A stretch of DNA of 64,000 nt, from assembly GCA_947629175.1 (NCBI GenBank), contig CANRCT010000010.1, positions 1 to 64,000 on the forward strand. Direction: 5' to 3'. Position numbers and translations under genes: made by a program. Below the pieces are notes generated by a model. It ran no database searches, had not been told where the DNA came from, and was given only the letters and a program-made list of their open reading frames with translations. Below are positions 1 to 64,000 of this stretch, in pieces (position 1 is the stretch's first letter; the number at the start of each line of letters is the position of its first letter). Source of the DNA: an uncultured Muribaculaceae bacterium. Lineage in GTDB: Bacteria; Bacteroidota; Bacteroidia; Bacteroidales; Muribaculaceae.

Positions 1-2921
1 GGCGGGTATGGCCTTGAATGTCGGGTCGATGGCGTAGGAAGCGCCCTGTCCTTCGTTCTCTACGGCTTTGCCGTCGGCGATGACAGCACCGAATAGGGTG
101 ATAGGTTCAGGCTTTACGATACGGTCAGTCTCAGCCACATTCTTTTCTTCGATCTGGTCCGGAGCCGCTTCCGACTCATGAAGCGACAATCCTCCTTTGG
201 CATCCTTAACAAGTATCATGTCGGTAATGTAGCTCTCCGGTTCAACACTCTCTGACATGTCGCTGATAATTGTCAGGTCTCTGTTTTTGTCGGCTGCCAG
301 GATTTTGCCATTGGCGGTGAGCAAGGTCATGAGGTATCCGTGCATATGGTAAAGGCCCTCCGAATTATTGCCTGATACTATTCCGGCAAGAGAGTTGACG
401 TCCGAAGCCCGCTTGACAAGCGCAAGCGTCGTGCTCTTCCCTCCAGGAAAATAACCAGGCCGCATTGGACATTTGAACACGATTGTAGAAGATTTTGTGA
501 TGTCCGACAACTGTTGGGCGTCATACGGTCCGAATTCTTTGCCGTCGATACTCATGAGTATCTCATAGTCGACATTTTCCGCTTCCGCATCGGTGCATCT
601 GACTGAGGTTTTCCGCAGGAATGACGCTGTACGCCTTTCTGGGGCATCAGCGTCGGGAGCGATGACTTCTGTCTCTATGCCGTCGGCCATTACTTTGATT
701 TCAGGCATCGGTATTTCAACTGTCGGGGCGAGGCTGGTGAGTATCATCGCGTATGGCTTCTCACTGGCCGTAGTAGCGTCGCAGTTGCGTGTGATGTGGC
801 CTGTAATGTCGAGATAGAGATCCTTGCCTTCGCTTTCGGCAGCTCTGTAAGCTTCAAGCATCTGCTTGTATAAGGCGTACGGTTCGTCTCCGTTTACGTC
901 TTCGCTCTCAGCAGATATGATTTCCGGGGTCGGTTTGTTGGCTGTGATGAAGAGGTCGGTGCCAAGACCGTCGGTCAGGAAGTCGGGTGACTGTTCATCG
1001 CCTGTAGCCTTAATCAGTACGCTCTTTATCGACATCAGGTCAGCGATGTGACTGTCATCGAAAGCGACTTTTGAGGCGTCCGTAGCAAGCTCGGCGTCGC
1101 CATAGCTGATCGCGAAGGTCGTGGGTTTACTTTTGATTTCGTTCACGAGATTTTTGTAGAGCGGATCTCCGTATTCGAGGTCGCCCCAGTCGCCGTCGGC
1201 GTCGCTGTTGCTGTAGAAATGTCCTCTGATATAGCCGTAATAGTAGACACCTCCTCTTTCAGAACCTTCAATTCCTGAAAGATCAGCTACCAGAATATCG
1301 TTGAATGTCAGGCCGTCGACAGTAGCTGCCGACGTAAGTTTCAGCGGTGTGAACGAGATGCCTTTGATGAGGTCGCCCAGCTGTGGCGCACGGTTGGCTA
1401 CGCCTGTAGAACTGGTACCACTTACGAATTTTTTGCCCCATCCTGTTTTAGAAAATGCAATAATGTTGCCTGTGCCCTCCGCGTCGTGAAGCATCATGTA
1501 TAACGGGGGTGTCTCCTCGCTGAATCCGGTGACGATAAGATCTTTGTCTATCCTGTAATAATTGTCGGTGACTTCGTCAGAGTTGTCTGCCAGATGTTTT
1601 TTTGCCTCTGTTACTGAGGTGAAAGCCTGCGCTTTGCTGACGTAGTCGGTAAGTGTAAGTAGGTAAGGTTCGCTTGCCACGGCAGGCGCATGCAGCTGAT
1701 CGCAATCCTGTATGCGGATTCTGATGCCGATATTATGATCTTCCCCCGGACGTAGGTCAGTAATGGAGCAGTCGATGCGCGACATACTTGTTGAGGATAT
1801 AGCGTCGCTTGGCTGCTTGTATGTAGGACTGACATATCCCTCTGTTGGTTCCCAGTGATGTACGGCTTTTGCATGGGCGCATTTTTGAGAGGTGCAGCTG
1901 ACAACGTGCTTGACACTCTGAGTTTTATAGTTGTGCTGGTCAGCACTATATCGGCAGCTCCCGCTGTCTTCGTTTCGTTAGAGGTAATTCCTCCAATCAT
2001 TTTGACATTGCCGGATGTCGCTGTACTCTTCTCAATGACCGGAAGCGATGGATATTCAAATACTGTGCGGGGCATGATGTAGAAACAAGAATTGGTTTCG
2101 TCATACTCTACTATGCCGCTCACCGCATATTTACCGGAAGTCTTCATCGAAGTTTCCTGGTAGCCCTTCGATGCAGTATTGGGGTACGAGGTGATAGTGC
2201 TGCCTTGAACCTTGATAGGAACTGAGGCTCCATCGGGCGTGATGCCTGCTGACGAACAGGTGCCGGTGATATAGACATACTTGCCGTAGTCGTCGGCCGA
2301 AAGCTCCGTGCGATGATTGCCTATGAAAGTGCCGGCTGTGAAATCCTTTCCTGCTGTCACATCGCTAAACACGTCAGTATACCCTATTGGATCTCCTTGA
2401 TAGCAGTAATCAAAAAATTTCTCTTTCTTAGGCTGGTCCCTTAAGATTATGAGCGGGAGTTTTGTGTCTTCGATCTGTTTGAACTCAAGTCGTCCTACAA
2501 TTCCTCCAGCCGGACAAAATCTCATTTTCTCCAGTTCCGGCAGATTGGTAAGTGGAACATTTCCATAAAATGCTGTGCCGGGGAAATAAGTGGTCAGATA
2601 CGTCTCAGTTGTAGTACCTATTGTTTTTGTCATCCGCGTAATGAGTTTTACGGCATTGCCCTCCAGATCGCGGGTATAAATGCTCAATTCGTTGTCAGAT
2701 GCCTTAAGAGTACCCGAAGCAAGGATCTGAACCGGGAACTGTAGACGAACTACAGTGCCTTCCTGTACGGTAGTCAGTGCGCTGGCCCTGGCGACGTCGG
2801 TCACCGGCGTGCCGTCGTCAAGAGTGGCCTCTCTGGTGTCCTGGGCCTGGAGCTGATGTGGCGAGAGTCCACACAGAGTCATGACCCCGAGTAGGGTGAG
2901 TAGAAGTTTTTTCATAATCAC
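1..2921 (-). pseudogene. Large secreted protein of unknown function, frameshifted and cut by the window edge
   Basis: The N-terminus (MKKLLLTLLGVMTLCG..., ending in QAQ) is a clear signal peptide, so the product is exported. The first 330 or so codons are read in one frame; near the T4 run at 1923-1926 (an A-run on the coding strand) that frame turns to nonsense and soon ends at 1611. The other frame is open from about 1977 down to base 1 with no stop in more than 600 codons and has sensible composition, so this was one gene of at least 970 codons. Loss of one A would explain the shift; a sequencing error is possible. Visible segments look like repeated beta-rich modules (patches such as GKYVYITGTC and YMMLHDAEGTGNIIAFSKTG) resembling OB-fold or chitobiase-type modules of Bacteroidales surface proteins. 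I do not recognise the family and assign no function. Confidence 0.6.
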
Positions 2922-3090
2922 ATTCCTGTTTTTGATAGTTAATTATAGATATGTATAAAAAGCGACGGATAAAAATGATCCTGTATATTGTCCCCGGATG
3001 GTCTTACATAAACTACCGGTAAAGTTATATTTTTGATATTATTGCCAGTTTAATGGCGAAAAAGTTTAACCGAATTGTAAAAACGTGTAC

Positions 3091-3100
3091 GGGGGGGGGG
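3091..3100. repeat. G10 homopolymer tract
   Basis: Ten consecutive G residues in an otherwise AT-rich non-coding stretch, about 170 bp upstream of the secreted-protein gene on the minus strand and about 250 bp upstream of the Abi_2 promoter on the plus strand. Long G runs are prone to slippage. The rest of 2922-3286 holds no gene that I can support. Confidence 0.8.
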
Positions 3101-3286
3101 TACAGTTGTGTCTTCGAATAGCGACAAACCGCGTCTGGCCGGCAAAAATTGCGAGATCGCGATTGAGTATAATTATATTATATTCGATGAATATTTAATA
3201 AATATCAGGAGTTGCCGGAGTGCTGCAGGCCTTAATGATTACCGGCGGCCGCATCAGAAACTAAAGGCGGGATGGTATCTGTCGTT

Positions 3287-3314
3287 TCAATCTATGTTTC
3301 TCAATCTATGTTTC
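3287..3314. repeat. Perfect 14-bp tandem duplication
   Basis: The unit TCAATCTATGTTTC occurs twice back to back (3287-3300, 3301-3314), about 30 bp upstream of the -33 box of the Abi_2 promoter. It could be a simple duplication or a tandem binding site; the sequence alone does not decide. Confidence 0.85.
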
Positions 3315-3344
3315 AAATTTTTTGAGTGATTATATAGCAGATCG

Positions 3345-3376
3345 TTTGGCTTTTCCCAAAAAAATCACTACCTTTG
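3345..3376 (+). promoter_or_regulatory. Bacteroidetes sigma-ABfr-type promoter of the ncRNA/Abi_2 unit
   Basis: TTTG at 3345-3348, a 20-bp spacer, then TACCTTTG at 3369-3376: a full match to the Bacteroidetes -33/-7 consensus. Transcription should start near 3382, which excludes the longer reading frame beginning at 3322 as the protein start. Confidence 0.8.
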
Positions 3377-3381
3377 TACCA

Positions 3382-3433
3382 TTAGAACCTGCCAAGCCTC
3401 TTTACAATGCTCAAATCGGCGGGTCGTTTTTTT
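3382..3433 (+). ncRNA. Putative small RNA upstream of the Abi_2 gene (abiF-RNA-like), ending in an intrinsic terminator
   Basis: Between the promoter at 3345-3376 and the ATG at 3445 there is a short segment ending in a hairpin (5' arm 3385-3393, GAACCTGCC; 3' arm 3418-3425, GGCGGGTC; one bulged A and one G-U pair) followed by G and seven T (3427-3433). This is the form of a Rho-independent terminator and would release an RNA of about 50 nt before the coding region. Conserved structured RNAs (the abiF RNA motif) are known just upstream of AbiF/Abi_2 genes, so I infer this is one. It could instead be an attenuator in the Abi_2 leader. I cannot check the covariance model. Confidence 0.5.
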
Positions 3434-3444
3434 ATTATACATAC

Positions 3445-4344
3445 ATGAAATCAAGTTTCGCCAAGCCGTATTCCTCTCCTGAACAAATCGTTCAAATACT
3501 CAAATCACGTGGTATGCTTATAAAAGATGAGCATAGAGTGGAGAGTTATCTGATGAACATTGGCTATCATCGTCTGTCGGCATACATCTACCCATTCTAT
3601 AAAAGTCCCAAGAGTGAGTTGGTACTGAAAGAGTGTACAACTTTTGAGCAAGTGCTGACACTCTATCGCTTTGACAAGAAACTGCGCATTCTCCTTTTCA
3701 ATGAGATAGAGAAAATAGAGGTTGCCATTCGCAGCGTATTGGCAAACATCGGATGTCAAGATTTGGAAGATAAGTTTTGGATAACAAAACCCGAATACTT
3801 TGCCAGTGCGGATAAGTTTAACCAAACATTGGCAATCATAGAAAAGGAATTGGCATCAAGTAAGGAAGATTATATTGAGGATTTTCGACAGAATTTCATT
3901 GAGATATATCCACCTGCATGGATGATAACAGAAGTTTTGTCTTTTGGGAACCTAAACTATATCTATTCTAACATTTCCAGCAACCAACTGATGAAGCGTA
4001 TTGCCGGTTATTTCGGTCTGAAGCCACAGGTATTCACATCGTGGTTGACCGTGCTTGCCAACTTGCGCAATATGTGTTGTCATCATGCAAGAATTTGGAA
4101 CAGGGTTTTTATGCTCAATCCGGCAGAGCCACGAAAAACCGCAAACTCATGGATTGACACTTCAAAAGTAGATAAAAAGAAAATTTTCTATCGTTTGTGT
4201 ATAGTCCGCTATTTCCTTTCATCAGTGTCTCCCAACAATAATTTCAACGAAAAAATTTCTGCGTTGTTGGCTGATTTCCCATCAATAGATATTGCAGCAA
4301 TGGGCTTTCACCGTGATTGGGCAAATGAAGATTTATGGAGATAA
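3445..4344 (+). CDS. Abi_2 family (AbiD/AbiF-like) abortive-infection protein
   Basis: A 299-residue protein of the Abi_2 family (PF07751). Family hallmarks are visible: an N-terminal SYLMNIGYHRLSAYIYPF block, a central EKIEVAIRSVL block, and near residue 210 the sequence RNMCCHHARIWNR, whose R-N-x-x-x-H fits the HEPN RNase motif. It is predicted to be a cytosolic RNase-like toxin acting in phage defence. The ATG at 3445 is chosen because the promoter at 3345-3376 starts transcription after the alternative upstream start, and the protein then begins like other members (SSFAKPYSSPEQIVQILKSRG). The gene is much more AT-rich than its neighbours and stands alone between unrelated genes, suggesting horizontal acquisition. 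It lies just after a putative terminated RNA, the arrangement known for AbiF RNA/toxin pairs. Family assignment is firm, activity is inferred. Confidence 0.88.
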   Translation: MKSSFAKPYSSPEQIVQILKSRGMLIKDEHRVESYLMNIGYHRLSAYIYPFYKSPKSELVLKECTTFEQVLTLYRFDKKLRILLFNEIEKIEVAIRSVLANIGCQDLEDKFWITKPEYFASADKFNQTLAIIEKELASSKEDYIEDFRQNFIEIYPPAWMITEVLSFGNLNYIYSNISSNQLMKRIAGYFGLKPQVFTSWLTVLANLRNMCCHHARIWNRVFMLNPAEPRKTANSWIDTSKVDKKKIFYRLCIVRYFLSSVSPNNNFNEKISALLADFPSIDIAAMGFHRDWANEDLWR

Positions 4345-4478
4345 AGATCTTAATTTGTTTGTATCTCTCTTTCTTCATTGTTGTTTTACACTAACCCAGC
4401 TTTTCAAAACGTTTCGTATGTAAGTATTTACCATCCGAAGTTTCATGGTGTTAGTATTCAATGGGTATCATGTTATAA

Positions 4479-4510
4479 AAAGAGGCTGCGCCTACTGACA
4501 CAGCCTCTTT
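4479..4510 (-). terminator. Intrinsic terminator of the M16 peptidase gene
   Basis: A perfect 10-bp stem (AAAGAGGCTG at 4479-4488 with CAGCCTCTTT at 4501-4510) and a 12-nt loop, followed on the minus strand by a T-rich stretch, 24 bp after the stop at 4534. The gap 4345-4533 holds no gene. Confidence 0.85.
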
Positions 4511-4533
4511 GGTCGGATTGTATAATGTGAAGG

Positions 4534-7362
4534 TTACTCTGCGGGATCGAGGGTGACTACGATGTAGCTGCCTTTGTCGAGCATCTGGCGGGCAAATGCC
4601 TTGACGTCGTCGACAGTGATGGAGTTGATCGTGGCGATGTTGTCGTTGAAGGTGTCGATGCCGGTGCGGTGCCATGTGTTGAGGGCTCCGAGCCAGTTGC
4701 CGTTCTTTTCCTTGCCTTCGGTGAAGTTTTTCACCATGTATTCCTGCACGCGTGCGAGTTCTTCCGGCTTGATGTCGGTGGCGAGCAGGTCGAACTGCTC
4801 GCGGATGATGCCGAGCACCTTGTCCTTAAGCTCCGGCTTCATGGGGAATGCCGACTGGATGACTACGTTCTGGGGCGTGCCGAGATCCATGCTGCCGTAG
4901 GCGCCGATGGAGTAGACCGCTCCCTCTTTCTCGCGGACGATGTCGTTGAGGCGGCGCGAGAGTATCTGCGAGGCTACGGAGGTGAGCTGCGCGTTGCGGC
5001 TGTTGTCGGGGAGCGTGGCTACTTCGGTGACAGCCACGTAGGTCTGCGGTGTCTCCATCTTGACGGTATAGTTGTCGGCGCGGCTTCCTTCGAGGAAGAG
5101 GAGGGCCGGATCATACTCCCTGACTTTCTTCACGGCTGTGGCGGGATCGCCGGGGAGGCTGGCTATGTACTGCTCTACGAGCGGACGGAGCTTCTCCACG
5201 TCGACGTTGCCCACGAAGGTGAATGTGAAGTCGGCTGCGTTGGCGGTCATGGCGTGGCAGATCTCGATGATCTGGGCGCGGTCGGCCTTCTCGACGTCGC
5301 TGACCGTCATTACGGCAGCGCGGGGCGAGCGGTCGCCGTAGAGGGTCTTGACGGCATTGACGTTGAACTGGAACGCGGGATTGGCCTCCTGATTGCGGAT
5401 GGCCGAGGCCGAGGTCTTCTGGAGGGCGGCAAATTCATCCTCCGTGAAGTTGATGTCCTTGAAGTTCATGTAGATCAGCTCCATAAGCGTAGGGAGATCC
5501 TTGGGGGTGGTGTTGCCGCTGAGGGTGCGGCTGAAGGCGCTCCATCTCACGCTGACTCCGGCCTGCTTGCCGGCAAGGTATTTCTGGAGATCCATGTTGG
5601 AGTAGGTGCCGAGCCCGTGCTGCTGCAGTGCGTCGCCCATGAAGAGGAGCGAGGGAGCGTATGAGTCGCCGAACTTGGGCGCGTGGCCGCCGTTGGCCAC
5701 GGCCGAGAAGAGTATCTCGTCGTCCTTGAAGTTGGTTTTTTTCACCACTACCTTGGCGCCGTTGGAGAGGATCCATTCAATGGTGCCCCACTGCGGATTG
5801 TCGACCGTCTTGACGATCGTGCCGGGCTTGGGCATCTCCGGAATGAGGGGCTCGGCCTTCACTTCGTCGACAAACGGCTCGATGGTCTCGCCGTCGACGG
5901 CCGCAAGGGCGTCGGCAAATTCCTGTTCGGTGGGATACTTGCCCTCGGCGTTATCCGGGAGGAGGGCCAGGAGCACGCGGTTGTCTGAGGTCTGCACCAT
6001 CGACATGGCCTGGTTGATCTGGGCCACCTGCACGTTCTGGGCTATCATCTGCACCATGGGCCACTCAGCCTCGATGCCGGGAATGGGATCGCCCTTGATG
6101 AAGTTGTCGACATATTCACTGACGTAGCGCGATGACTCGCACTGCTTGCGGTTGTTGAAGGCCTTCTCCATGCGCGAGAGGTACTCGCTGCGGGCGCGAT
6201 CATACTCGCTGACGGTGAATCCGCCGCGGATGGCGCGCAGGAGCTCGCGATAGGCTGCGGCGAGCGCCTTGGGATGGTCGGCGTCCTTAGGCATGGCGAA
6301 GACGTCGAGGGCATCCTTGGTCTGCGAGATGAAGAACTCGCCCATCGAAACCTGTGCGGCTGCGAAGGGGGCGTCGGGTTTGGCGGCGATGTCGGCCAGA
6401 CGGGTGTTGAGCATGTCGGTGATCATCGCCTCGACATATTTCTGGGCGTAGAATGCCGGAGTGTTGCGGAGCTCCTTGGGGAACGCGTCGGTCTTGATCA
6501 TGAGCTGGAGGAGGGAGTTCTGCTGCTCCTTGTCGTGACCGATGGCGTAGATTGTGCCCTTGTTGTCGCTGACGGGATAGTAGATGCGCTCCTTGGGGTC
6601 GGCGGGCATCTCGATGTCGGAGAACATCTCCTTGATCTTGGCCTCTATGCGGTCGGGGTCGATATCGCCCACCACGATTATGCCCTGCAGGTCGGGGCGG
6701 TACCATGTCTCATAGTAGTCGCGCAGAGCCTGATAGGGGAAGTTGTCGACCACCTCCATGGTGCCGATAGGCAGACGGTGGCCATACTTCTCGTCCTGAT
6801 AGATGACGGGGAGCAGCTTCTCGAGTATGCGCATCTGGCCTACGTTGCTCTGGCGCCACTCCTCGTGGATGACGGCGCGCTCTGCGTCGATCTCCTCGGG
6901 GAGGAGCAGCAGGTCGTTGGCCCAGTCGTGGAGTATGAGCAGACAGGAGTCCTGCACGCCGGTGCGGGCCACGGGCACGTTGTTGATGTTGTAGATCGTG
7001 TAGTCAAATCCGGTGCGTGCATTGAGGTTGTAGCCGAATTTCACTCCTACCGATTCGAGGTAGTTGATCAGATCCTTGCCTGGGAAGTGGGTAGTGCCGT
7101 TGAAGCACATGTGCTCAAGGAAGTGGGCGAGGCCGGCCTGATTGTCCTCCTCCTGCATGGAGCCCACTTTCTGGGCTATGTAGAAGTCGGCCTGACCTTT
7201 GGGGTACTCGTTGTGACGGATGTAGTAGGTGAGCCCGTTGGGCAGCTTGCCTATGCGCACTTCCTTGTCGACCGGAAGCTGCGGCATCTCCTGCGCCTTG
7301 GCGGCCACTGCGGGAAGCAGGGCGGCGATCAGCAGCGATGCGAGGCATTTCATGATTTTCAT
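4534..7362 (-). CDS. M16 family zinc metalloprotease (pitrilysin-like, two-repeat)
   Basis: A 942-residue exported peptidase. After a signal peptide (cleavage near residue 24, AKAQ) comes an active M16 domain with the inverted zinc motif HFLEH at residues 80-84 and a downstream E-rich third-ligand region (EEIDAERAVIHEEW). The second half is the inactive M16 repeat usual in full-length proteins of 900-1000 residues. The predicted role is degradation of oligopeptides in the periplasm or at the outer membrane. The substrate is not visible. It ends at its own terminator and is 85 bp downstream of the NhaC-like gene, with no coupling. An ATG three codons further in (7353) is an equally good start. 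Confidence 0.93.
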   Translation of the reverse strand: MKIMKCLASLLIAALLPAVAAKAQEMPQLPVDKEVRIGKLPNGLTYYIRHNEYPKGQADFYIAQKVGSMQEEDNQAGLAHFLEHMCFNGTTHFPGKDLINYLESVGVKFGYNLNARTGFDYTIYNINNVPVARTGVQDSCLLILHDWANDLLLLPEEIDAERAVIHEEWRQSNVGQMRILEKLLPVIYQDEKYGHRLPIGTMEVVDNFPYQALRDYYETWYRPDLQGIIVVGDIDPDRIEAKIKEMFSDIEMPADPKERIYYPVSDNKGTIYAIGHDKEQQNSLLQLMIKTDAFPKELRNTPAFYAQKYVEAMITDMLNTRLADIAAKPDAPFAAAQVSMGEFFISQTKDALDVFAMPKDADHPKALAAAYRELLRAIRGGFTVSEYDRARSEYLSRMEKAFNNRKQCESSRYVSEYVDNFIKGDPIPGIEAEWPMVQMIAQNVQVAQINQAMSMVQTSDNRVLLALLPDNAEGKYPTEQEFADALAAVDGETIEPFVDEVKAEPLIPEMPKPGTIVKTVDNPQWGTIEWILSNGAKVVVKKTNFKDDEILFSAVANGGHAPKFGDSYAPSLLFMGDALQQHGLGTYSNMDLQKYLAGKQAGVSVRWSAFSRTLSGNTTPKDLPTLMELIYMNFKDINFTEDEFAALQKTSASAIRNQEANPAFQFNVNAVKTLYGDRSPRAAVMTVSDVEKADRAQIIEICHAMTANAADFTFTFVGNVDVEKLRPLVEQYIASLPGDPATAVKKVREYDPALLFLEGSRADNYTVKMETPQTYVAVTEVATLPDNSRNAQLTSVASQILSRRLNDIVREKEGAVYSIGAYGSMDLGTPQNVVIQSAFPMKPELKDKVLGIIREQFDLLATDIKPEELARVQEYMVKNFTEGKEKNGNWLGALNTWHRTGIDTFNDNIATINSITVDDVKAFARQMLDKGSYIVVTLDPAE

Positions 7363-7447
7363 ACTGTTGATGTATTGAAGTTATGTTAATGATTTCGACG
7401 GTTTATTACATTTGTCGTGCGAGAGAGTGAAAAGTCGCATCGCGATG

Positions 7448-8758
7448 TTAATTTTTTCGCTTTTTTCTTATCCAGGCCACCGAAATGCCCACGCTGACGG
7501 CCAGCGCCCAGGGATAGACCATGTAGGGCCAGGGCGCTGCGGGAGAGATCCCGGCAAGCGCTGTGGCCAGCAGGGTCTGGGCGCCGTAGGGTATGAGTGC
7601 CTGCACTATGCAAGAGGCTGTGTCGAGCAGCGAGGCTGTCTTGCGGGGCGATATGCCGTAGGTCCGGGCTATATCGCGGCTGATATGGCCTACAGTGATG
7701 ATGGCTACGGTGTTGTTGGCGGTGCAGAGGTTGACGATGCCCACCAGGAGGGCCACGCACGCCTGCGCTCCGCGCACTCCGGTGATGCGCGCAGTCAGCC
7801 GCTGCAGCAGGTAGTCGATGCCTCCGGCGGCCTTGATGACGCCGAGCAGTCCGGCCGCCATGAGGGTGATGATGATGAGGTTGCCCATGGAGTCGATGCC
7901 TGCGCCCATATAGCCGCATAGCTCAAGAGGGCCGTGGCCGTATGCGACTCCGAGTGCGAAAGTGGCGGTGATGCCGGCCACGAGCACTATGGCAACATTG
8001 ACTCCTGCGGCAGCCAGGGCGATGATCAGAAGATAGGGGGTGATGAGCCACCCTGATGCCCCTTGCGGCGCGGGCAGTGAGGCTGCGGCCGGCGCGGCGT
8101 CGGCGCCGATGACCATATAGGCTATGAAGGTGACGAGCGCAGCCGGAGCCACGATGCGGAGGTTGGCGCGGAATTTCTCGTCCATGCGGCACCCCTGCGT
8201 GCGGGTGGCCGCTATGGTCGTGTCGGAGATAAACGACAGGTTGTCGCCGAAAAAGGCTCCCCCGATGACCGCGGCCACATAGACCGCCACGGGCGATCCG
8301 GCAGCCCCGGCCATTTCGGCGGCGAGCGGCGCGAGGGCCACGACGGTGCCCACCGATGTGCCTACCGACAGCGATATGAAGCATGCGGCGAGAAACATGC
8401 CGGCCAGCAGCAGCTGAGGCGGGAAGACCTCAAGCGTCAGCGCTACCGTGGCGTCGACCGCGCCGATCTCCTTGGCCATGGAAGCGAACGCTCCAGCGAG
8501 CACGAAGATCCAGATCATATATAATATGTCGGGATGCCCGGCGGCGCGCGAGAAAATGCCTATGCGGTCGGTCAGACGGCGGTCGCGAAGCACCACTCCT
8601 GTTCCCCATGCCGAGGCGACGGTCAGAGCCACGGCTATCGGCATCTTATAGAAGTCGCCGATCACGGCCGATACAGCGACATATAATGTCAGGAACAATA
8701 TCATCGGCGACAGGGCCATCCAGCCTCTGCGCGCCGTAACGGTTTCATTCAGATTCAT
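7448..8758 (-). CDS. NhaC-type Na+/H+ antiporter family protein
   Basis: A 436-residue polytopic inner-membrane protein with about eleven hydrophobic segments. The order and motifs (FFGDNLSFISDTTIAATRTQG near residue 180, ANNTVAIITVGHISRDIA near residue 365) match the NhaC/YqkI antiporter family, which exchanges Na+ for H+ or, in some members, malate for lactate. The -7 box TAACTTTG at 8766-8773 lies only 7 nt before this ATG, so the mRNA should be nearly leaderless and independent of the GH20 gene upstream, whose last codons overlap the promoter. The ion or substrate is not determined by the sequence. Confidence 0.88.
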   Translation of the reverse strand: MNLNETVTARRGWMALSPMILFLTLYVAVSAVIGDFYKMPIAVALTVASAWGTGVVLRDRRLTDRIGIFSRAAGHPDILYMIWIFVLAGAFASMAKEIGAVDATVALTLEVFPPQLLLAGMFLAACFISLSVGTSVGTVVALAPLAAEMAGAAGSPVAVYVAAVIGGAFFGDNLSFISDTTIAATRTQGCRMDEKFRANLRIVAPAALVTFIAYMVIGADAAPAAASLPAPQGASGWLITPYLLIIALAAAGVNVAIVLVAGITATFALGVAYGHGPLELCGYMGAGIDSMGNLIIITLMAAGLLGVIKAAGGIDYLLQRLTARITGVRGAQACVALLVGIVNLCTANNTVAIITVGHISRDIARTYGISPRKTASLLDTASCIVQALIPYGAQTLLATALAGISPAAPWPYMVYPWALAVSVGISVAWIRKKRKN

Positions 8759-8765
8759 AGATGCG

Positions 8766-8796
8766 CAAAGTTACGGAAGTTTTTCCGTATGCACAA
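8766..8796 (-). promoter_or_regulatory. Promoter of the NhaC-like gene, inside the GH20 3' end
   Basis: On the minus strand: TTGT (8793-8796, imperfect -33), 19-bp spacer, TAACTTTG (8766-8773). The -7 box overlaps the stop codon of the GH20 gene. Confidence 0.6.
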
Positions 8797-10645
8797 CGCC
8801 GGAAGCATTTGGCAGGCTTTCGATGAATGACGCCTGAAAGCGCTGCCCTCGGAAGTGGCGGCGAAGAGTCACCACGACGGTGTTGTCGCCGCGCCGGAGC
8901 GCTACCTTTACAGGGCGGCGCATCCAGTAGAGCTGTTCGTCGGTGTAGGGGAGCTCCTCCTCGGGGCGCGCCCATGTGTTGTAGTGGTATCGGTAAGTCT
9001 CGGGCTCGCGCCAGACAGGAGGGGGGAGAGGAGTGCCGTTGACGGTCACTGTGCCGTAGTTGGGCCATCGGCCTTGTGGCGCGATGCCGTCGGAGATACG
9101 GTTGGACCGGGCCGGAGCCTCGAATCCGATCATGAAGCGGCGCACGGTATCGGTGTCGCTGTGGATGCGGCGCGTCAGGCGGCAGCTGACGGGCAGTCCG
9201 GAAGGTATTCCGCGGGCGGCGCACAGGGCATCGAGGTCGAGCACGTCGCCGTAGGCTGTAAACGACCGGCTCATCGTGTCGGCGTCGATCTCCACAAGCC
9301 ATTCCGAGGCATGCAGCGGCGCCCAGTAGTCCATCTCTCCGGCAGGGACGCGCATGCGGTGGGTCTCCATGCGCTGCTGGAATCGCTCGAAAGCCGTCAT
9401 CGCGCTGTCGTCCGGCGCCGGTATGATGGTCGGCTCTGACTCCCGGCGCGCGGGAGCCGGCCCCGACCAGGCTCGCTCGCTGAAAGCCATGACGCCCCCC
9501 GCCAGGCCGTTGTGGCGCGCGGTGAGATCCTTGTCGGCTACTCTCACGTCGTTCCACAGGCAGATGATCCCGCCGAGGCAGTTGCCGTCGTGGCGACCGG
9601 TGCCTCCGATCTGATGGAAAAAGAGCCGTGCGGGCATAAGCAGAGGGTCGAAGAGGTTGAGATAGCCCATGGCGGAGTCAATGTACCTGACCGAAGCAGG
9701 GTACTGCGCCTTGTCGTCTGCGGCGTTTCTCCAGAGTTGCCTGATGGTGAGGCTGTCGGCGGGGAGTCCCGGATCCCATACCATCGCGGTGCGTCCGTGA
9801 CGCCTGACGAGATCCTGCGCCCACTTCATGAATCCCTCCTGATCATGTATGCGCACTTCGTCGGAGCCGATATGCAGCCAGGGACAGAGCGAGGCAGGGA
9901 TCTCCCGGCAGAATTCGCCGATGCACTCCTCCAGGATCCGGCGCCCCTCCTCGCTGTCCATCGGTTGGCCGAAAGCGGTCATAAAATAGTCGCTGTGGCC
10001 CGGAATATCGATCTCGGGCACGACCATGATGCCGCGGGCCCGGGCATAGGCTATTACGTCGCGTATCTCGTCGTAGGTGTAAAAGCACCCCTGGTCGCGT
10101 CCGGGCCGCTGGAATTTCCCGTCGTTGAGCCGCGGATAAGCCTTGCTCTCTATGCGCCAGGCTGGACGGTCGGTGAGGTGCCACTGAAACACGTTGAGCT
10201 TATAGGCGCCCATAAGGTCGAGATAGCTCTTTATGCGGTCGACGCCCGCGAAATTGCGTCCGTCGTCGTACATGAAGCCTCTTATCGGAAATTCGGGCCA
10301 GTCGGTGATCCTCACAAGCGGATAGGAGCCGTCGGGTCGGCGCAGCTGTCTGAGTGTCTGCCGCGCCCGGATCGCACCCGTGCTGTCGGTGGCCTCTATC
10401 GTGATTCCGTCGCGGCTTACGGTCAGCAAATATCCTTCGGGATGCCCGTGCAGCGGAGTGAAGAGTGGGTCGACTGTCACATGGGGGACTGTGTCGGATG
10501 GCCGCACGGTCGTTTCTGCCGTCAGCCTGACTGATCGCGGCTGCGGTATGAGGGCCAGATCGTCGGCTGTCGCCGCGGCCGCGGGTATCGACAGCATCGC
10601 CAGAGCGGCTATTGTCAGCAGTTTTATTCTGTAGGGGCAGATCAT
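8771..10645 (-). CDS. GH20 beta-N-acetylhexosaminidase
   Basis: A 624-residue exported glycoside hydrolase family 20 enzyme, expected to remove terminal GlcNAc or GalNAc from glycans. A signal peptide (MICPYRIKLLTIAALAML...) starts at the ATG at 10645. An N-terminal GH20b-like domain is followed by the TIM barrel with RGFMYDDGRNF, FQWHLTDRPAWRIES, PEIDIPGHSDYF and the catalytic Asp-Glu pair in LHIGSDEV. The C-terminal 200 residues form an accessory beta domain of unknown role. A longer reading frame to 10702 is rejected: the ATG at 10645 overlaps the stop of the upstream gene as ATGA, giving translational coupling, and begins directly at the signal peptide. Usual family sizes are 500-800 residues. 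Confidence 0.92.
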   Translation of the reverse strand: MICPYRIKLLTIAALAMLSIPAAAATADDLALIPQPRSVRLTAETTVRPSDTVPHVTVDPLFTPLHGHPEGYLLTVSRDGITIEATDSTGAIRARQTLRQLRRPDGSYPLVRITDWPEFPIRGFMYDDGRNFAGVDRIKSYLDLMGAYKLNVFQWHLTDRPAWRIESKAYPRLNDGKFQRPGRDQGCFYTYDEIRDVIAYARARGIMVVPEIDIPGHSDYFMTAFGQPMDSEEGRRILEECIGEFCREIPASLCPWLHIGSDEVRIHDQEGFMKWAQDLVRRHGRTAMVWDPGLPADSLTIRQLWRNAADDKAQYPASVRYIDSAMGYLNLFDPLLMPARLFFHQIGGTGRHDGNCLGGIICLWNDVRVADKDLTARHNGLAGGVMAFSERAWSGPAPARRESEPTIIPAPDDSAMTAFERFQQRMETHRMRVPAGEMDYWAPLHASEWLVEIDADTMSRSFTAYGDVLDLDALCAARGIPSGLPVSCRLTRRIHSDTDTVRRFMIGFEAPARSNRISDGIAPQGRWPNYGTVTVNGTPLPPPVWREPETYRYHYNTWARPEEELPYTDEQLYWMRRPVKVALRRGDNTVVVTLRRHFRGQRFQASFIESLPNASGVVHTEKLP

Positions 10646-12153
10646 AGCTTCGTCATAAACTTTCTTCGCATCCTGTAGAATTGTATGCACACTATGAGGC
10701 ATATTGAGAATGCCGCCATCTCCGATATTAATTCAGGTATATCGATCTCTTTGAATATCAGGAAATGTATGGCGTTGGCAAGAATGGGAAGCACCTGCAC
10801 AATAGTGAGCATTATGAGGATAAAATTAATAATGGTGTTCTCCTTGTTCTCCCGCTGTATTTTGGCAAGATTGATCATCTGTTCGAGTGTCTCTTTGTTC
10901 TGCTTGTAACGGTCAATCGCCTTGTCGATGCCAAATCTTCTGGAGATTCTTTCGGCCGACCTGCGCACGGTCGGGAAAACGAAATTAGACGGTTCGAAAA
11001 ACAACAGCGATTTGGACATCTCCGTCACCAGTGCGCTCAATGAGGCTATTGAGGCCGTCTGAGTGTCACGTTCCTGCGCGATCTGCCGGTTGACTTTGGC
11101 GCTGACTCTGCCGATAGCCGCATCCTGAAGCAGTATCAGCTCTACAAAGAATACCTCTATTGCCTGATACTGAAGTCGGACTGTCAGATCCGCTATGTCC
11201 TTTGTGCTTATTTCAAGGAGCACCACTTCTGACACATATGCTTCGGCCGTATTATACTGGGCTATGTTTTCCTGAGCATTCTCAATGAAAGTGCGTCCGA
11301 TGATATCGCCCATAGGATGATATTCCGTAGCCAAGATATTGATAATGTCGTTCTGCGACAATTTCTCATACGAGCACACAAGATTCCGGTGTTCGCCATA
11401 CTGAATGAATTTTCTGTCCAGCATCCATTCGCAGATGGTCTTGTCGACTTTCCCGTCTCGAATTCTGAGAGATTTATATCTGAATTCTTCCAGAATTCTG
11501 AGAGCGTCGACATGCACATCCGATACGATAATATCGATTACGCCTAAACCTGTGAAGCTGTGCCTGGCGCAGATTATCGCACACGGCTGATAGCTTCTGC
11601 CGTCGTAGGTCAGGTAATAATCACCCAAATATTCACGGTCAAGTGATTTGACGAAATCGCTCGTAAACTCCAGCTCGTTTGTGGTCTTGAGCTGGTCTAT
11701 GAAATATCTTACGTCGCGCCCGCGGTTGCCGGAGTCGTCAAACGTGTCAGGGCTGGCTGAACAGGGGATTAGCAGGTGAATGTCGCACTTTTTCAATCTG
11801 CATTCGCTCAAAAAGGCAGATGGAGAAATATCCAGATAGTCAGCGGTGTCGCCAACAAATGAATGGTAATATACTTCCAGCGTTTCGCCGTCCCTGACGA
11901 TCTGACAGCTCTTTATTTCGAAGAACGGGAAGTATTTCCATTTGTTCAAAAGCCATAAATCGGTGTCGTCTATGAAGATCCCCACTCCGGAGCATTTGGC
12001 CCCGTCGGCCCGATCATATGAATTTCGATATTCTCCGATCCTGACACTCCTGAGGTTGTCAACTTCCAGACTGTCAATAATCCTGATTTCACGGCCAAAG
12101 AAATCCTTTATGATATTCAGTTCGGATTCGTCGCAGAAATAGAGTCTCGCCAT
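10642..12153 (-). CDS. Unknown protein with C-terminal coiled coil and two membrane helices (CorA-like shape)
   Basis: A 503-residue protein I do not recognise. Residues 1-390 are soluble and mixed alpha/beta without a signal peptide. About 390-425 is a charged helical stretch (KAIDRYKQNKETLEQMINLAKI), followed by two hydrophobic helices (about 432-458 and 470-490) and a basic tail. A large cytosolic domain, long helix and two terminal membrane helices recall CorA/ZntB transporters, but I see no GMN motif, so this is similarity of shape only. Its 3' end overlaps the GH20 start as ATGA. Base composition is lower in GC than its neighbours, suggesting accessory origin. A TATATTTG box (minus, 12174-12181) lies 20 bp upstream of the ATG. 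Confidence 0.8.
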   Translation of the reverse strand: MARLYFCDESELNIIKDFFGREIRIIDSLEVDNLRSVRIGEYRNSYDRADGAKCSGVGIFIDDTDLWLLNKWKYFPFFEIKSCQIVRDGETLEVYYHSFVGDTADYLDISPSAFLSECRLKKCDIHLLIPCSASPDTFDDSGNRGRDVRYFIDQLKTTNELEFTSDFVKSLDREYLGDYYLTYDGRSYQPCAIICARHSFTGLGVIDIIVSDVHVDALRILEEFRYKSLRIRDGKVDKTICEWMLDRKFIQYGEHRNLVCSYEKLSQNDIINILATEYHPMGDIIGRTFIENAQENIAQYNTAEAYVSEVVLLEISTKDIADLTVRLQYQAIEVFFVELILLQDAAIGRVSAKVNRQIAQERDTQTASIASLSALVTEMSKSLLFFEPSNFVFPTVRRSAERISRRFGIDKAIDRYKQNKETLEQMINLAKIQRENKENTIINFILIMLTIVQVLPILANAIHFLIFKEIDIPELISEMAAFSICLIVCIQFYRMRRKFMTKL

Positions 12154-12173
12154 AGCAATTTTTTAAGATTTCA

Positions 12174-12181
12174 CAAATATA
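12174..12181 (-). promoter_or_regulatory. Candidate -7 box for the unknown membrane protein gene
   Basis: TATATTTG on the minus strand, 20 bp before the ATG at 12153. No convincing TTTG is found at the right distance upstream. Confidence 0.45.
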
Positions 12182-12204
12182 CGATTTTTTGTCCCGGGCC
12201 GGAA

Positions 12205-12271
12205 ATCCGGCGCGTATATTTTTGAGAAAAAGCGTTTCCATGGTGAAATCCGGCGCAAAAATATCCGGCGC
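12205..12271. repeat. Three copies of ATCCGGCGC between divergent promoters
   Basis: The 9-mer ATCCGGCGC occurs at 12205-12213, 12248-12256 and 12263-12271, in the 170-bp space between the divergent promoters of the unknown membrane protein and gltB. They could be sites of a regulator of gltB, but nothing proves it. Confidence 0.55.
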
Positions 12272-12316
12272 ACTGGAATTTTGCACGTCGGTCGAACACG
12301 GATGACTGACATTTTG

Positions 12317-12347
12317 TTTGCAAATATGCGGATTTGTTGTAAATTTG
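12317..12347 (+). promoter_or_regulatory. Promoter of gltB
   Basis: TTTG (12317-12320), 19-bp spacer, TAAATTTG (12340-12347): a perfect Bacteroidetes consensus, placing the transcript start near 12353. Confidence 0.85.
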
Positions 12348-12393
12348 CAATGTTTTTGGGTTGTTTATATTTACAAAAGATAGTATTTCGTCA

Positions 12394-15300
12394 GTGAAAG
12401 GTCTTTATTCCCCACAATATGAGCACGACGCGTGCGGTGTGGGACTGGTCGTCAGGATCGACGGCAGCAAACATCATTCGATAGTGGACCGCGGTCTGAC
12501 TATCCTGGAACATCTCGCCCACCGCGGCGCCGAAGGAGCCGACAACAAGAGCGGCGACGGCGCGGGCATCATGGTCCAGATACCTCATGAATACATATTG
12601 CTCAACGGCATACCGGTGCCCGAAAAGGGGCGTTACGGCGTAGGCATGATATTCATGCCAAAGGAAAAGGAGCAGCGCGACGAGTTCGAGCGCATCATCG
12701 ACAGCGAGATAAAGGCGCGCGGACTCTTCCTGATGCATACGCGCGACGTGCCGGTCGACTCGTCCGTGCTCGGTCATGACGCTCTCGCCTCCGAGCCGCT
12801 GATCCGGCAGATCTTCATAGTGGGCTGCGATAATCAGCAGCGGTTCGAGTCGATGCTCTACGCCATCCGCAAGAGCATCGAGCGGCGCGTGCTCGAGAGC
12901 GAGGCTCTGACGGCGAAGGAATCATGCTATATCGCGAGCCTGTCGACGCGGACGCTCGTCTACAAGGGGATGCTCTCGTCGCTGCAGCTGCGCGCATACT
13001 TCAAGGATCTGCAGAGCCCCTACTTCACGAGCGCGATAGCCCTCGTCCACTCACGGTTCTCCACCAACACCTTCCCGCAGTGGCGGCTGGCGCAGCCGTT
13101 TCGTATCATAGGCCACAACGGCGAAATCAACACCATACGCGGCAACCGGTTCTGGATGTCGACGCGCGAGGCCGTGATCGAGCCGCAGAACCTCGGCGGG
13201 ATGGAGCATATCGGGCAGGTGATACAGCCTGGGATGAGCGACAGCGCGTCGTTTGACAACGCTCTGGAGTTTTTCGTCCAGTCGGGCATGTCGCTTCCCC
13301 ACGCGCTGGCCATGCTGATGCCCGAGAGCATCAGCGAGGAGAACCCGTTGTCGGCCCGTCTGCGCGCCTTCTACGAGTACCACTCCATATTCATGGCTCC
13401 CTGGGACGGCCCGGCGGCGATACTCTTCTCCGACGGCCGCTATGCGGGAGGAATGCTCGACCGCAACGGGCTGCGTCCGGCCCGTGTGATCATCACCAAA
13501 AACGGCGAGATGGTGGTAGCCTCCGAGACCGGCGTACTCGACATACCGGGCGCCGAAATAGAGCGCCGTTCGCGGCTAAAGCCGGGCAAGATACTGATGG
13601 TCGACACCGAGAAGGGGGAGATACTCATCGACCGCGACATCAAGCGCGCACTGGCCGACGAACACCCATACCGGGAGTGGCTGGCCGAGAACCGCATAGT
13701 GCTCAGCGACATCAAGAGTGGCCGCAAGGTGACCCACGAGGTGGACGACCTGCCCCGGCTGCTGACGGCTTTCGGCTACAGCAGCGAGGACATAGACCTT
13801 ATCCTCAAGCCGATGGCCATGACTTCGGCCGAGCCGGTGGCCTCTATGGGCAATGACGCGGCTCCTGCCATCCTTGCCCGCATGCCTCAGAGGTTTTTCA
13901 ATTATTTCAGGCAACAGTTCGCCCAGGTGACCAATCCTCCTATCGACCCTATACGCGAGGAGCTGGTGATGTCGCTGACAAGCTATGTCGGGGCGGTCAG
14001 GAAAAACATCCTGCATCCGTCGCCAGAGCTGTGTTCGGTGGTCATGATGCCGAGTCCGATCATCTCGGACAGCGAGCTCGACAGGCTGCGCCATCTGCGC
14101 TACAAGGGTTTCCGCACTATCACGCTGCCGATGCTTTTCAGCGCCGACGGTGGTCCGGAGGCAATGGAGACGAGTCTGCGCGAACTGTGCCGGCAGGCCG
14201 AGGAGACGGTCGACAACGGCTACAACTATATGGTGCTCTCCGACCGCGGCGTCGACGCTCGTCACGCTCCGATACCGTCGCTGCTCGCGCTCTCGGCCGT
14301 CCACAATCATCTTGTGGCTCGCCGCAAACGCTCGCAGATAGCCATAATCGTGGAGAGCGGAGAGATTATTGAGGTGATGCACGTGGCCCTGCTGATGGGC
14401 TACGGCGCGAGCGCGGTCAATCCCTATATGGCGTTCGCCATATTGAAGTCGCTCGTCGAACGGAAAGAGCTGCAGCTCGACTTCGACGGCGCCGAGAAGC
14501 ATTATATCAAGGCAGTCAACAAAGGGATGCTCAAAGTGATGTCGAAAATGGGCATCAGCACCATCCGCAGCTATCGCGGCTGCGCTCTCTTCGAGTCGCT
14601 CGGAGTCGGTTCGCGCCTGCTGAATCTCTACATGGGCGGCGGCATGTCGCCTATTGAGGGGATCGGCATAGAGGATGTGGCGGCCGACGCGCTCCGCAAC
14701 CATTCGCGCGCATTCTCCACCGACAAAGAGGTGACGGCTCCCGAACTGGAGAATTTCGGCAACTACAGCTTCAGAAAGTCGGGCGAGGCACACGCATGGA
14801 ATCCTGCAGTAGTGGCGGTCCTCCGCGAGGCGGTCAGGTCTGACGATCCGGAGAAGTTCCGCGAATTCGTCGGTCTGGTCGAGAATCCGGCCGAGCCGGT
14901 GCTGCTTCACGACCTGATGGAGGTGCGGTCAGACCGCGGTCCTATACCGGTCGACGAGGTGGAGAGCGAGGCGGAGATTATGAAGCGGTTTGCCACCGAG
15001 GCCATGTCGTTCGGCGCCATCAGCAAGGAGGCCCACGAGGCTCTGGCCATAGCCATGAACCGTATCGGAGGCATGAGCAATACGGGCGAAGGCGGCGAGG
15101 ATCCGGAGCGCAACAAGGTGCGCCCCGACGGCACATGGCCCCGCAGCAGCGTCAAGCAGGTGGCTTCGGGCCGTTTCGGCGTCGATGCCGAATATCTGGT
15201 CAACGCCGACGAGATACAGATCAAGGTGGCCCAGGGCGCAAAGCCCGGCGAGGGCGGACAGCTCCCCGGCTTCAAGGTCGACGAGGTCATAGCCCGCACG

Positions 15301-16863
15301 CGCCGCGCCCTGCCGGGTCTGACGCTGATATCCCCGCCCCCTCATCACGACATATATTCAATAGAGGATCTGGCACAGCTGATTTTCGATCTGAAGAACA
15401 TCAACCCGACGGCTCTTGTCAGTGTCAAACTGGTGGCGGAGAGCGGTGTGGGCACGATCGCGGCCGGAGTGGCCAAAGCCAAGGCCGACAAGATACTGAT
15501 CAGCGGATGCGACGGAGGCACCGGCGCAAGCCCGGCAAGCTCGATGAAATATGCCGGCATTCCGGCGGAGATCGGTCTGGCCGAGATACAGCAGACCCTC
15601 GTGATGAACAATCTGCGCGGCAAGGTGCGCCTGCAGGTCGACGGGCAGCTCAAGAGTCCGGCCGACGTCATTGTTTCGGCTCTGCTCGGCGCCGAGGAGT
15701 ACGGGTTCGGCACGGCCGCTCTCGTGGTGCTCGGTTGCTGCATGGACCGTCGTTGTCAGACCAACAGGTGCCCCGTAGGCATAGCCACGCAGGATCCCGC
15801 TCTACGCTCGCGCTTCGCCGGAAGCCACGAGCATCTCGTGCGCTACTTCACTTTTATGGCTTCGGAGGTGAGAAGACGGCTTGCCGCCATGGGCTATCGG
15901 TCGATCGACGAGATAGTGGGCCGCGCCGATCTGCTGCGCAAGAGGCAGGTGGCTCCGGGAACTAAAGCCGACCGGATCGATTTCTCGCGGCTCTTCTTCG
16001 TGTCGGAGGCGCCGGAGGGCAGCGAGGCGCCGTCACTGCACTGCATCTCGGAGCAGGACCACAGGATATCCGGCGTAAAGGACGAGGCGCTGCTGCAGCT
16101 GATAGGCAACGCCGTCGACAACCAGCGGCCCATATCGCTGGGAATGCCGATAGTCAACACCGACCGCTCCGTAGGCACTATGCTCAGCGGGCATATAACG
16201 AAATTGTTCGGATCGGCTGGTCTGCCCGACGACAGCGTGAACCTTTCGTTCACGGGCAGCGCGGGGCAGAGTTTCGGCGCGTTCATATGCAAGGGGATGA
16301 CCCTGCGGCTTGAAGGCGACGCCAACGACTACCTCGGCAAGGGTCTGTCGGGCGGCAGGATCGTGGTGGTGCCTCCGCGCGACGCTACGTTCGCGCCAGA
16401 GGACAATACGATCGCCGGCAATACTCTGCTCTACGGGGCGACAGGCGGCGAACTGTTTGTCAACGGCCGCGTAGGAGAGCGCTTCGCTGTGCGCAACAGC
16501 GGCGCTGTGGCCGTCGTGGAGGGTGTGGGCGACCATGGCTGCGAGTACATGACCGGGGGCCGTGTGGCCGTGCTCGGCAAGATCGGACGCAATTTCGCCG
16601 CCGGCATGAGCGGCGGCATCGCCTATATCTGGAACAAGCAGGGCAACGTGGACTACTTCGTCAATATGGATCTTGTGGAGATAACCCTTCTGGAGTCGGA
16701 TGATGAGAAGGCCGAGCTGCGCGATCTGCTGGAGCGTCATGTGCGCCATACCGGAAGCCGGCTTGCCCGGCGCATGCTCGACGCCTGGGAGGAATATCTG
16801 CCGCAATTCCTGAAGATCACCCCGGTGGAGTACAAGAAATTCCTTGTCAAAACCGGTGATTGA
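12394..16863 (+). CDS. gltB: Glutamate synthase large (alpha) subunit
   Basis: A 1489-residue protein that moves the glutamine amide to 2-oxoglutarate to make glutamate. The type-II glutamine amidotransferase domain starts with the nucleophile in EHDACGVG and has the [12 protein letters not shown] loop. Then come the central domain, the FMN/synthase domain ([28 protein letters not shown]) and the 3Fe-4S cysteines in [14 protein letters not shown], ending with the GXGXG-type beta-helix. Start: a TTG at 12361 is possible but lies only about 8 nt from the predicted transcript start; GTG at 12394 gives [15 protein letters not shown], which fits homologues. The NAD(P)H-binding small subunit gltD is not adjacent: the next gene is rpsF. 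The electron donor must therefore come from elsewhere in the genome. Confidence 0.95.
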
Positions 16864-16869
16864 AAAATA

Positions 16870-16901
16870 TTTGCGGGTTTGAAGGAAAATTCGTAACTTT
16901 G
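16870..16901 (+). promoter_or_regulatory. Promoter of the rpsF-rpsR-rplI operon
   Basis: TTTG (16870-16873), 20-bp spacer, TAACTTTG (16894-16901), starting 7 bp after the gltB stop. It gives the ribosomal-protein operon its own transcript with a leader of about 88 nt. Confidence 0.85.
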
Positions 16902-16915
16902 CGGCGCTTTTGCGG

Positions 16916-16949
16916 CATGCCGACCCGGCTTAAAGGTCGGCGAGGCATG
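16916..16949 (+). promoter_or_regulatory. Hairpin in the rpsF leader, possible S6:S18 autoregulatory element
   Basis: The leader folds into a 7-bp GC-rich stem (GCCGACC at 16919-16925 with GGTCGGC at 16935-16941) with a 9-nt loop. A lower CAT/ATG stem is separated by a purine bulge on the 3' side. Many bacteria regulate rpsF operons through an S6:S18-binding hairpin with a conserved CCG. The position fits and CCG occurs here, but I have not aligned it to the published motif. Confidence 0.4.
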
Positions 16950-16994
16950 AGGCATGGCATAAAGACAATCAAACTCAATACCAACCCAAAGAAC

Positions 16995-17375
16995 ATGAAG
17001 TACGAAACCGTTTTCATTTTAACTCCCGTTTTGTCTGACGTTCAGATGAAGGAAGCGGTAGAAAAGTTCGCTGATGTGCTCAAAGCCGAGGGCGCGACCA
17101 TCGTGAACGAAGAGCTCTGGGGTCTGCGCAAGCTCGCCTATCCCATCGCCAAGAAGTCGACAGGCTTCTACAGCCTCATCGAATTCGACGCTGATCCGAC
17201 CGTAGTGAAGAAGCTTGAGACAGCTTTCCGCCGCGACGAGCGCGTCATCCGATTCCTCACATTCCGTCTCGACAAGTATGCCGCCCAGTATGCCGAGAAG
17301 CGCCGTTCGCTCCGTGCAGGCAAGGCCGCTGCCGCCAAGGAAGAAAAAGTAGAAACCGAAACAAAGGAGAATTAA
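16995..17375 (+). CDS. rpsF: 30S ribosomal protein S6
   Basis: A 126-residue bS6, starting [15 protein letters not shown] and containing [12 protein letters not shown] and [14 protein letters not shown], with the acidic/basic low-complexity tail seen in Bacteroidetes. S6 binds 16S rRNA with S18 on the platform of the small subunit. A longer reading frame from 16860 is rejected because the promoter and leader lie inside it. First gene of the operon; rpsR follows after 3 nt. Confidence 0.97.
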
Positions 17376-17378
17376 GCT

Positions 17379-17648
17379 ATGGCACAGACACAGTCAGAAA
17401 TCCGCTACCTCACTCCGCTGTCGGTAGACGTGAAGAAGAAAAAATATTGCCGGTTCAAGAGAAGCGGTATCAAGTATATCGACTACAAGGATCCTGAATT
17501 CCTCAAGAAGTTCCTCAACGAGCAGGGCAAGATACTTCCCCGCCGCATCACAGGCACTTCGCTGAAGTTCCAGCGCCGCGTGGCCCAGGCCGTTAAGCGT
17601 GCCCGCCATCTGGCCCTCCTTCCCTACGTCACCGACTTGATGAAATAA
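17379..17648 (+). CDS. rpsR: 30S ribosomal protein S18
   Basis: An 89-residue bS18 with the family core [21 protein letters not shown] followed by a basic C-terminal helix rich in Arg and Lys ([18 protein letters not shown]). It forms the S6:S18 heterodimer on 16S rRNA. It lies 3 nt after rpsF and 22 nt before rplI, the standard bacterial order. Confidence 0.97.
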
Positions 17649-17670
17649 CCCCTAAACTCTGACAGCAATT

Positions 17671-18114
17671 ATGAAGATCATACTTAAGGAAGACATTCCG
17701 TCGCTGGGTTACAAGGACGACGTGGTCATCGTCAAAGACGGCTATGGCCGCAACTACCTCATCCCCCAGGGCAAGGCCGTTATCGCCAGCCCGTCGGCCC
17801 TCAAGTCGCTCGCCGAAGAGCAGAAGCAGCGCGCCCACAAGCTCGCCAAGATCAAGGCTGACGCCGAGGCTGTGGCCGAGTCGCTCAAGGACGTGGCTCT
17901 GACCATCGGTGCGAAGACAAGCTCCACCGGCACAATCTTCGGATCGGTCAACAACATCCAGATCGCCGAGGCTCTCGAGAAGCTCGGTCACAACATCGAC
18001 CGCAAGATCATCGTCATCAAGGAGCCTGTGAAGGAAGTAGGCAAGTACGAGGCTACCATCAAGCTCCACAAGGACGTAACGGTAACCGTGCCTTTCGAGG
18101 TCGTTTCGGAGTAA
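17671..18114 (+). CDS. rplI: 50S ribosomal protein L9
   Basis: A 147-residue bL9. The N-terminal domain MKIILKEDIPSLGYKDDVV with GYGRNYLIPQGKA binds 23S rRNA. A long charged connecting helix (about 40-75) leads to the C-terminal domain. It helps hold the reading frame during translation. Last gene of the operon, followed by a strong terminator. Confidence 0.97.
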   Translation: MKIILKEDIPSLGYKDDVVIVKDGYGRNYLIPQGKAVIASPSALKSLAEEQKQRAHKLAKIKADAEAVAESLKDVALTIGAKTSSTGTIFGSVNNIQIAEALEKLGHNIDRKIIVIKEPVKEVGKYEATIKLHKDVTVTVPFEVVSE

Positions 18115-18152
18115 TCCTCCGCATCCTCCGGGCCTTTGCCCCACAATACACC

Positions 18153-18185
18153 GACGGGGCCGCGCTTTTGAAGCGCGGCCCCGTC
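18153..18185. terminator. Terminator between rplI and trmD (convergent)
   Basis: A perfect 15-bp GC-rich stem (18153-18167 with 18171-18185) and a 3-nt loop, followed on the plus strand by GCTATTTTA. It lies between convergent rplI and trmD and probably serves mainly rplI. Confidence 0.8.
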
Positions 18186-18218
18186 GCTATTTTATGGGGT
18201 TGACGGCCGGAGCTGCGG

Positions 18219-18902
18219 TCAGTCGGCTGGGTCGAGGAGGTCGGGGCGCAGGCGGCGGGTGCGCTCCATGGCCTGGTCGTAGCGCCACTGGTCGATGCGG
18301 GCCTGATGGCCTGAAAGCAGTATGTCGGGCACGCGCCAGCCTTTGTAGTCGGCCGGACGCGAGTAGACCGGGGGCGCGAGAAGGTTGTCCTGGAAAGAGT
18401 CGGAGAGGGCGCTCTGCTCGTCGCCGATGGCGCCGGGTATCAGGCGCACTATCGCGTCGGTGATGACGAGCGCCGGCAGTTCGCCTCCGGTGAGCACATA
18501 GTCGCCTATGGAGATCTCCCGGGTGATCAGATGCTCTCTGACGCGGTAGTCGACGCCCTTGTAATGGCCGCAGAGTATGATGATGTTTTCGAGCAGCGAC
18601 ATGGAGTTGGCCATAGGCTGGTCGAAGGTCTCGCCGTCGGGCGATGTGAAGATCACCTCGTCGTAGTCGCGCTCGGCTTTCAGGGCCGTGATGGCGCGGT
18701 CGATGGGCTCCACCTGCATGACCATGCCGGCCTCGCCGCCGAACGGATAGTCGTCGACCTTGCGGTGGCGGTTGGTAGTGTAGTCGCGCAGGTTGTGCAC
18801 ATGGATGTCGACGAGCCCCTTGTTCCGGGCGCGTTTGATTATGGAGCATCCCAGCGGAGACTCGAACATCTCGGGGAGCACTGTCAGCAGGTCAATTCTC
18901 AT
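18219..18902 (-). CDS. trmD: tRNA (guanine-N1-)-methyltransferase
   Basis: A 227-residue SPOUT methyltransferase making m1G37 in tRNAs that read CNN/CGG codons, which prevents +1 frameshifts. TrmD features are all present: [44 protein letters not shown], and the trefoil-knot SAM site [19 protein letters not shown]. It overlaps the end of the upstream WYL gene by 11 nt, so it is probably cotranscribed with it. Length is typical. Confidence 0.96.
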
Positions 18903-19791
18903 AATTGCGTAGGGTTGCCTTCAGGCTCTCGGTGACCATGGCGCGGAGTTCCGGCGGATCAATCACCGTCAGGTTGGCTCCGTGGCTCAGCAGCTCCTGA
19001 ACGAAGTCGGGAGTGAGCTTGAGGCGGTAGGTGAATATCGAATAGTTGTCGTGGATCATCTCCTGCTGCGAATGATGGAGCGGGAGGGCCCTGAAATATT
19101 TTGCCTGACGCGCTTCGACGCGGATCACTACCCTTTTGGCCTCGCCATGGGAGAACACTATGCCGAAGCAGTCGGCGAAGTATTGCTCGGGGTCGAAGTC
19201 GGCCGGCATGGTGAATTTGTCGTTGAGCAGCGTGGCGCCGGTCATGCGGTCGAGGGCGTAGGTCTTGATCTTGTCCTCGCGCACATTGCGGCCGGTGACG
19301 TACCACCGCTGGCGGAAGAGCTTCAGGAAATAGGGCTCTACGGTGACGTCGGGAGTGGGATTCGAGCGGGTGTAGTTGCTGTAGGTGAAGCGGAGGGGCT
19401 TCAGCTCTTTGACGGCCGTGATGACCGTGGCCAGAAACTGGCGCGAGGAGGGCACGTCCTCAAGAAACACGCGGTGGCTCACCGAACGGGCATCGGTCAG
19501 CACGTTGCTCATCGCTGCCGAATTGAGCATCCAGTCGGTGACGGAGTCGTCGTGCTTGTCGCCGCCATTGTCGATATAGTATTCGTAAGTCGACGGGTCA
19601 CACTCGATATTGATCTTGAAAAGATCCTCTATGGCGTTGCGGTAATTGTAGAACGTGCGGCGGGGGAGCCGCTCTCCGTCAGATACGTCCGAACGGCACC
19701 AGAGGTCGTTGAGCTCGTCGCGCGTGATGGATCCGTGACGCCTTATGGTGTCGATGATCCAGATATATCGGCTAAACAGGTTTTTCGGCAT
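18892..19791 (-). CDS. WYL-domain transcriptional regulator
   Basis: A 299-residue DNA-binding protein: an N-terminal winged helix ([24 protein letters not shown]) and a central WYL ligand-sensing domain with [10 protein letters not shown] and the strand pattern [11 protein letters not shown], followed by the WCX-type C-terminal region. WYL proteins often respond to nucleic acid or nucleotide ligands. The ATG at 19791 is chosen ([13 protein letters not shown]); the upstream part of the longer frame is out-of-frame sequence of the symporter gene. It overlaps the symporter 3' end by 20 nt and trmD by 11 nt. Its target cannot be read from the sequence. Confidence 0.88.
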
Positions 19792-21256
19792 AGGCTGTTG
19801 ATGTCTGTCGCCGGGCGGCAAGGGCGGCCGCATAAAGGCCGGCCATGGTCAGCAGGGCGTTGATGATTAATAGTTCGAATCCGGTCTCATATCCCCATGC
19901 GCGGTGCATGGCCCACTGCATGAGCCATGCAGCGGCCGGAGCGGCGATGCATATGGCCGGAACCCAGGCGTCGCGCACCGGCAGCCTTGTCAGCATTCCG
20001 AATGCGAACAGGCCGAGAATCGGGCCGTAAGTATATGAGGCGAGGGTGTAGACGGCGCTGATGGCATCCTCTTCGCTCAGGTGATAGAACGCTACGATCA
20101 CGAGACCCATGCAGACGGCCATGGCGGCGTGCACGCGCCGACGGACGACGGTGAGACGGCGCTCGTCGAGCCGGCTTTGCGCGCCGAGTATGTCGACGGT
20201 GAAGGTGGTGGTGAGCGATGTCAGGGCCGAACCGGCGGCGGAGTAGGCGGCCGCTATGAGGCCGACTACGAACACTATGCCCGCCACAAGCGGCATGCCG
20301 GCGTGGGAGGCGACCATCCCGAATATCTCGTCGGATTTTTCCGGGAGGGCGAGGCCGTTGTACGACGCATACATGAGCAGCATGGTGCCGAGCACGAGAA
20401 AGAGCCCGATGACAAAGAACTGCATCACGCCGCTCCATATCATGTTTTTCCGTGAGCTGACGGAGTCGCGGCACGACAGATGGCGCTGCATCATGTCCTG
20501 GTCAAGGCCGTTGGTGGCGATGGCCATGAATACGCCCGCCAGAAACTGCTTCCAGAACCATTGTCCCGACTTGGGATCGTCGAAGAAAAACACGCGGCTG
20601 CTCTCATGGCTGCCGATCGCGTCGGCCAGCTCGCCCGGCCCGAGGCCGAGATCGCGGGCGATGAATACGATGCAGAGCACCACCGAGCCTATCAGACATG
20701 CGCTCTTGAGGAGATCGGTCCATATAAGGGCTTTCACGCCGCCCCTGACGGTATACAGCCATATGAGCCCGATGGTGGCGGCCACATTGATCTCAAACGG
20801 GATGCCGAGAGGGCGGAAGATCAGAAGCTGCAGCACGGCGCAGACCACGAAGAATCTCACTGAGGCTCCCAAGATCTTTGACACGAAGAATATCCAGGCA
20901 CCGCTGCGGTAGCTCCGGCTGCCGAACCGCTGCCCGAGGTAGCCGTAGATCGATACAAGTCCCAGCCGGTAGAAAAGGGGCACGAGCACAACGGCGATCA
21001 CCACATAGCCCACTATGAAGCCCAGCACCATCTGGAGATAGGCATAGCCTTTGGCGGCGACCATGCCGGGCACGGATATGAACGTGACGCCCGATATGGC
21101 CGCGCCGACCATGGCAAACGCCACCACAGGCCACGGGGCCCGGCGGTTGCCGGTGAAGAAAGTGTCGTTGTCGCCGCCACGCGAGGCGAGCCATGAAATG
21201 CCAATAAGCAATGCGAAATAGCAGGCCACGGTGGCTATTACAATCAGGGGAGTCAT
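19772..21256 (-). CDS. Sodium:solute symporter (SSS family)
   Basis: A 494-residue inner-membrane protein with about thirteen membrane helices. It carries the SSS family signature regions ISGVTFISVPGM, GYLGQRFG and, later, AAYSAAGSALTSLTTTFTVDI with sodium-site serines. These carriers use the Na+ gradient to import sugars, amino acids, sialic acid or other organic solutes; the substrate cannot be assigned. It is the first gene of the unit symporter-WYL regulator-trmD, with a TAACTTTG box 33 bp upstream. Confidence 0.9.
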   Translation of the reverse strand: MTPLIVIATVACYFALLIGISWLASRGGDNDTFFTGNRRAPWPVVAFAMVGAAISGVTFISVPGMVAAKGYAYLQMVLGFIVGYVVIAVVLVPLFYRLGLVSIYGYLGQRFGSRSYRSGAWIFFVSKILGASVRFFVVCAVLQLLIFRPLGIPFEINVAATIGLIWLYTVRGGVKALIWTDLLKSACLIGSVVLCIVFIARDLGLGPGELADAIGSHESSRVFFFDDPKSGQWFWKQFLAGVFMAIATNGLDQDMMQRHLSCRDSVSSRKNMIWSGVMQFFVIGLFLVLGTMLLMYASYNGLALPEKSDEIFGMVASHAGMPLVAGIVFVVGLIAAAYSAAGSALTSLTTTFTVDILGAQSRLDERRLTVVRRRVHAAMAVCMGLVIVAFYHLSEEDAISAVYTLASYTYGPILGLFAFGMLTRLPVRDAWVPAICIAAPAAAWLMQWAMHRAWGYETGFELLIINALLTMAGLYAAALAARRQTSTAYAEKPV

Positions 21257-21288
21257 GTCTGTACTGCGGATGTCAGGTATTACTCATG

Positions 21289-21296
21289 CAAAGTTA
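21289..21296 (-). promoter_or_regulatory. Candidate -7 box for the symporter gene
   Basis: TAACTTTG on the minus strand, 33 bp upstream of the ATG at 21256. No good -33 TTTG is seen at 19-20 bp. Confidence 0.5.
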
Positions 21297-21368
21297 GTAA
21301 TTTCCGTCAGATATCCGTCAATCCGGCATGATCAAAGAACGGCGTGGCATTGACAGCGATCGCTCCTG

Positions 21369-22580
21369 TCAGCGCATGACGCTGCGGTAGATCTCCATCA
21401 GGCGCCGGTAGTGACGGTCGGGGCTGAACGCTCCGGCGGCTCTCGCCGCGATCGCATCATGATCCCAGGCGGTGGACGCCGCTGCCGACATCGCCTGCTG
21501 CAGCGAACCGACATCGCCGGGCGTGAACATCAGTCCGTCGCCCTCGCCGATAAGTTCTGGGATGCCTCCTATGGCCGCTCCGACAACGGGTGTGCCGGCC
21601 GACAATGATTCTATGAGGCTCAGCGGGTTGTTTTCGTAACACTCCGAGGGCACAACCGAGAAGAGCGCTTCCGATAGAAGATGCCCGACTTCAGCCACTC
21701 CGATGCGTCCGAGAAACTGTATGCTTTCACAGCGTCCGTAGCTCTCCTGCAGCCGTGGAGCCAGAGGGCCTTCGCCTGCCACCACGAATCTTAATCGTTG
21801 TGACGGTTGTGAGGCGACAGCGCGGAGAAGTGTTTCGATCCCTTTTTCTTCCGAGAGGCGTCCTACGTAGCATGCGAAATTCCTGCGGGGACGCTGTCGG
21901 TAGACAATGCCGGAAGTGGTGAAGTTGCAAAGCGTGTGGAGCTTATTGGCGTCAAATCCTCCCTCCGACATCTTGGCCGCCATGAAAGCGCTCGGGCAGA
22001 TGAAAGCGTCTGTCCACTTCTCCAGACGGCTCCGGCGCCATCTAAGCATCTCGGCTCCGGCAAGCAGGGAGGCGGGGAGAGACCGCTTCATGCATCGGTG
22101 ACGCACTGCCGCCACAGGGGTGCCGGTAATGCACTCCTCGCAGATGGCGCCGTCGCGCAGGAAGCTGTAGGCCGGGCAGATGAGCTTGTAGTCGTGGAGA
22201 GTCCATACCGTGGGAATCTCCTCCCGGTTAGCCATCCTGACTACTTCGGGCGACAGGTATGAGTGGATGTTGTGGAAATGAACGAGATCCGGGCGAAAAT
22301 CAGCCAGCGCGGCGCGGAAAGCGGCGGCCACTCCTGCGCCTCCGAGCACGCGCCGGGCTCCGCGCAGCCTGTCGGACAGGGCGCCGTCGATGCGTATCTC
22401 CGGAGCGGTGTACATGGCTATGCCGGGGGGCGGAGCGTCGTTGGCCGGATAATCCATCGTGAAAATCCCTACGCGCCAGCCGCGTGAGTGAAGCAGCGAG
22501 GCGAGATCGATCGCGACTGCCTCGGCTCCGCCCCGGCGGTAGCCGAATTTCGTCACAATGAGCGCTGACAGCCTGCTCAT
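21369..22580 (-). CDS. GT4 family glycosyltransferase
   Basis: A 403-residue retaining GT-B glycosyltransferase. The N-terminal acceptor domain has TKFGYRRGGAEAVAIDLAS and VHFHNIHSYLSPEV; the C-terminal donor domain has YVGRLSEEKGIETLL, and ENNPLSLIESLSAGTPVVG with the EX7E motif. Cysteines around 145-160 are unusual but occur in some members. It probably adds a sugar to a surface glycan in the cytosol. The correct ATG at 22580 overlaps the sdaA stop as ATGA; a longer frame reaching 23378 is a shadow of sdaA. It sits alone, not in a capsule locus. Confidence 0.9.
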   Translation of the reverse strand: MSRLSALIVTKFGYRRGGAEAVAIDLASLLHSRGWRVGIFTMDYPANDAPPPGIAMYTAPEIRIDGALSDRLRGARRVLGGAGVAAAFRAALADFRPDLVHFHNIHSYLSPEVVRMANREEIPTVWTLHDYKLICPAYSFLRDGAICEECITGTPVAAVRHRCMKRSLPASLLAGAEMLRWRRSRLEKWTDAFICPSAFMAAKMSEGGFDANKLHTLCNFTTSGIVYRQRPRRNFACYVGRLSEEKGIETLLRAVASQPSQRLRFVVAGEGPLAPRLQESYGRCESIQFLGRIGVAEVGHLLSEALFSVVPSECYENNPLSLIESLSAGTPVVGAAIGGIPELIGEGDGLMFTPGDVGSLQQAMSAAASTAWDHDAIAARAAGAFSPDRHYRRLMEIYRSVMR

Positions 22581-23788
22581 TGTCTGGGGGCCTCCCAGCG
22601 GCGGGCGAGTCCGCCCTCGCCGGTCTCCTTGTAGATCGAGGGGAGGTCGTGGCCGGTCTCTTTCATCACTTCGACCACACGGTCGTAGGACACGCGGTGG
22701 TTGCCGTCGGTAAACGACGAGTAGAGATTGGCGTCGAGCGCGCGGGCGGCGGCATAGGCGTTGCGTTCGATGCATGGTATCTGCACGAGGCCGCACACAG
22801 GGTCGCACGTCATGCCCAGATGGTGCTCCAGGCCCATCTCGGCCGAGTATTCGATCTGAGCGGGGCTGCCGCCGAAGAGCTGGTTGGCAGCGGCAGCCGC
22901 CATGGCGCAGGCTACTCCCACCTCGCCCTGACATCCTACCTCGGCTCCTGCTATCGAAGCGTTGGTCTTGGCGATATTGCCGATCAGGCCGGCCGTGGCG
23001 AGGGCGCGGTAGATGCGAGCATCGGAGAAGTCGCGGCTCTTCTTGAGATGATAGAGCACTGCAGGAACCACTCCGCACGATCCGCAGGTTGGAGCGGTGA
23101 CAATCTCGCCTCCTGAGGCGTTCTCCTCGCTGACGGCAAGCGCGTAGCTGAACACCAGTCCGCGGCTCTGCAGGTTGGATTTGTAGCCGGAGGCTCTGAC
23201 ATGGTAGGAATTGGCGCGGCGGCGCAGGTTGAGCGGGCCGGGAAGCACTCCCTCCTGATCGAGGCCGCGCTCCACGGCTGCCGACATAGTCTGCCACACC
23301 TTGGCAAGATATTCCCATATCTCGGGCCCTTCGCACTCTTCCACGTATTCCCAGTAGGTCTTGCCGGTGTCCTCGCACCAGCGCAGGATCTCCGTGAGCG
23401 ACGACATTTTATATACATCGTCGCTGCCGGAGCGGGGCACTCCCTCTTCGGCGAGCTCGCCGCCGCCTACGCTGTAGACTGTCCATTCGTCGGTGACGTT
23501 GCCCGAAGCGTCGAAGGCCTGGAATTTCATGCCGTTGGGGTGAAACGGGAGGAAGATGTCGGGTTGCCAGATGATCTCGACATCAGTGGCCGGCTTGATG
23601 GTGTCGACGATAGCCACGTCGGTGAGGTGGCCGCGGCCGGTGGCTGCGAGAGAGCCGTAGAGAGTTACTTCGATCTTGCGGGCCGAGCGGTTGCGCGACA
23701 GGAAGATCTGGGCGGCGCGGCGCGGGCCCATGGTGTGGGACGACGACGGTCCGGTGCCGATGCGGTAGAGTTCGCGTAAAGATTTCAT
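22577..23788 (-). CDS. sdaA: L-serine ammonia-lyase (iron-sulfur dependent, single chain)
   Basis: A 403-residue protein converting L-serine to pyruvate and ammonia. The N-terminal beta domain begins LRELYRIGTGPSSSHTMGPR; the alpha domain has PTCGSCGVVPAVL and EMGLEHHLGMTCDPVCGLVQIPCIERN, whose cysteines bind the 4Fe-4S cluster. Domain order is beta then alpha, as in the one-chain enzymes. It is coupled to the downstream GT4 gene by an ATGA overlap and separated from the chaperone gene upstream by a hairpin at 23827-23866. Confidence 0.95.
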   Translation of the reverse strand: MKSLRELYRIGTGPSSSHTMGPRRAAQIFLSRNRSARKIEVTLYGSLAATGRGHLTDVAIVDTIKPATDVEIIWQPDIFLPFHPNGMKFQAFDASGNVTDEWTVYSVGGGELAEEGVPRSGSDDVYKMSSLTEILRWCEDTGKTYWEYVEECEGPEIWEYLAKVWQTMSAAVERGLDQEGVLPGPLNLRRRANSYHVRASGYKSNLQSRGLVFSYALAVSEENASGGEIVTAPTCGSCGVVPAVLYHLKKSRDFSDARIYRALATAGLIGNIAKTNASIAGAEVGCQGEVGVACAMAAAAANQLFGGSPAQIEYSAEMGLEHHLGMTCDPVCGLVQIPCIERNAYAAARALDANLYSSFTDGNHRVSYDRVVEVMKETGHDLPSIYKETGEGGLARRWEAPRQ

Positions 23789-23826
23789 GGGTATGACAGA
23801 TTTTATGTGATTCAGGTGTTGAAACG

Positions 23827-23866
23827 ACTACAGCCCGTCTGCCTTTGGAGGCATTCGGGCTGTAGT
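23827..23866 (-). terminator. Hairpin between the PpiD-like gene and sdaA
   Basis: A long stem: ACTACAGCCCG (23827-23837) pairs with CGGGCTGTAGT (23856-23866), extended inward by a CTGCCT/AGGCAT-type pairing around a TTGG loop. No strong T-run follows on the minus strand, so it may be a terminator, a processing site or an attenuator for sdaA. Confidence 0.6.
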
Positions 23867-23918
23867 GTCAGTGGTTGTGGACTAAAGTTGTCGACCGCTG
23901 TCCAGTCCCGAATCCGGG

Positions 23919-25994
23919 TCAGTCGCGGAAGAACTTCAGTATGTTGTTTTCGACTTTTCTGTTGCCGAGGAGTATGGCCGGGAGCTGATTGCCGAGGGCC
24001 ACAGCACCGCGTGTGCGCTGGAAGAGGGTGGCGTTCTCCTCGAAGGAATACGGACGCGAGCTGTTGTCGACATTGACGATGCTGAACACGATCACGCCGT
24101 TGTCGGTCTTCACAGGGCCTACGAGTTTGCCCGGCTCGGCGCATTTAACCTGAGCGAGGGTCTCTGGGCCTCCGAGAGCAGGAGCGTAGGCTGAGAACTG
24201 CGAGAAATTGACCATGGCTGAGTCCACGCGGCTGTCCATGAGTTTTGCATATCCGGCCACGTCGCTGGCTTTGCCCTGATAGTCGCCGATGAGCTTCTCG
24301 GCTTTCTTGCCGTTGCGCACCTCTTCCGTCAGGTAGATGAGTGTCTGGGGATCGTTGGCGGGAACGTATTCGTCGTAGATGTCATCGAGCGCAACAGCCA
24401 GGAAGCGTCCGGTCGACTCGTCGCCGAAAATGGGCGATACCGCGCCTTTCTTGGCGTTCATGGCCCAGTTGACGGCTCCGCGTGAATCGTTGAGGCGTCC
24501 GATCTGGGGAGTGGAGGCCGAGACGGTGGCGGGAATGGCCGTGTAGCCTGAATCGGCTGCATTCTTGTTGAATTCTGCGGCGGTGAGGTTGGCGTTGAGG
24601 AATGTCTGGAGTGATGCCTGCAGACGGTTGATCGTGGCGTTGGACGGCTCTGCGCGGTATTCGATGGTGGCGAGGTCATAGACGGTCACCGGATTCTGGC
24701 GGCTGTTGATGCGGACCACGAGCACGTTCTGCGGGTTGAGGGTGTCGGGCATGAAGTAGCGTCCGGCGGGAGCCTCGGCGAGTACTTTCTTGTACTGGGC
24801 CAGCTGCGGGTCGGTGAGCGAGAGCTTCACGTCGGCCTGGGGCTGTGCCACTTCGGCGTTCTGTGCGAGCGAGGCGAAGTCGATGGCTCCGGAGTTGAGC
24901 TGACCGATGATCGAGTCGGCTGCTGCGCGGCCGGAGGTGACTACGAAGATGTTGCAGTTGATCGAGTCGATTTCAGTCGACTTGCCGATGAGTTTGGCGA
25001 GTGTGAAGTCGTTGCCGATGCGGGCCACAAGCGAAGCCGAGCCGACAGCGGCCGAGTCGGCGAAAGCGCGCACCTGCGAGTTGCGGATGGCGGCTGCCGT
25101 GGTCTTGCGGCGGTCTACGACGAAGAGGTTGTTGCCGGCCACTCCCTCGGTGTCGGGGGTGTTGCGGAGCGAGGCGATAGCGTCCTCCACGGTCTTTTCG
25201 GCGGCCACGAGGTCGGCCTGCGAGGGCTGGATGTCGACGTCGATGTAGCTGATGCGGCGCTGCTGCTCCGCGATGGCGAACTGCTCGCGGCGGTCGTTCC
25301 ATGCGGCCTTGATCTCTGCGTCGCTGACGGCATAGTCTTCGTCGGCGAGCGATGAGTAGTCCTTATGGGCGTAGGCCACTGTGGCTGTGCCGACGCCGTC
25401 GTCGTAGAGGGCTTTTGCGTCGAGCTTGTTGGCTACGAGAGTGCCGGCGAAAAGATTCTGGAACTTCTGCTGCAGCAGATACTGCTCCATCTGGTTCTCA
25501 AGGCTGATCCAGATGCCGCGCAGCTGGTTGGCGGTGTTCTCGTCGAGGCCGTATTTCACGGGATTGAACGCCATGTCGTGGAGCGCCGATGCGCTCTCCA
25601 CTCCGATCTGCTGGCGCACCATCTGGTCGACCATGGGGGCGCCGGTGCCGAGCATCATCTCGGTGAGCTCGTCGTCGGTCACCTTGAGTCCGAGGTCTTC
25701 AAGCTCCTCTTTGTAGAGCTTCTCGGAGATCATGTTGCCGAGCACCTGCTGCTGCAGCAGGGCCTGGTCGATCTTCTGGCCGCTCTGCTGTGCGCTCTGG
25801 TTGGCGGTCTCCATCTGGCGCTGGAATTCCTGAATGTCGATTTTCTGTCCGCCGACCTTGGCGACGGTGGTGCCGGTGCCGAAGAATGTGCGGCCCGAAG
25901 TGAAGAAGTCACCGATGATGAACGCCAGAAGCGCCACGCCGATGATTACGAGCAGAAGCACCGATTTGCTTCTGATTTTCTCTAATGTAGCCAT
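23919..25994 (-). CDS. SurA/PpiD-like peptidylprolyl isomerase, membrane-anchored periplasmic chaperone
   Basis: A 691-residue protein with one N-terminal membrane helix (VLLLVIIGVALLAFIIGDFF) and a large periplasmic part. Residues about 40-200 form the SurA_N chaperone domain (VGGQKIDIQEFQRQME..., AQQSGQKIDQALLQQQVLG). Parvulin-like rotamase segments follow (about 345-450 and 500-560, for example NAKKGAVSPIFGDESTGRFLAVALDD). The architecture matches E. coli PpiD and its Bacteroidales homologues, which assist folding of outer-membrane and secreted proteins. It has its own promoter at 26104-26134 and is separate from metK. Confidence 0.88.
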   Translation of the reverse strand: MATLEKIRSKSVLLLVIIGVALLAFIIGDFFTSGRTFFGTGTTVAKVGGQKIDIQEFQRQMETANQSAQQSGQKIDQALLQQQVLGNMISEKLYKEELEDLGLKVTDDELTEMMLGTGAPMVDQMVRQQIGVESASALHDMAFNPVKYGLDENTANQLRGIWISLENQMEQYLLQQKFQNLFAGTLVANKLDAKALYDDGVGTATVAYAHKDYSSLADEDYAVSDAEIKAAWNDRREQFAIAEQQRRISYIDVDIQPSQADLVAAEKTVEDAIASLRNTPDTEGVAGNNLFVVDRRKTTAAAIRNSQVRAFADSAAVGSASLVARIGNDFTLAKLIGKSTEIDSINCNIFVVTSGRAAADSIIGQLNSGAIDFASLAQNAEVAQPQADVKLSLTDPQLAQYKKVLAEAPAGRYFMPDTLNPQNVLVVRINSRQNPVTVYDLATIEYRAEPSNATINRLQASLQTFLNANLTAAEFNKNAADSGYTAIPATVSASTPQIGRLNDSRGAVNWAMNAKKGAVSPIFGDESTGRFLAVALDDIYDEYVPANDPQTLIYLTEEVRNGKKAEKLIGDYQGKASDVAGYAKLMDSRVDSAMVNFSQFSAYAPALGGPETLAQVKCAEPGKLVGPVKTDNGVIVFSIVNVDNSSRPYSFEENATLFQRTRGAVALGNQLPAILLGNRKVENNILKFFRD

Positions 25995-26103
25995 TTAAGT
26001 GTCTATCTGATAATTGTTTGATTTCTTTTCTTTTTCCGTTGCTGCACTTTTGCCATGGCGCCCGGACTCAGCCGCCGGCGCATCGGCAAGGCAAAAGAGC
26101 GCA

Positions 26104-26134
26104 CAAAGTTACGCTTTTTTTGCCTTGCTTCAAA
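26104..26134 (-). promoter_or_regulatory. Promoter of the PpiD-like gene
   Basis: On the minus strand TTTG (26131-26134), 19-bp spacer, TAACTTTG (26104-26111). The leader is about 105 nt. Confidence 0.8.
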
Positions 26135-26208
26135 ACGTTTTGCGGCTAAATCGCCATCAAATATTGGGGCGGACGGCTCGCTGAGGCCTGCGCCGGCAGT
26201 AGGGATGG

Positions 26209-27537
26209 TCAGTTGAGGCCGAATTCCTTGCGGATGTCGTCGACGCGGTCGAGCCGCTCCCAGGTGAAGAGCTCTACGGTGCGGGTGAAGCGGTTGTTGC
26301 CCGATCCGAACGTCTTGGTGACCGCACACGGCTGCTGTCCCATGTGGCCGTAGGCCGCTGTCTCGCGGTAGATAGGGTTGCGGAGTTTCAGGCGCTGCTC
26401 GATGCCGTAGGGGGTCATGTCGAAGAGACGCGCCACGCGGGCGGAGATCTCGCCGTCGGTCATCCTGACCTTGGCTGTGCCGCGGGTGTTGACGTACAGG
26501 CTCACAGGCTGCGCCACTCCGATGGCGTAGGCCACCTGCACGAGCGCTTCGCTTGCCACTCCCGCGGCCACGAGATTCTTGGCTATGTGGCGGGCGGCGT
26601 AGGCTGCCGAACGGTCGACTTTTGAGGGATCCTTGCCCGAGAAAGCTCCTCCGCCGTGGGCTCCGCGGCCTCCGTAGGTGTCGACCACTATCTTGCGGCC
26701 GGTCAGACCGGTGTCGCCGTGGGGGCCGCCGATCACGAACTTGCCGGTGGGGTTGACGTGCAGTATCAGCCGGTCGTCGAACATCGTCTGCAGATCGGCA
26801 GGAAGCTTTGCCACGACTCTCGGTATCAGTATGGTGGCTACGTCGTGGCGTATCTGCTCAAGCATCCGGCGGTCGGCCTCCTCGGGCGTGATGTCGCGGG
26901 AGGGGATGATGAATTCGTCGTGCTGCGTGGAGATGACGATGGTATGCACGCGCACGGGGCGTCCCTCGGCCGAGTATTCAATTGTCACCTGGCTCTTGGC
27001 GTCGGGGCGCAGATATGGCATGAGGCGCCCCTCCTTGCGGATGGCGGCGAGCTCGCGCAGCAGCATGTGGCTCAGGTCGAGCGCTAAAGGCATCAGGTTG
27101 GCGGTCTCGTCGCAGGCGAAGCCGAACATCATGCCCTGGTCGCCGGCTCCCTGGTCGGCGGCGTTGGCGCGCTCCACGCCGCGGTTTATGTCGCCGCTCT
27201 GCTCATGGAGGGCCGACAGCACTCCGCATGCCTGGGCGTCGAATTTCAGCTCGCTGCGGTTGTAGCCGATCTCGTCGATCACGCGGCGGCACACTCCCGT
27301 CAGGTCGATGCTCGCGTTGCTCTTCACTTCGCCGGCCACCACTACCTGTCCGGTGGTGACGAGGGTCTCGCAGGCTACTTTCGACTGCGGATCCTGAGCG
27401 ATGAACTCATCGAGGATGGCGTCGGAGATCTGGTCGGCCACCTTGTCGGGATGGCCTTCCGAAACTGATTCGGAAGTGAAGAGGTAGTGTCCCTGCTTCA
27501 GCTTGTCGTGGTTTGTCGGTAGGTTGTTTTCCATCAT
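26209..27537 (-). CDS. metK: S-adenosylmethionine synthetase
   Basis: A 442-residue enzyme making SAM from methionine and ATP in the cytosol. MetK motifs are present: [24 protein letters not shown], the hexapeptide GAGDQG (within [16 protein letters not shown]), [22 protein letters not shown] near the C-terminus, and [11 protein letters not shown]. The length is a little above E. coli MetK (384), as usual in Bacteroidales, because of an insert around residues 165-215. It is monocistronic, with a TATCTTTG box about 190 bp upstream. Confidence 0.97.
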
Positions 27538-27726
27538 TTGTAATAATAAAATTCATGCCCGGGCGTCGCGTCGCGCTAAAGCCGAGCATCCATTCGCTGG
27601 GGGAGATGATGGAAGGTGCGGTTTTAGCATTTTTTCAAGTGGTTGCAAGCAGCCAAATTTTTCCACTCTGTCGCATTGTTCCGGTGAGCGCTCTGTCGAG
27701 AAGCCCGTGGCATCGGTTTGCGGCTG

Positions 27727-27758
27727 CAAAGATAATCACTATTTTTATAATATGCAAC
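27727..27758 (-). promoter_or_regulatory. Candidate promoter of metK
   Basis: On the minus strand GTTG (27755-27758, imperfect -33), 20-bp spacer, TATCTTTG (27727-27734). This would give metK a long leader of about 185 nt. I recognise no SAM riboswitch in it. Confidence 0.55.
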
Positions 27759-27794
27759 CCTCGGATCCGGCCTGAAAGGAAACAGACTCCCGGT

Positions 27795-27837
27795 GGAGGC
27801 CAATCCGATGCTTGCCAAATTCTATTTCAAGAAATGA
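27795..27837 (+). pseudogene. 3' stump of a lost 6-bladed beta-propeller gene
   Basis: This short stretch encodes EANPMLAKFYFKK and a stop. Bases 27795-27831 match 27... at the end of the intact propeller gene (29597-29633) at 35 of 37 positions, and the two differences are silent third-position changes (CTC/CTT, AAG/AAA). The intact protein ends EEANPMLAKFYFKRK. Nothing upstream resembles the rest of such a gene, so this is the tail of a deleted paralogue just before the NVEALA cassette. Confidence 0.75.
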
Positions 27838-27931
27838 TGGCAAGGCTGGGCAGATGGAGGGTCGGCAGAGAGGCCATGAGGCCCTATGGATGACATCTGG
27901 CTCGTGTTGACTTTTTTTTAACTAAAATAAT

Positions 27932-27962
27932 TTTGCAGGGAGTGAATGATTGCATAGTTTTG
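27932..27962 (+). promoter_or_regulatory. Promoter of the NVEALA cassette
   Basis: TTTG (27932-27935), 19-bp spacer, TAGTTTTG (27955-27962). The leader to the ATG at 28132 is about 160 nt, AT-rich, without a clear hairpin. Confidence 0.75.
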
Positions 27963-28131
27963 CGATTGGATGATTCATCGTCCCCGTGATTGTTAAAAAA
28001 AAAGTTACAACCTTAAACAACAGCTACCGAAAACAAAACAGAAATCTATCTCACCTAAATCTTCATTTGCCTGCCCAAGGCTTGCAATTGAATCTAACCC
28101 CAATTATTCAAACATTAAAACAACTAACGAT

Positions 28132-28425
28132 ATGAAGAAATCTATTTTAACTTCTATCATCGCCGTAGCCATGTGTGCCGGCGTCTACCTGACCAACGGT
28201 CAGCAATCAGAGCAGAGTGCTCTCACCCTCGACGGCGTAGAGGCTGTCGCCGACGTAGAAGGCCCGGAAATCGTAATCGAGTGTAATACAGACCCAGAGT
28301 ATGGACCCGCGAAATGTTGGATCGCAAAGTATAAAGACGATGATCCAAAGAAAGAGTTTCTAGGGTGCAAATTTAATGGATCCATTCATTCTTTCTGCTA
28401 TGGGAATAGTTTGGGTTTCCAGTAA
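28132..28425 (+). CDS. NVEALA-type small secreted protein
   Basis: A 97-residue exported protein. A signal peptide (MKKSILTSIIAVAMCAGVYL) is followed by LTLDGVEAVADVE, a variant of the LxNVEALAxxE motif that names the family, then a short cysteine-containing mature region with four Cys (IEC, AKC, LGC, SFC) that could form two disulfides. Function is unknown; in Bacteroidales such genes are multicopy and sit beside 6-bladed propeller lipoproteins, as here (18 bp to the next ORF). The motif and four-cysteine mature part suggest a processed peptide; this is inference. It is lower in GC than the flanking housekeeping genes. Confidence 0.8.
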   Translation: MKKSILTSIIAVAMCAGVYLTNGQQSEQSALTLDGVEAVADVEGPEIVIECNTDPEYGPAKCWIAKYKDDDPKKEFLGCKFNGSIHSFCYGNSLGFQ

Positions 28426-28442
28426 TCCGATTGTAATGGTCT

Positions 28443-29642
28443 ATGTGTCGTAATGTTACGGAATTGATCTCATTAGAGGTATTTTCTATATTACTAATAA
28501 CATCCTTGTTTGGCTGCACGGCAAAAGAAGGCGTAGATGCTTCGGCTTGTCGAGAGTTGGCAGTGGAACTTAAGCATCAGGATGTCAAGCTTGAAGATTT
28601 ATTCTCTAAAGTGGAGGTCATCCCGCTTGAAACGAGTGACAGCTGTCTGATAAAAGAGATCGGACGAGTGATTGAGACGGATAGTTTTATCTATCTGTTT
28701 GATGTCAACAGGGTTTTACGATTTCGTGATGACGGCGTTTTTGTCAATTATATAGGCAGAAAGGGCCATGGGCCAGGCGAATACCCATATGTGAAAGATT
28801 TCGACATTGACAAGGCAACCGGTAACATATATATTCTGTGCCCGTTTGGTTACGTCTATAGCTATACTCCCGATGGAAGATTTATCGAGCGTTATAGCCT
28901 GGCCTATAGAAGTAACTATCAGAATATAGTCAGCTACAATGACACATGTTGGTTTACGTGGTCGTGGTCTGACTGGAAATCCGAAGATACACCGATAGCA
29001 TTCGTAGACAGACGTTTTTCGGCGGTTGAAAATGAGCACAGTGTGCCAGTACATAATATAGATGTCACTAAAGCTGGTGTCAATCTGTCGAAGTTCAATG
29101 ACAAACTGTATGCAGGTTTTATGTTTGGGCCGTCTATTTTAGAAATCCGCCCTGATACTGTGGTCAAGAGGTTTGAATGGAATTTTGGAAATGATATGAC
29201 TTCCGAAGAGACTTTCGTCAAGTATGACGTACCTTTGGACATGAATCCTGAAGCAAACTGGAAACGAGATCAGGAATTTTTCTCTGATTTGGGTATAAAA
29301 CATTTCCAGGGATATCTGCAAGTGACCGATAGATACGTGTTTGTCAGAGTTACGATGAATGCTGACTTTGATAAGAGTAATCCTCCCCAAGACCTGGAAC
29401 TGACATGTTACAGGATATTGTATGACTTGAAGGATGACAGACCATATGTGTTTGATAGTCTAAACCAAGGAATGTTGACAGGAGAAGTGAAGGGTATGAT
29501 CGACGATTATCTTCTGGAGGTAGTGGAGCCGGAGCGGTTTAAGTTCTATAAGGACTATCTGCCGGAGGGGATGACGTTGGAGGATATCGACGTGGAGGAG
29601 GCCAATCCGATGCTCGCCAAGTTCTATTTCAAGCGGAAATGA
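28443..29642 (+). CDS. 6-bladed beta-propeller lipoprotein (NVEALA-associated)
   Basis: A 399-residue lipoprotein. The N-terminus is hydrophobic with a lipobox (LLITSLFGC, Cys at 25). The remainder is a beta-propeller: the blade signature LFDVNRVLRFRDDGVFVNYIGRKGHGPGEYPYVKDFDID is typical of BF3164/TolB-like 6-bladed propellers, where GxGPGEY recurs. It is probably anchored in the outer membrane, with its ligand unknown; the adjacent NVEALA peptide is the natural candidate. It overlaps the next gene as ATGA (29639-29642). The composition is AT-rich in the middle, and the last 20 codons are GC-rich like the next gene. Confidence 0.85.
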   Translation: MCRNVTELISLEVFSILLITSLFGCTAKEGVDASACRELAVELKHQDVKLEDLFSKVEVIPLETSDSCLIKEIGRVIETDSFIYLFDVNRVLRFRDDGVFVNYIGRKGHGPGEYPYVKDFDIDKATGNIYILCPFGYVYSYTPDGRFIERYSLAYRSNYQNIVSYNDTCWFTWSWSDWKSEDTPIAFVDRRFSAVENEHSVPVHNIDVTKAGVNLSKFNDKLYAGFMFGPSILEIRPDTVVKRFEWNFGNDMTSEETFVKYDVPLDMNPEANWKRDQEFFSDLGIKHFQGYLQVTDRYVFVRVTMNADFDKSNPPQDLELTCYRILYDLKDDRPYVFDSLNQGMLTGEVKGMIDDYLLEVVEPERFKFYKDYLPEGMTLEDIDVEEANPMLAKFYFKRK

Positions 29643-30499
29643 GGCGCGAAAAACTTTATGCCTTTGCCGTGGCCCCGCTGCTGCTTATGGCAGCAGCGGG
29701 GTGCGGCGAGGGGACTGACGCTCCGAACCGCATTGAGCTGCCGGGCTCGCTTGAGTTCAGCTCGGTGGAGGTGAAAAGAGACACCGCCTATGCTCTCCCT
29801 GCCGGACGATACACAATCGTAGGATATTATGACGAGTCGGGATGTCTGGAGTGCCGTTTCTCCCTGCGCGAATGGGCCGAACTGGCCGATGCTCTCGACA
29901 GCGTGGCGCCCGGTCGGGTCAATGTGGCGCTGGTGTTCGCTCCGTCGCTTCGCCGGCGTGTCAGGTCGGATATGGTCGACTGCGGCTACCGCCGACACGT
30001 GGCGTTTGATGTGGCCGACAGTTTCCGCACGGTCAATTCTCTGGATGACAATGAGAGGCTGCGCCACGCTCTGCTCGCTCCCGACGGCCGTGTGGCGGCC
30101 TATGGCGATCCGTCGACCGATCCGGAGGCGCGTCGCCGCTTCATAGCTGAAATCACAGGAATGAAGGAGAGCGCCGACCCGGGGGCGGGTACCGTTGAGA
30201 TCACGCCACGGAAGATAGATCTCGGTCGGTTTGACTACAGGCAGCGGCGCGACACGGTGGTAACGATAAAAAACATCGGGACGGAGGCCATGGCGATAGT
30301 GAAGGTGCACGCCTCGTGCAACTGCACGGCCGTCGAGTGGCCGCAGGCGCCGATCGCTGCGGGCGACAGCGCGCTGATACGCATCAGCTACGAGGCCGGA
30401 AAGCCGACGGCGGTGAAGCGCAATGTGCTTGTCTACGTCACCTCGCAGCGGCGTCCGGTCGCGGTGGATATCACGGGGGAGGCCATAGGGACGAAATAA
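29639..30499 (+). CDS. Lipoprotein with CxxC thioredoxin-like N-terminal part and DUF1573 C-terminal domain
   Basis: A 286-residue lipoprotein (lipobox LMAAAGC, Cys22). Residues about 45-170 have a possible thioredoxin-like layout, with a CLEC (C69-x-x-C72) motif after the strand YTIVGYYDESG. Residues about 185-286 form a DUF1573 Ig-like domain with the diagnostic VHASCNCTAVEWP. Similar two-part proteins occur downstream of NVEALA/propeller genes. The CxxC could act on disulfides of the four-Cys peptide encoded two genes upstream; this is a hypothesis. Translation is coupled to the propeller gene by ATGA. Confidence 0.75.
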   Translation: MRREKLYAFAVAPLLLMAAAGCGEGTDAPNRIELPGSLEFSSVEVKRDTAYALPAGRYTIVGYYDESGCLECRFSLREWAELADALDSVAPGRVNVALVFAPSLRRRVRSDMVDCGYRRHVAFDVADSFRTVNSLDDNERLRHALLAPDGRVAAYGDPSTDPEARRRFIAEITGMKESADPGAGTVEITPRKIDLGRFDYRQRRDTVVTIKNIGTEAMAIVKVHASCNCTAVEWPQAPIAAGDSALIRISYEAGKPTAVKRNVLVYVTSQRRPVAVDITGEAIGTK

Positions 30500-30509
30500 C
30501 TGGCGGAGG

Positions 30510-30541
30510 CTTGCGGGGGCGGGAATTTTGACGTAACTTTG
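30510..30541 (+). promoter_or_regulatory. Promoter of the lptE unit
   Basis: CTTG (30510-30513, near-match to -33), 20-bp spacer, TAACTTTG (30534-30541). Transcription would start at about 30547. Confidence 0.65.
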
Positions 30542-30588
30542 CAGCCGTGAAGAGATACCGACGTCATACTCTCGCCGACCGATGCCGC

Positions 30589-31098
30589 ATGCTGGCGGTC
30601 AGGGCGCTCGCGGCCGTGCTGCTTCTGGCAGTAGGGTCGTCGTGCCGCATAAGCTACAAGCTCAACGGAGCAGCGCTCGACTATACGGTCTACAAGACGG
30701 TGCGCATTGACAATTTCCCGATCCGCGCCGCTCTGGTGTATCCGCCGCTGCAGCAGACGTTTGAGAACAAGCTGCTCGACTACGTGCAGCGCAACACGCG
30801 TCTGCAGACCACCGACGGAAATTCCGATCTGGTGATGGAGGGGGAGATCACGGGCTATTCGCTCAGCCCGCAGGCGGTCAACGAGGACGCCTATGCATCG
30901 AAGACGCGCCTGACCATATCGGTCAGGGTGAAATATACCGACAGCAAGAAGGACGGCAACGATCTCGACCAGACATTCTCGGCCTACAGCGACTTCGACT
31001 CGTCGCAGATGCTCACGGAGGTGCAGGATCAGCTCTGCGAAGAGATCTCCGATGAGCTCGTCATACAGATATTCAACGCTACTTTGGGCAACTGGTGA
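30589..31098 (+). CDS. lptE: LptE-like lipoprotein, LPS assembly
   Basis: A 169-residue lipoprotein of the LptE family, the plug and partner of LptD in the outer-membrane LPS export complex. A short signal peptide ends in LAVGSSC (lipobox). The mature part is of the LptE/DUF-type alpha/beta sandwich with YPPLQQTFENKLLDYVQRNTRL and the typical GEITGYSLSPQAVNED segment. A GTG at 30547 would extend it by 14 residues, but it coincides with the predicted transcript start; the ATG at 30589 gives a normal lipoprotein signal. The next gene overlaps it by one base (TGATG). Confidence 0.85.
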   Translation: MLAVRALAAVLLLAVGSSCRISYKLNGAALDYTVYKTVRIDNFPIRAALVYPPLQQTFENKLLDYVQRNTRLQTTDGNSDLVMEGEITGYSLSPQAVNEDAYASKTRLTISVRVKYTDSKKDGNDLDQTFSAYSDFDSSQMLTEVQDQLCEEISDELVIQIFNATLGNW

Positions 31099-31871
31099 TG
31101 GCTGACGGCAACGATCTCAAGAAATTTATGGCTGTGGCGGCATCGGGGGAGGCTCCGAGGGCCGATCTTGTCGGAGCTCTGGCCGACAGTTGCCCCTGGT
31201 TTGTGCTCCCGGCTGCGCTGCGGCTGCAGCGCGCGGGGCTTCCGGCCGACTCCGACGAACGCCGCATGCTTGCCGCCAGAGTGGCGCTCGGCATGGCCGA
31301 CCGCACCGCTATGATGCGCCTGGCCGACGACGGCGGCCGGCGTCTCGAAGGGTTCTATCCTCCGGCTCCGGAGGCGCAGACTCCCACCACCGACAGCGCC
31401 ATCGATACCTTCCTCAACGCCTACGGCTCGATCGACCCCGTTGAGGAGGCGCTTATCGAACGGCTGATATTCAATCCGGTGGCCGACTATTCGCAGGTGC
31501 TCATCAAGGAGCAGGAACAGCAGCCCGAGGAGCCGATGCAGGATCAGCCCGACGAACAGGACCGTCTGATGGACGCCTTCATCGACAAATATGCGCCGGC
31601 CGACGCTCCGCATGATGCCGGTGGCCATCAGGCGCCCGAGCTGCCGCGCGCGTCAGGGCGTCAGACGGCGGCGTCAAGGCAGGCTCCTCCCCCCGACTCG
31701 ATGCTGAGCGAGAGTCTGGCCAAAATCTACATTAAAAGACGCCGTTACGAGAAGGCTTATGAAATTATCCATACGTTAAGTTTGAATTTTCCGGGAAAAA
31801 GTATTTACTTTGCAGACCAATTGCGTTTTTTGCAGAAACTCATACTGAACAATAAACTAAAACAGAAATAA
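31098..31871 (+). CDS. Conserved Bacteroidetes hypothetical protein between lptE and secG
   Basis: A 257-residue soluble protein without signal peptide. The N-terminal 100 residues are helical and Ala/Arg-rich; the middle is acidic, Gln- and Pro-rich and probably disordered (EQEQQPEEPMQDQPDEQDRL); the C-terminal 50 residues (SESLAKIYIKRRRYEKAYEIIHTLSLNFPGKSIYFADQLRFLQKLI) look like a single TPR-type repeat. Function is unknown. Its position between lptE and secG suggests a role in envelope biogenesis. It begins in the TGATG of the lptE stop, so it is coupled to it. Confidence 0.75.
   Translation: MADGNDLKKFMAVAASGEAPRADLVGALADSCPWFVLPAALRLQRAGLPADSDERRMLAARVALGMADRTAMMRLADDGGRRLEGFYPPAPEAQTPTTDSAIDTFLNAYGSIDPVEEALIERLIFNPVADYSQVLIKEQEQQPEEPMQDQPDEQDRLMDAFIDKYAPADAPHDAGGHQAPELPRASGRQTAASRQAPPPDSMLSESLAKIYIKRRRYEKAYEIIHTLSLNFPGKSIYFADQLRFLQKLILNNKLKQK
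31781..31812 (+). promoter_or_regulatory. Internal promoter for secG
   Basis: TTTG (31781-31784), 20-bp spacer, TTACTTTG (31805-31812, one mismatch to TAnnTTTG), inside the 3' end of the hypothetical gene. It would let secG be expressed separately. Confidence 0.5.
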
Positions 31872-31882
31872 ACAACAACACT

Positions 31883-32257
31883 ATGTTCGTAGTTCTCATC
31901 GTATTGACTCTGATAGCCGCAGTGCTGCTCATCGGAGTGGTATTGATCCAGAAATCCAAGGGCGGCGGTCTGTCGTCGTCGTTTGCCGGCTCCAACCAGA
32001 TCATGGGCGTGCGCCGCACCAACAGTTTTATCGAGAAGGTCACCTGGACTCTGGCCGGCGCCATCGCCGTGCTCGCCGTGCTCTCCACCTTCTTCATGCC
32101 TTCGGCCCTGCAGCGTTCGGGTTCACGTGTCAACGCTACCGCCCCGGTTGAGCAGACAGCTCCTGTCGGCTATGACACCAAGCTGCCCGCAGCCGACGCC
32201 GCCGCTCCGGCGCCCGCCGAGGCTCCCGCGGCAACAGAGGCTCCCGCGGCAGAGTGA
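31883..32257 (+). CDS. secG: Preprotein translocase subunit SecG
   Basis: A 124-residue inner-membrane protein with two membrane helices (about 2-24 and 52-74) joined by the SecG signature loop QKSKGGGLSSSFAGSNQIMGVRRTNSFIEK. The C-terminal tail is Ala/Pro-rich, as in Bacteroidetes SecG. It is part of SecYEG and aids SecA-driven export. A strong terminator follows at 32305-32354. Confidence 0.95.
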   Translation: MFVVLIVLTLIAAVLLIGVVLIQKSKGGGLSSSFAGSNQIMGVRRTNSFIEKVTWTLAGAIAVLAVLSTFFMPSALQRSGSRVNATAPVEQTAPVGYDTKLPAADAAAPAPAEAPAATEAPAAE

Positions 32258-32304
32258 TGCCGGGCATTCGGGAGTAAAGCTCCCGGTATTATCTGACGAA
32301 ACTT

Positions 32305-32354
32305 CCGGCGGTGTGTCAAACTACATGTGTTTTGACGCGCCGCCGGCCTTTTTT
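32305..32354 (+). terminator. Terminator of secG
   Basis: A long stem: CCGGCGG...GTCAAA (32305-32320) pairs with TTTGAC...CCGCCGG (32331-32346), with a 3-bp mismatch inside, then CC and six T (32349-32354). Confidence 0.9.
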
Positions 32355-32475
32355 CGGCATCGGCGGTGAGCAATCAGGCGCCGCCGGGTGTTGAATATAT
32401 ACATGGCATGACGGACTCTCCGCCAGAGCGGTCCGCAAGCCGCCATATAACCACCCTAAAAACCGACTGACAATT

Positions 32476-32853
32476 ATGGAATCAACACGTCAAGCCAAGA
32501 TAGCCCGCCTGCTCCAGAAGGAGCTGAGCGAGATTTTCCGCCAGCAGACAGCCAAGACCCGCGGAGTGATAGTGTCGGTGAGCGCAGTTCGCGTTTCGCC
32601 CGACCTTAGCGTAGCCAAGGCCTATCTGTCGGTGTTCCCCTCCGCCAAGGCGCAGGAAGTGATCGACAGCATCAACCAGAGCCAGAAGACCGTGCGCTAT
32701 GAGCTCGCACAGCGGGTGCGCCATCAGCTGCGCAAGACCCCGGAGCTCGCTTTCTACCTCGACGATTCGCTCGACTACATAGAGAAGATCGACTCCCTGC
32801 TCGACGCCTCGCAGCCCACCGGCGAAGAGAAAGAACTGCCCGCCGCCGACTGA
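32476..32853 (+). CDS. rbfA: 30S ribosome-binding factor A
   Basis: A 125-residue KH-type protein that binds the 5' region of 16S rRNA and helps late 30S maturation and cold adaptation. Family segments seen: ARLLQKELSEIFRQQ, VSVSAVRVSPDLSVAKAYLSVF and VRHQLRKTPELAFYLDDSLDYIEKID. It is followed after 67 bp by the permease gene; no clear promoter is seen in 32355-32475. Confidence 0.95.
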   Translation: MESTRQAKIARLLQKELSEIFRQQTAKTRGVIVSVSAVRVSPDLSVAKAYLSVFPSAKAQEVIDSINQSQKTVRYELAQRVRHQLRKTPELAFYLDDSLDYIEKIDSLLDASQPTGEEKELPAAD

Positions 32854-32920
32854 CGCCACGGGCCTTTCCAATGGCCTTAAGCGCGTCGCAGCCGCCATTA
32901 TCACACTCATCACTCTGCCA

Positions 32921-34150
32921 ATGGAATCATTCAGGATCGCCGTGCGCTACCTGCTCTCACGCAAGAGCATGGGCGCCGTCAACGTCATCTCGCGCATATC
33001 GGTGGCCGGCGTGGCTGTAGCCACTGCCGCCACGCTGTGCGTGCTGTCGGTGTTCAACGGCTTCTCTGAGCTCGCGGCCTCCCGTCTGTCGAAGCTTGAT
33101 CCGGAGCTGAGGATCGAACCCGCCGAAGGCAAGACCATAGCCGACGCCGATTCGCTGGCGGCCGCGATAGGCGCCATGGAGGGGGTGTCGCGCGCTCTTC
33201 CGGTGGTGGAGGAGCGCGCCCTCGCCGTCTACGACGGCCGTCAGATGCCGGTCACCATGATGGGTGTGGCCGATGGTTTCGGGGAGATGACCGCTATCGA
33301 CGACATAATCATCGACGGGGAGTATCTTCAGGCCGACGGCGACTACAGCTGCGCCACTCTCAGCGTAGGATCGGCGATCAGTCTGGCCGCGCGACCTGGA
33401 TTCAGGGCCATGCTGCGGCTGTATGTCCCGCGGCGCCGCGGTCGCGTCAACCCGGCCAATCCTATGGCCTCGTTCCGAGCCGACAGTCTGATAGTGAGCG
33501 GCGTCTACGAGCTGGAGCAGAGCGAATATGACGCCGACAGGGTGATAGTGCCGTTGCAGATGGCGCGCCGTCTGCTCGACTACACCACCGAAGCCACAGC
33601 CATAGCCGTCGGCACCGACCGCCCCGATGCGGGCGCCACGGCTTCGCTTCTTCGCGACGCTCTCGGCTCGGACTTCATAGTGAAGAACCGTCTGCAACAG
33701 CAGGAGCAGTCGTTCAGGATGATCGCCGTGGAGAAGTGGATCACGTTCGTGATGCTCGCCTTCATAGTGGTGGTGGCGTCGTTCAATGTCGTCTCCACAA
33801 TGTCGATGCTCATCATAGAGAAGCGCGACAACATGGCCACGCTGTCGGCCATGGGCGCCACTCCGCGGATGATCCGCGGCATATTCATGTGGGAGAGCTG
33901 GCTGATCTCTCTGGCGGGCGGCCTGGCCGGAATAGTTCTCGGCGTGGCGCTCTGTCTGGCCCAGGAGTGGGGAGGCTTCATAAAGCTCGGCGGAGATCCG
34001 TCGCAGCTGTCGGTGACGGTCTATCCGGTGTCGCTATCTGGAGCCGATATCGCAGTTGTGCTGGCGATGACCGCGGCTGTGGGGCTGCTGATAGGACTGG
34101 TGGCTACCCGAGGGGTCTCCACGCGGCCCGAGGGGGAGCAGCTGAAATGA
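32921..34150 (+). CDS. LolC/LolE-FtsX type ABC transporter permease
   Basis: A 409-residue inner-membrane protein with four predicted helices: one near residue 30 (VAGVAVATAATLCVLSVF), a MacB-type periplasmic domain about 50-265, and three near 275-300, 325-350 and 375-395. The FtsX domain with NVVSTMSMLIIEKRDNMATLSAMGAT is typical of LolC/E, which pull lipoproteins from the inner membrane for transfer to the outer membrane. The cognate ATPase (LolD) is not adjacent. In Bacteroidetes rbfA is often followed by this permease, as here. Confidence 0.9.
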   Translation: MESFRIAVRYLLSRKSMGAVNVISRISVAGVAVATAATLCVLSVFNGFSELAASRLSKLDPELRIEPAEGKTIADADSLAAAIGAMEGVSRALPVVEERALAVYDGRQMPVTMMGVADGFGEMTAIDDIIIDGEYLQADGDYSCATLSVGSAISLAARPGFRAMLRLYVPRRRGRVNPANPMASFRADSLIVSGVYELEQSEYDADRVIVPLQMARRLLDYTTEATAIAVGTDRPDAGATASLLRDALGSDFIVKNRLQQQEQSFRMIAVEKWITFVMLAFIVVVASFNVVSTMSMLIIEKRDNMATLSAMGATPRMIRGIFMWESWLISLAGGLAGIVLGVALCLAQEWGGFIKLGGDPSQLSVTVYPVSLSGADIAVVLAMTAAVGLLIGLVATRGVSTRPEGEQLK

Positions 34151-34166
34151 CTTAAGCGTCGGAGGC

Positions 34167-34215
34167 AGCTATGATAGCTATGATAGCTAAAATAGCTACA
34201 GTAGCTATCATAGCT
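34167..34215. repeat. 9-bp tandem repeats forming two alternative perfect hairpins
   Basis: The 14-mer AGCTATGATAGCTA occurs twice, overlapping by five bases (34167-34180 and 34176-34189; 9-bp period), and its exact reverse complement lies at 34202-34215. Either copy can pair with the single 3' arm. It lies 17 bp downstream of the permease stop and 13 bp upstream of the argR -33 box, so it may terminate the permease transcript or bind a regulator. The T-run after it is weak. Confidence 0.8.
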
Positions 34216-34228
34216 TCTTTAATTGCGA

Positions 34229-34260
34229 TTTGCATATAATTAAAAAAAATATTACATTTG
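34229..34260 (+). promoter_or_regulatory. Promoter of argR, with a possible ARG-box-like element
   Basis: TTTG (34229-34232), 20-bp spacer, TACATTTG (34253-34260). The spacer carries TGCATATAATTA, which resembles a half of the ArgR operator (TGNATWWWWATNCA), so autorepression is plausible. Confidence 0.75.
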
Positions 34261-34280
34261 CGCATCTAATTCCCAATCTG

Positions 34281-34814
34281 ATGCAAATGAAAAAGCGACA
34301 GAAACGACTGACGGCCATAGCCGACATACTGCTCAACAATATTGTAGGGAGCCAGGACGAACTGCTGGAGCTGCTGCAGCAGGGCGGATATGATGTCACC
34401 CAGGCCACGCTCTCACGTGATCTCAAGACACTGCGCACATCCAAGATACCTACCGAGATGGGGCGTTACCGCTACGTGATGGGGGGCGTGCTCCCTCCCG
34501 ACAAGGATGTGGAGCAGGGTGCAGCCGGCATGGTGAGCCGTGCCGCCATAGAGTCGGTGACGATGAGCGGGCAGCTTCTGGTCATACGTACCCGCAACGG
34601 CTATGCCGGCGGAGTGGCCTACGATATCGACGATCTGCATTCGCCGTATTTCATGGGTACTATAGCCGGGGCCGACACTGTGTTCGTGGCCCTCACGGTC
34701 GACGCTCCCAAGGCAAAGATACTGTCGACACTCGCAAGCATCCTGCCTGAAGAACTGCTGACAAAACGTTACGACGCGCATATGCGCGAAAAATCTCCCG
34801 ATAATTATGATTAA
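34281..34814 (+). CDS. argR: Arginine repressor
   Basis: A 177-residue ArgR. The N-terminal winged helix (RLTAIADILLNNIVGSQDELLELLQQGGYDVTQATLSRDLKTLR) contains the conserved SR of the DNA-reading helix. The C-terminal domain has GQLLVIRTRNGYAGGVAYDID and GTIAGADTVFVAL (arginine-binding, hexamerising). It represses arginine synthesis genes when arginine is high. The ATG at 34281 follows the promoter at 34229-34260; a longer frame from 34230 starts before the transcript. It overlaps the ArgC-like gene by 8 nt. Confidence 0.93.
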   Translation: MQMKKRQKRLTAIADILLNNIVGSQDELLELLQQGGYDVTQATLSRDLKTLRTSKIPTEMGRYRYVMGGVLPPDKDVEQGAAGMVSRAAIESVTMSGQLLVIRTRNGYAGGVAYDIDDLHSPYFMGTIAGADTVFVALTVDAPKAKILSTLASILPEELLTKRYDAHMREKSPDNYD

Positions 34815-35745
34815 AGCCGGAATAACGGGCGGCGACTCTACGGCCGCCGGACATCTGATACGCATCCTCATCAACCATCCCGACGTGGAACTCGTGTGGG
34901 TGGAGGCTCCAGCCGAGGAGGGGGAGCTTCTGGCCCGACACCACCGCGGACTGACGGGCGAGACCTATATGAGTTTTTGCCGCAAGGGAAATCCCGAGGA
35001 GGTCAACGTGATATTTCTCTGCAACAGCGACGACGGGGATTCAGAGCGCTATCTGCGCCATACGCCGGTTCCCGACGGGGTTAAGGTTATCGACCTGTCG
35101 CCCGACTTCCGCTCGCCGGAGGATGAAGACAGTCCGTGGGTATATGCAGTGCCGGAGCTCAACCGCAAGCCCCTGGTGCGCGGAGCCACGCGCGCAGCCG
35201 TTCCGGGCCCGCTCGCCCATATAATGCTGCTCGCTCTTCTTCCGCTTGCCAAGAATCTGCTGCTCAACGCTCCGATCCATGTCAATATGGTGACGCCGAG
35301 CAACCCGGAGCGTCCGGGTGAGGTTTCGGTGGTGCTCGAACATGAGGAGATCGGCGAGACGCAGCGGGCGCTTCGTGTGCTGCAGTCGAGTTTCGGAGCT
35401 CCTATATCGCTTACCGGAATAGCCGGAGGATGGAGCCGAGGTCTGGCGTGCACCATCTATATGGACACCCCCATCTCGGAGGATGAGCTGAAGGATATGT
35501 ACGACGAGTTCTATGAGGATCACGGCTTTACATTCCTCAGCGAGAGCTTCCCCGATCTCGGAGAGGTCAGAGGCACCAACAAGTGTCTGCTCCACGTGCA
35601 GAAGACCGGCCAGAAAGTGGTGGTCTCGGCAGTTCTCGACGATTCCATGAAGGGCTCGGCCGCAGTGGCGGTGCATGTGATGAACCTGCTGTTCGGCCTT
35701 CAGGAGCGCGTGGGGCTTACCCTCGCGGCTACAGCCGACGACTGA
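34807..35745 (+). CDS. ArgC-like protein lacking the catalytic cysteine
   Basis: A 312-residue relative of N-acetyl-gamma-glutamyl-phosphate reductase: MIKAGITGGDSTAAGHLIRILINHPDVELVW matches the NADP-binding start of ArgC, and VKVIDLSPDFR, VYAVPELNR, LALLPLAKNLLL and NKCLLHV are ArgC landmarks. But where ArgC has the active-site NPGCF/Y, this has VPGPL (Pro135), and the following TGSTGAGVKP loop and the EHQHVPE-like histidine region are replaced (EHEEIGETQ). The dinucleotide glycine loop is also altered (GGDSTAAG). It cannot catalyse the normal reductase step by the known mechanism. It could be a regulatory or structural paralogue, or an enzyme with another reaction. It is coupled to argR by an 8-nt overlap and ends at a terminator, so the two form their own operon. 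Confidence 0.8.
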   Translation: MIKAGITGGDSTAAGHLIRILINHPDVELVWVEAPAEEGELLARHHRGLTGETYMSFCRKGNPEEVNVIFLCNSDDGDSERYLRHTPVPDGVKVIDLSPDFRSPEDEDSPWVYAVPELNRKPLVRGATRAAVPGPLAHIMLLALLPLAKNLLLNAPIHVNMVTPSNPERPGEVSVVLEHEEIGETQRALRVLQSSFGAPISLTGIAGGWSRGLACTIYMDTPISEDELKDMYDEFYEDHGFTFLSESFPDLGEVRGTNKCLLHVQKTGQKVVVSAVLDDSMKGSAAVAVHVMNLLFGLQERVGLTLAATADD

Positions 35746-35800
35746 GATCATCCTTCATACCTGCCAGTATCTTACATCGCGGATAATCTTTTTCATCATA

Positions 35801-35826
35801 TGGCTGCCGAACCACTTCGGCAGCCA
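35801..35826 (+). terminator. Terminator of the argR operon
   Basis: A perfect 11-bp stem TGGCTGCCGAA (35801-35811) and TTCGGCAGCCA (35816-35826) with a 4-nt loop, then TCTTGTTG. Confidence 0.75.
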
Positions 35827-35861
35827 TCTTGTTGTGAATATATATTAAATTGATCTGCAAG

Positions 35862-36644
35862 ATGACTGGAAAAGAGAATCTGCTTGACCTTTCGGGCAAG
35901 GTGGCTATCGTGACCGGCGGTGGCGACGGCATAGGCCGGAGCTGCTGCGAGATACTGGCTTCGGCCGGTGCATCGGTGGCAGTGTGCGATCTCAACGGGG
36001 AGAAGGCCGCTGCGGTGGCTCGCGAACTGACCGACAGCTATGGCGTAGGAGCCATAGGGGCCGCATGCGATGTGACCGACGACAAGGCAAGAACGGATCT
36101 CGTAGCGCGTACGGTCAGTGAGCTTGGCGGAGTGAACATCCTCGTCAACAACGTAGGGCGCGGCGGAGGTGGCCGTGAGAACCTGTTCAAAATCGACGTG
36201 GATTATGTGGAACGGATCTACCGCCTGAACGTTTTCGCCCCTTGGCGTCTCTGTCAGCTTGCGGCCCCCGAGATGCAGCGCTCGGGCTATGGCAGCATAA
36301 TAAACATCACGTCGATAAGTTCTGTAGCCGCCGAGGCCGATATGGCTATATATGCCTCATCGAAGGCCGCCCTCAATCATCTTTCGGCCAATCTCGCCTA
36401 CGATCTGGGTGTGCTGGGAGTGCGTATCAACTGCGTGGGTCCCGGAGCCACAATGACTCCGGCCCTTGCTTCAGTGCTCACTCCGAAAATCAGGGAGCGT
36501 ATGCTCCGCCGCACTCCGCTCAAGCGTCTCGGAGAAGCAGCCGACATTGCCATGGCTGTGCTTTTCTTCGCGTCGCCGATGTCGGCCTGGATCAGCGGGC
36601 AGACGCTGCTCGTCGACGGGGGAGGCATCCAGACGCTCAGCTGA
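35862..36644 (+). CDS. SDR oxidoreductase similar to 7-alpha-hydroxysteroid dehydrogenase
   Basis: A 260-residue classical short-chain dehydrogenase. It has the TGGGDGIG nucleotide loop (residues 18-25), an acidic residue (D43) ending the second strand, which suggests NAD(H), NNVG (96-99), catalytic S151, and YASSK (Y164, K168). From the LAAPEM segment to the C-terminus (IYASSKAALNHLSANLAYDL, PALASVLTPKIRERMLRRTP, WISGQTLLVDGGG) it resembles E. coli and Bacteroides HdhA 7-alpha-HSDH closely by eye, so oxidation of the bile-acid 7-alpha-hydroxyl is a serious possibility. SDR substrates are hard to predict; a generic 3-oxoacyl-type or sugar reductase is the alternative. The ATG at 35862 is preferred over a TTG at 35850. 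A porin gene follows after 65 bp. Confidence 0.8.
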   Translation: MTGKENLLDLSGKVAIVTGGGDGIGRSCCEILASAGASVAVCDLNGEKAAAVARELTDSYGVGAIGAACDVTDDKARTDLVARTVSELGGVNILVNNVGRGGGGRENLFKIDVDYVERIYRLNVFAPWRLCQLAAPEMQRSGYGSIINITSISSVAAEADMAIYASSKAALNHLSANLAYDLGVLGVRINCVGPGATMTPALASVLTPKIRERMLRRTPLKRLGEAADIAMAVLFFASPMSAWISGQTLLVDGGGIQTLS

Positions 36645-36709
36645 CGCCATGCCGCTGGTCCGCGACATCAGCGTTCCAACCTATATCAACCTAACGCACG
36701 TTTCATACT

Positions 36710-38038
36710 ATGACTTCTATTTTTACATCGCGTCAGCTGGCCATACTGGCCGTTTTAGGCGCAGTCGCCACTGCGGCTACAGCCCAGACAAAGAGTCTCG
36801 TCGACCAGCAACGCGACTCGCTGCTCGCCTCGCAGCATATCTTTATGCCCGGACGGGATCTCTCTACGGCTTCTCCCGAGATGCGCGATTCGGTCAAGGC
36901 TATTATCCAGGAGTTCTACAACGATCAGTTCCGCCACTCCCAGGATCCCGAGGCTCCGTATTTTATGTTTCTGAGCAAGGATGCGAAGCTGGCGGCCGGC
37001 ATGGGCGGCTGTGTCAGGATGCGCGGTTATTTCGACTGGGATGGCGCGCAGCCTACGCCGGCATTCGCTCCATATCTTATACCTATCGACCGCGATCCGG
37101 CCAATATGAGACATTTCGGAACGACTCCTGCCGGCTCCACCCTTTTCGTCAGAGTAATAGGCCGCAGTAAGAGATTCGGAGTATGCCAGATGTATATCGA
37201 GGCCAATTTCAACGGATACTCCTCGCGCGACTTCCATCTCAAGAAGGCATATGCGATAATCAATGACTTCACTGTGGGTTACGCCTCCTCGACGTTCAGC
37301 GATCCGGCGGCCGTGCCTCCCACTGTCGACTCTCAGGGGCCCAACAACAAGATAAGCAACACGAGCGTGCTCGTCAGATGGATGCCGCAGGTAGGGCGAT
37401 GGGTATTCGCCGTCTCGGCTGAGACTCCCGAAACGCATATCACTTCAGTCGACGGGCAGTCGGAACCTGTAGAGGTATGGATCCCCGACGGAGCGGCCTT
37501 CGTGCAGTATCAGTGGGGGCCGACAGCCCACGTGCGTCTGTCGGGAATCGTGCGCTCCCTATCCTACCGCGACATGCTGGCCGGGCGCAACCACTACAAG
37601 ACGGGCTGGGGCATGATGCTGTCGTCGGTAGCTCATCCGACCCGCAACATCACCACCTATCTGAGCTTCAACTACGGACGAGGATATGCCGGGATGGGTG
37701 GCGACCTGCAGATGGGCAACTATGATCTTGTGCCGGATCCCGAGCTTCCGGGGAAGCTGCAGATGCCCGCCTCGCTCGGCTATTGCGTGGGCCTGCAGTA
37801 TAATTTCACGCCCGGGCTGTATGCCAGCGCATCAATCAGCCAGACCCGATACCTGCCCTCGAAGCAGGTGGATCCTGAAGAGTATAAATATGGCATCATG
37901 GGCGACGTCAACCTGATGTGGAATCCCGTACCGCGCCTGCAGGCCGGAGTGGAGTTCGACTATGGCGTGCGCCACAACTTCTCGGGGCGTCACCGCTGGG
38001 GACGCCGTGTGGGGGCGATGGTGCAGTTCTCGTTCTGA
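36710..38038 (+). CDS. DcaP-like outer-membrane porin
   Basis: A 442-residue outer-membrane beta-barrel protein with a signal peptide (cleaved near ATAQ, residue 25), a region about 25-90 that may form the periplasmic coiled-coil, and many alternating strands ending in RRVGAMVQFSF with the C-terminal Phe. The segment TVGYASSTFSDPAAVPPTVDSQGPNN is characteristic of DcaP-type trimeric porins for small organic anions. It is likely to let solutes into the periplasm. It is in line with the SDR gene and may be its partner in uptake. Confidence 0.82.
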   Translation: MTSIFTSRQLAILAVLGAVATAATAQTKSLVDQQRDSLLASQHIFMPGRDLSTASPEMRDSVKAIIQEFYNDQFRHSQDPEAPYFMFLSKDAKLAAGMGGCVRMRGYFDWDGAQPTPAFAPYLIPIDRDPANMRHFGTTPAGSTLFVRVIGRSKRFGVCQMYIEANFNGYSSRDFHLKKAYAIINDFTVGYASSTFSDPAAVPPTVDSQGPNNKISNTSVLVRWMPQVGRWVFAVSAETPETHITSVDGQSEPVEVWIPDGAAFVQYQWGPTAHVRLSGIVRSLSYRDMLAGRNHYKTGWGMMLSSVAHPTRNITTYLSFNYGRGYAGMGGDLQMGNYDLVPDPELPGKLQMPASLGYCVGLQYNFTPGLYASASISQTRYLPSKQVDPEEYKYGIMGDVNLMWNPVPRLQAGVEFDYGVRHNFSGRHRWGRRVGAMVQFSF

Positions 38039-38055
38039 TTTCAGCTAAAGAGGAG

Positions 38056-38082
38056 AGTGGAGGGGATTATTCGCCCTCCACT
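38056..38082. terminator. Bidirectional hairpin between the porin and the BF3164-like gene
   Basis: AGTGGAGGG (38056-38064) pairs with CCCTCCACT (38074-38082), followed by TT on the plus side. It overlaps the stop codon (38067-38069) of the minus-strand gene, so termination there would trim the last codon; it more likely serves the porin. Confidence 0.6.
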
Positions 38083-39215
38083 TTCCATGATATCAGCGCG
38101 CGGTTGAGCTCTTCGGAAGGCTCTCCGTCGGGGCCGAGCGTCTCCTCCTCGCTTACGAGCGAATAAAATCTGCCGTCGCTGTAGAACGGATAGTCTGTAA
38201 GATGGAAGGTGCGGTCGCCGTAAGGCACCAGCAGGCCGGCGTCCTCGTCGCGGTAGGAGAACGAGCGTCGTGCGATGAGTTTGCCGCTTTTGCGCGAATA
38301 GGTATCGAAATAGGCGCGGCCACCGTAGGCGTAAGTCACCGTAAAACGCGGCCCGTCGTTTATAAACCGCTGGAATTCAATATACCCATTACGCTCTCTC
38401 TGCGCCTGTTCGAAATCTGTACGTCCGATGAACACCTTGCGCTCTACTTCAGGCGTCAGCGCTTTGGCACCGCGCGACAGGACGGCCACCGGCTGCATCT
38501 CGCCTGGAACAAGCGAGAACACTGTATCAACGATATTGATCATTGATTCCTTGCCGGAGAGATTGAAGGCTATCGAAATCCATTTAGGTTCGTAATCCTT
38601 GAAAAACAGGGTGTCGACGGGCTGGAAATGATCGTCGTACTGATAGATATAGAGATTGCCGTCGTAGGCGTCGGTCTCGTGTATGCCTCGCTCTACAGAA
38701 CCGATCGGAAGCTTTCCTCCATGCTGGTTTTTGCTCATGTCGTAGCTCTCGACATAGCGGTCGCCGGTGGTATAGCGGTGGGCTTTGCCATTGCTGCACA
38801 TCATGATGATGTCTCCGCGGTCGGGGTCGGTGACAACGTTCATGATCCAGCGGTATTCGCCCGGCCCCTGGCCGATGTGGCGTATCGAGCGGATGAGATG
38901 ACCGTCGTTGGCGTCGAAAAGAAGCAGTCGGGAGTTGTCGCCCATCATTGTCATGTCGTGGACGATCACTGTATCGCCGATCACTCCCATGATATTGCAG
39001 TTCTCGCCGAGCAGGGCTATGGAAGCGGTGTCGAGCAGCGAGTATCTGACGTCGGTCACGCTGGTTTCGTCGAAATCAGGACGGTCAATGTCGGCGAGCA
39101 TGTCGACGGTGAGAAGGTCGTCGCCGGCACTTTTGGAGGATGACGAGCATCCTGCCAGCAGAGCGACCGCCGGAAGCAGCGCCAGAGCGCTGATAAAACA
39201 ATTGCGAATTGTCAT
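38067..39215 (-). CDS. BF3164-like 6-bladed beta-propeller lipoprotein
   Basis: A 382-residue lipoprotein (lipobox VALLAGC, Cys23, then SSSSKSAG). The propeller blade signature RLLLFDANDGHLIRSIRHIGQGPGEYRWIMNVV is of the same type as in the protein at 28443-29642 (GxGPGEY), but no NVEALA peptide or DUF1573 gene is adjacent. Role unknown; such proteins are probably surface or periplasmic binding modules. A TAAATTTG box lies on the minus strand at 39286-39293. Confidence 0.8.
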   Translation of the reverse strand: MTIRNCFISALALLPAVALLAGCSSSSKSAGDDLLTVDMLADIDRPDFDETSVTDVRYSLLDTASIALLGENCNIMGVIGDTVIVHDMTMMGDNSRLLLFDANDGHLIRSIRHIGQGPGEYRWIMNVVTDPDRGDIIMMCSNGKAHRYTTGDRYVESYDMSKNQHGGKLPIGSVERGIHETDAYDGNLYIYQYDDHFQPVDTLFFKDYEPKWISIAFNLSGKESMINIVDTVFSLVPGEMQPVAVLSRGAKALTPEVERKVFIGRTDFEQAQRERNGYIEFQRFINDGPRFTVTYAYGGRAYFDTYSRKSGKLIARRSFSYRDEDAGLLVPYGDRTFHLTDYPFYSDGRFYSLVSEEETLGPDGEPSEELNRALISWKVEGE

Positions 39216-39285
39216 ATCGGTAGTAATGATTATGGTTTATCTGACTATAAGACGCACAGTGGATGTACCGGGTTACAAATCTTTG

Positions 39286-39293
39286 CAAATTTA
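39286..39293 (-). promoter_or_regulatory. Candidate -7 box of the BF3164-like gene
   Basis: TAAATTTG on the minus strand, 70 bp upstream of the ATG. The -33 position lacks TTTG. Confidence 0.4.
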
Positions 39294-39347
39294 GTGTTTT
39301 TTGTGAGATACTGTCTGCAAGAGAATGTTGAATTGACGGATAATGAC

Positions 39348-39355
39348 TATTTTTG
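39348..39355 (+). promoter_or_regulatory. Candidate -7 box of the double SGNH esterase gene
   Basis: TATTTTTG, 69 bp upstream of the ATG at 39425; a GTTG 17 bp before it is a poor -33 box. Confidence 0.45.
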
Positions 39356-39424
39356 CCCCATAAAGCAGAAGTGGGAGTGACAGGGCATTAAGCCTGCCGG
39401 CAGGGCTCCCGGTATTTATCAGGT

Positions 39425-40786
39425 ATGAAACATTCAACGAAATCAAGGGTAGTGTTTATGCTTGCCATGCTGCTGTGCGGCGTGCAGGCATTGGCGAAGA
39501 CAAAGATCGCCTGCGTGGGCAACAGTATCACCTACGGGTATCTTATCCCCGAGAGGGAACACAACAGCTTTCCGGCCCAGCTTCAGGCGTGGCTCGGTGA
39601 TGAATATGAGGTGGGCAATTTCAGCTATCCGTCGCTGACTCTCCTCAACAAGGGCGACAAGCCTTACACCCGGCACGGTGAATATGCCCGGTCGCTGGCG
39701 TTCAATCCCGACATCGTTCTCATCAAGCTCGGCACCAATGACTCCAAACCGAAAAACCGACAGTATTTCGATGAGTTCGCCTCTGATTTCCAGGCCCTGA
39801 TCGACAGCTACCGTGCGCTCGAGAGCCGTCCCCGAATAATTCTTCTGACACCGACACGCTGTTTCCTGCCTGCTGACTCGGAAATCGATTCGGCCTTCAT
39901 CAGCGGGCGGATAGTGCCCGCAGTCAGAGAGATCGCCGGAGTCAACGGTCTGGAGGTGATCAATCTTCATGATCTTTTCGGCGACGTATGGCAGTCGCAT
40001 CTTATGCCCGACAGGCTTCATCCTTCATCAATAGGAGCCGGCATGATAGCGCAGGCCATAGGCCGATATCTGACACGCGACGCGTCTGCCGGACGCGAGA
40101 ACGAGTGCGTGCATCCGGTGCCGGGCAATGAATTCAGATCTGCCGCCGGATGGACCGAGGGCAGTGAATGGCACTCGGTGGCCGATGACATACAGCTGAC
40201 AATCGACGGACGCAAGCTCGATCTCCTGCTGCTTGGCAATTCGATCACTCAGGGATGGGGCGGCAGCCGCAAGAGGGTCACCTATAAGCCCGGTAAAAGC
40301 GTGATGGAAGAAATGGCGCCGGACTTGCAGTGGGAGAGCGCCGGAATTTCGGGCGACCGCACGCAGAATCTGCTCTGGCGCCTGCAGCATTACAATTACA
40401 ACGTGTGCAAGCCCGGGCATGTGGTCATCGCTATCGGCGTGAACAATCTGATAGCCGGCAACAGCGCAGAAGACATCGCAGAGGGTATAATCCGCGTGAC
40501 GGAGGAAGCCGAAAAAGTGTTTCCCGATGCTGATATAGTGCTCCTCGGACTTTATCCTTCAGGCAAGGAGAAGGGGAGCGCCCGGAGGAACGCGTGCGAG
40601 CGCATTCATCAGATTCTCGGCGCCCACAGCTTTGCCAGAGCGCGATACTCCGACCCGACATCGTGGTTTACCGACAATGACGGGAATATCCGTGATGGTC
40701 TTTACGGCGGCGATTACATCCACTTCACGCCCGAAGGGTACCGCGTGGCTACCGAAAACATACTGCGCCTGATCGGCGCCGACTGA
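39425..40786 (+). CDS. Tandem SGNH/GDSL hydrolase (two esterase domains)
   Basis: A 453-residue exported protein (signal peptide to about ALAK, residue 25) made of two complete SGNH domains. Domain 1 (about 25-215): GNSITYG (nucleophile Ser), GTNDSK (block III Asn) and PDRLHPS (Asp/His dyad). Domain 2 (about 250-452): GNSITQGWGG, GVNNLIAG and DYIHFTPEGY. Both have the full catalytic set, so both should be active esterases. Typical jobs are removal of acetyl groups from sialic acid, xylan or mucin sugars, or lipid acyl chains; which is unknown. Domain 1 resembles the sialate O-acetylesterase/CE-type group, domain 2 the PAF-AH/GDSL-like group. The gene is monocistronic, between minus-strand genes. 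Confidence 0.85.
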   Translation: MKHSTKSRVVFMLAMLLCGVQALAKTKIACVGNSITYGYLIPEREHNSFPAQLQAWLGDEYEVGNFSYPSLTLLNKGDKPYTRHGEYARSLAFNPDIVLIKLGTNDSKPKNRQYFDEFASDFQALIDSYRALESRPRIILLTPTRCFLPADSEIDSAFISGRIVPAVREIAGVNGLEVINLHDLFGDVWQSHLMPDRLHPSSIGAGMIAQAIGRYLTRDASAGRENECVHPVPGNEFRSAAGWTEGSEWHSVADDIQLTIDGRKLDLLLLGNSITQGWGGSRKRVTYKPGKSVMEEMAPDLQWESAGISGDRTQNLLWRLQHYNYNVCKPGHVVIAIGVNNLIAGNSAEDIAEGIIRVTEEAEKVFPDADIVLLGLYPSGKEKGSARRNACERIHQILGAHSFARARYSDPTSWFTDNDGNIRDGLYGGDYIHFTPEGYRVATENILRLIGAD

Positions 40787-40790
40787 CTGC

Positions 40791-41528
40791 TCACCAGTTC
40801 AGGCCGATGTGGCGCCACAGGCGTTGAGGCACGAGGCGCCATAGCGCGTTGACCGCGCGCCATCGGTAGTCGACGGTGTATACGCGCCGGCACCGCAGTA
40901 TAGCGGTCTCGATAAGCGGAGCCACCCGGTCGACGGTCATGAGCATCGGATAGTCGCGTCCCTCGGCGAGGAGCGGAGTGTCGACAAATCCGGGCCTGAT
41001 GTCGGTGAAAGCCACGTTGACCTGCTGCTGGTAGGCAAGTTGCTCCAGAGCGTTGAGGAAAGTCTGCTGAAAGCGCTTGCTCGCGCTGTAGGCCGCTGCC
41101 ACTCCGATCCCCTTGGTGCCCGCTACGGAAGTGATAGCGGCGATCTGTCCCTGGCTGACGTTGGCTGTATCGCGGTAATAGCGGTAGGCTGCGGCTGTGA
41201 GCCGCGCGAAGCCTTCCACGTTGGTGCGCAGTGTGGTCGACAGTTTTGCGTCGTCGAGATCCGGGTCGGCGAATCCTATGCCTGCGGCATTGATGAATAT
41301 GTCCATGCCGTCGATCAGTTCAATAAGATCGTAGAAACGCCTGACGGCGTCGGGCGCAGTCACGTCTATGGTCATGGCGGCTACATTCGACGGATACAGA
41401 TGCTTGATCTCTTCGAGCGGAGCAGAGCGCCGGGCGGCTATGCCTACGCGGCAACCTATCCGGGCGAAATCGAGAGCCATGCGGCGTCCGAGGCCCGAGG
41501 ATGCTCCGATAATCACGATTTTCATCAT
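40791..41528 (-). CDS. SDR family oxidoreductase
   Basis: A 245-residue short-chain dehydrogenase of the extended-helix type: GASSGLG (nucleotide loop), INAAGIG (NAAG), TSVAGTKG (Ser) and YSASKRFQQ (Tyr/Lys). The RR after the second strand (AARRSA) suggests NADP(H). Substrate not predictable. The ATG at 41528 is chosen (MMKIVIIGASSGLG); the first 27 codons of the longer reading frame precede the nucleotide motif without sense. It is the last gene of the tat-DUF6048 unit, 64 bp after DUF6048. Confidence 0.85.
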   Translation of the reverse strand: MMKIVIIGASSGLGRRMALDFARIGCRVGIAARRSAPLEEIKHLYPSNVAAMTIDVTAPDAVRRFYDLIELIDGMDIFINAAGIGFADPDLDDAKLSTTLRTNVEGFARLTAAAYRYYRDTANVSQGQIAAITSVAGTKGIGVAAAYSASKRFQQTFLNALEQLAYQQQVNVAFTDIRPGFVDTPLLAEGRDYPMLMTVDRVAPLIETAILRCRRVYTVDYRWRAVNALWRLVPQRLWRHIGLNW

Positions 41529-41592
41529 AGCAGTAGTGTGTATTGCAGTTGGTAAGAGATACGGCTCCGGCAAAAATGCCGGCGCGGTTGAT

Positions 41593-42468
41593 TCAATCTT
41601 CTTTATCAACTTTCGGGAGCACTGCTTTGTTCAGCGGCAAGGTGTACATTATCGAGAAGGCGCCGGTGATCGGGTTGCCTCTCTTGCCGAATCCCGGGAT
41701 ATAGATCGGTTTGCCTACAGCCGACTTGCCTTCGTGGACAATGGAATGGTATTTGAAATGCCATCCGAGCGATATGTTTTTCACAATTCTCACCTTGATG
41801 CCGGCCGTCAGTTCGATATATCCGGCAGTAGTGGTGGTCCTGGGGAAAGTGAGGTCGGTCTCTCCGGGCCAGTAGTCCGACAGCAGCTTGACGTTCTCTA
41901 TCGTATAAGAGAACGGGGTGAAAGCGTAGTTGAAGCCGAATGTCAGCTGATAGTCGGGATTGGAGTTGTAGAAGATGTTGTAGCCGCAGCCGATTTTGAA
42001 AAAAGGAGCCATCGGACTCTTGAATGTGAAATTCATGCCGTCGGGAGTGATATCGGCCTGAGACAGGCCCATCTCGAAGCGCGGGAAGAAACGGTTGTGG
42101 AGATTGACGGTGCCCCAGACCGATGCACCTCCGTAGTCCTGTCCGAGCAGCCGCATGGCCGGATCCCAGATGTCGAGTCCTATGGTGACGCCATGGAGCA
42201 GGGGATAGATGTTGCCTGCCACATGGCCGGCTACAGCGGTCGTGTCGACAAACTCAAGCCCGGTCACGGTGTCGACGAGCACCACGTTTCCCTGCGCGTC
42301 GAGCCGTTCGGCCAGATGGCTTTTGTCGGGCCCTGAAGGTTTTTTTGCTTTGCGGAGCTGGGTGGGAGTCGGCTGTTTTACCGGATTGATGCGCCGCTGC
42401 GCCATAGCCGTATCGGCGACCGTCATGACGGCCACAGTCATCAGCAGTAGTGTGATAAGGCGTCTCAT
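41593..42468 (-). CDS. DUF6048-like outer-membrane beta-barrel protein
   Basis: A 291-residue protein with a signal peptide (to ADTAMAQ) and, after a basic linker (RINPVKQPTPTQLRKAKKP), a run of amphipathic strands (GVTIGLDIWDPAMRLLGQDYGGASVWG, KIGCGYNIFYNSNPDYQLTFGFNYAF) suggesting a small outer-membrane barrel. It starts in the ATGA of the DUF6452-like stop (42465-42468). It is a Bacteroidetes family of unknown function, seen with DUF6452 in envelope operons. Confidence 0.75.
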   Translation of the reverse strand: MRRLITLLLMTVAVMTVADTAMAQRRINPVKQPTPTQLRKAKKPSGPDKSHLAERLDAQGNVVLVDTVTGLEFVDTTAVAGHVAGNIYPLLHGVTIGLDIWDPAMRLLGQDYGGASVWGTVNLHNRFFPRFEMGLSQADITPDGMNFTFKSPMAPFFKIGCGYNIFYNSNPDYQLTFGFNYAFTPFSYTIENVKLLSDYWPGETDLTFPRTTTTAGYIELTAGIKVRIVKNISLGWHFKYHSIVHEGKSAVGKPIYIPGFGKRGNPITGAFSIMYTLPLNKAVLPKVDKED

Positions 42469-43019
42469 GGCTCTTGTTCGGTCTGGTCGGGGTCGGCGCC
42501 CGGAGTGTCGTCGACCTCCTGGGTGAGGAAATAGATCTTGAGGCGCTCGATGTCGACGTTGTTGATCAGCGAGTCGGGCATGGCCACGGAGTCGATGAGG
42601 TGGCGGGTATACGACATGCGCCTGACGTGGTAGAAGTACATCGCGCCGCACTCTTCCGACACGAAGCGCGGCTCCGAGTCATATTCGAGGGTGAGAGTGT
42701 CGATCAGCTCCGGGAAATCCAGATCTTTCTGCAGATAGCGGAAGCAGAACGACGTGGCGTCGGCCGACGATCTCAGCGGCAGATATACCTGCGAGGCCCG
42801 TATCGAGGAGGTCAGCGACGAGTCGCCCGGAGCTCCGAGACCGTAGACCTTGATGGAGTCTATGACTACTCGCTCTTCAGTGCCCGACGCATAGAAGCCG
42901 GCAAGCGGTATGCTGCTCTGGTTTTCGAGGCATCCGGTCGAATTGCATGCGGATGTCGCGGTGAGTGAAACCAGCGCGGCAGTCAGTGATGCGGCGTATA
43001 TGAAGCGGAGGCGTTTCAT
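42465..43019 (-). CDS. DUF6452-like secreted protein
   Basis: A 184-residue exported protein (signal peptide ending TATSAC, possibly a lipobox), with a beta-rich middle that contains GCLENQSSIPLAGFYASGTEERVVIDSIKVYGLG. Unknown function. Both of its ends overlap neighbours as ATGA (43016-43019, 42465-42468), so it is translationally coupled between the GT2 and DUF6048 genes. Confidence 0.75.
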   Translation of the reverse strand: MKRLRFIYAASLTAALVSLTATSACNSTGCLENQSSIPLAGFYASGTEERVVIDSIKVYGLGAPGDSSLTSSIRASQVYLPLRSSADATSFCFRYLQKDLDFPELIDTLTLEYDSEPRFVSEECGAMYFYHVRRMSYTRHLIDSVAMPDSLINNVDIERLKIYFLTQEVDDTPGADPDQTEQEP

Positions 43020-43981
43020 CGTTTTTCGGTGCGGAGTTCCTCCTCGATCTCGTAATCGTTGCGCCGCGGCGAGTTGCGCACTATCAGCTCACCGAGAAAT
43101 CCGGTGAGAAAGAGCTGTGTGCCGAGTATCATCGTGACGAGCGATATGTAGAAGTAGGGCGAGTCGGTGACAAGAGTGTAGGCCTGGCCGGAGTGCATGT
43201 GGTAGAGCTTGATTATTCCGACGGCCGCTGCGGCCACGAAGCCGATGATGAACATCAGCGAGCCGAGCAGTCCGAAGAAATGCATGGGCTTGATGCCGAA
43301 CTTGTTGGTGAACCACAGCGTGGCCAGATCAAGATAACCGTTGACAAACCGGTCGAGACCGAATTTGGTCTTCCCGTATTTACGGGCCTGATGGTGCACC
43401 ACTTTCTCGCCGATGCGGGTGAAGCCGGCATTTTTGGCCAGATAGGGTATGTAGCGGTGCATGTCGCCGTAGACCTCGATGTGTTTCACCACCTTGTTGC
43501 GGTAGGCTTTCAGTCCGCAGTTGAAGTCGTGCAGATTGTGAATGCCGCTGACACGCCGGGCGGTGGCGTTGAACAGCTTCGTAGGTATGGTTTTCGACAG
43601 CGGATCGTAGCGTTTCTGTTTCCAGCCGCTCACCAGGTCGTAGCCTTCGCGCTTGATCATGTCGTAAAGCGCGGGAATCTCGTCGGGGGAATCCTGCAGG
43701 TCGGCGTCCATTGTGATGACCACATCGCCCTGCGCCCGCACGAATCCTGTGTTGAGGGCCGGAGATTTGCCGTAGTTGCGTCGGAAGCTTACGCCTTTTA
43801 CGGCCGGATTCTTTTCGGCCAGGCTGCGTATCACCTCCCAGGAATCGTCGGTCGATCCATCGTTGATGAAAAGTATCTCATAGCTGAAGCCGTGGTCCGC
43901 CATCACGCGCGCTATCCATGCCTCAAGCTCCGGAAGCGACTCGGCTTCGTTGTAGAGCGGTACAATTACGCTTATATCCAT
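43016..43981 (-). CDS. GT2 family glycosyltransferase with two C-terminal membrane helices
   Basis: A 321-residue GT-A enzyme of the DPM1/GtrB type: SVIVPLYNEAESLPELEAWI, the metal-binding DADLQDSPDEIP, then GLKAYRN and, at 228-260 and 275-298, two membrane helices. These enzymes usually charge polyprenyl phosphate with a sugar. It is in an operon with DUF4199 upstream and DUF6452 downstream, as in other Bacteroidales. Confidence 0.92.
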   Translation of the reverse strand: MDISVIVPLYNEAESLPELEAWIARVMADHGFSYEILFINDGSTDDSWEVIRSLAEKNPAVKGVSFRRNYGKSPALNTGFVRAQGDVVITMDADLQDSPDEIPALYDMIKREGYDLVSGWKQKRYDPLSKTIPTKLFNATARRVSGIHNLHDFNCGLKAYRNKVVKHIEVYGDMHRYIPYLAKNAGFTRIGEKVVHHQARKYGKTKFGLDRFVNGYLDLATLWFTNKFGIKPMHFFGLLGSLMFIIGFVAAAAVGIIKLYHMHSGQAYTLVTDSPYFYISLVTMILGTQLFLTGFLGELIVRNSPRRNDYEIEEELRTEKR

Positions 43982-44006
43982 TGTCGGTAAGTGTCTGTGT
44001 TACGGT

Positions 44007-44552
44007 TTATGATTTGTGTCTGACCGGTCTTGACCGGGCCAGCAGGGCCATGAGGAGCGATAGCAGCGAGCCGGAAAACACTGAGAGCCATATGAACTCC
44101 ACTACTATTGCCACGGCCGACGGCACGAGGTGCATGTCGATCATGCGTTGCAGAGTGGCCGCAACCTCTTCGCCTCTCGACCAGCCTGATCCGGAATAGA
44201 AGTCAATGGCTTCCCGCAGCCTGTCGATGATGAAGTCGGGCTCAATCCATTTGAGATAGGCAGTGGCTACGGCACCCGCTATAAGCGATCCACAGGCAAA
44301 TGTCACGATGCCCTGCATCCAGAGCGACGACAGAAGGGTGTGTCCGTTGTCTGCCGTGAAAGAGCGCCGGAGCCGCAGATAGATGAATACCGGCACTCCG
44401 AAGCACATCACGAACGACACAAGTCCCAGCAGCGGAACGCGCGCAGCCAGAGCCATGGCCAGAAACATGGCCGACAGATAGAGGCCGAAGACAAAGCCGT
44501 CGTCGGCTCCTCGGCGGTAGGGCGAATGTGTGTGTGGAGTTGGATCGGTCAT
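44007..44552 (-). CDS. DUF4199-like membrane protein
   Basis: A 181-residue inner-membrane protein with four hydrophobic helices (about 20-40, 48-68, 80-105, 145-170) and short basic ends. Fits DUF4199, a Bacteroidetes family of unknown function that is almost always next to this type of GT2. It starts 13 bp after the GlsB-like stop. Confidence 0.8.
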   Translation of the reverse strand: MTDPTPHTHSPYRRGADDGFVFGLYLSAMFLAMALAARVPLLGLVSFVMCFGVPVFIYLRLRRSFTADNGHTLLSSLWMQGIVTFACGSLIAGAVATAYLKWIEPDFIIDRLREAIDFYSGSGWSRGEEVAATLQRMIDMHLVPSAVAIVVEFIWLSVFSGSLLSLLMALLARSRPVRHKS

Positions 44553-44565
44553 GCCTGGAGGAATG

Positions 44566-45495
44566 TCATTCGTGGTAAGTGCCTATGTGGCGTTTCTTCT
44601 TTTCCTCGAAAATCTCGTCGATCACGAAAAATATTCCGGTTTCCTCCACCTCGCCGAATTCATGGTTGATCGCCGTGCCAAACATTTTCATCGTAGGCGA
44701 CAGACTCATGTAGGCGTTGACCAGAGGCGGGATGTTGAAGCCGTGGGCTCGTATCTCGTGGTTGAGTATGCGGTAGTCGTCGTGGAATGTCGAGCCGGTG
44801 AACAGTGCTGCCATCTTGCCTGTGTCGGAAGTGTCTTCGAGCGGAGTGATCGGTCTTACCAGTCCGTCGGGATCGGGAAAGTGGCGCCGGAGAAAATACA
44901 GTATCATGTCGCGGCACTCGCGGTTATAACCCGGATACATCGTCACTTTTCCGAAAAGATATTTGATCTCCTTGTGCACCACGGTCAGCGCTCCCAGACC
45001 GTCCCAAAGATTGTCGAGGGCATACAGGGCTTTCGAACCGGCCTTTGACGACTGATATTCCGGTCTTACCCACGAGCGGCCAAGCTCGATGGTATAGGGC
45101 AGGTATTCCTCAAGAAACCGGGGGGAGAAACTGAACATGTGGCTTGTGGCGATGCGGGGCGATCCGTCGGGCTGTATGGCAATCTCCTTGCCGGTGATAT
45201 AGCGGTAGCCGCCGAGGATCTGGCGGCTCTCCGGATCCCATACGAGAAGCTGGCGGCACGGGGGCGTCATGACATCGAATTCGTCGATATCGCATTCTTT
45301 GCCGGTGCCGCCTCCCGCTGCGCGAAACGAGATCTCACGCAGCCGTCCGATCTCGCGCATGGTCCAGGGCGCGGTGTGGGCGTCGACTACGTAAATGAGA
45401 TTGTGGCCTTTGTTGGTGGGGCGGAGCAGACGTTCGGGCGTCAGCTCCGACTCTATAAGGTCCGTTGAAACGGGGGGGATTATTGTCTCTTCCAT
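44566..45495 (-). CDS. glsB: GNAT acyltransferase, GlsB-like (glycine lipid / lyso-amino-lipid synthesis)
   Basis: A 309-residue protein of the ornithine/glycine N-acyltransferase (Acyltransf_10-like) type. Visible are LREISFRAAGGGTGKECDIDEFD, LVWDPESRQILGGYRYITG and ELGRSWVRPEYQ, the acyl-ACP binding core of that family. Bacteroides GlsB makes N-acyl-glycine as the first step of glycine lipids; by similarity this is a candidate. The partner GlsA (O-acyltransferase) is not adjacent, in contrast to Bacteroides. The ATG at 45495 is chosen because a promoter ends 12 nt before it; the longer frame from 45537 would start inside the -33 box. Confidence 0.65.
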   Translation of the reverse strand: MEETIIPPVSTDLIESELTPERLLRPTNKGHNLIYVVDAHTAPWTMREIGRLREISFRAAGGGTGKECDIDEFDVMTPPCRQLLVWDPESRQILGGYRYITGKEIAIQPDGSPRIATSHMFSFSPRFLEEYLPYTIELGRSWVRPEYQSSKAGSKALYALDNLWDGLGALTVVHKEIKYLFGKVTMYPGYNRECRDMILYFLRRHFPDPDGLVRPITPLEDTSDTGKMAALFTGSTFHDDYRILNHEIRAHGFNIPPLVNAYMSLSPTMKMFGTAINHEFGEVEETGIFFVIDEIFEEKKKRHIGTYHE

Positions 45496-45506
45496 AACGA
45501 TGCGTG

Positions 45507-45538
45507 CAAAAATACTAATTTTCCACGACAGCGACAAA
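45507..45538 (-). promoter_or_regulatory. Promoter of the glsB-to-SDR operon
   Basis: On the minus strand TTTG (45535-45538), 20-bp spacer, TATTTTTG (45507-45514): a full consensus located between the tatC stop (45541) and glsB. Confidence 0.85.
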
Positions 45539-45540
45539 TT

Positions 45541-46374
45541 TCAGGCTTCCGGCGTGTCAGAAGCGGCCGTGGCGGTATCCTTCGGGATAAGAAGCGCACC
45601 GCTCTCCCACAGCAGGTAGATCGGCAGGAACACCACCATCAGCGTGAACGGATCGCCGGTAGGAGTGACTACGGCAGCGAGAGCCATGAGTCCTACGATG
45701 GCATGGCGGCGGTAGGCGGTGAAGAAACTGCGGTGGAGAAGGCCCATGCGTCCGAGCATCCAGCACACGAGCGGCAGCTCGAAGATGATGCCCATGACGA
45801 GTATCAGCACAAGAAAATTATCCATATAAGAGTCGAGCGACACCTGATTGGGGATCATGGCACTCAGCTGATACTGGGCGAGGAATCTGAGAGTCAGCGG
45901 GAATACGAGGAAATAACCCACGGCGACTCCGAGATAGAACATCGCATTTCCGGCCAGAAAAGCCTTGCGGGCGCCGCGCTTCTCGTTTTCATACAGTCCT
46001 GGAGCCACAAATCTCCATAACTGATAGATCACTATGGGAAAAGCGAGCGCAAGTGCGAGCCAGAGCGACGTGGACATGTGGATGAAAAACTGCGATGCGA
46101 GCCTGATGTTGATCAGCTCCACATGTAATTCCTCCATGTCGCCGGCCCCCCACCAAGATGAGATGTGTCCGAGCCACCGGTAAAGAGGGAAGTCGGGACG
46201 GCATGGGGCCAGAATTACGTTGTCGAAAATCCAGGGCATTGCGGCGAACAACACTCCGGCCAGCAACACTACCGTGAGGGCGCAGCGGAGCAACACACCA
46301 CGGAGAGCCTCCACGTGATCCCAGAATCCGGCTGCCGTCCGGGCTGCGTCAGGCGCTTCGCGGTAAGCCGTCAT
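45541..46374 (-). CDS. tatC: Twin-arginine translocase subunit TatC
   Basis: A 277-residue inner-membrane protein with six helices. Family segments: FWDHVEALRGVLLRC at the N-terminus (the E in H-x-E-E/L-R-type motif), RFVAPGLYENEKR (Pro and Glu of the TatC signature) and FELPLVCWMLGRMGLL. It binds the twin-arginine signal peptide and, with TatA, exports folded proteins. Coupled to tatA by ATGA (46371-46374). Confidence 0.95.
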   Translation of the reverse strand: MTAYREAPDAARTAAGFWDHVEALRGVLLRCALTVVLLAGVLFAAMPWIFDNVILAPCRPDFPLYRWLGHISSWWGAGDMEELHVELINIRLASQFFIHMSTSLWLALALAFPIVIYQLWRFVAPGLYENEKRGARKAFLAGNAMFYLGVAVGYFLVFPLTLRFLAQYQLSAMIPNQVSLDSYMDNFLVLILVMGIIFELPLVCWMLGRMGLLHRSFFTAYRRHAIVGLMALAAVVTPTGDPFTLMVVFLPIYLLWESGALLIPKDTATAASDTPEA

Positions 46375-46574
46375 TTCTTGTCGTCGGTAGTATCCTTTTC
46401 GGCAGGAGTGTTGATCTCGGTTGAAATATCATTCATGCCCTGGCGGAAACTGCGCACGCCTTTGCCGATGCCGCGCATCAGTTCGGGTATCTTTTTGCCT
46501 CCGAACAGCAGCAGCACAAGAAAGATCAGGATTATCACCTCGCCGGTGCCAATATTGAAAAATGCAGGAATCAT
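46371..46574 (-). CDS. tatA: Twin-arginine translocase TatA/TatE
   Basis: A 67-residue protein with one N-terminal helix (FFNIGTGEVIILIFLVLLLFGGKKIPEL), the FGGKKIPEL hinge and an amphipathic helix (MRGIGKGVRSFRQGMND). It forms the protein-conducting pore. The ATG at 46574 is preferred over a TTG at 46583. Candidate -7 boxes (minus): TAATTTTG at 46581-46588 and TAACTTTG at 46600-46607. No tatB is seen. Confidence 0.93.
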   Translation of the reverse strand: MIPAFFNIGTGEVIILIFLVLLLFGGKKIPELMRGIGKGVRSFRQGMNDISTEINTPAEKDTTDDKK

Positions 46575-46599
46575 ATAAAGCAAAATTACTTGTTTCGCG

Positions 46600-46607
46600 C
46601 AAAGTTA
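46600..46607 (-). promoter_or_regulatory. Candidate -7 box of tatAC
   Basis: TAACTTTG on the minus strand 25 bp upstream of the tatA ATG; no TTTG at 19-20 bp. TAATTTTG at 46581-46588, 6 nt before the ATG, is a second candidate. Confidence 0.45.
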
Positions 46608-46652
46608 GTCATAATGACTGACAATATGCCGCAGCGTTCTGACAAAAATCCT

Positions 46653-46660
46653 TAACTTTG
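46653..46660 (+). promoter_or_regulatory. -7 box of the AmgK-RapZ/MurU operon
   Basis: TAACTTTG ends 8 nt before the ATG at 46669. No TTTG is seen at -33. The transcript would begin almost at the start codon. Confidence 0.6.
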
Positions 46661-46668
46661 CCGTGAGT

Positions 46669-48081
46669 ATGGAAAAACTGAAGCAACTTTATGCCGGGGC
46701 ATTCGGCGCCGGGGTGGCGGAAATCACGCCGCTGCCTGCTGCCGGATCCCATCGCCGCTATTTTAGGATTACCGACGGGCAGAGGCGGGTAGCAGGGACT
46801 TTAGGTCAGGACGTGGCCGAAAACCGTGCTTTCGTTTATCTCGCCCGTGCTTTGTCGCGGGCCGGCGTCAATGTGCCGGAGGTGCTTGCGGTCAGTGATG
46901 ATGCCACGGCCTATCTGCAGTCGTGGGCCGAAGGACCGCCGCTTTACGATTATCTCGACCGGTGCCGTAAAAGCGGCGTCTATGACGATGAGGCAATGGG
47001 AGTGCTCCGGCGTGTGATGTGCGATCTTGCAGCGATCCATTCGGCGCCCGGGGGGAGCATCGACTACTCCCGGACGGTGCCTGTCGGTGAATTTACGGAA
47101 GACGTCGCCATGTGGGATCTAAACCATTTCAAATACTGTTTCCTTAAGGTCACAGCCACCGGTTTCGATGAAGCCGCCCTTGAAAAGGATCTGCGGAGGC
47201 TTGCGCGGCTGACAGCGTCCAGGCCTGGCGACGGATTCATGTATCGCGATTTTCAGTCGCGCAACATCATCGTCACTCCGTCGCTCCGTCCGTTGTATAT
47301 AGATTTTCAGGGCGGTTACCGCGGGCCAGCGGCCTACGACGTCGTGGCGTTCCTGTGGCAGAGCCGTGCGTGCTATCCCGAGGCTGTCCGCGAAGAGCTT
47401 CTGCAGGTCTATTGCAAAGCCCGTGGATTCAACGAGGCGGAAACAGCGGAATTCAGGGCCCGTCTGCCGCTTTTCCGACTGCTCCGCACTCTCCAGACAC
47501 TCGGTACCTACGGACTCCGCGGGCTGGTGGAGCGCAAGCAGATGTTTATTGACAGTATTCCGACGGCAATAAGTCATCTGAGGCAGATGCCGGCATATGT
47601 TATGGAGAAATTTCCGGAAATTTCGAGGATCATCGCCGCTCTCTCCAAAACGAATGATCCCGAGAAGGCTGCTGACCGTCTGACGGTGACAGTAGGGAGT
47701 TTTTCATACAAGCGCGGACTGCCGGCGGATGCTTCCGGCAACGGCGGCGGATTTGTCTTTGACTGCCGTGCGATCCACAATCCCGGACGTTATGACCGTT
47801 TCAAGCCGCTGACGGGACGCGACTCCGCAGTCATAGAATTTCTCGAACGGGAAAGTGAGGCGGCAGAGTTTATAAATCACGCGTCTGCTCTTGCCGATGC
47901 TTCGGTGGAGCGGTATGTGGAGAGAGGCTTCACGTCGCTATGCGTGTGGTTCGGCTGCACTGGCGGCCGACACCGTTCGGTATATTGCGCCGAGCGGATG
48001 GCCAGGCATCTCAGGGAACGTTTTCCGGGGATAGCCATCCGGCTGATACATCGCGAACAGGGAATAGAAGAGAACATATGA
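46669..48081 (+). CDS. AmgK-like sugar kinase fused to a RapZ C-terminal domain
   Basis: A 470-residue two-domain protein. Residues 1-310 are an aminoglycoside-phosphotransferase fold kinase: nucleotide loop PAAGSHRRYFRI, catalytic loop FMYRDFQSRNII (Asp/Asn) and YIDFQGGYRGPAAYDVV, which is the AmgK form of DFG. Residues about 345-470 match RapZ's C-terminal domain: GSFSYKRGLP, FDCRAIHNPG, LTGRDSAV, CTGGRHRSVYCAERMARHL. AmgK phosphorylates MurNAc/GlcNAc at C1; RapZ's domain senses GlcN-6-P in other bacteria. The gene overlaps the MurU-like gene as ATGA, so the pair would make UDP-MurNAc by the peptidoglycan recycling route of Pseudomonas. The exact substrate is inferred from the pair. Confidence 0.82.
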   Translation: MEKLKQLYAGAFGAGVAEITPLPAAGSHRRYFRITDGQRRVAGTLGQDVAENRAFVYLARALSRAGVNVPEVLAVSDDATAYLQSWAEGPPLYDYLDRCRKSGVYDDEAMGVLRRVMCDLAAIHSAPGGSIDYSRTVPVGEFTEDVAMWDLNHFKYCFLKVTATGFDEAALEKDLRRLARLTASRPGDGFMYRDFQSRNIIVTPSLRPLYIDFQGGYRGPAAYDVVAFLWQSRACYPEAVREELLQVYCKARGFNEAETAEFRARLPLFRLLRTLQTLGTYGLRGLVERKQMFIDSIPTAISHLRQMPAYVMEKFPEISRIIAALSKTNDPEKAADRLTVTVGSFSYKRGLPADASGNGGGFVFDCRAIHNPGRYDRFKPLTGRDSAVIEFLERESEAAEFINHASALADASVERYVERGFTSLCVWFGCTGGRHRSVYCAERMARHLRERFPGIAIRLIHREQGIEENI

Positions 48082-48830
48082 ACGCGCTGATATTCGCTGC
48101 CGGACTGGGCACGCGGCTGCGACCGCTGACCGATTCATGCCCCAAGGCCCTTGTAGAGGTGGGCGGTGAGCCGATGCTCGGCAGGGTGATCAATCGGGTG
48201 AAAGATGCCGGCGCCGATCATATAGTGGTCAACGTCCATCATTTTCCCGATATGATCATAGAGTATCTGCGAAGCGAGGGCAATTTCGGGATTGAAATCC
48301 GTATAAGCGACGAGCGTGACCGGCTGCTCGACACAGGGGGCGGACTGCTGAAAGCCATGGCTCTGTTTGACAACGATGATCCCATATTGCTTCATAATGC
48401 CGATATTCTGACCGACAGTTCGCTCCGGCAGCATATGGCCGAACATGCCGCATCGGGCGCTGACGCGACTCTTCTGGTCAGTGGCCGCGAGTCATCGCGC
48501 CGACTGCTTTTCGACCGGTCGGGACGGATGCGTGGATGGGCCAGGGCCGATTTCTCGGAGGTAAGACCGGCCGGACTGGATGTCACGGGGCTGCAGGCGC
48601 TCGCTTTCGGGGGAGTTCATGTGGTCAGCCGGTCGCTGGAGCCGCTGCTGGCCGAATACGCCGGACGCCACGGCCAGGCATTCTCCATTACGGATTTCTA
48701 CGTGGAGATGTGTGGCCGCACGATGATCCGGCGATTCCTGTCGGAGGAGCGGTTCAGTTGGTTCGATATCGGACGTCCGGCTTCCCTTGAGGCCGCACGA
48801 GAGGCACTGCGGTCTCATAGCATCCGTTGA
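48078..48830 (+). CDS. MurU-like nucleotidyltransferase
   Basis: A 250-residue sugar-1-phosphate nucleotidyltransferase: FAAGLGTRLRPLTDSCPKAL (nucleotide signature), the LDTGGG loop, LHNADILTD (metal Asp) and FSWFDIGRPASLEAA near the end. Next to an AmgK-like kinase it is best read as MurU (MurNAc-1-P to UDP-MurNAc); a mannose- or glucose-1-P enzyme is the alternative. The correct start is the ATG at 48078 in the overlap with the kinase gene; a longer frame from 47940 is only a shadow. Its 3' end overlaps the convergent GH95 gene by 77 nt. Confidence 0.85.
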   Translation: MNALIFAAGLGTRLRPLTDSCPKALVEVGGEPMLGRVINRVKDAGADHIVVNVHHFPDMIIEYLRSEGNFGIEIRISDERDRLLDTGGGLLKAMALFDNDDPILLHNADILTDSSLRQHMAEHAASGADATLLVSGRESSRRLLFDRSGRMRGWARADFSEVRPAGLDVTGLQALAFGGVHVVSRSLEPLLAEYAGRHGQAFSITDFYVEMCGRTMIRRFLSEERFSWFDIGRPASLEAAREALRSHSIR

Positions 48831-51327
48831 CTTTGACTGTCACGGGATCGGGATGTGACTCTGACGAATAGACAGTCCAGCCGGTGACCCGGCCGTCTTT
48901 CCATGACAGATCTACTTCCAGGCCGCCTCTTGCACGGGCGCCTCTGATACTTCCCTCTGGCCAGCTTGTGGTCGGGGCCGGAAGGAGCTCGATGATGCCG
49001 GAATGCGATTGCAGCAGCATCTCGTGCATGGCCGACGCCACGCCGAAGTTGCCGTCGATCTGCAGGGGCAGATTCTGAGTGGTCAGGAGATTGTCGAGCA
49101 TGTTGAATCTTACGAGTCCTTTTATCATATCGTGGGCTTTGTCGCCCTCGCGGAACCGCGCCCAGAGGCATGAACGCCACGCCCATGCGAATGCGCGGCG
49201 GCTGTCGCCGGAGGTCTTGCGCATCTCCAGCGACTTGCGGGCCGCTTCCGCGAGTGCGGGGGTCGACTCCGCGCTGATGCCGTCGCCGGGGAATACGGCG
49301 AAAAGATGCGACGTGTGGCGATGATCGGTCACCGGATCGCGGTCGATCATCCATTCCATCAGGTTGCCTTTCGCTCCGATGCGCGGACCGGCCATGAGGC
49401 CGAGTTTATCCTTGAGGGATGCGGCCCAGAGGGTGTCGGCGCCGAGCGTTTCGGCCGCTCTGATGGTGTTGGCGAACAATTGCGCCACGATCTGCTGGTC
49501 GTGGGCTACACCGTCCTCTCCCCGCGGCCCTATCTCCGGCGACCATCCGTTGGGGACCACCAGAGTCCCTGCAGCTATGTCGCGCAGTTCAGGGTAGGCC
49601 GATACGTCGACAGGTCTGTATTCGCTCTCGAATCCCTCACCGCCGGCTGCGAGTTCCTTGAGATTGCGCTCCCAGTAGTGGCAAAGCTCTTTCATGACCG
49701 GATATGCCTCGTCGCGCAGATATGTGGTGTCGCGAGTGAATGCATAGTGTTCCCAGAAATGGAGCGCGTACCAGGCCGATCCGGGCAGATTGACCTGCCA
49801 TCCCTGGCCACCGAACGGATTGTGGGAGGTGTAGACGAGCCAACCGTCGGCGGCATCCTCCTCGGGACGTTCGATCGCGCGGAGGTATTCGCGTGTGGCC
49901 CGGCGGTTGGGCTCGCGTGTGGCACGAAGATAGTCGAGCATAGGCAGGTGGCACTCCGACAGGTTGGCTGCCTCGGGAAGCCAGTAGACCATCTGCAGAT
50001 TAATGTTGCTGTGGTAGTCGTTGCCCCACGGAGCAGTCACGCGGGCGTTCCACAGGCCCTGGAGGCCCCCGGGCAGACTGCCCGGACGCGATGTGGATAT
50101 GGTCAGATAGCGGCCGAAATTGTAAAGGAGGTTGTCGATGACCGGGTCGTCGCCGTTTTCACGGTATGCGGCCAGGCGTCGGTAGGTCGGCACGGTGTCG
50201 TCGACAGCTTCGCCGCCGAGAATAAGCCGCTGCCGGTCGTAAAGATTATGATAGTCGGCTGAATGGCGGCTTAACAGCCGGGCGAAGCTGAGGTGGCTGA
50301 CTTGTTCGAGCCGAGCGGCAGCTTTGGCTTTTGCCGACTCCCGGCTTCGGAATCCGGTGGCAAAATCCATAGCGTAATTGGTCTCGACGGCTATGATTAT
50401 TGTGGCAGAGTCAGCTCCTGCGATAGTGAGATATCCGTTGCCTGCCGACAAGGTGCCTCCGTAAGGGCGTACTTCTGCCATAGCTTCGCACGACATGCCG
50501 TTGGGAATATGGCTCGTGAGGGTCAGGCGGTTGGGGCTGACATGGAGGGAGTCGGCGTCGCGCTGCGTGACGAAGAGCATCCGGGCATCGAGGGCGCCGG
50601 GCTTGTCGGCGCGATAATGCAACACCATCACCTGGTCGGGATAGCTGCAGAAGGCCGTGCTCGTGACATGCGCGCCCTTGCGGATGCACGACGATGATAC
50701 GACGCCTTCATCAAGCAGGGTTTCGCGGACGAAAGATCCGCGCCTTGCCGGAGCATCGAAATCTACAATGAAATCGGCTACAGGCTGTGATCCTCCGAAG
50801 CAGTCATCATCGGCATCGGGGCCGTTCTCGCCGTTGAAGCTCTTGTCGCCGCTGGAGTTGATGGTGCCACCGTTGAATCCTCCCGACCAGAACGACACTT
50901 CGTTGAGCGCATAGCGGTCACGTCCGCTGCCATGCAGAGCCGACGCCCCGATGCGGCCGTTGCCTGTCAGATAGGATTCCTGCTCCCAGATGAGAATTGG
51001 ATTGGAGTACTTTCCCCGGGTGGCGGCAGCTGTCTCCTCGTTAAGATGGTTGATCCACTCTCCCTGCGTCCATCTTTTTATCGTTGGCGAAGGGTCGGTG
51101 ACACGCGGCAGGCACGGTGGGGTGTCGCCTTCCCACAGGCCGTCCCAGCGATCGGATGTCAGGCCGCGCTCGTTCTGATTTTCCATTACCTGAGTGAAAG
51201 CCGGTATGTCTGACCACAGACGGTCGGCGCTCCGATGCCGGGCCGATATTGTGGCCGCTCCGGTCAGAAGGGCTAAAGCGAGCGCGAGCCCACGGCCCGT
51301 TACGGTAAATGACGGTAGCATTTGCAT
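48754..51327 (-). CDS. GH95 glycoside hydrolase (alpha-L-fucosidase type)
   Basis: An 857-residue exported enzyme with signal peptide (GLALALALLTGAATISA). The N-terminal GH95 domain has ESYLTGNGRIGASALHGSGRDRYALNEVSFWSGG; the (alpha/alpha)6 catalytic barrel has GLQGLWNARVTAPWGNDYHSNIN, HRHTSHLFAVFPG and LQIDGNFGVASAMHEMLL. GH95 removes alpha-1,2-linked L-fucose (or L-galactose) from glycans, as on mucin and milk sugars. It starts 12 bp after the GH27 stop, so they are cotranscribed. It ends inside the convergent MurU-like gene; its final 25 residues are an extension beyond the core. Confidence 0.9.
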   Translation of the reverse strand: MQMLPSFTVTGRGLALALALLTGAATISARHRSADRLWSDIPAFTQVMENQNERGLTSDRWDGLWEGDTPPCLPRVTDPSPTIKRWTQGEWINHLNEETAAATRGKYSNPILIWEQESYLTGNGRIGASALHGSGRDRYALNEVSFWSGGFNGGTINSSGDKSFNGENGPDADDDCFGGSQPVADFIVDFDAPARRGSFVRETLLDEGVVSSSCIRKGAHVTSTAFCSYPDQVMVLHYRADKPGALDARMLFVTQRDADSLHVSPNRLTLTSHIPNGMSCEAMAEVRPYGGTLSAGNGYLTIAGADSATIIIAVETNYAMDFATGFRSRESAKAKAAARLEQVSHLSFARLLSRHSADYHNLYDRQRLILGGEAVDDTVPTYRRLAAYRENGDDPVIDNLLYNFGRYLTISTSRPGSLPGGLQGLWNARVTAPWGNDYHSNINLQMVYWLPEAANLSECHLPMLDYLRATREPNRRATREYLRAIERPEEDAADGWLVYTSHNPFGGQGWQVNLPGSAWYALHFWEHYAFTRDTTYLRDEAYPVMKELCHYWERNLKELAAGGEGFESEYRPVDVSAYPELRDIAAGTLVVPNGWSPEIGPRGEDGVAHDQQIVAQLFANTIRAAETLGADTLWAASLKDKLGLMAGPRIGAKGNLMEWMIDRDPVTDHRHTSHLFAVFPGDGISAESTPALAEAARKSLEMRKTSGDSRRAFAWAWRSCLWARFREGDKAHDMIKGLVRFNMLDNLLTTQNLPLQIDGNFGVASAMHEMLLQSHSGIIELLPAPTTSWPEGSIRGARARGGLEVDLSWKDGRVTGWTVYSSESHPDPVTVKVNGCYETAVPLVRPQGKPDVRYRTN

Positions 51328-51339
51328 TGTGTGTGGATA

Positions 51340-52908
51340 TCAGTCTTTTTTCGGTGCGGAAGGTGTCAATCGCCTCAGGGTGATCCGGTCGATGTCGGGA
51401 GCCCATGACGTGGAGGCCGTTATCTCCACTTTGTTGGCGCCCGGCTTAAGGTTGACGCAGGCGGGATCGGCCGGCTCGCCGTTGACATACAGTTCGATGG
51501 AGCGCATGGGAGCCGGCTCATAGTCGATCATGATCTCATAAGCGCCTCCTTCGTCGGACCACACTTCGGGCCATATTATCGAGTTCTCGCGACGTCCTCC
51601 GGCATAGCGCACTTTCCATCCGGCGGATGCCTTGGGATCGCTGACGCAGCGGATCTCTTTCTTCCGCTTGCCGAGAGCGTTGTAGAGTGGAAGCCATGCC
51701 CATTCGGCCTCATAGACGGTGGGTTCGAGCCGCCCGGCGGCTTCGAGGCGTATGATCGCCACATCGTGGGGGCCGACGGTCATCGACAGTGTGTCGGCGA
51801 CGTCGGGCAGGTTGCGGCGACCGAAAAGGTCGCGCACTTTGGCCGGTCCCTGAAGCTCGATGTCGGATAGGGCGACGGCGCTGCGCACCGCTGAATCGGT
51901 AGGGTTGTATAGAGCGACGGCACGGGTGGTGGAGCGCTTGCTGATGATATCCTTAACGAGCACATAGCATCCGTTTTCGTATTTTACCGGATAGGCCTGA
52001 AGTGCGAGGGTGTCCTGATTGAGCGCTATCAGTTCGGGATTTGTCAGTAATTGCATGGAGGACTCGGGAATCCGGGTAAGGTCGCAGCCGATCATCAGCG
52101 GGCTCGACATCATGCACCACATGCCGAAATGCACGCGCTCTTCCGACGGAGTGAGGCCGCGGCCGATCTCAAGCATGTCCATATCGTTGAAATGGCCGTC
52201 GCGGCAGAATCCCGACAATGGCATACAAGTGGCGATGATGCTTCTGACCGATCCCCACGAGGGATTAATGTCGGGACTGATACGCCACGACGATGCTATG
52301 CCGGCAGCCCACGTACCCGGGAAAGCCCACCGGCATATGTTGAGTTCCACCTCTTTTCCGGCCACGCTGTCGATGGCTCGGCGGATGGCTGTGTAGCGTT
52401 CCTCCTCGTCGAGGTCGAGTTCCTGGCCGGCTCCGCAATAATCAATTTTTATGAAATCGTAACCCCAGTCGGCAAAGTAGGTGCGGGCATCGGTCGTTTC
52501 GTGACCGTAGAGTCCGGCTCCGCGTCCTATGGTGTCGTTGTCCCATATCGAGCCGCAGGTGACGGCTCCGGCGTCGGAGTAGAGTCCGGCCTTGAGGCCA
52601 AGGGAATGTATATGGTCGGCGACCCGCTTCATTCCTCCGGGAAAGCGTGTAGGATGAGGCTGCATTCTCCCCGCTTGATCGCGGTGACCGAAGAATCCGT
52701 CGTCGACATTGATATGGTCGTAGCCGGCACGGCTGAGACCGGTCGATACGAGAGCGTCGGCCTGCTTCATTATTAGTGAGTCGGAGATATTGACACGGAA
52801 AGAGTTCCACGAGCTCCAGCCCATCACCGGAGTGGAAGCGTGAGCGGCAGAGACGGCAATCGCGGCAGCGGTCATCGCACATGAGAGTGTCTTTAACATA
52901 TTGGTCAT
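51340..52908 (-). CDS. GH27 alpha-galactosidase with C-terminal NPCBM-like or CBM domain
   Basis: A 522-residue exported enzyme. Signal peptide from MTNMLKTLSCAM; then the GH27 barrel with PVMGWSSWNSF, NVDDGFFG, GLKAGLYSDAGAVTC, and the nucleophile Asp in FIKIDYCGAG; RISPDINPSW supplies the acid/base region. The C-terminal part from about residue 355 is an antiparallel domain followed by a carbohydrate-binding-like region (YEIMIDYEPAPMRSIELYVNG). It removes alpha-galactose from glycans; several Bacteroides GH27 proteins act on blood group B or alpha-1,3/1,6-Gal. A start at 52962 is rejected because a signal peptide begins at 52908. Confidence 0.9.
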   Translation of the reverse strand: MTNMLKTLSCAMTAAAIAVSAAHASTPVMGWSSWNSFRVNISDSLIMKQADALVSTGLSRAGYDHINVDDGFFGHRDQAGRMQPHPTRFPGGMKRVADHIHSLGLKAGLYSDAGAVTCGSIWDNDTIGRGAGLYGHETTDARTYFADWGYDFIKIDYCGAGQELDLDEEERYTAIRRAIDSVAGKEVELNICRWAFPGTWAAGIASSWRISPDINPSWGSVRSIIATCMPLSGFCRDGHFNDMDMLEIGRGLTPSEERVHFGMWCMMSSPLMIGCDLTRIPESSMQLLTNPELIALNQDTLALQAYPVKYENGCYVLVKDIISKRSTTRAVALYNPTDSAVRSAVALSDIELQGPAKVRDLFGRRNLPDVADTLSMTVGPHDVAIIRLEAAGRLEPTVYEAEWAWLPLYNALGKRKKEIRCVSDPKASAGWKVRYAGGRRENSIIWPEVWSDEGGAYEIMIDYEPAPMRSIELYVNGEPADPACVNLKPGANKVEITASTSWAPDIDRITLRRLTPSAPKKD

Positions 52909-52949
52909 AACTGAATGATCGGACTTATGGCATGGGAAGGTAAAGAAAA

Positions 52950-52988
52950 GCTCCGCAGGCAAGCCGGGAAAATGGCCGCCTGCGGAGC
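52950..52988 (-). terminator. Terminator of the GH2 gene
   Basis: An 11-bp stem (GCTCCGCAGGC at 52950-52960 with GCCTGCGGAGC at 52978-52988), followed on the minus strand by TTTTCTTT. It separates GH2 from the GH27-GH95 pair; some read-through may occur because no clear promoter is seen for GH27. Confidence 0.85.
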
Positions 52989-53014
52989 CTTGATGTAGAG
53001 TTAATAAACGGTCG

Positions 53015-56000
53015 TCAGCGTGCTACGACGTTGCTGACGGGTGTCATCTTGAAGCTGAAATCGTAGTCGCCGTACTTCATGAGATATTCGTCATAAGGCA
53101 TCGCTCCCCATGAGTCGATGCATCCCAGGCCCATCTGGCGCTTGTCGATAAGAAGGTTGGTCAGGGGCGCTTTCTCGACCTCCTCGGAGTGGCGGTTGAC
53201 TTTGTGAGTGCCCTCGTCGAGCGACTCTATCGTGTAGTGGAGAGCCGATGCCGAGAAGGGCTCGGCGGCTTCGAACTCAAGGCCGCGTCCGGCGTGGTTC
53301 ACCTGCTTCCAGTAGCGGATATCGGTCTTGTTGCCGGTTTCCTGCGGGCGGATGTAGGGGTAGAACTGGTCGTCGACCTTCTGGTCGTATACGCCGAGGT
53401 CAGCTGCCTGGGTGCGGTCGATGTAGTTTTCGACTGGGCCGCGGCCATAGTAGACGATGCGGTCGAAATTCTCAGGCATCTGCATCTGCATGCCGAAGCG
53501 GAAGAGGTCGCTCACCTTGGCGCCGGGAGTGGCGGTCATGTGCTCGTTGACAAGCACTGCGCCCTCGTTGTTGATGGTGTAGGTCATATCGAGAGTGGCC
53601 TGGACGGTGGGCATATCGTAGGCGGCTTTCACCACTACGAGTCCGTCGGAGTTTTTCTCGGCAGTCAGGCTCTTGAGCTTCATCGTGGGGTCGAGCCATG
53701 CGCGGTAGCGGTTCTGGAGGTTGGCGCCGAAGTCGTTGTCGGTCGGAGCGCGCCAGAAGTTGGGCTTGAGGCTCGATCCGTCGAGTATCATTTCTGTGCC
53801 GTCCACATCGTAGCGGGTCATGAGTCCGGTCTGCCGGCTGAAGTCGATGCGCACGCCCGGAGCCTCAACAACGAGCACGGTGCGGAGATTGTCCTTTATC
53901 GACGGCTCTGTGACGGGAGTGTTGGCGAGAGTACGGTTTGCGATAGTCAGCGCCGGGGCCTCATAGCCGCGGATGACTGTCTGCTGGCGGTCGAGGACGG
54001 TTCCGGCGTCGACGATGCCCTCGCGGTTTTTGGTCACGACGGCCGTGTTGAGCAGCCATTCGCCCTTATCGGTGACGGGGCCGTAGGGTATGGTGATGCT
54101 GGCTTTCTGCTGCGGGCCTACATTCAGGTTGTCGATGATGCCTGATCTTACGGGCTGGCCGTCGTGGAGCAGTGTCCACTGAAGAGAGCGGTTGCCGAGA
54201 TCCTGGAAGAAATATTCGTTGTAGACGGTGAATTCGCCTTCCTTGCCGGCTACCGGAGTGAGCCATACGTTCTGCATGACGCGTTTTGCCTCATGCGCGT
54301 GGGGGTTGAGACGGCGGTCGGGGTTGACGAGGCCGTTGTTGCAGAAGTTGTAGTCGTGGCGCGGGTCATATTCGTTGAAGTCGCCGGCATATCCGAAGAT
54401 CTCTTTGCCGGTCTTGCCTTTCCATCTGGGCGACTGGTCGACGAAATCCCAGATGAATCCTCCCTGCAGGTTGGGATATTTGCGGATCACGTCCCAGTAT
54501 TCCTTGAATCCTCCCTCGGAGTTGCCCATGGCGTGGGCATACTCACACTGGATCATCGGTTTGGTGCGGTCGGTGCGCTTGCCGTAGTCCTCCATGCCCT
54601 TGGGGCTGACGTACATGGGGCAGTAGATGTCGGTGTGGTCGGCATATCCTGCGCGCTCGTATTGTACGGGACGGCTCTGGTCCATGGCCTTGACGGCCTT
54701 GTAGGCGGTGACGAAGTTTACGCCGTCGCCGGCCTCGTTGCCGAGGCTCCAGAAGATGATGCTCGGATGGTTGTAGTTGCGGGCCACGTTGCGCTCGTTG
54801 CGCTCGATATGGGGCTTCTCGAATTCAGGGAATTTGGCAAGCGATTTCTCGCCGTAGCCCATGCCGTGGCTCTCGAGATTGGCCTCGGCCACCACGTAGA
54901 TGCCATACCGGTCACAGAGATCATACCACTCGTTGGCGTCGGGGTAGTGGCATGTACGAACGGCGTTGAGGTTGAGCTCCTTCATGATCTTGATGTCCTG
55001 GAGCATGCGCTCGGGGCTGACGTAGTAGCCGCCGTCGGGATCCATCTCGTGGCGGTCGGCGCCCTTGAAGAGCACTGGCTTGCCGTTGACAAGCACCTGG
55101 TCGCCCTTGAGTTCGATCTTGCGGAATCCTACGGCTACCGGGATGGTCTCGCTGCCGCCGGCCAGAGTGGCTTCAAGGCGGTAGAGAGCAGGAGTCTCGG
55201 CTGTCCATTTTTCGGGGGAGGCGACATCCATGACGGCTTTGCCGCTCCCTTTGACGGTGGCCTGCGCCACTTCTTTGCCCTGCGGGTCGTAGAGCTTCAG
55301 GTCGGTGACACCTTTGCCTTTGAGTTTGACATCGACGGTCAGGCGGCCGTCGCGGTAGTCATTGACCAGATCGGGAACGACGCGGATATCCTCCACGCGG
55401 TTTTTGTCGCGAGCATAGAGATAGCAGTCGCGTCCGACGCCGCTGTAGCGCATGAAGTCCTGGTCCTCGAAATAGGTGCCGTCGCTCCAGCGCATCACCT
55501 GGAAGGCGATGAGATTCTCCTTGCCGGGGACGAGATAGGGGGTCAGGTCAAATTCCTGCTCAAGCTTGGAGTCTTCGCCATAGCCCACGTACTTGCCGTT
55601 GACCCAGAGATACATGTTGGACGAGACAGCGCCGAAATGGGCTATGATATCCTTGCCTTTCCAGTCGGCGGGGATGGTGAACGTGCGGCGGTAGGAGCCT
55701 ACGTGGTTGTTCTCCGTGGGCACTTTCGGCGGCTCGCTGTTGAACTGGTAGTTCCATGGATATCCGGGGTTGATATAGAGGGGATCGCCGTAGCCGTTTA
55801 GTTCCCATATGGCCGGAACTTCAAGAGTGTTCCATCCCTTGTCGTTGAAATTCCTGCTGAAGAAATCGGTGGGACGCGAAGTATAGTCCTTGACCCAGTT
55901 GAATTTCCAGGGGCCGTTGAGGCTCATGAAGTTGGAGGAATTTTCCTTGACTCCCTCATCGGCGGCCTTCTTGCTCTCATAGGCAAAATATGCGCTGTGC

Positions 56001-56113
56001 ATCGGAGCGCGGTTCACCTCGTTGACTTTCTGATCGTGCCATTCGGTGAAAGTCTGTGCGCCGGCCCCTAAGGCCGAAGCAACAGCCAGACTGATTAACG
56101 CTGTTTTTTTCAT
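53015..56113 (-). CDS. GH2 beta-galactosidase (LacZ-type, secreted)
   Basis: A 1032-residue exported enzyme (signal peptide MKKTALISLAVASALGAGAQ). Domains: sugar-binding (about 60-230), Ig-like (235-345), TIM barrel (350-640) with acid/base Glu in FWSLGNEAGD and nucleophile Glu in IQCEYAHAMGNSEGG, DUF4981-type (650-740) and the beta-galactosidase small-chain domain (760-1030, NFWRAPTDNDFG). It cleaves terminal beta-galactose from glycans in the periplasm. Start and length are as in E. coli LacZ (1024) plus a signal peptide. It is the most upstream of the GH2/GH27/GH95 glycosidases. Confidence 0.93.
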   Translation of the reverse strand: MKKTALISLAVASALGAGAQTFTEWHDQKVNEVNRAPMHSAYFAYESKKAADEGVKENSSNFMSLNGPWKFNWVKDYTSRPTDFFSRNFNDKGWNTLEVPAIWELNGYGDPLYINPGYPWNYQFNSEPPKVPTENNHVGSYRRTFTIPADWKGKDIIAHFGAVSSNMYLWVNGKYVGYGEDSKLEQEFDLTPYLVPGKENLIAFQVMRWSDGTYFEDQDFMRYSGVGRDCYLYARDKNRVEDIRVVPDLVNDYRDGRLTVDVKLKGKGVTDLKLYDPQGKEVAQATVKGSGKAVMDVASPEKWTAETPALYRLEATLAGGSETIPVAVGFRKIELKGDQVLVNGKPVLFKGADRHEMDPDGGYYVSPERMLQDIKIMKELNLNAVRTCHYPDANEWYDLCDRYGIYVVAEANLESHGMGYGEKSLAKFPEFEKPHIERNERNVARNYNHPSIIFWSLGNEAGDGVNFVTAYKAVKAMDQSRPVQYERAGYADHTDIYCPMYVSPKGMEDYGKRTDRTKPMIQCEYAHAMGNSEGGFKEYWDVIRKYPNLQGGFIWDFVDQSPRWKGKTGKEIFGYAGDFNEYDPRHDYNFCNNGLVNPDRRLNPHAHEAKRVMQNVWLTPVAGKEGEFTVYNEYFFQDLGNRSLQWTLLHDGQPVRSGIIDNLNVGPQQKASITIPYGPVTDKGEWLLNTAVVTKNREGIVDAGTVLDRQQTVIRGYEAPALTIANRTLANTPVTEPSIKDNLRTVLVVEAPGVRIDFSRQTGLMTRYDVDGTEMILDGSSLKPNFWRAPTDNDFGANLQNRYRAWLDPTMKLKSLTAEKNSDGLVVVKAAYDMPTVQATLDMTYTINNEGAVLVNEHMTATPGAKVSDLFRFGMQMQMPENFDRIVYYGRGPVENYIDRTQAADLGVYDQKVDDQFYPYIRPQETGNKTDIRYWKQVNHAGRGLEFEAAEPFSASALHYTIESLDEGTHKVNRHSEEVEKAPLTNLLIDKRQMGLGCIDSWGAMPYDEYLMKYGDYDFSFKMTPVSNVVAR

Positions 56114-56154
56114 GTGGATTGATTCGGTAATGTTTTGATTGGTAGTTATGACTA

Positions 56155-56192
56155 CAAAGGTAGGGAAAAATTATCTTTTTTGCGTAACTTTG
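56155..56192. promoter_or_regulatory. Divergent -7 boxes for GH2 (minus) and the DPP-like gene (plus)
   Basis: TACCTTTG on the minus strand (56155-56162) and TAACTTTG on the plus strand (56185-56192) lie 22 bp apart, overlapping each other's -33 region. Neither has a clear TTTG at -33; use of one should interfere with the other. Confidence 0.6.
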
Positions 56193-56220
56193 AGGTGTGA
56201 AACATAAACCAGTCATGATA

Positions 56221-58692
56221 ATGATGAAAAAGATACTTATTGCGGGCGCTATGGCTCTGACTCTGCCGGTTGCGGCGGCTCCCGGCGCGGCGATGCCCGA
56301 CACCGTGGAGGTGAAATCCATCGTGTATTACAATCCTCTGCCGGTGAAGGGGCCGGTGATGATCGATTCAGTCGACATCAAGGCTAAAAAGATCGACAGG
56401 GCCTCGGCTCTGCTGAAGCGGATGCCGCGTTTCAGCGATCAGCCGACGGCGGATGCCGCTCCGGCGACCACACCCTCGCAAACCGAAGTGGCGGGTCTCG
56501 GTTTCAGTCTCGAAAACCGTTCGTTTGCCAAAGCCAGACTTCTTGTCGACGGCACCGACCATTATCTAATGACCGTCGATGGCCGCGCGGCGACCGCGGG
56601 GGAGGAACTGCAGCTCACGCCCGCCACCCATAAGGTGGAGCTCGCATGGCTGCGTCAGCCCGGCGATAAGGCCGCGGCGCCGCGTATAAGCTACGTCACC
56701 GCGACGCCAGAAAAACTGAAGGTGAGAGATGACCGGCGGCGGATGTACACTCTCGAAGATGTGCTCCGCGGGCGCCGTGTGCGCTCTGTGAGCGTGTCGC
56801 CTTCGGGTAAATACATGCTTGCCCGCTACGAGGAGGCGAGGAGCGGCGGACAGATCGACCGCTACTCGATGCTGATGGGGCCGGACGCCAAGGGCGCAGC
56901 ACGTCGCGAGCGCGCCGATGCCGCATGGATGCCGTCGACCGACCGCTATTATTACACTGCCGAAGGCATCGGCGGCCGCGAACTCCGGGTGGTCGATGCC
57001 GCCACTGGCAAGGAGGAGGTGATGGCCGACAAGCTGCCTGAAGGGTATTTCATGATTACTCCAGACGAGAGAACTCTGATATATTACGTCGCCGAGGAGG
57101 GACACAAGGAGAACCCTGACGTCTACCGCATATCAGAGCCCGAGGATCGTCAGCCGGGATGGCGCACCCGCTACAACCTTGCCTCTTACGACATCGCCAC
57201 GGGCATCATGCAGCCGCTGACATTCGGCCACACGACCGTGCAGCCGCTCGACATCAGCGCCAACTCGCGCGAGGTGCTGGTGCGCCTGTCGCGCAGCCGT
57301 CTGGAGAAGCGGCCTACATCGGTGTTCACTCTTGCCATACTCGACCTCGACGACATGAGCCTCGACACGATCGTGGCCGACGACGGATTCATAGGCGGCG
57401 CGCTGTTCTCGCCCGATGCGTCGGAGGTGGCCGTGACCGGATCGCCCGAGGCTCTCGGCGGCATCGGCAACTGCGTGCCCGAGGGACGCGTGCCGTCGAT
57501 GGTCGACAATCAGCTTTACGTCTATTCGCGCTCCGACCGCAGCTTCAGGCCGATGACGCGCGATTTCGATCCGAGTGTCGGATCTGTGGAGTGGAGCAAG
57601 GCTGACGGTAAGATATATTTCACGGCCGAAAACCGCGATCAGATGAGTCTCTACAGGCTCGACCCGAAGTCGGGCAAAATCAGCCGTATCGTGCTTCCGG
57701 AGGATATGGCCGGCTCTTTCTCCATTGCGCAGACAGGCAGCCTCGCCGCATTCACCGGCCACGGCCCGCAGAACGCCGACCGCCTCTACCGTCTGGATCT
57801 GCGCAAGGATGCGGCGACGCTGGTAGACCAGCCTATGGCAGCGCAGCTCGCCGACGTGGAACTGGGCGAATTTCATCCCTGGAGCTTCGTCAACTCGCGC
57901 GGCGACAGCATCCATGGCCGCTACTATCTGCCCCCCTCGTTTGATCCTTCGAAGAAATATCCGATGATCGTCAACTATTACGGCGGCTGCTCGCCGACCG
58001 GACGCGACTTCGAGAGCCGTTATCCCCACAACGCCTACGCGCAGCTCGGCTACGTGGTGCTCGTAGTCAATCCGAGCGGAGCCACCGGTTTCGGACAGGA
58101 ATTCTCGTCGCGCCACGTCAACACTGCCGGCGAGGGAGTGGCCGAGGATATTATCGAAGGCACCAAACAGTTCTGCCGTGAGAATCCGTGGGTCAATGCC
58201 GACAAGATAGGGTGCATAGGCGCCTCCTACGGCGGCTTCATGACGCAGTATCTGCAGACTGTGACCGACATCTTCGCCGCCGCGATATCCCACGCCGGCA
58301 TCAGCGACCATACGAGCTACTGGGGCGAGGGCTACTGGGGCTACTCTTACAGCGAGGTGTCGATGGGGGGCTCCTATCCCTGGACGCGCAAGGATCTGTT
58401 TGTCGACCAGAGCCCGCTGTTCCGTGCCGACAGGATCCATACTCCGCTGCTTTTCCTCCACGGCGACAAGGACGTGAACGTGCCTGTGGGAGAAAGCATA
58501 CAGATGTTTATCGCGCTTAAACTTCTCGGCCGCCCCACTGCGTTTGTGGCCGTCAAAGATCAGGATCATCACATACTCGACTACGACAAGCGGCGCCGCT
58601 GGCAGGACACGATCTTCGCATGGTTCGCCCGCTGGCTGCAGGATGATCCCGAGTGGTGGGATGCCCTCTACCCGGAGATCCCCGGCGAGTGA
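56221..58692 (+). CDS. S9 family (DPP-IV-like) prolyl peptidase
   Basis: An 823-residue exported serine peptidase. Signal peptide at the start (MKKILIAGAMALTLPVAAA); DPPIV_N beta-propeller about 130-560; alpha/beta-hydrolase domain about 570-823 with the nucleophile Ser in GASYGGFMTQYL, Asp in HGDKDVNVPVGES and His in DQDHHILDYD. It cleaves X-Pro or similar dipeptides from peptides in the periplasm. Start: GTG 56197 and ATG 56215 are alternatives; ATG 56221/56224 directly starts the signal peptide. The TAACTTTG box is at 56185-56192. Confidence 0.92.
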   Translation: MMKKILIAGAMALTLPVAAAPGAAMPDTVEVKSIVYYNPLPVKGPVMIDSVDIKAKKIDRASALLKRMPRFSDQPTADAAPATTPSQTEVAGLGFSLENRSFAKARLLVDGTDHYLMTVDGRAATAGEELQLTPATHKVELAWLRQPGDKAAAPRISYVTATPEKLKVRDDRRRMYTLEDVLRGRRVRSVSVSPSGKYMLARYEEARSGGQIDRYSMLMGPDAKGAARRERADAAWMPSTDRYYYTAEGIGGRELRVVDAATGKEEVMADKLPEGYFMITPDERTLIYYVAEEGHKENPDVYRISEPEDRQPGWRTRYNLASYDIATGIMQPLTFGHTTVQPLDISANSREVLVRLSRSRLEKRPTSVFTLAILDLDDMSLDTIVADDGFIGGALFSPDASEVAVTGSPEALGGIGNCVPEGRVPSMVDNQLYVYSRSDRSFRPMTRDFDPSVGSVEWSKADGKIYFTAENRDQMSLYRLDPKSGKISRIVLPEDMAGSFSIAQTGSLAAFTGHGPQNADRLYRLDLRKDAATLVDQPMAAQLADVELGEFHPWSFVNSRGDSIHGRYYLPPSFDPSKKYPMIVNYYGGCSPTGRDFESRYPHNAYAQLGYVVLVVNPSGATGFGQEFSSRHVNTAGEGVAEDIIEGTKQFCRENPWVNADKIGCIGASYGGFMTQYLQTVTDIFAAAISHAGISDHTSYWGEGYWGYSYSEVSMGGSYPWTRKDLFVDQSPLFRADRIHTPLLFLHGDKDVNVPVGESIQMFIALKLLGRPTAFVAVKDQDHHILDYDKRRRWQDTIFAWFARWLQDDPEWWDALYPEIPGE

Positions 58693-58707
58693 GCCTGACC
58701 GATAAAG

Positions 58708-58767
58708 CATAAAAGAGGCCCTGAGTCACATGATCGGTTGTCGGTGTGACGCAGGGCCTCTTTTATG
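58708..58767. terminator. Long bidirectional terminator after the DPP-like gene
   Basis: A perfect 16-bp stem CATAAAAGAGGCCCTG (58708-58723) and CAGGGCCTCTTTTATG (58752-58767), extended by AGTCACA/TGTGAC pairing. A-rich and T-rich flanks make it work in both directions; it serves the convergent DPP-like and barrel genes. Confidence 0.9.
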
Positions 58768-58795
58768 GAGATCCGCGGATGTCCGCGGTGCTTGT

Positions 58796-59401
58796 TCAGA
58801 AAGTTATGGAGGCGCCGATCTCGAGGCGGCGGAGTGAGGCGTCGACAATCCAGTCGCCCCGTCCGAGGCATCCAGGCGCACGTCCTTTGTAGCGACTGTG
58901 CGAATTGTTGAGACCGAGGAACAGATAGCGCAGTTTGATATCTACCGGACTGCCGGGTATGTTGTAGGCTATGCATGGCATCATGCCTACTTCTGTCATA
59001 TTGTTTTTGCCGTACCAGCCGTTTTCTTTATTTCCCTTAAAAACGCAGTGTAATATATGGGCTTCCGCGATTAAACGGAATCCTCGCAGAAACCTCAAAA
59101 AGCTCCATTCGCCATATGCGCCGATTCCAGAATAATGTTCATTCTCATAAGTCTGCCTTTCATAGCGATACAGCAGGCCAGCTTCCCAAGCGGAATTGAA
59201 GCGATATCCTAACCGGAGTGTGATCACAGGGTGGTAGAAGTCATTTTTCCAATATCCACCAGTGTAAGGGATCTTTATTTGATAATGACTGCAGCCGAAA
59301 AAGGCTGACGCTGTAATGCCATGGTCATCCCTGAAATCGATGGCCTTGATCTGGCATATAGTGCAGATGGCAATTACAGTTATAGTTATGATTCTTTTCA
59401 T
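58796..59401 (-). CDS. Small outer-membrane beta-barrel protein, unknown
   Basis: A 201-residue exported protein: signal peptide (MKRIITITVIAICTICQIKA) then alternating strands rich in Tyr/Trp/Phe (YHPVITLRLGYRFNSAWEAGLLYRYE) and a C-terminal strand RRLEIGASITF ending in Phe, the signature of an outer-membrane barrel of about eight strands. No family recognised. It lies 16 bp after the C10-propeptide gene on the same strand. A remnant of a second copy of its 3' end lies at 60063-60107. Confidence 0.75.
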   Translation of the reverse strand: MKRIITITVIAICTICQIKAIDFRDDHGITASAFFGCSHYQIKIPYTGGYWKNDFYHPVITLRLGYRFNSAWEAGLLYRYERQTYENEHYSGIGAYGEWSFLRFLRGFRLIAEAHILHCVFKGNKENGWYGKNNMTEVGMMPCIAYNIPGSPVDIKLRYLFLGLNNSHSRYKGRAPGCLGRGDWIVDASLRRLEIGASITF

Positions 59402-59417
59402 TGCGCGTTGTTATGGA

Positions 59418-59834
59418 TTAGTAATCTGCGAGCCAGAGGTTCACGGGGTGTTCGGGCGAGAGGCTTGCAAGATTGAAGTTGCCATGGTCGCTTTCAGCCA
59501 ATACGGGGAAATAGTCTTTCGTGGCCGAAACGATGACAAAGCCCTGTTGATCGGCAAAGTTGACGATGTGCATAGCGGGCGAGCCGATGCTGTCGACTAC
59601 GGTCTGCACCGATGAAATCTCTTTTTCGGCGGCACGCGAGCCTTGGGAGGCGAATTGATTCAGGGCAATCTGCGTTGCCTTGGCCTTGGTGACTGTGGAT
59701 GATGTGTCAGGGACGATCGTGGTGATCGAAGCGCGGGACGGCCCTTCTTCCGCAAGAGACTGATCGGGGATGTTGTCATTGCAAGATGACAACAATACTG
59801 CTGCCGAGAAAGCAGCAAGAAGGTAATATTTCAT
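59418..59834 (-). CDS. Stand-alone C10-peptidase propeptide (Spi-like) lipoprotein
   Basis: A 138-residue lipoprotein (lipobox VLLSSC, Cys18). The mature part (SSTVTKAKATQIALNQFASQ, GSPAMHIVNFADQQGFVIVSATKDYFPVLAESDHGNF) matches the Spi/streptopain propeptide fold (PF13734) that inhibits C10 cysteine proteases. The protein stops where the Cys/His protease domain would begin (NLWLADY, then stop). So it is either a free-standing inhibitor, as known near Bacteroides fragilis C10 proteases, or the leftover of a truncated protease. No C10 protease is in the window. The composition is mixed. Confidence 0.75.
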   Translation of the reverse strand: MKYYLLAAFSAAVLLSSCNDNIPDQSLAEEGPSRASITTIVPDTSSTVTKAKATQIALNQFASQGSRAAEKEISSVQTVVDSIGSPAMHIVNFADQQGFVIVSATKDYFPVLAESDHGNFNLASLSPEHPVNLWLADY

Positions 59835-59989
59835 AAATTTTGGGTATTGATGGTTGCTACTGATGGTTTTGGTATTAGTTTCTCAATTTTGGGGCTTCTG
59901 CAAAAGGAAGGATATATATTTGGATAATTATAATTTGCGCAAGTTAAATAAGGTTAATGCAATTTTCGGGCGTCTTTTGTCGATGATAT

Positions 59990-60021
59990 GCCCCGCGTCG
60001 AGGTGTGACCTGACGCGGGGC
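59990..60021. terminator. GC-rich hairpin downstream of the barrel stump
   Basis: GCCCCGCGTC (59990-59999) pairs with GACGCGGGGC (60012-60021). Flanks are not clearly T-rich, so a terminator is probable but not certain. The gap 59835-60062 otherwise holds no gene I can support. Confidence 0.5.
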
Positions 60022-60062
60022 ATTGTTAAAATGATTTATGGGCTCGGGTGTCCGCGGCGTTT

Positions 60063-60107
60063 TCAGAAAGGAATGGCGGCGCCGATTTCGAGGCGGCGTA
60101 GGGGCGA
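60063..60107 (-). pseudogene. 3' stump of a second copy of the barrel gene, abutting cinA
   Basis: On the minus strand, directly after the cinA stop and in the same frame, this reads SPLRRLEIGAAIPF and stop. The intact barrel gene at 58796 ends LRRLEIGASITF. The downstream flanks also agree (TGTCCGCGG at 58779-58787 and 60049-60057). This is the tail of a lost or recombined copy. Confidence 0.75.
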
Positions 60108-61358
60108 TCAGGAGCGTGCCTGAATCTCACGGATGGCGCGGATGATGGCGGTGGTGGTGGCGCGGTCGATGACGCGCTCGCGGTTGCCGGGGAAATGGAA
60201 CGTGTCGGCCCAGACGCCCCATGGCGAGGCGACTGCGATGCAGACGGTGCCTACAGGTTTGCCGGGTACGGCTCCGCCGGGGCCGGCTATGCCGCTCGTG
60301 GCCATGGCCACATCGCACCCGAGGGCCTTGCGGGCTCCTTCAGCCATCTCTCTGACCACCGGGATGCTGACGGCTCCGTGGGCCTGCAGCGACTCCGGGC
60401 TGACGCCGAGCAGAGAGCGTTTCACGTCGTTGCAGTACGAAACCACGCTGCCCAGCATTGCGGCCGAGCTGCCGGCTTCGGCGGTGATGACGTGGGCGAT
60501 GTTGCCTCCGGTGCAGCTTTCGGCGGTGCCGACGGTCAGGCTGCGGCTTATGAGGTTGTCGAGCAGGCAGCGCGCGGGTGTGATGTCGCCGAGACACAGC
60601 AGGTTGTCGCCGGCAAGAGCGGCGAGTTCAGCGGCGAGGCGGTCCATTTCGGTCCGCAGAAATTCACCGTCGGTATGACGTCCGTCGAGCCGCAGGCGCA
60701 GCACGCCCGGTTTGGGCAGATAGGCGAGATGGGCGTAAGGTGGGAGCGCGCTCTCCCAGGAGGAGAGACGGGTGGCGAGCGCCGACTCCGAGATGTCGGC
60801 GACCATTACGGTGCGCCGCTCGAAATGGTCGGGCGATGGGAAGCGCTCAAGCAGCTGCGGCATGACTGCGGCGGAGAACATCTCGCGGGTCTCGAACGGC
60901 ACTCCGGGCATAGCTACGAGCACATGGCCGTCGGCGCGCTCAAACCACATCAGGGGCGCGGTGCCCACGCGGTTCTGGATAACGCGGCACGATGTAGGGA
61001 CTATGGCCTGGGCAGCCGTAAGCTCGTTGAGCTTAAGACCTCGGCGTGCCACGACGTCGCGCACATTGGCGAGCACTTCGGGATCCTCGCGCAGCTCGCC
61101 GCCGAATATTGAGGCGAGCACCGGCTTGGTGATGTCGTCCTTGGTCGGGCCCAGTCCTCCGGTGGTCAGTACGACCGGAGTGGCATCGAGCGCGCGGTTT
61201 ATGGCGGAGCGTATCGCATCGGCGTCGTCGGCCACGGTCATCACTTGCTCGACTTCCCATCCGTGGGGCGCCATGAGCCGGGCTAACATGCCGCTGTTGG
61301 TGTCGGTGACCTGCCCGATGAGCAGTTCGTCGCCGATAACGATTATGGTGGTTTTCAT
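60108..61358 (-). CDS. cinA: CinA family nicotinamide-nucleotide amidohydrolase/pyrophosphatase
   Basis: A 416-residue two-domain protein: MoCF-like N-terminal half (IGDELLIGQVTDTNS, TTGGLGPTKDDITKPVLA) and CinA C-terminal amidohydrolase half (GTAESCTGGNIAHVI, ATSGIAGPGG). It salvages NMN and ADP-ribose side products of NAD metabolism. The start is the ATG at 61358; a longer frame to 61880 is a shadow of tsaD. It is 20 bp downstream of tsaD and probably cotranscribed. Confidence 0.93.
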   Translation of the reverse strand: MKTTIIVIGDELLIGQVTDTNSGMLARLMAPHGWEVEQVMTVADDADAIRSAINRALDATPVVLTTGGLGPTKDDITKPVLASIFGGELREDPEVLANVRDVVARRGLKLNELTAAQAIVPTSCRVIQNRVGTAPLMWFERADGHVLVAMPGVPFETREMFSAAVMPQLLERFPSPDHFERRTVMVADISESALATRLSSWESALPPYAHLAYLPKPGVLRLRLDGRHTDGEFLRTEMDRLAAELAALAGDNLLCLGDITPARCLLDNLISRSLTVGTAESCTGGNIAHVITAEAGSSAAMLGSVVSYCNDVKRSLLGVSPESLQAHGAVSIPVVREMAEGARKALGCDVAMATSGIAGPGGAVPGKPVGTVCIAVASPWGVWADTFHFPGNRERVIDRATTTAIIRAIREIQARS

Positions 61359-61378
61359 TGTGTGGTGAAAGAAGTTTT

Positions 61379-62395
61379 TCAGACGGTCACTCTCGCGAAA
61401 GGCGCTTCGGAGTAGGAGCAAAAATCCTTGTCGAGATACTTGAAATAGCCGGCGATGGCCACCATGGCGGCATTGTCGGTGGTGAACGCGCGCTGCGGTA
61501 TGAACGCCTCCACGCCCTCCTCGCGGCAGAGCTGCGCTACGGCCTCGCGCACGCCGCTGTTGGCGGAGACGCCGCCTCCGATGGCCACGGTGGCCACGCG
61601 GGTCAGACGGACAGCTTTGCGGAGCTTGTCGGTGAGTATCTCGATGATGGTATGCTGCAGCGATGCCGCCAGATCGGCCTTGTTGGCCTCGATGAAGCCG
61701 GGATCGGCGGCCAGGGCGTCGCGGAGAGTATAGAGAAACGACGTTTTCAGCCCGCTGAAGCTGTAGTCGAGGCCGGGGATATGGGGCTTGGCGAAGCGGA
61801 ACCGGTGAGGGTCGCCCTCGGCGGCGAGCCGGTCGATGTGGGGGCCGCCCGGATAGGGGAGGCCCATAACTTTGGCGCACTTGTCGAAGGCCTCGCCGGC
61901 GGCGTCGTCGATGGTCTGGCCGAGGATCTCCATGTCGGAGTGGGACTTCACGAGTATGATCTGGCTGTTGCCGCCCGATACGAGGAGGCAGAGGTAGGGA
62001 AACTGCGGCACGCGGTCGTCGGGATTCAGACGGATGAAGTGGGAGAGCACGTGGGCGTGGAGATGGTTGACGTCGATGATTGGTATGCGCAGTCCGAGCG
62101 ACATTCCCTTGGCGAACGACGTGCCGACGAGCAGAGAGCCCAGGAGCCCCGGGCCGCGGGTGAAGGCGATGGCCGACAAGTCGGAGGGCCTGAGCGAAGC
62201 GCGCTTGAGCGCGGCGTCGACTACCGGGACGATGTTCTGCTGATGGGCCCGTGATGCAAGCTCCGGCACCACGCCTCCATACTCCTCATGTACGGCCTGC
62301 GAGGCTATTACGTTGGACAGCAGCAGGCCGTCGGAAATCACGGCAGCCGAGGTGTCGTCGCACGACGACTCTATGCCAAGTATATTGATGCTCAT
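61379..62395 (-). CDS. tsaD: tRNA N6-adenosine threonylcarbamoyltransferase
   Basis: A 338-residue Kae1/TsaD protein with an ASKHA fold: LGIESSCDDTSAAV at the N-terminus, metal ligands HQQN and HLHAHVLSH, LLVSGGNSQI and, near the end, DNAAMVAIAGY. With TsaB/E/C it forms t6A37 in ANN-decoding tRNAs. It has its own consensus promoter (62415-62446) and starts the tsaD-cinA unit. Length is normal. Confidence 0.96.
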   Translation of the reverse strand: MSINILGIESSCDDTSAAVISDGLLLSNVIASQAVHEEYGGVVPELASRAHQQNIVPVVDAALKRASLRPSDLSAIAFTRGPGLLGSLLVGTSFAKGMSLGLRIPIIDVNHLHAHVLSHFIRLNPDDRVPQFPYLCLLVSGGNSQIILVKSHSDMEILGQTIDDAAGEAFDKCAKVMGLPYPGGPHIDRLAAEGDPHRFRFAKPHIPGLDYSFSGLKTSFLYTLRDALAADPGFIEANKADLAASLQHTIIEILTDKLRKAVRLTRVATVAIGGGVSANSGVREAVAQLCREEGVEAFIPQRAFTTDNAAMVAIAGYFKYLDKDFCSYSEAPFARVTV

Positions 62396-62414
62396 AGTCG
62401 GAAATATTTTTCTG

Positions 62415-62446
62415 CAAAGTTAGCTTTTTGGCGGCAATGCGACAAA
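62415..62446 (-). promoter_or_regulatory. Promoter of tsaD
   Basis: On the minus strand TTTG (62443-62446), 20-bp spacer, TAACTTTG (62415-62422), 19 bp before the ATG. Confidence 0.85.
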
Positions 62447-62475
62447 TGCGCGCCGCCGGCCGTGGCGGCGGAGGG

Positions 62476-62483
62476 TAATTTTG
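62476..62483 (+). promoter_or_regulatory. -7 box of the DUF6808-like gene
   Basis: TAATTTTG ends 4 nt before the ATG at 62488, so the transcript would begin at the start codon. No TTTG at -33. Confidence 0.5.
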
Positions 62484-62487
62484 CGCC

Positions 62488-62985
62488 ATGAAAGCAATCG
62501 GAATTATTATTACGGCCCTGTTGGCCGCGGCTGTCGGTTTCGTCGCCGGCAGGAATTTTTATCCGGGAAAGAGTGCCGATCTGGCGGATCATTTTGTGGA
62601 AATCCGACGCGACACAGTAGTGCTGCGTGATACGGTGGTGATCGACCGTCCTGTAGCTGCGGATCGTTTCGCGGCGGGAAACATGCTGGCGAGAGCCGAA
62701 GTTGTCGTCGCCGATACGTGCGCTGCGCGGCCCGACAGTGTGGAGGTAAGGCTGCCTGTGGAAAGAGTTCGCTATGCGGGCGACCGCTACGAGGCATGGG
62801 TGAGCGGCTATCGTCCGAGTCTCGACAGCCTGCGCATCTACGGGGAGGACAGGGTGATAAGCAGCGTAATAGCAAGCGGACGGCACGCTCGGCGCCGATG
62901 GGGGTTCGGCGTGGCCGCAGGCTTGGCGGTAACTCCCAAGGGTGTGGGGCCCGGGATTGTCGTCGGGCTGACTTATTCGTTCTGA
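62488..62985 (+). CDS. DUF6808-like membrane-anchored protein
   Basis: A 165-residue protein with one N-terminal hydrophobic helix ([19 protein letters not shown]), a middle with a repeated [17 protein letters not shown] pattern and a C-terminal part ending in a hydrophobic [27 protein letters not shown] run that looks like two beta-strands of an envelope protein. It fits DUF6808-like Bacteroidales proteins by pattern; function unknown. Its end overlaps the convergent nfo gene by 13 nt. Confidence 0.6.
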
Positions 62986-63824
62986 CCGGCAAACCGGCGC
63001 AGCATGGCGATCTCTTCGGGCCAGAGTGATTCGTCGGGGGTCTCCAGAATCAGGGGTATGCCGTCGAAGCGGGGATCGGCCATGAGCCGGCGGAAAAAGT
63101 CGATGCCGATGGCCCCCTTGCCGAGCGATTCGTGGCGGTCGATACGTGAGCCGAGACCGCGCTTCGAGTCGTTGATATGCATCGCGCTGAGATAACCGAG
63201 TCCGATCGTTGAGTCGAATTCGCGCCATGTGGCCTCGTAGCCTTCGGTCGTGGCGAGATCATATCCGGCTGCAAAAGCATGGCAGGTGTCGATGCAGACC
63301 CCAACACGGCTTTTGTCGGCGACGCGGTCGATAATGCGGGCGAGCTGACTGAAGGCGAACCCGAGGTTGGTGCCCTGCCCGGCAGTGTTCTCTATGACGG
63401 CCTTCACTCCTTTAGTCAGGCTTAGCGCCTCGTTGATTGAGTCGGCGATAAGATCAAGGCATGCGTCGCTCTCCATGGCCTTGAGATGGCTTCCGGGGTG
63501 GAAGTTGAGCATCGTCAGTCCGAGCTGCTCGCAGCGGCGTATCTCGTCGAGAAATGCCTCCCGGCTCTTTTCGAGTTTTTCGGCCTCGGGGGCGCCGAGA
63601 TTTATCAGATAGCTGTCGTGGGGAAGTATGGCGTCGGGTGTGAATCCAAGCTCGCGGCAGTTGGCCTTGAACGCCTCGGCTTCGGCTGTCCTGATGGCCA
63701 GCGAGCGCCAGCGCGACGGGTTGCGGGTGAACAGCGCGAAAGCGGTGGCGCCAATGGCCGCCGCGTTGACCGGCGCGAGGCTTACTCCCTTTTCGGCAGA
63801 TACGTGTGCTCCTATCAGTTTCAT
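62973..63824 (-). CDS. nfo: Deoxyribonuclease IV (endonuclease IV, AP endonuclease)
   Basis: A 283-residue AP endonuclease with the Nfo TIM-barrel metal ligands: [81 protein letters not shown] and LILETP. It nicks DNA 5' to abasic sites in base-excision repair. TAAATTTG lies 4 nt before the ATG, predicting a leaderless mRNA. Confidence 0.95.
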
Positions 63825-63828
63825 ACGG

Positions 63829-63836
63829 CAAATTTA
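63829..63836 (-). promoter_or_regulatory. -7 box of nfo
   Basis: TAAATTTG on the minus strand, 4 nt before the ATG at 63824. The -33 TTTG is missing. Confidence 0.5.
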
Positions 63837-64000
63837 GCCATTATTTTTGATCTGTATCGCTCTTTTGAAAAAATGAATAAAAACTGTCGGTCAAAGTTGA
63901 GGTATGACTGGCCGATGGTGGTTTATTTTATGTAAGGCAGTCTGATGGTGCTAACTTTTCCGCTAAAAAACCTATTGAAATTTTCAGCGGCTTTCTGGCT
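63837..64000. other. AT-rich right edge without a recognisable gene
   Basis: This last stretch is AT-rich and non-coding as far as seen. I find no terminator or complete promoter. Confidence 0.5.

Follow-up and report, generated by a model that had tools for sequence, protein, structure and literature searches.

Toxins of the AbiF type paired with an RNA antitoxin have been reported for two systems, RCd22/AbiFCd (PMC12373285) and PbAbiF/AbiFr (PMC12737573). The Clostridioides difficile RNA RCd22 contains two abiF motifs and is reported mostly to end before the toxin gene; its removal raised abiF transcripts 17-fold, it neutralized AbiFCd in cis as well as in trans and co-purified with the toxin, and substitution of R202 and H207 in AbiFCd abolished toxicity (PMC12373285). 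PbAbiF is described in the same paper as a homodimer with two RNA copies that is inactive as the R210A and H215A double mutant (PMC12373285), and PDB entry 8VZ6 is PbAbiF with its RNA (PMC12737573). The abiF RNA motif, the toxin–antitoxin function, the structure and the link to Cas13 are already in print. The unit that we analysed is in itself ordinary, being one more example of the published AbiF type, and the novelty ascribed to it in the initial annotation was overstated, the type having already been described. Its sequence details were confirmed, and the part worth following is a sister class of RNA.

By reading of the sequence, the plus strand of the window (the whole stretch of DNA analysed, 64,000 nucleotides) carries, in this order, a promoter pattern, an RNA hairpin, a run of seven T and the ATG of an AbiF gene. 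The promoter, identified from sequence and conservation at 3346–3376 (+), consists of TTTG (3346–3349) and TACCTTTG (3369–3376), which we take to be the Bacteroidales −33/−7 pattern; this agrees with the promoter originally placed at 3345–3376. After a gap of 11 nt comes the abiF RNA motif RF03085, a putative RNA antitoxin at 3388–3424 (+), assigned on the covariance model, upstream conservation and covariation. The covariance-model search that the initial annotation had proposed as a check gave 57.8 bits against a cut-off of 37 (E = 3.5e-8; cmscan over the whole 64-kb window), directly upstream of the gene at 3445 and on the same strand; the hairpin claimed at 3385–3425 is therefore real, with its limits corrected to those of the motif. 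Two Rfam matches in the window exceeded their cut-offs, the second being a SAM-II riboswitch (RF01726) elsewhere, at 27614–27672 (−; 61.7 bits). The hairpin was the sole RF03085 match in the 2.94-Mb genome, with 150 of 1,420 first-look candidates scored. The T7 tract (3427–3433, +), which to judge from the sequence and the conserved T run probably forms the terminator end of the short RNA, ends 11 nt before the ATG at 3445, just as had been described. In the upstream intergenic sequence we also observed a run of ten G (3091–3100) with GTAC on both sides (3087–3103) and, just upstream of the promoter, two copies of a 14-bp perfect direct tandem repeat (3287–3314).

The gene (3445–4344, +) encodes a 299-aa protein that Pfam, PDB and PADLOC matches assign to the AbiF/AbiD family of HEPN toxins. 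Abi_2 (PF07751; E = 6.9e-51, 173.6 bits, cut-off 25.6) alone exceeded its cut-off among the five matches that Pfam gave up to E 1, PADLOC identified the protein as AbiD (E = 7.8e-66), and residues 4–299 aligned with PDB 8VZ6 (E = 2e-94). The RNxxxH motif that had been noticed in the protein is R208-N-M-C-C-H213 (4066–4083, +), a HEPN catalytic motif of the form R-x4-H that aligned with R210/H215 of 8VZ6, and the Abi_2/HEPN assignment stands. A mechanical open reading frame call opens at TTG 3322, upstream of the promoter; we rejected this start because translation from it would run through the promoter and the RNA, and close relatives mostly start at an ATG matching 3445. The covariance model, the catalytic pair and the two published AbiF systems support the RNA-antitoxin/HEPN-toxin reading first proposed, and we hold with considerable confidence that this is a one-gene, one-RNA toxin–antitoxin unit of AbiF type. 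Its attribution to a gut Bacteroidales is consistent with the named relatives.

The unit lies between a 436-aa open reading frame without a Pfam match (1611–2921, −) and an M16 peptidase gene (4534–7362, −), and its GC content is 0.38–0.39 compared with 0.58–0.62 in the M16 gene and about 0.45–0.53 to the left. In 11 same-genus M16 loci we found no AbiF and no left neighbour; seven of these loci have 1,500 bp of flank, and four (L133, L134, L137 and L138) end too near the gene to be informative. Absence at these loci does not establish an empty integration site. A phage origin of the unit was also rejected, the best phage match having 29.4% identity. It is somewhat unlikely that the unit is a selfish or stabilizing module belonging to a mobile element and not a phage-defence system. 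Proteins 84–90% identical are spread over Bacteroidaceae, Prevotellaceae, Muribaculaceae and Rikenellaceae, less similar relatives were found on plasmids (up to 52.8% identity) and in phages (up to 29.4%), and the unit is AT-rich and absent beside M16 in all seven same-genus loci with 1,500 bp of flank, all of which would fit such a module; however, the five neighbouring open reading frames scanned contained no mobility family (two match no Pfam family), selfish and defence roles are compatible, and phage resistance is reported for lactococcal AbiD/F in the discussion of PMC12373285.

Folding of the single window RNA was no better than that of shuffles (z = −0.84; 39 of 200 shuffles did as well). 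A generic sigma-70 scan, which does not cover other promoter types, did not call the promoter, and a generic terminator scan did not call the hairpin, whose loop exceeds the length that the scan permits. We dropped the fold energy as evidence for its z value, and both scans as negative and unsuited, so the case for the RNA is that of the covariance model and conservation. Given the weak fold and the negative terminator scan, termination at the T tract may not be strong.

The window protein found 240 relatives, 80 of which were kept to assess conservation. RF03085 exceeded its cut-off just upstream of the gene in 76 of the 80; the misses were L035, L038 (a stretch of N within the RNA motif), L058 (5′ arm replaced) and L061. 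With the window and five second copies, the 76 make 82 RNAs, which we call class 1 (a minus-strand abiF match in L082 was left out). TAnnTTTG lies 10–12 nt upstream in 80/82, compared with 48 of 1,600 random 45-nt stretches; TTG stands 17–25 nt before it in 75/82, a figure without a control; and at least four consecutive T occur within 16 nt behind the hairpin in every one of the 82. The second copies lie farther upstream in five of the 80 relatives (L069, L076, L078, L084 and L086), and those of L069, L084 and L086 have a TAnnTTTG of their own, which favours a role in trans. Further abiF RNA copies were seen behind the gene on a plasmid (L187:1572–1631) and elsewhere on the other strand (L082:427–463, −).

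Covariation was measured on 27 of 32 distinct class-1 sequences, after removal of L057, L075 and L080 (insertions) and of L073 and L081 (38 nt), with a structure that includes two loop pairs added beyond that of Rfam. Across the 27, 95.9% of cells pair. Both sides change in 4 of 11 pairs, a number attained by 16 of 500 shuffles; the covariation score was reached by 0/500 shuffles and the number of pair types by 134/500. One of the four doubly changing pairs, that of columns 15–19, is an extra loop pair outside the Rfam structure (U–A in 22 sequences, C–G in 5). Invariant columns number 18 of 37. In the 3′ bulge, the window has CAAAUC before GGC, and 26 of the 82 RNAs have CAAAUGU before GC. 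The abiF RNAs at L057:2899–2965 and L075:2899–2965, before AbiF genes, contain 30 extra apical-loop bases, so the loop tip seems tolerant of insertion.

Pfam places Abi_2 at four sites in the genome: the window, contigs C39 and C42, and a weak one on C60. The C39 paralogue is 38% identical to the window AbiF and has the layout of the window unit, with the same promoter, a hairpin of different sequence (L089:1448–1484, equal to C39:12262–12298), a T run and an ATG; no Rfam abiF match was found at this locus at E up to 10. A search with the C39 protein at E 1e-60 or better gave 26 places, that of C39 itself among them, in 25 of the order's 393 genomes, and 24 of these places have, by eye, a hairpin of the C39 type (class 2), the other two, L109 and L113, being class 1. 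A first MAFFT alignment of 23 distinct class-2 hairpins left several outer stems out of register, and a covariance model, R1, was therefore built from the 13 that aligned cleanly (L106 trimmed by one base at each end; one misplaced gap remains). In these 13 of 23 distinct hairpins, 94.4% of cells pair and both sides change in 6 of 11 pairs; the covariation score was reached by 0/500 shuffles and the number of pair types by 5/500, and sliding the partners lowered pairing to 34–43%.

R1 recovered 21 of the 24 class-2 loci at E < 1e-3, missing L102, L111 and L114. TAnnTTTG was present 9–13 nt upstream in 19 of 21 class-2 RNAs, and a run of at least four T followed in 21/21. When R1 by itself was searched against 395 genomes of the class, it found 16 places, and the 14 genomes that hold them had supplied no sequence to the model (G388 was already known from the C39-protein search). 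Thirteen of the 16 directly precede an AbiF reading frame, which in two cases is broken across two frames; these reading frames were recognized with an HMM of ten AbiF proteins and not with Pfam. The other three (L120, L122 and L123) have no recognized AbiF gene behind the RNA. L122 has a second similar-looking hairpin about 40 nt behind its RNA. The fast search with R1, in which 16 of 1,013 candidates were scored, missed the window's own genome; given the C39 locus directly, R1 found the hairpin at 32.4 bits. Rfam recognition of class 2 was poor: when 17 class-2 loci were searched with RF03085 at E up to 10, one exceeded the abiF cut-off (L093, a hybrid with a class-1 loop), five fell below it (L096, L103, L104, L105 and L107) and eleven gave no match. 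These graded scores indicate that the classes intergrade and form one RNA family in the wide sense. Our literature search found no paper on the class-2 RNA; that search did not take in Zilberzwige-Tal et al., of whose covariance models two are named in PMC12804078 (AbiF5_iter3.CM and diverse_rna_xinsi.CM, the latter called diverse), and class 2 may already lie inside these models. A literature search for expression data on Bacteroides abiF brought up one paper, to judge from its title a general review. The C42 Abi_2 gene (L003:1474–2457) has neither a class-1 nor a class-2 RNA upstream; by reading of the sequence, it is preceded by a 401-aa transposase-like open reading frame.

An order-wide Pfam census identified 48 Abi_2 places in 37 of 295 genomes at E 1e-15 or better. 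We counted 42 near-full-length genes, one with two internal stops, and excluded six partial ones. Class 1 was found at 9 of the 42, class 2 at 22, a hairpin by eye only at three (L168, L114 and L169) and no RNA at eight (L170, L180, L003 and L182–L186); 11 of the 22 class-2 genes and the window class-1 gene were in the seeds of the models that found them. Six of the genes without an RNA, L003 and L182–L186, have lower Pfam scores and are C42-like by eye. The RNA is not universal in the Abi_2 domain family. Five plasmid relatives were also examined: a Phocaeicola plasmid has class 1 (63.4 bits), a Bacteroides fragilis plasmid class 2 (41.2), cyanobacterial and alphaproteobacterial plasmids gave weaker RNA matches, and an Acinetobacter plasmid gave none. 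On the B. fragilis plasmid pBFS01_1 (L188:463–1479), the annotated Abi start is upstream of the RNA (527–564), which the annotated gene therefore probably spans.

In a tree built from 86 proteins, class 1 forms one side of a branch with support of 100/100, a split whose cleanness is partly due to sampling, since rows were gathered through two queries and the class-2 model; the Pfam census is less biased than this sample. Class 1 needs one change on the tree compared with 26.3 in shuffles, and class 2 needs two. Midpoint rooting puts class 1 inside class 2, although this root serves only to draw the tree, whose rows are unevenly sampled. Class 1 here comprises 50 of the 80 relatives, the window, L109 and L113; L038, L058 and L061 were labelled class 1 despite a masked, damaged or unseen RNA, and the class-2 label of L102 and L111 was assigned by eye. 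Left out were L097, which has internal stops; L118 and L130, whose gene is broken across two frames; the partial L115; L125, which is at the place of L090; L114, a twin of L111; and L120, L122 and L123, which have no gene.

The window thus contains the promoter pattern, RNA motif, gene and catalytic residues, in a conserved layout. By analogy with the published systems, the short hairpin RNA very probably holds the RNA-cutting toxin in check. We propose that a single promoter would give a hairpin RNA some 50 nt long, spanning approximately 3383–3433, and that the T tract would stop most transcripts, so that free abiF RNA builds up and little toxin mRNA is made (control in cis). Read-through would give AbiF, a dimeric HEPN ribonuclease, each monomer of which would be bound by the same hairpin and kept inactive (control in trans); because the T tract lies directly behind the abiF hairpin, one hairpin would be both antitoxin and attenuator. 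If the supply of RNA fell or the RNA were titrated, for example on phage infection, free AbiF might cut RNA and growth would stop; this trigger and the phage-defence role are our guess. It is from homology that the short RNA would be expected to exist and neutralize the toxin, and the pair to act in phage defence; synthesis and termination of the RNA, its binding to the protein and toxicity we infer by analogy.

It is distinctly unlikely that the short RNA is instead cut from the mRNA by AbiF itself and not formed by termination at the T tract, and its antitoxin role would then be unchanged. AbiF is reported to cleave and process its cognate AbiFr (review, PMC12737573), RCd22 has its main 3′ end 8 nt short of its terminator stem (PMC12373285) and the hairpin in the window does not have the form of a canonical terminator, but the T runs behind all 82 class-1 and all 21 class-2 RNAs are fit for termination, and transcription in C. 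difficile was concluded to stop mostly at the terminator (PMC12373285). That the hairpin is only a cis-acting attenuator or riboswitch-like leader, setting the AbiF level without acting on the protein, is very improbable: it does lie between promoter and start codon, and RCd22 reduces abiF expression in cis (PMC12373285), but the loop and bulge are conserved past the needs of a terminator (the 18 invariant columns), second RNA copies exist farther upstream, the protein tree and RNA class agree, and two relatives have reported RNA–protein complexes (PMC12373285, PMC12737573).

Both RNA classes share an architecture of outer stem, one-base step, inner stem, 11–12-nt loop, 3′ bulge and T tract. 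We suggest tentatively, as a reading slightly more doubtful than secure, that Bacteroidia AbiF toxins have at least two classes of RNA antitoxin with one architecture and different loop and bulge, that RNA and protein class are inherited together, so that the two RNAs may be antitoxins without cross-action in one cell, and that class 2 is the broader and perhaps older source of the RF03085-type RNAs of Bacteroidia. One genome holds three states, with class 1 in the window, class 2 on C39 and neither RNA on C42, a combination ready for testing whether RNA antitoxins of this family act only on their own toxins. Such a test would inform ideas of how guide RNAs could have arisen from antitoxin RNAs in the ancestry of Cas13. 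Annotators might also benefit from the class-2 alignment, class 2 being commoner than class 1 in the census (22 compared with 9 of 42).

Among known systems, type III units of the ToxIN type resemble the window unit in having an RNase toxin with an RNA antitoxin upstream; they differ in that the antitoxin of ToxIN is a repeat array, whereas the window has a single RNA unit with one RF03085 match, and its protein matched no ToxN-type toxin in Pfam up to E 1. With Cas13 (type VI CRISPR) the window AbiF shares the HEPN fold, and Cas13an HEPN domains are reported in one clade with AbiD/F (PMC12165695); Cas13 is recognized by two HEPN domains, whereas the window AbiF has one HEPN/Abi_2 stretch in 299 aa. 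RCd22/AbiFCd is like the window unit in having an abiF motif upstream on the same transcript as an Abi_2/HEPN toxin, in the order promoter, RNA, terminator and gene (PMC12373285). RCd22 has two motifs and a separate terminator hairpin in an RNA of about 88–132 nt, and lies in a prophage (PMC12373285), whereas the window has one motif in a predicted RNA of about 50 nt, with the T run right behind the hairpin itself. The PbAbiF/AbiFr pair of a Prevotellaceae bacterium (8VZ6; Zilberzwige-Tal et al.) is alignable with the window protein over residues 4–299 and shares its R/H pair. Subgroups of class 1 differ in the 3′ bulge, which is CAAAUC before GGC in the window and may in PbAbiFr be of the CAAAUGU form before GC; the one short RNA per monomer reported for PbAbiF (PMC12737573) would be a further likeness to the window unit.
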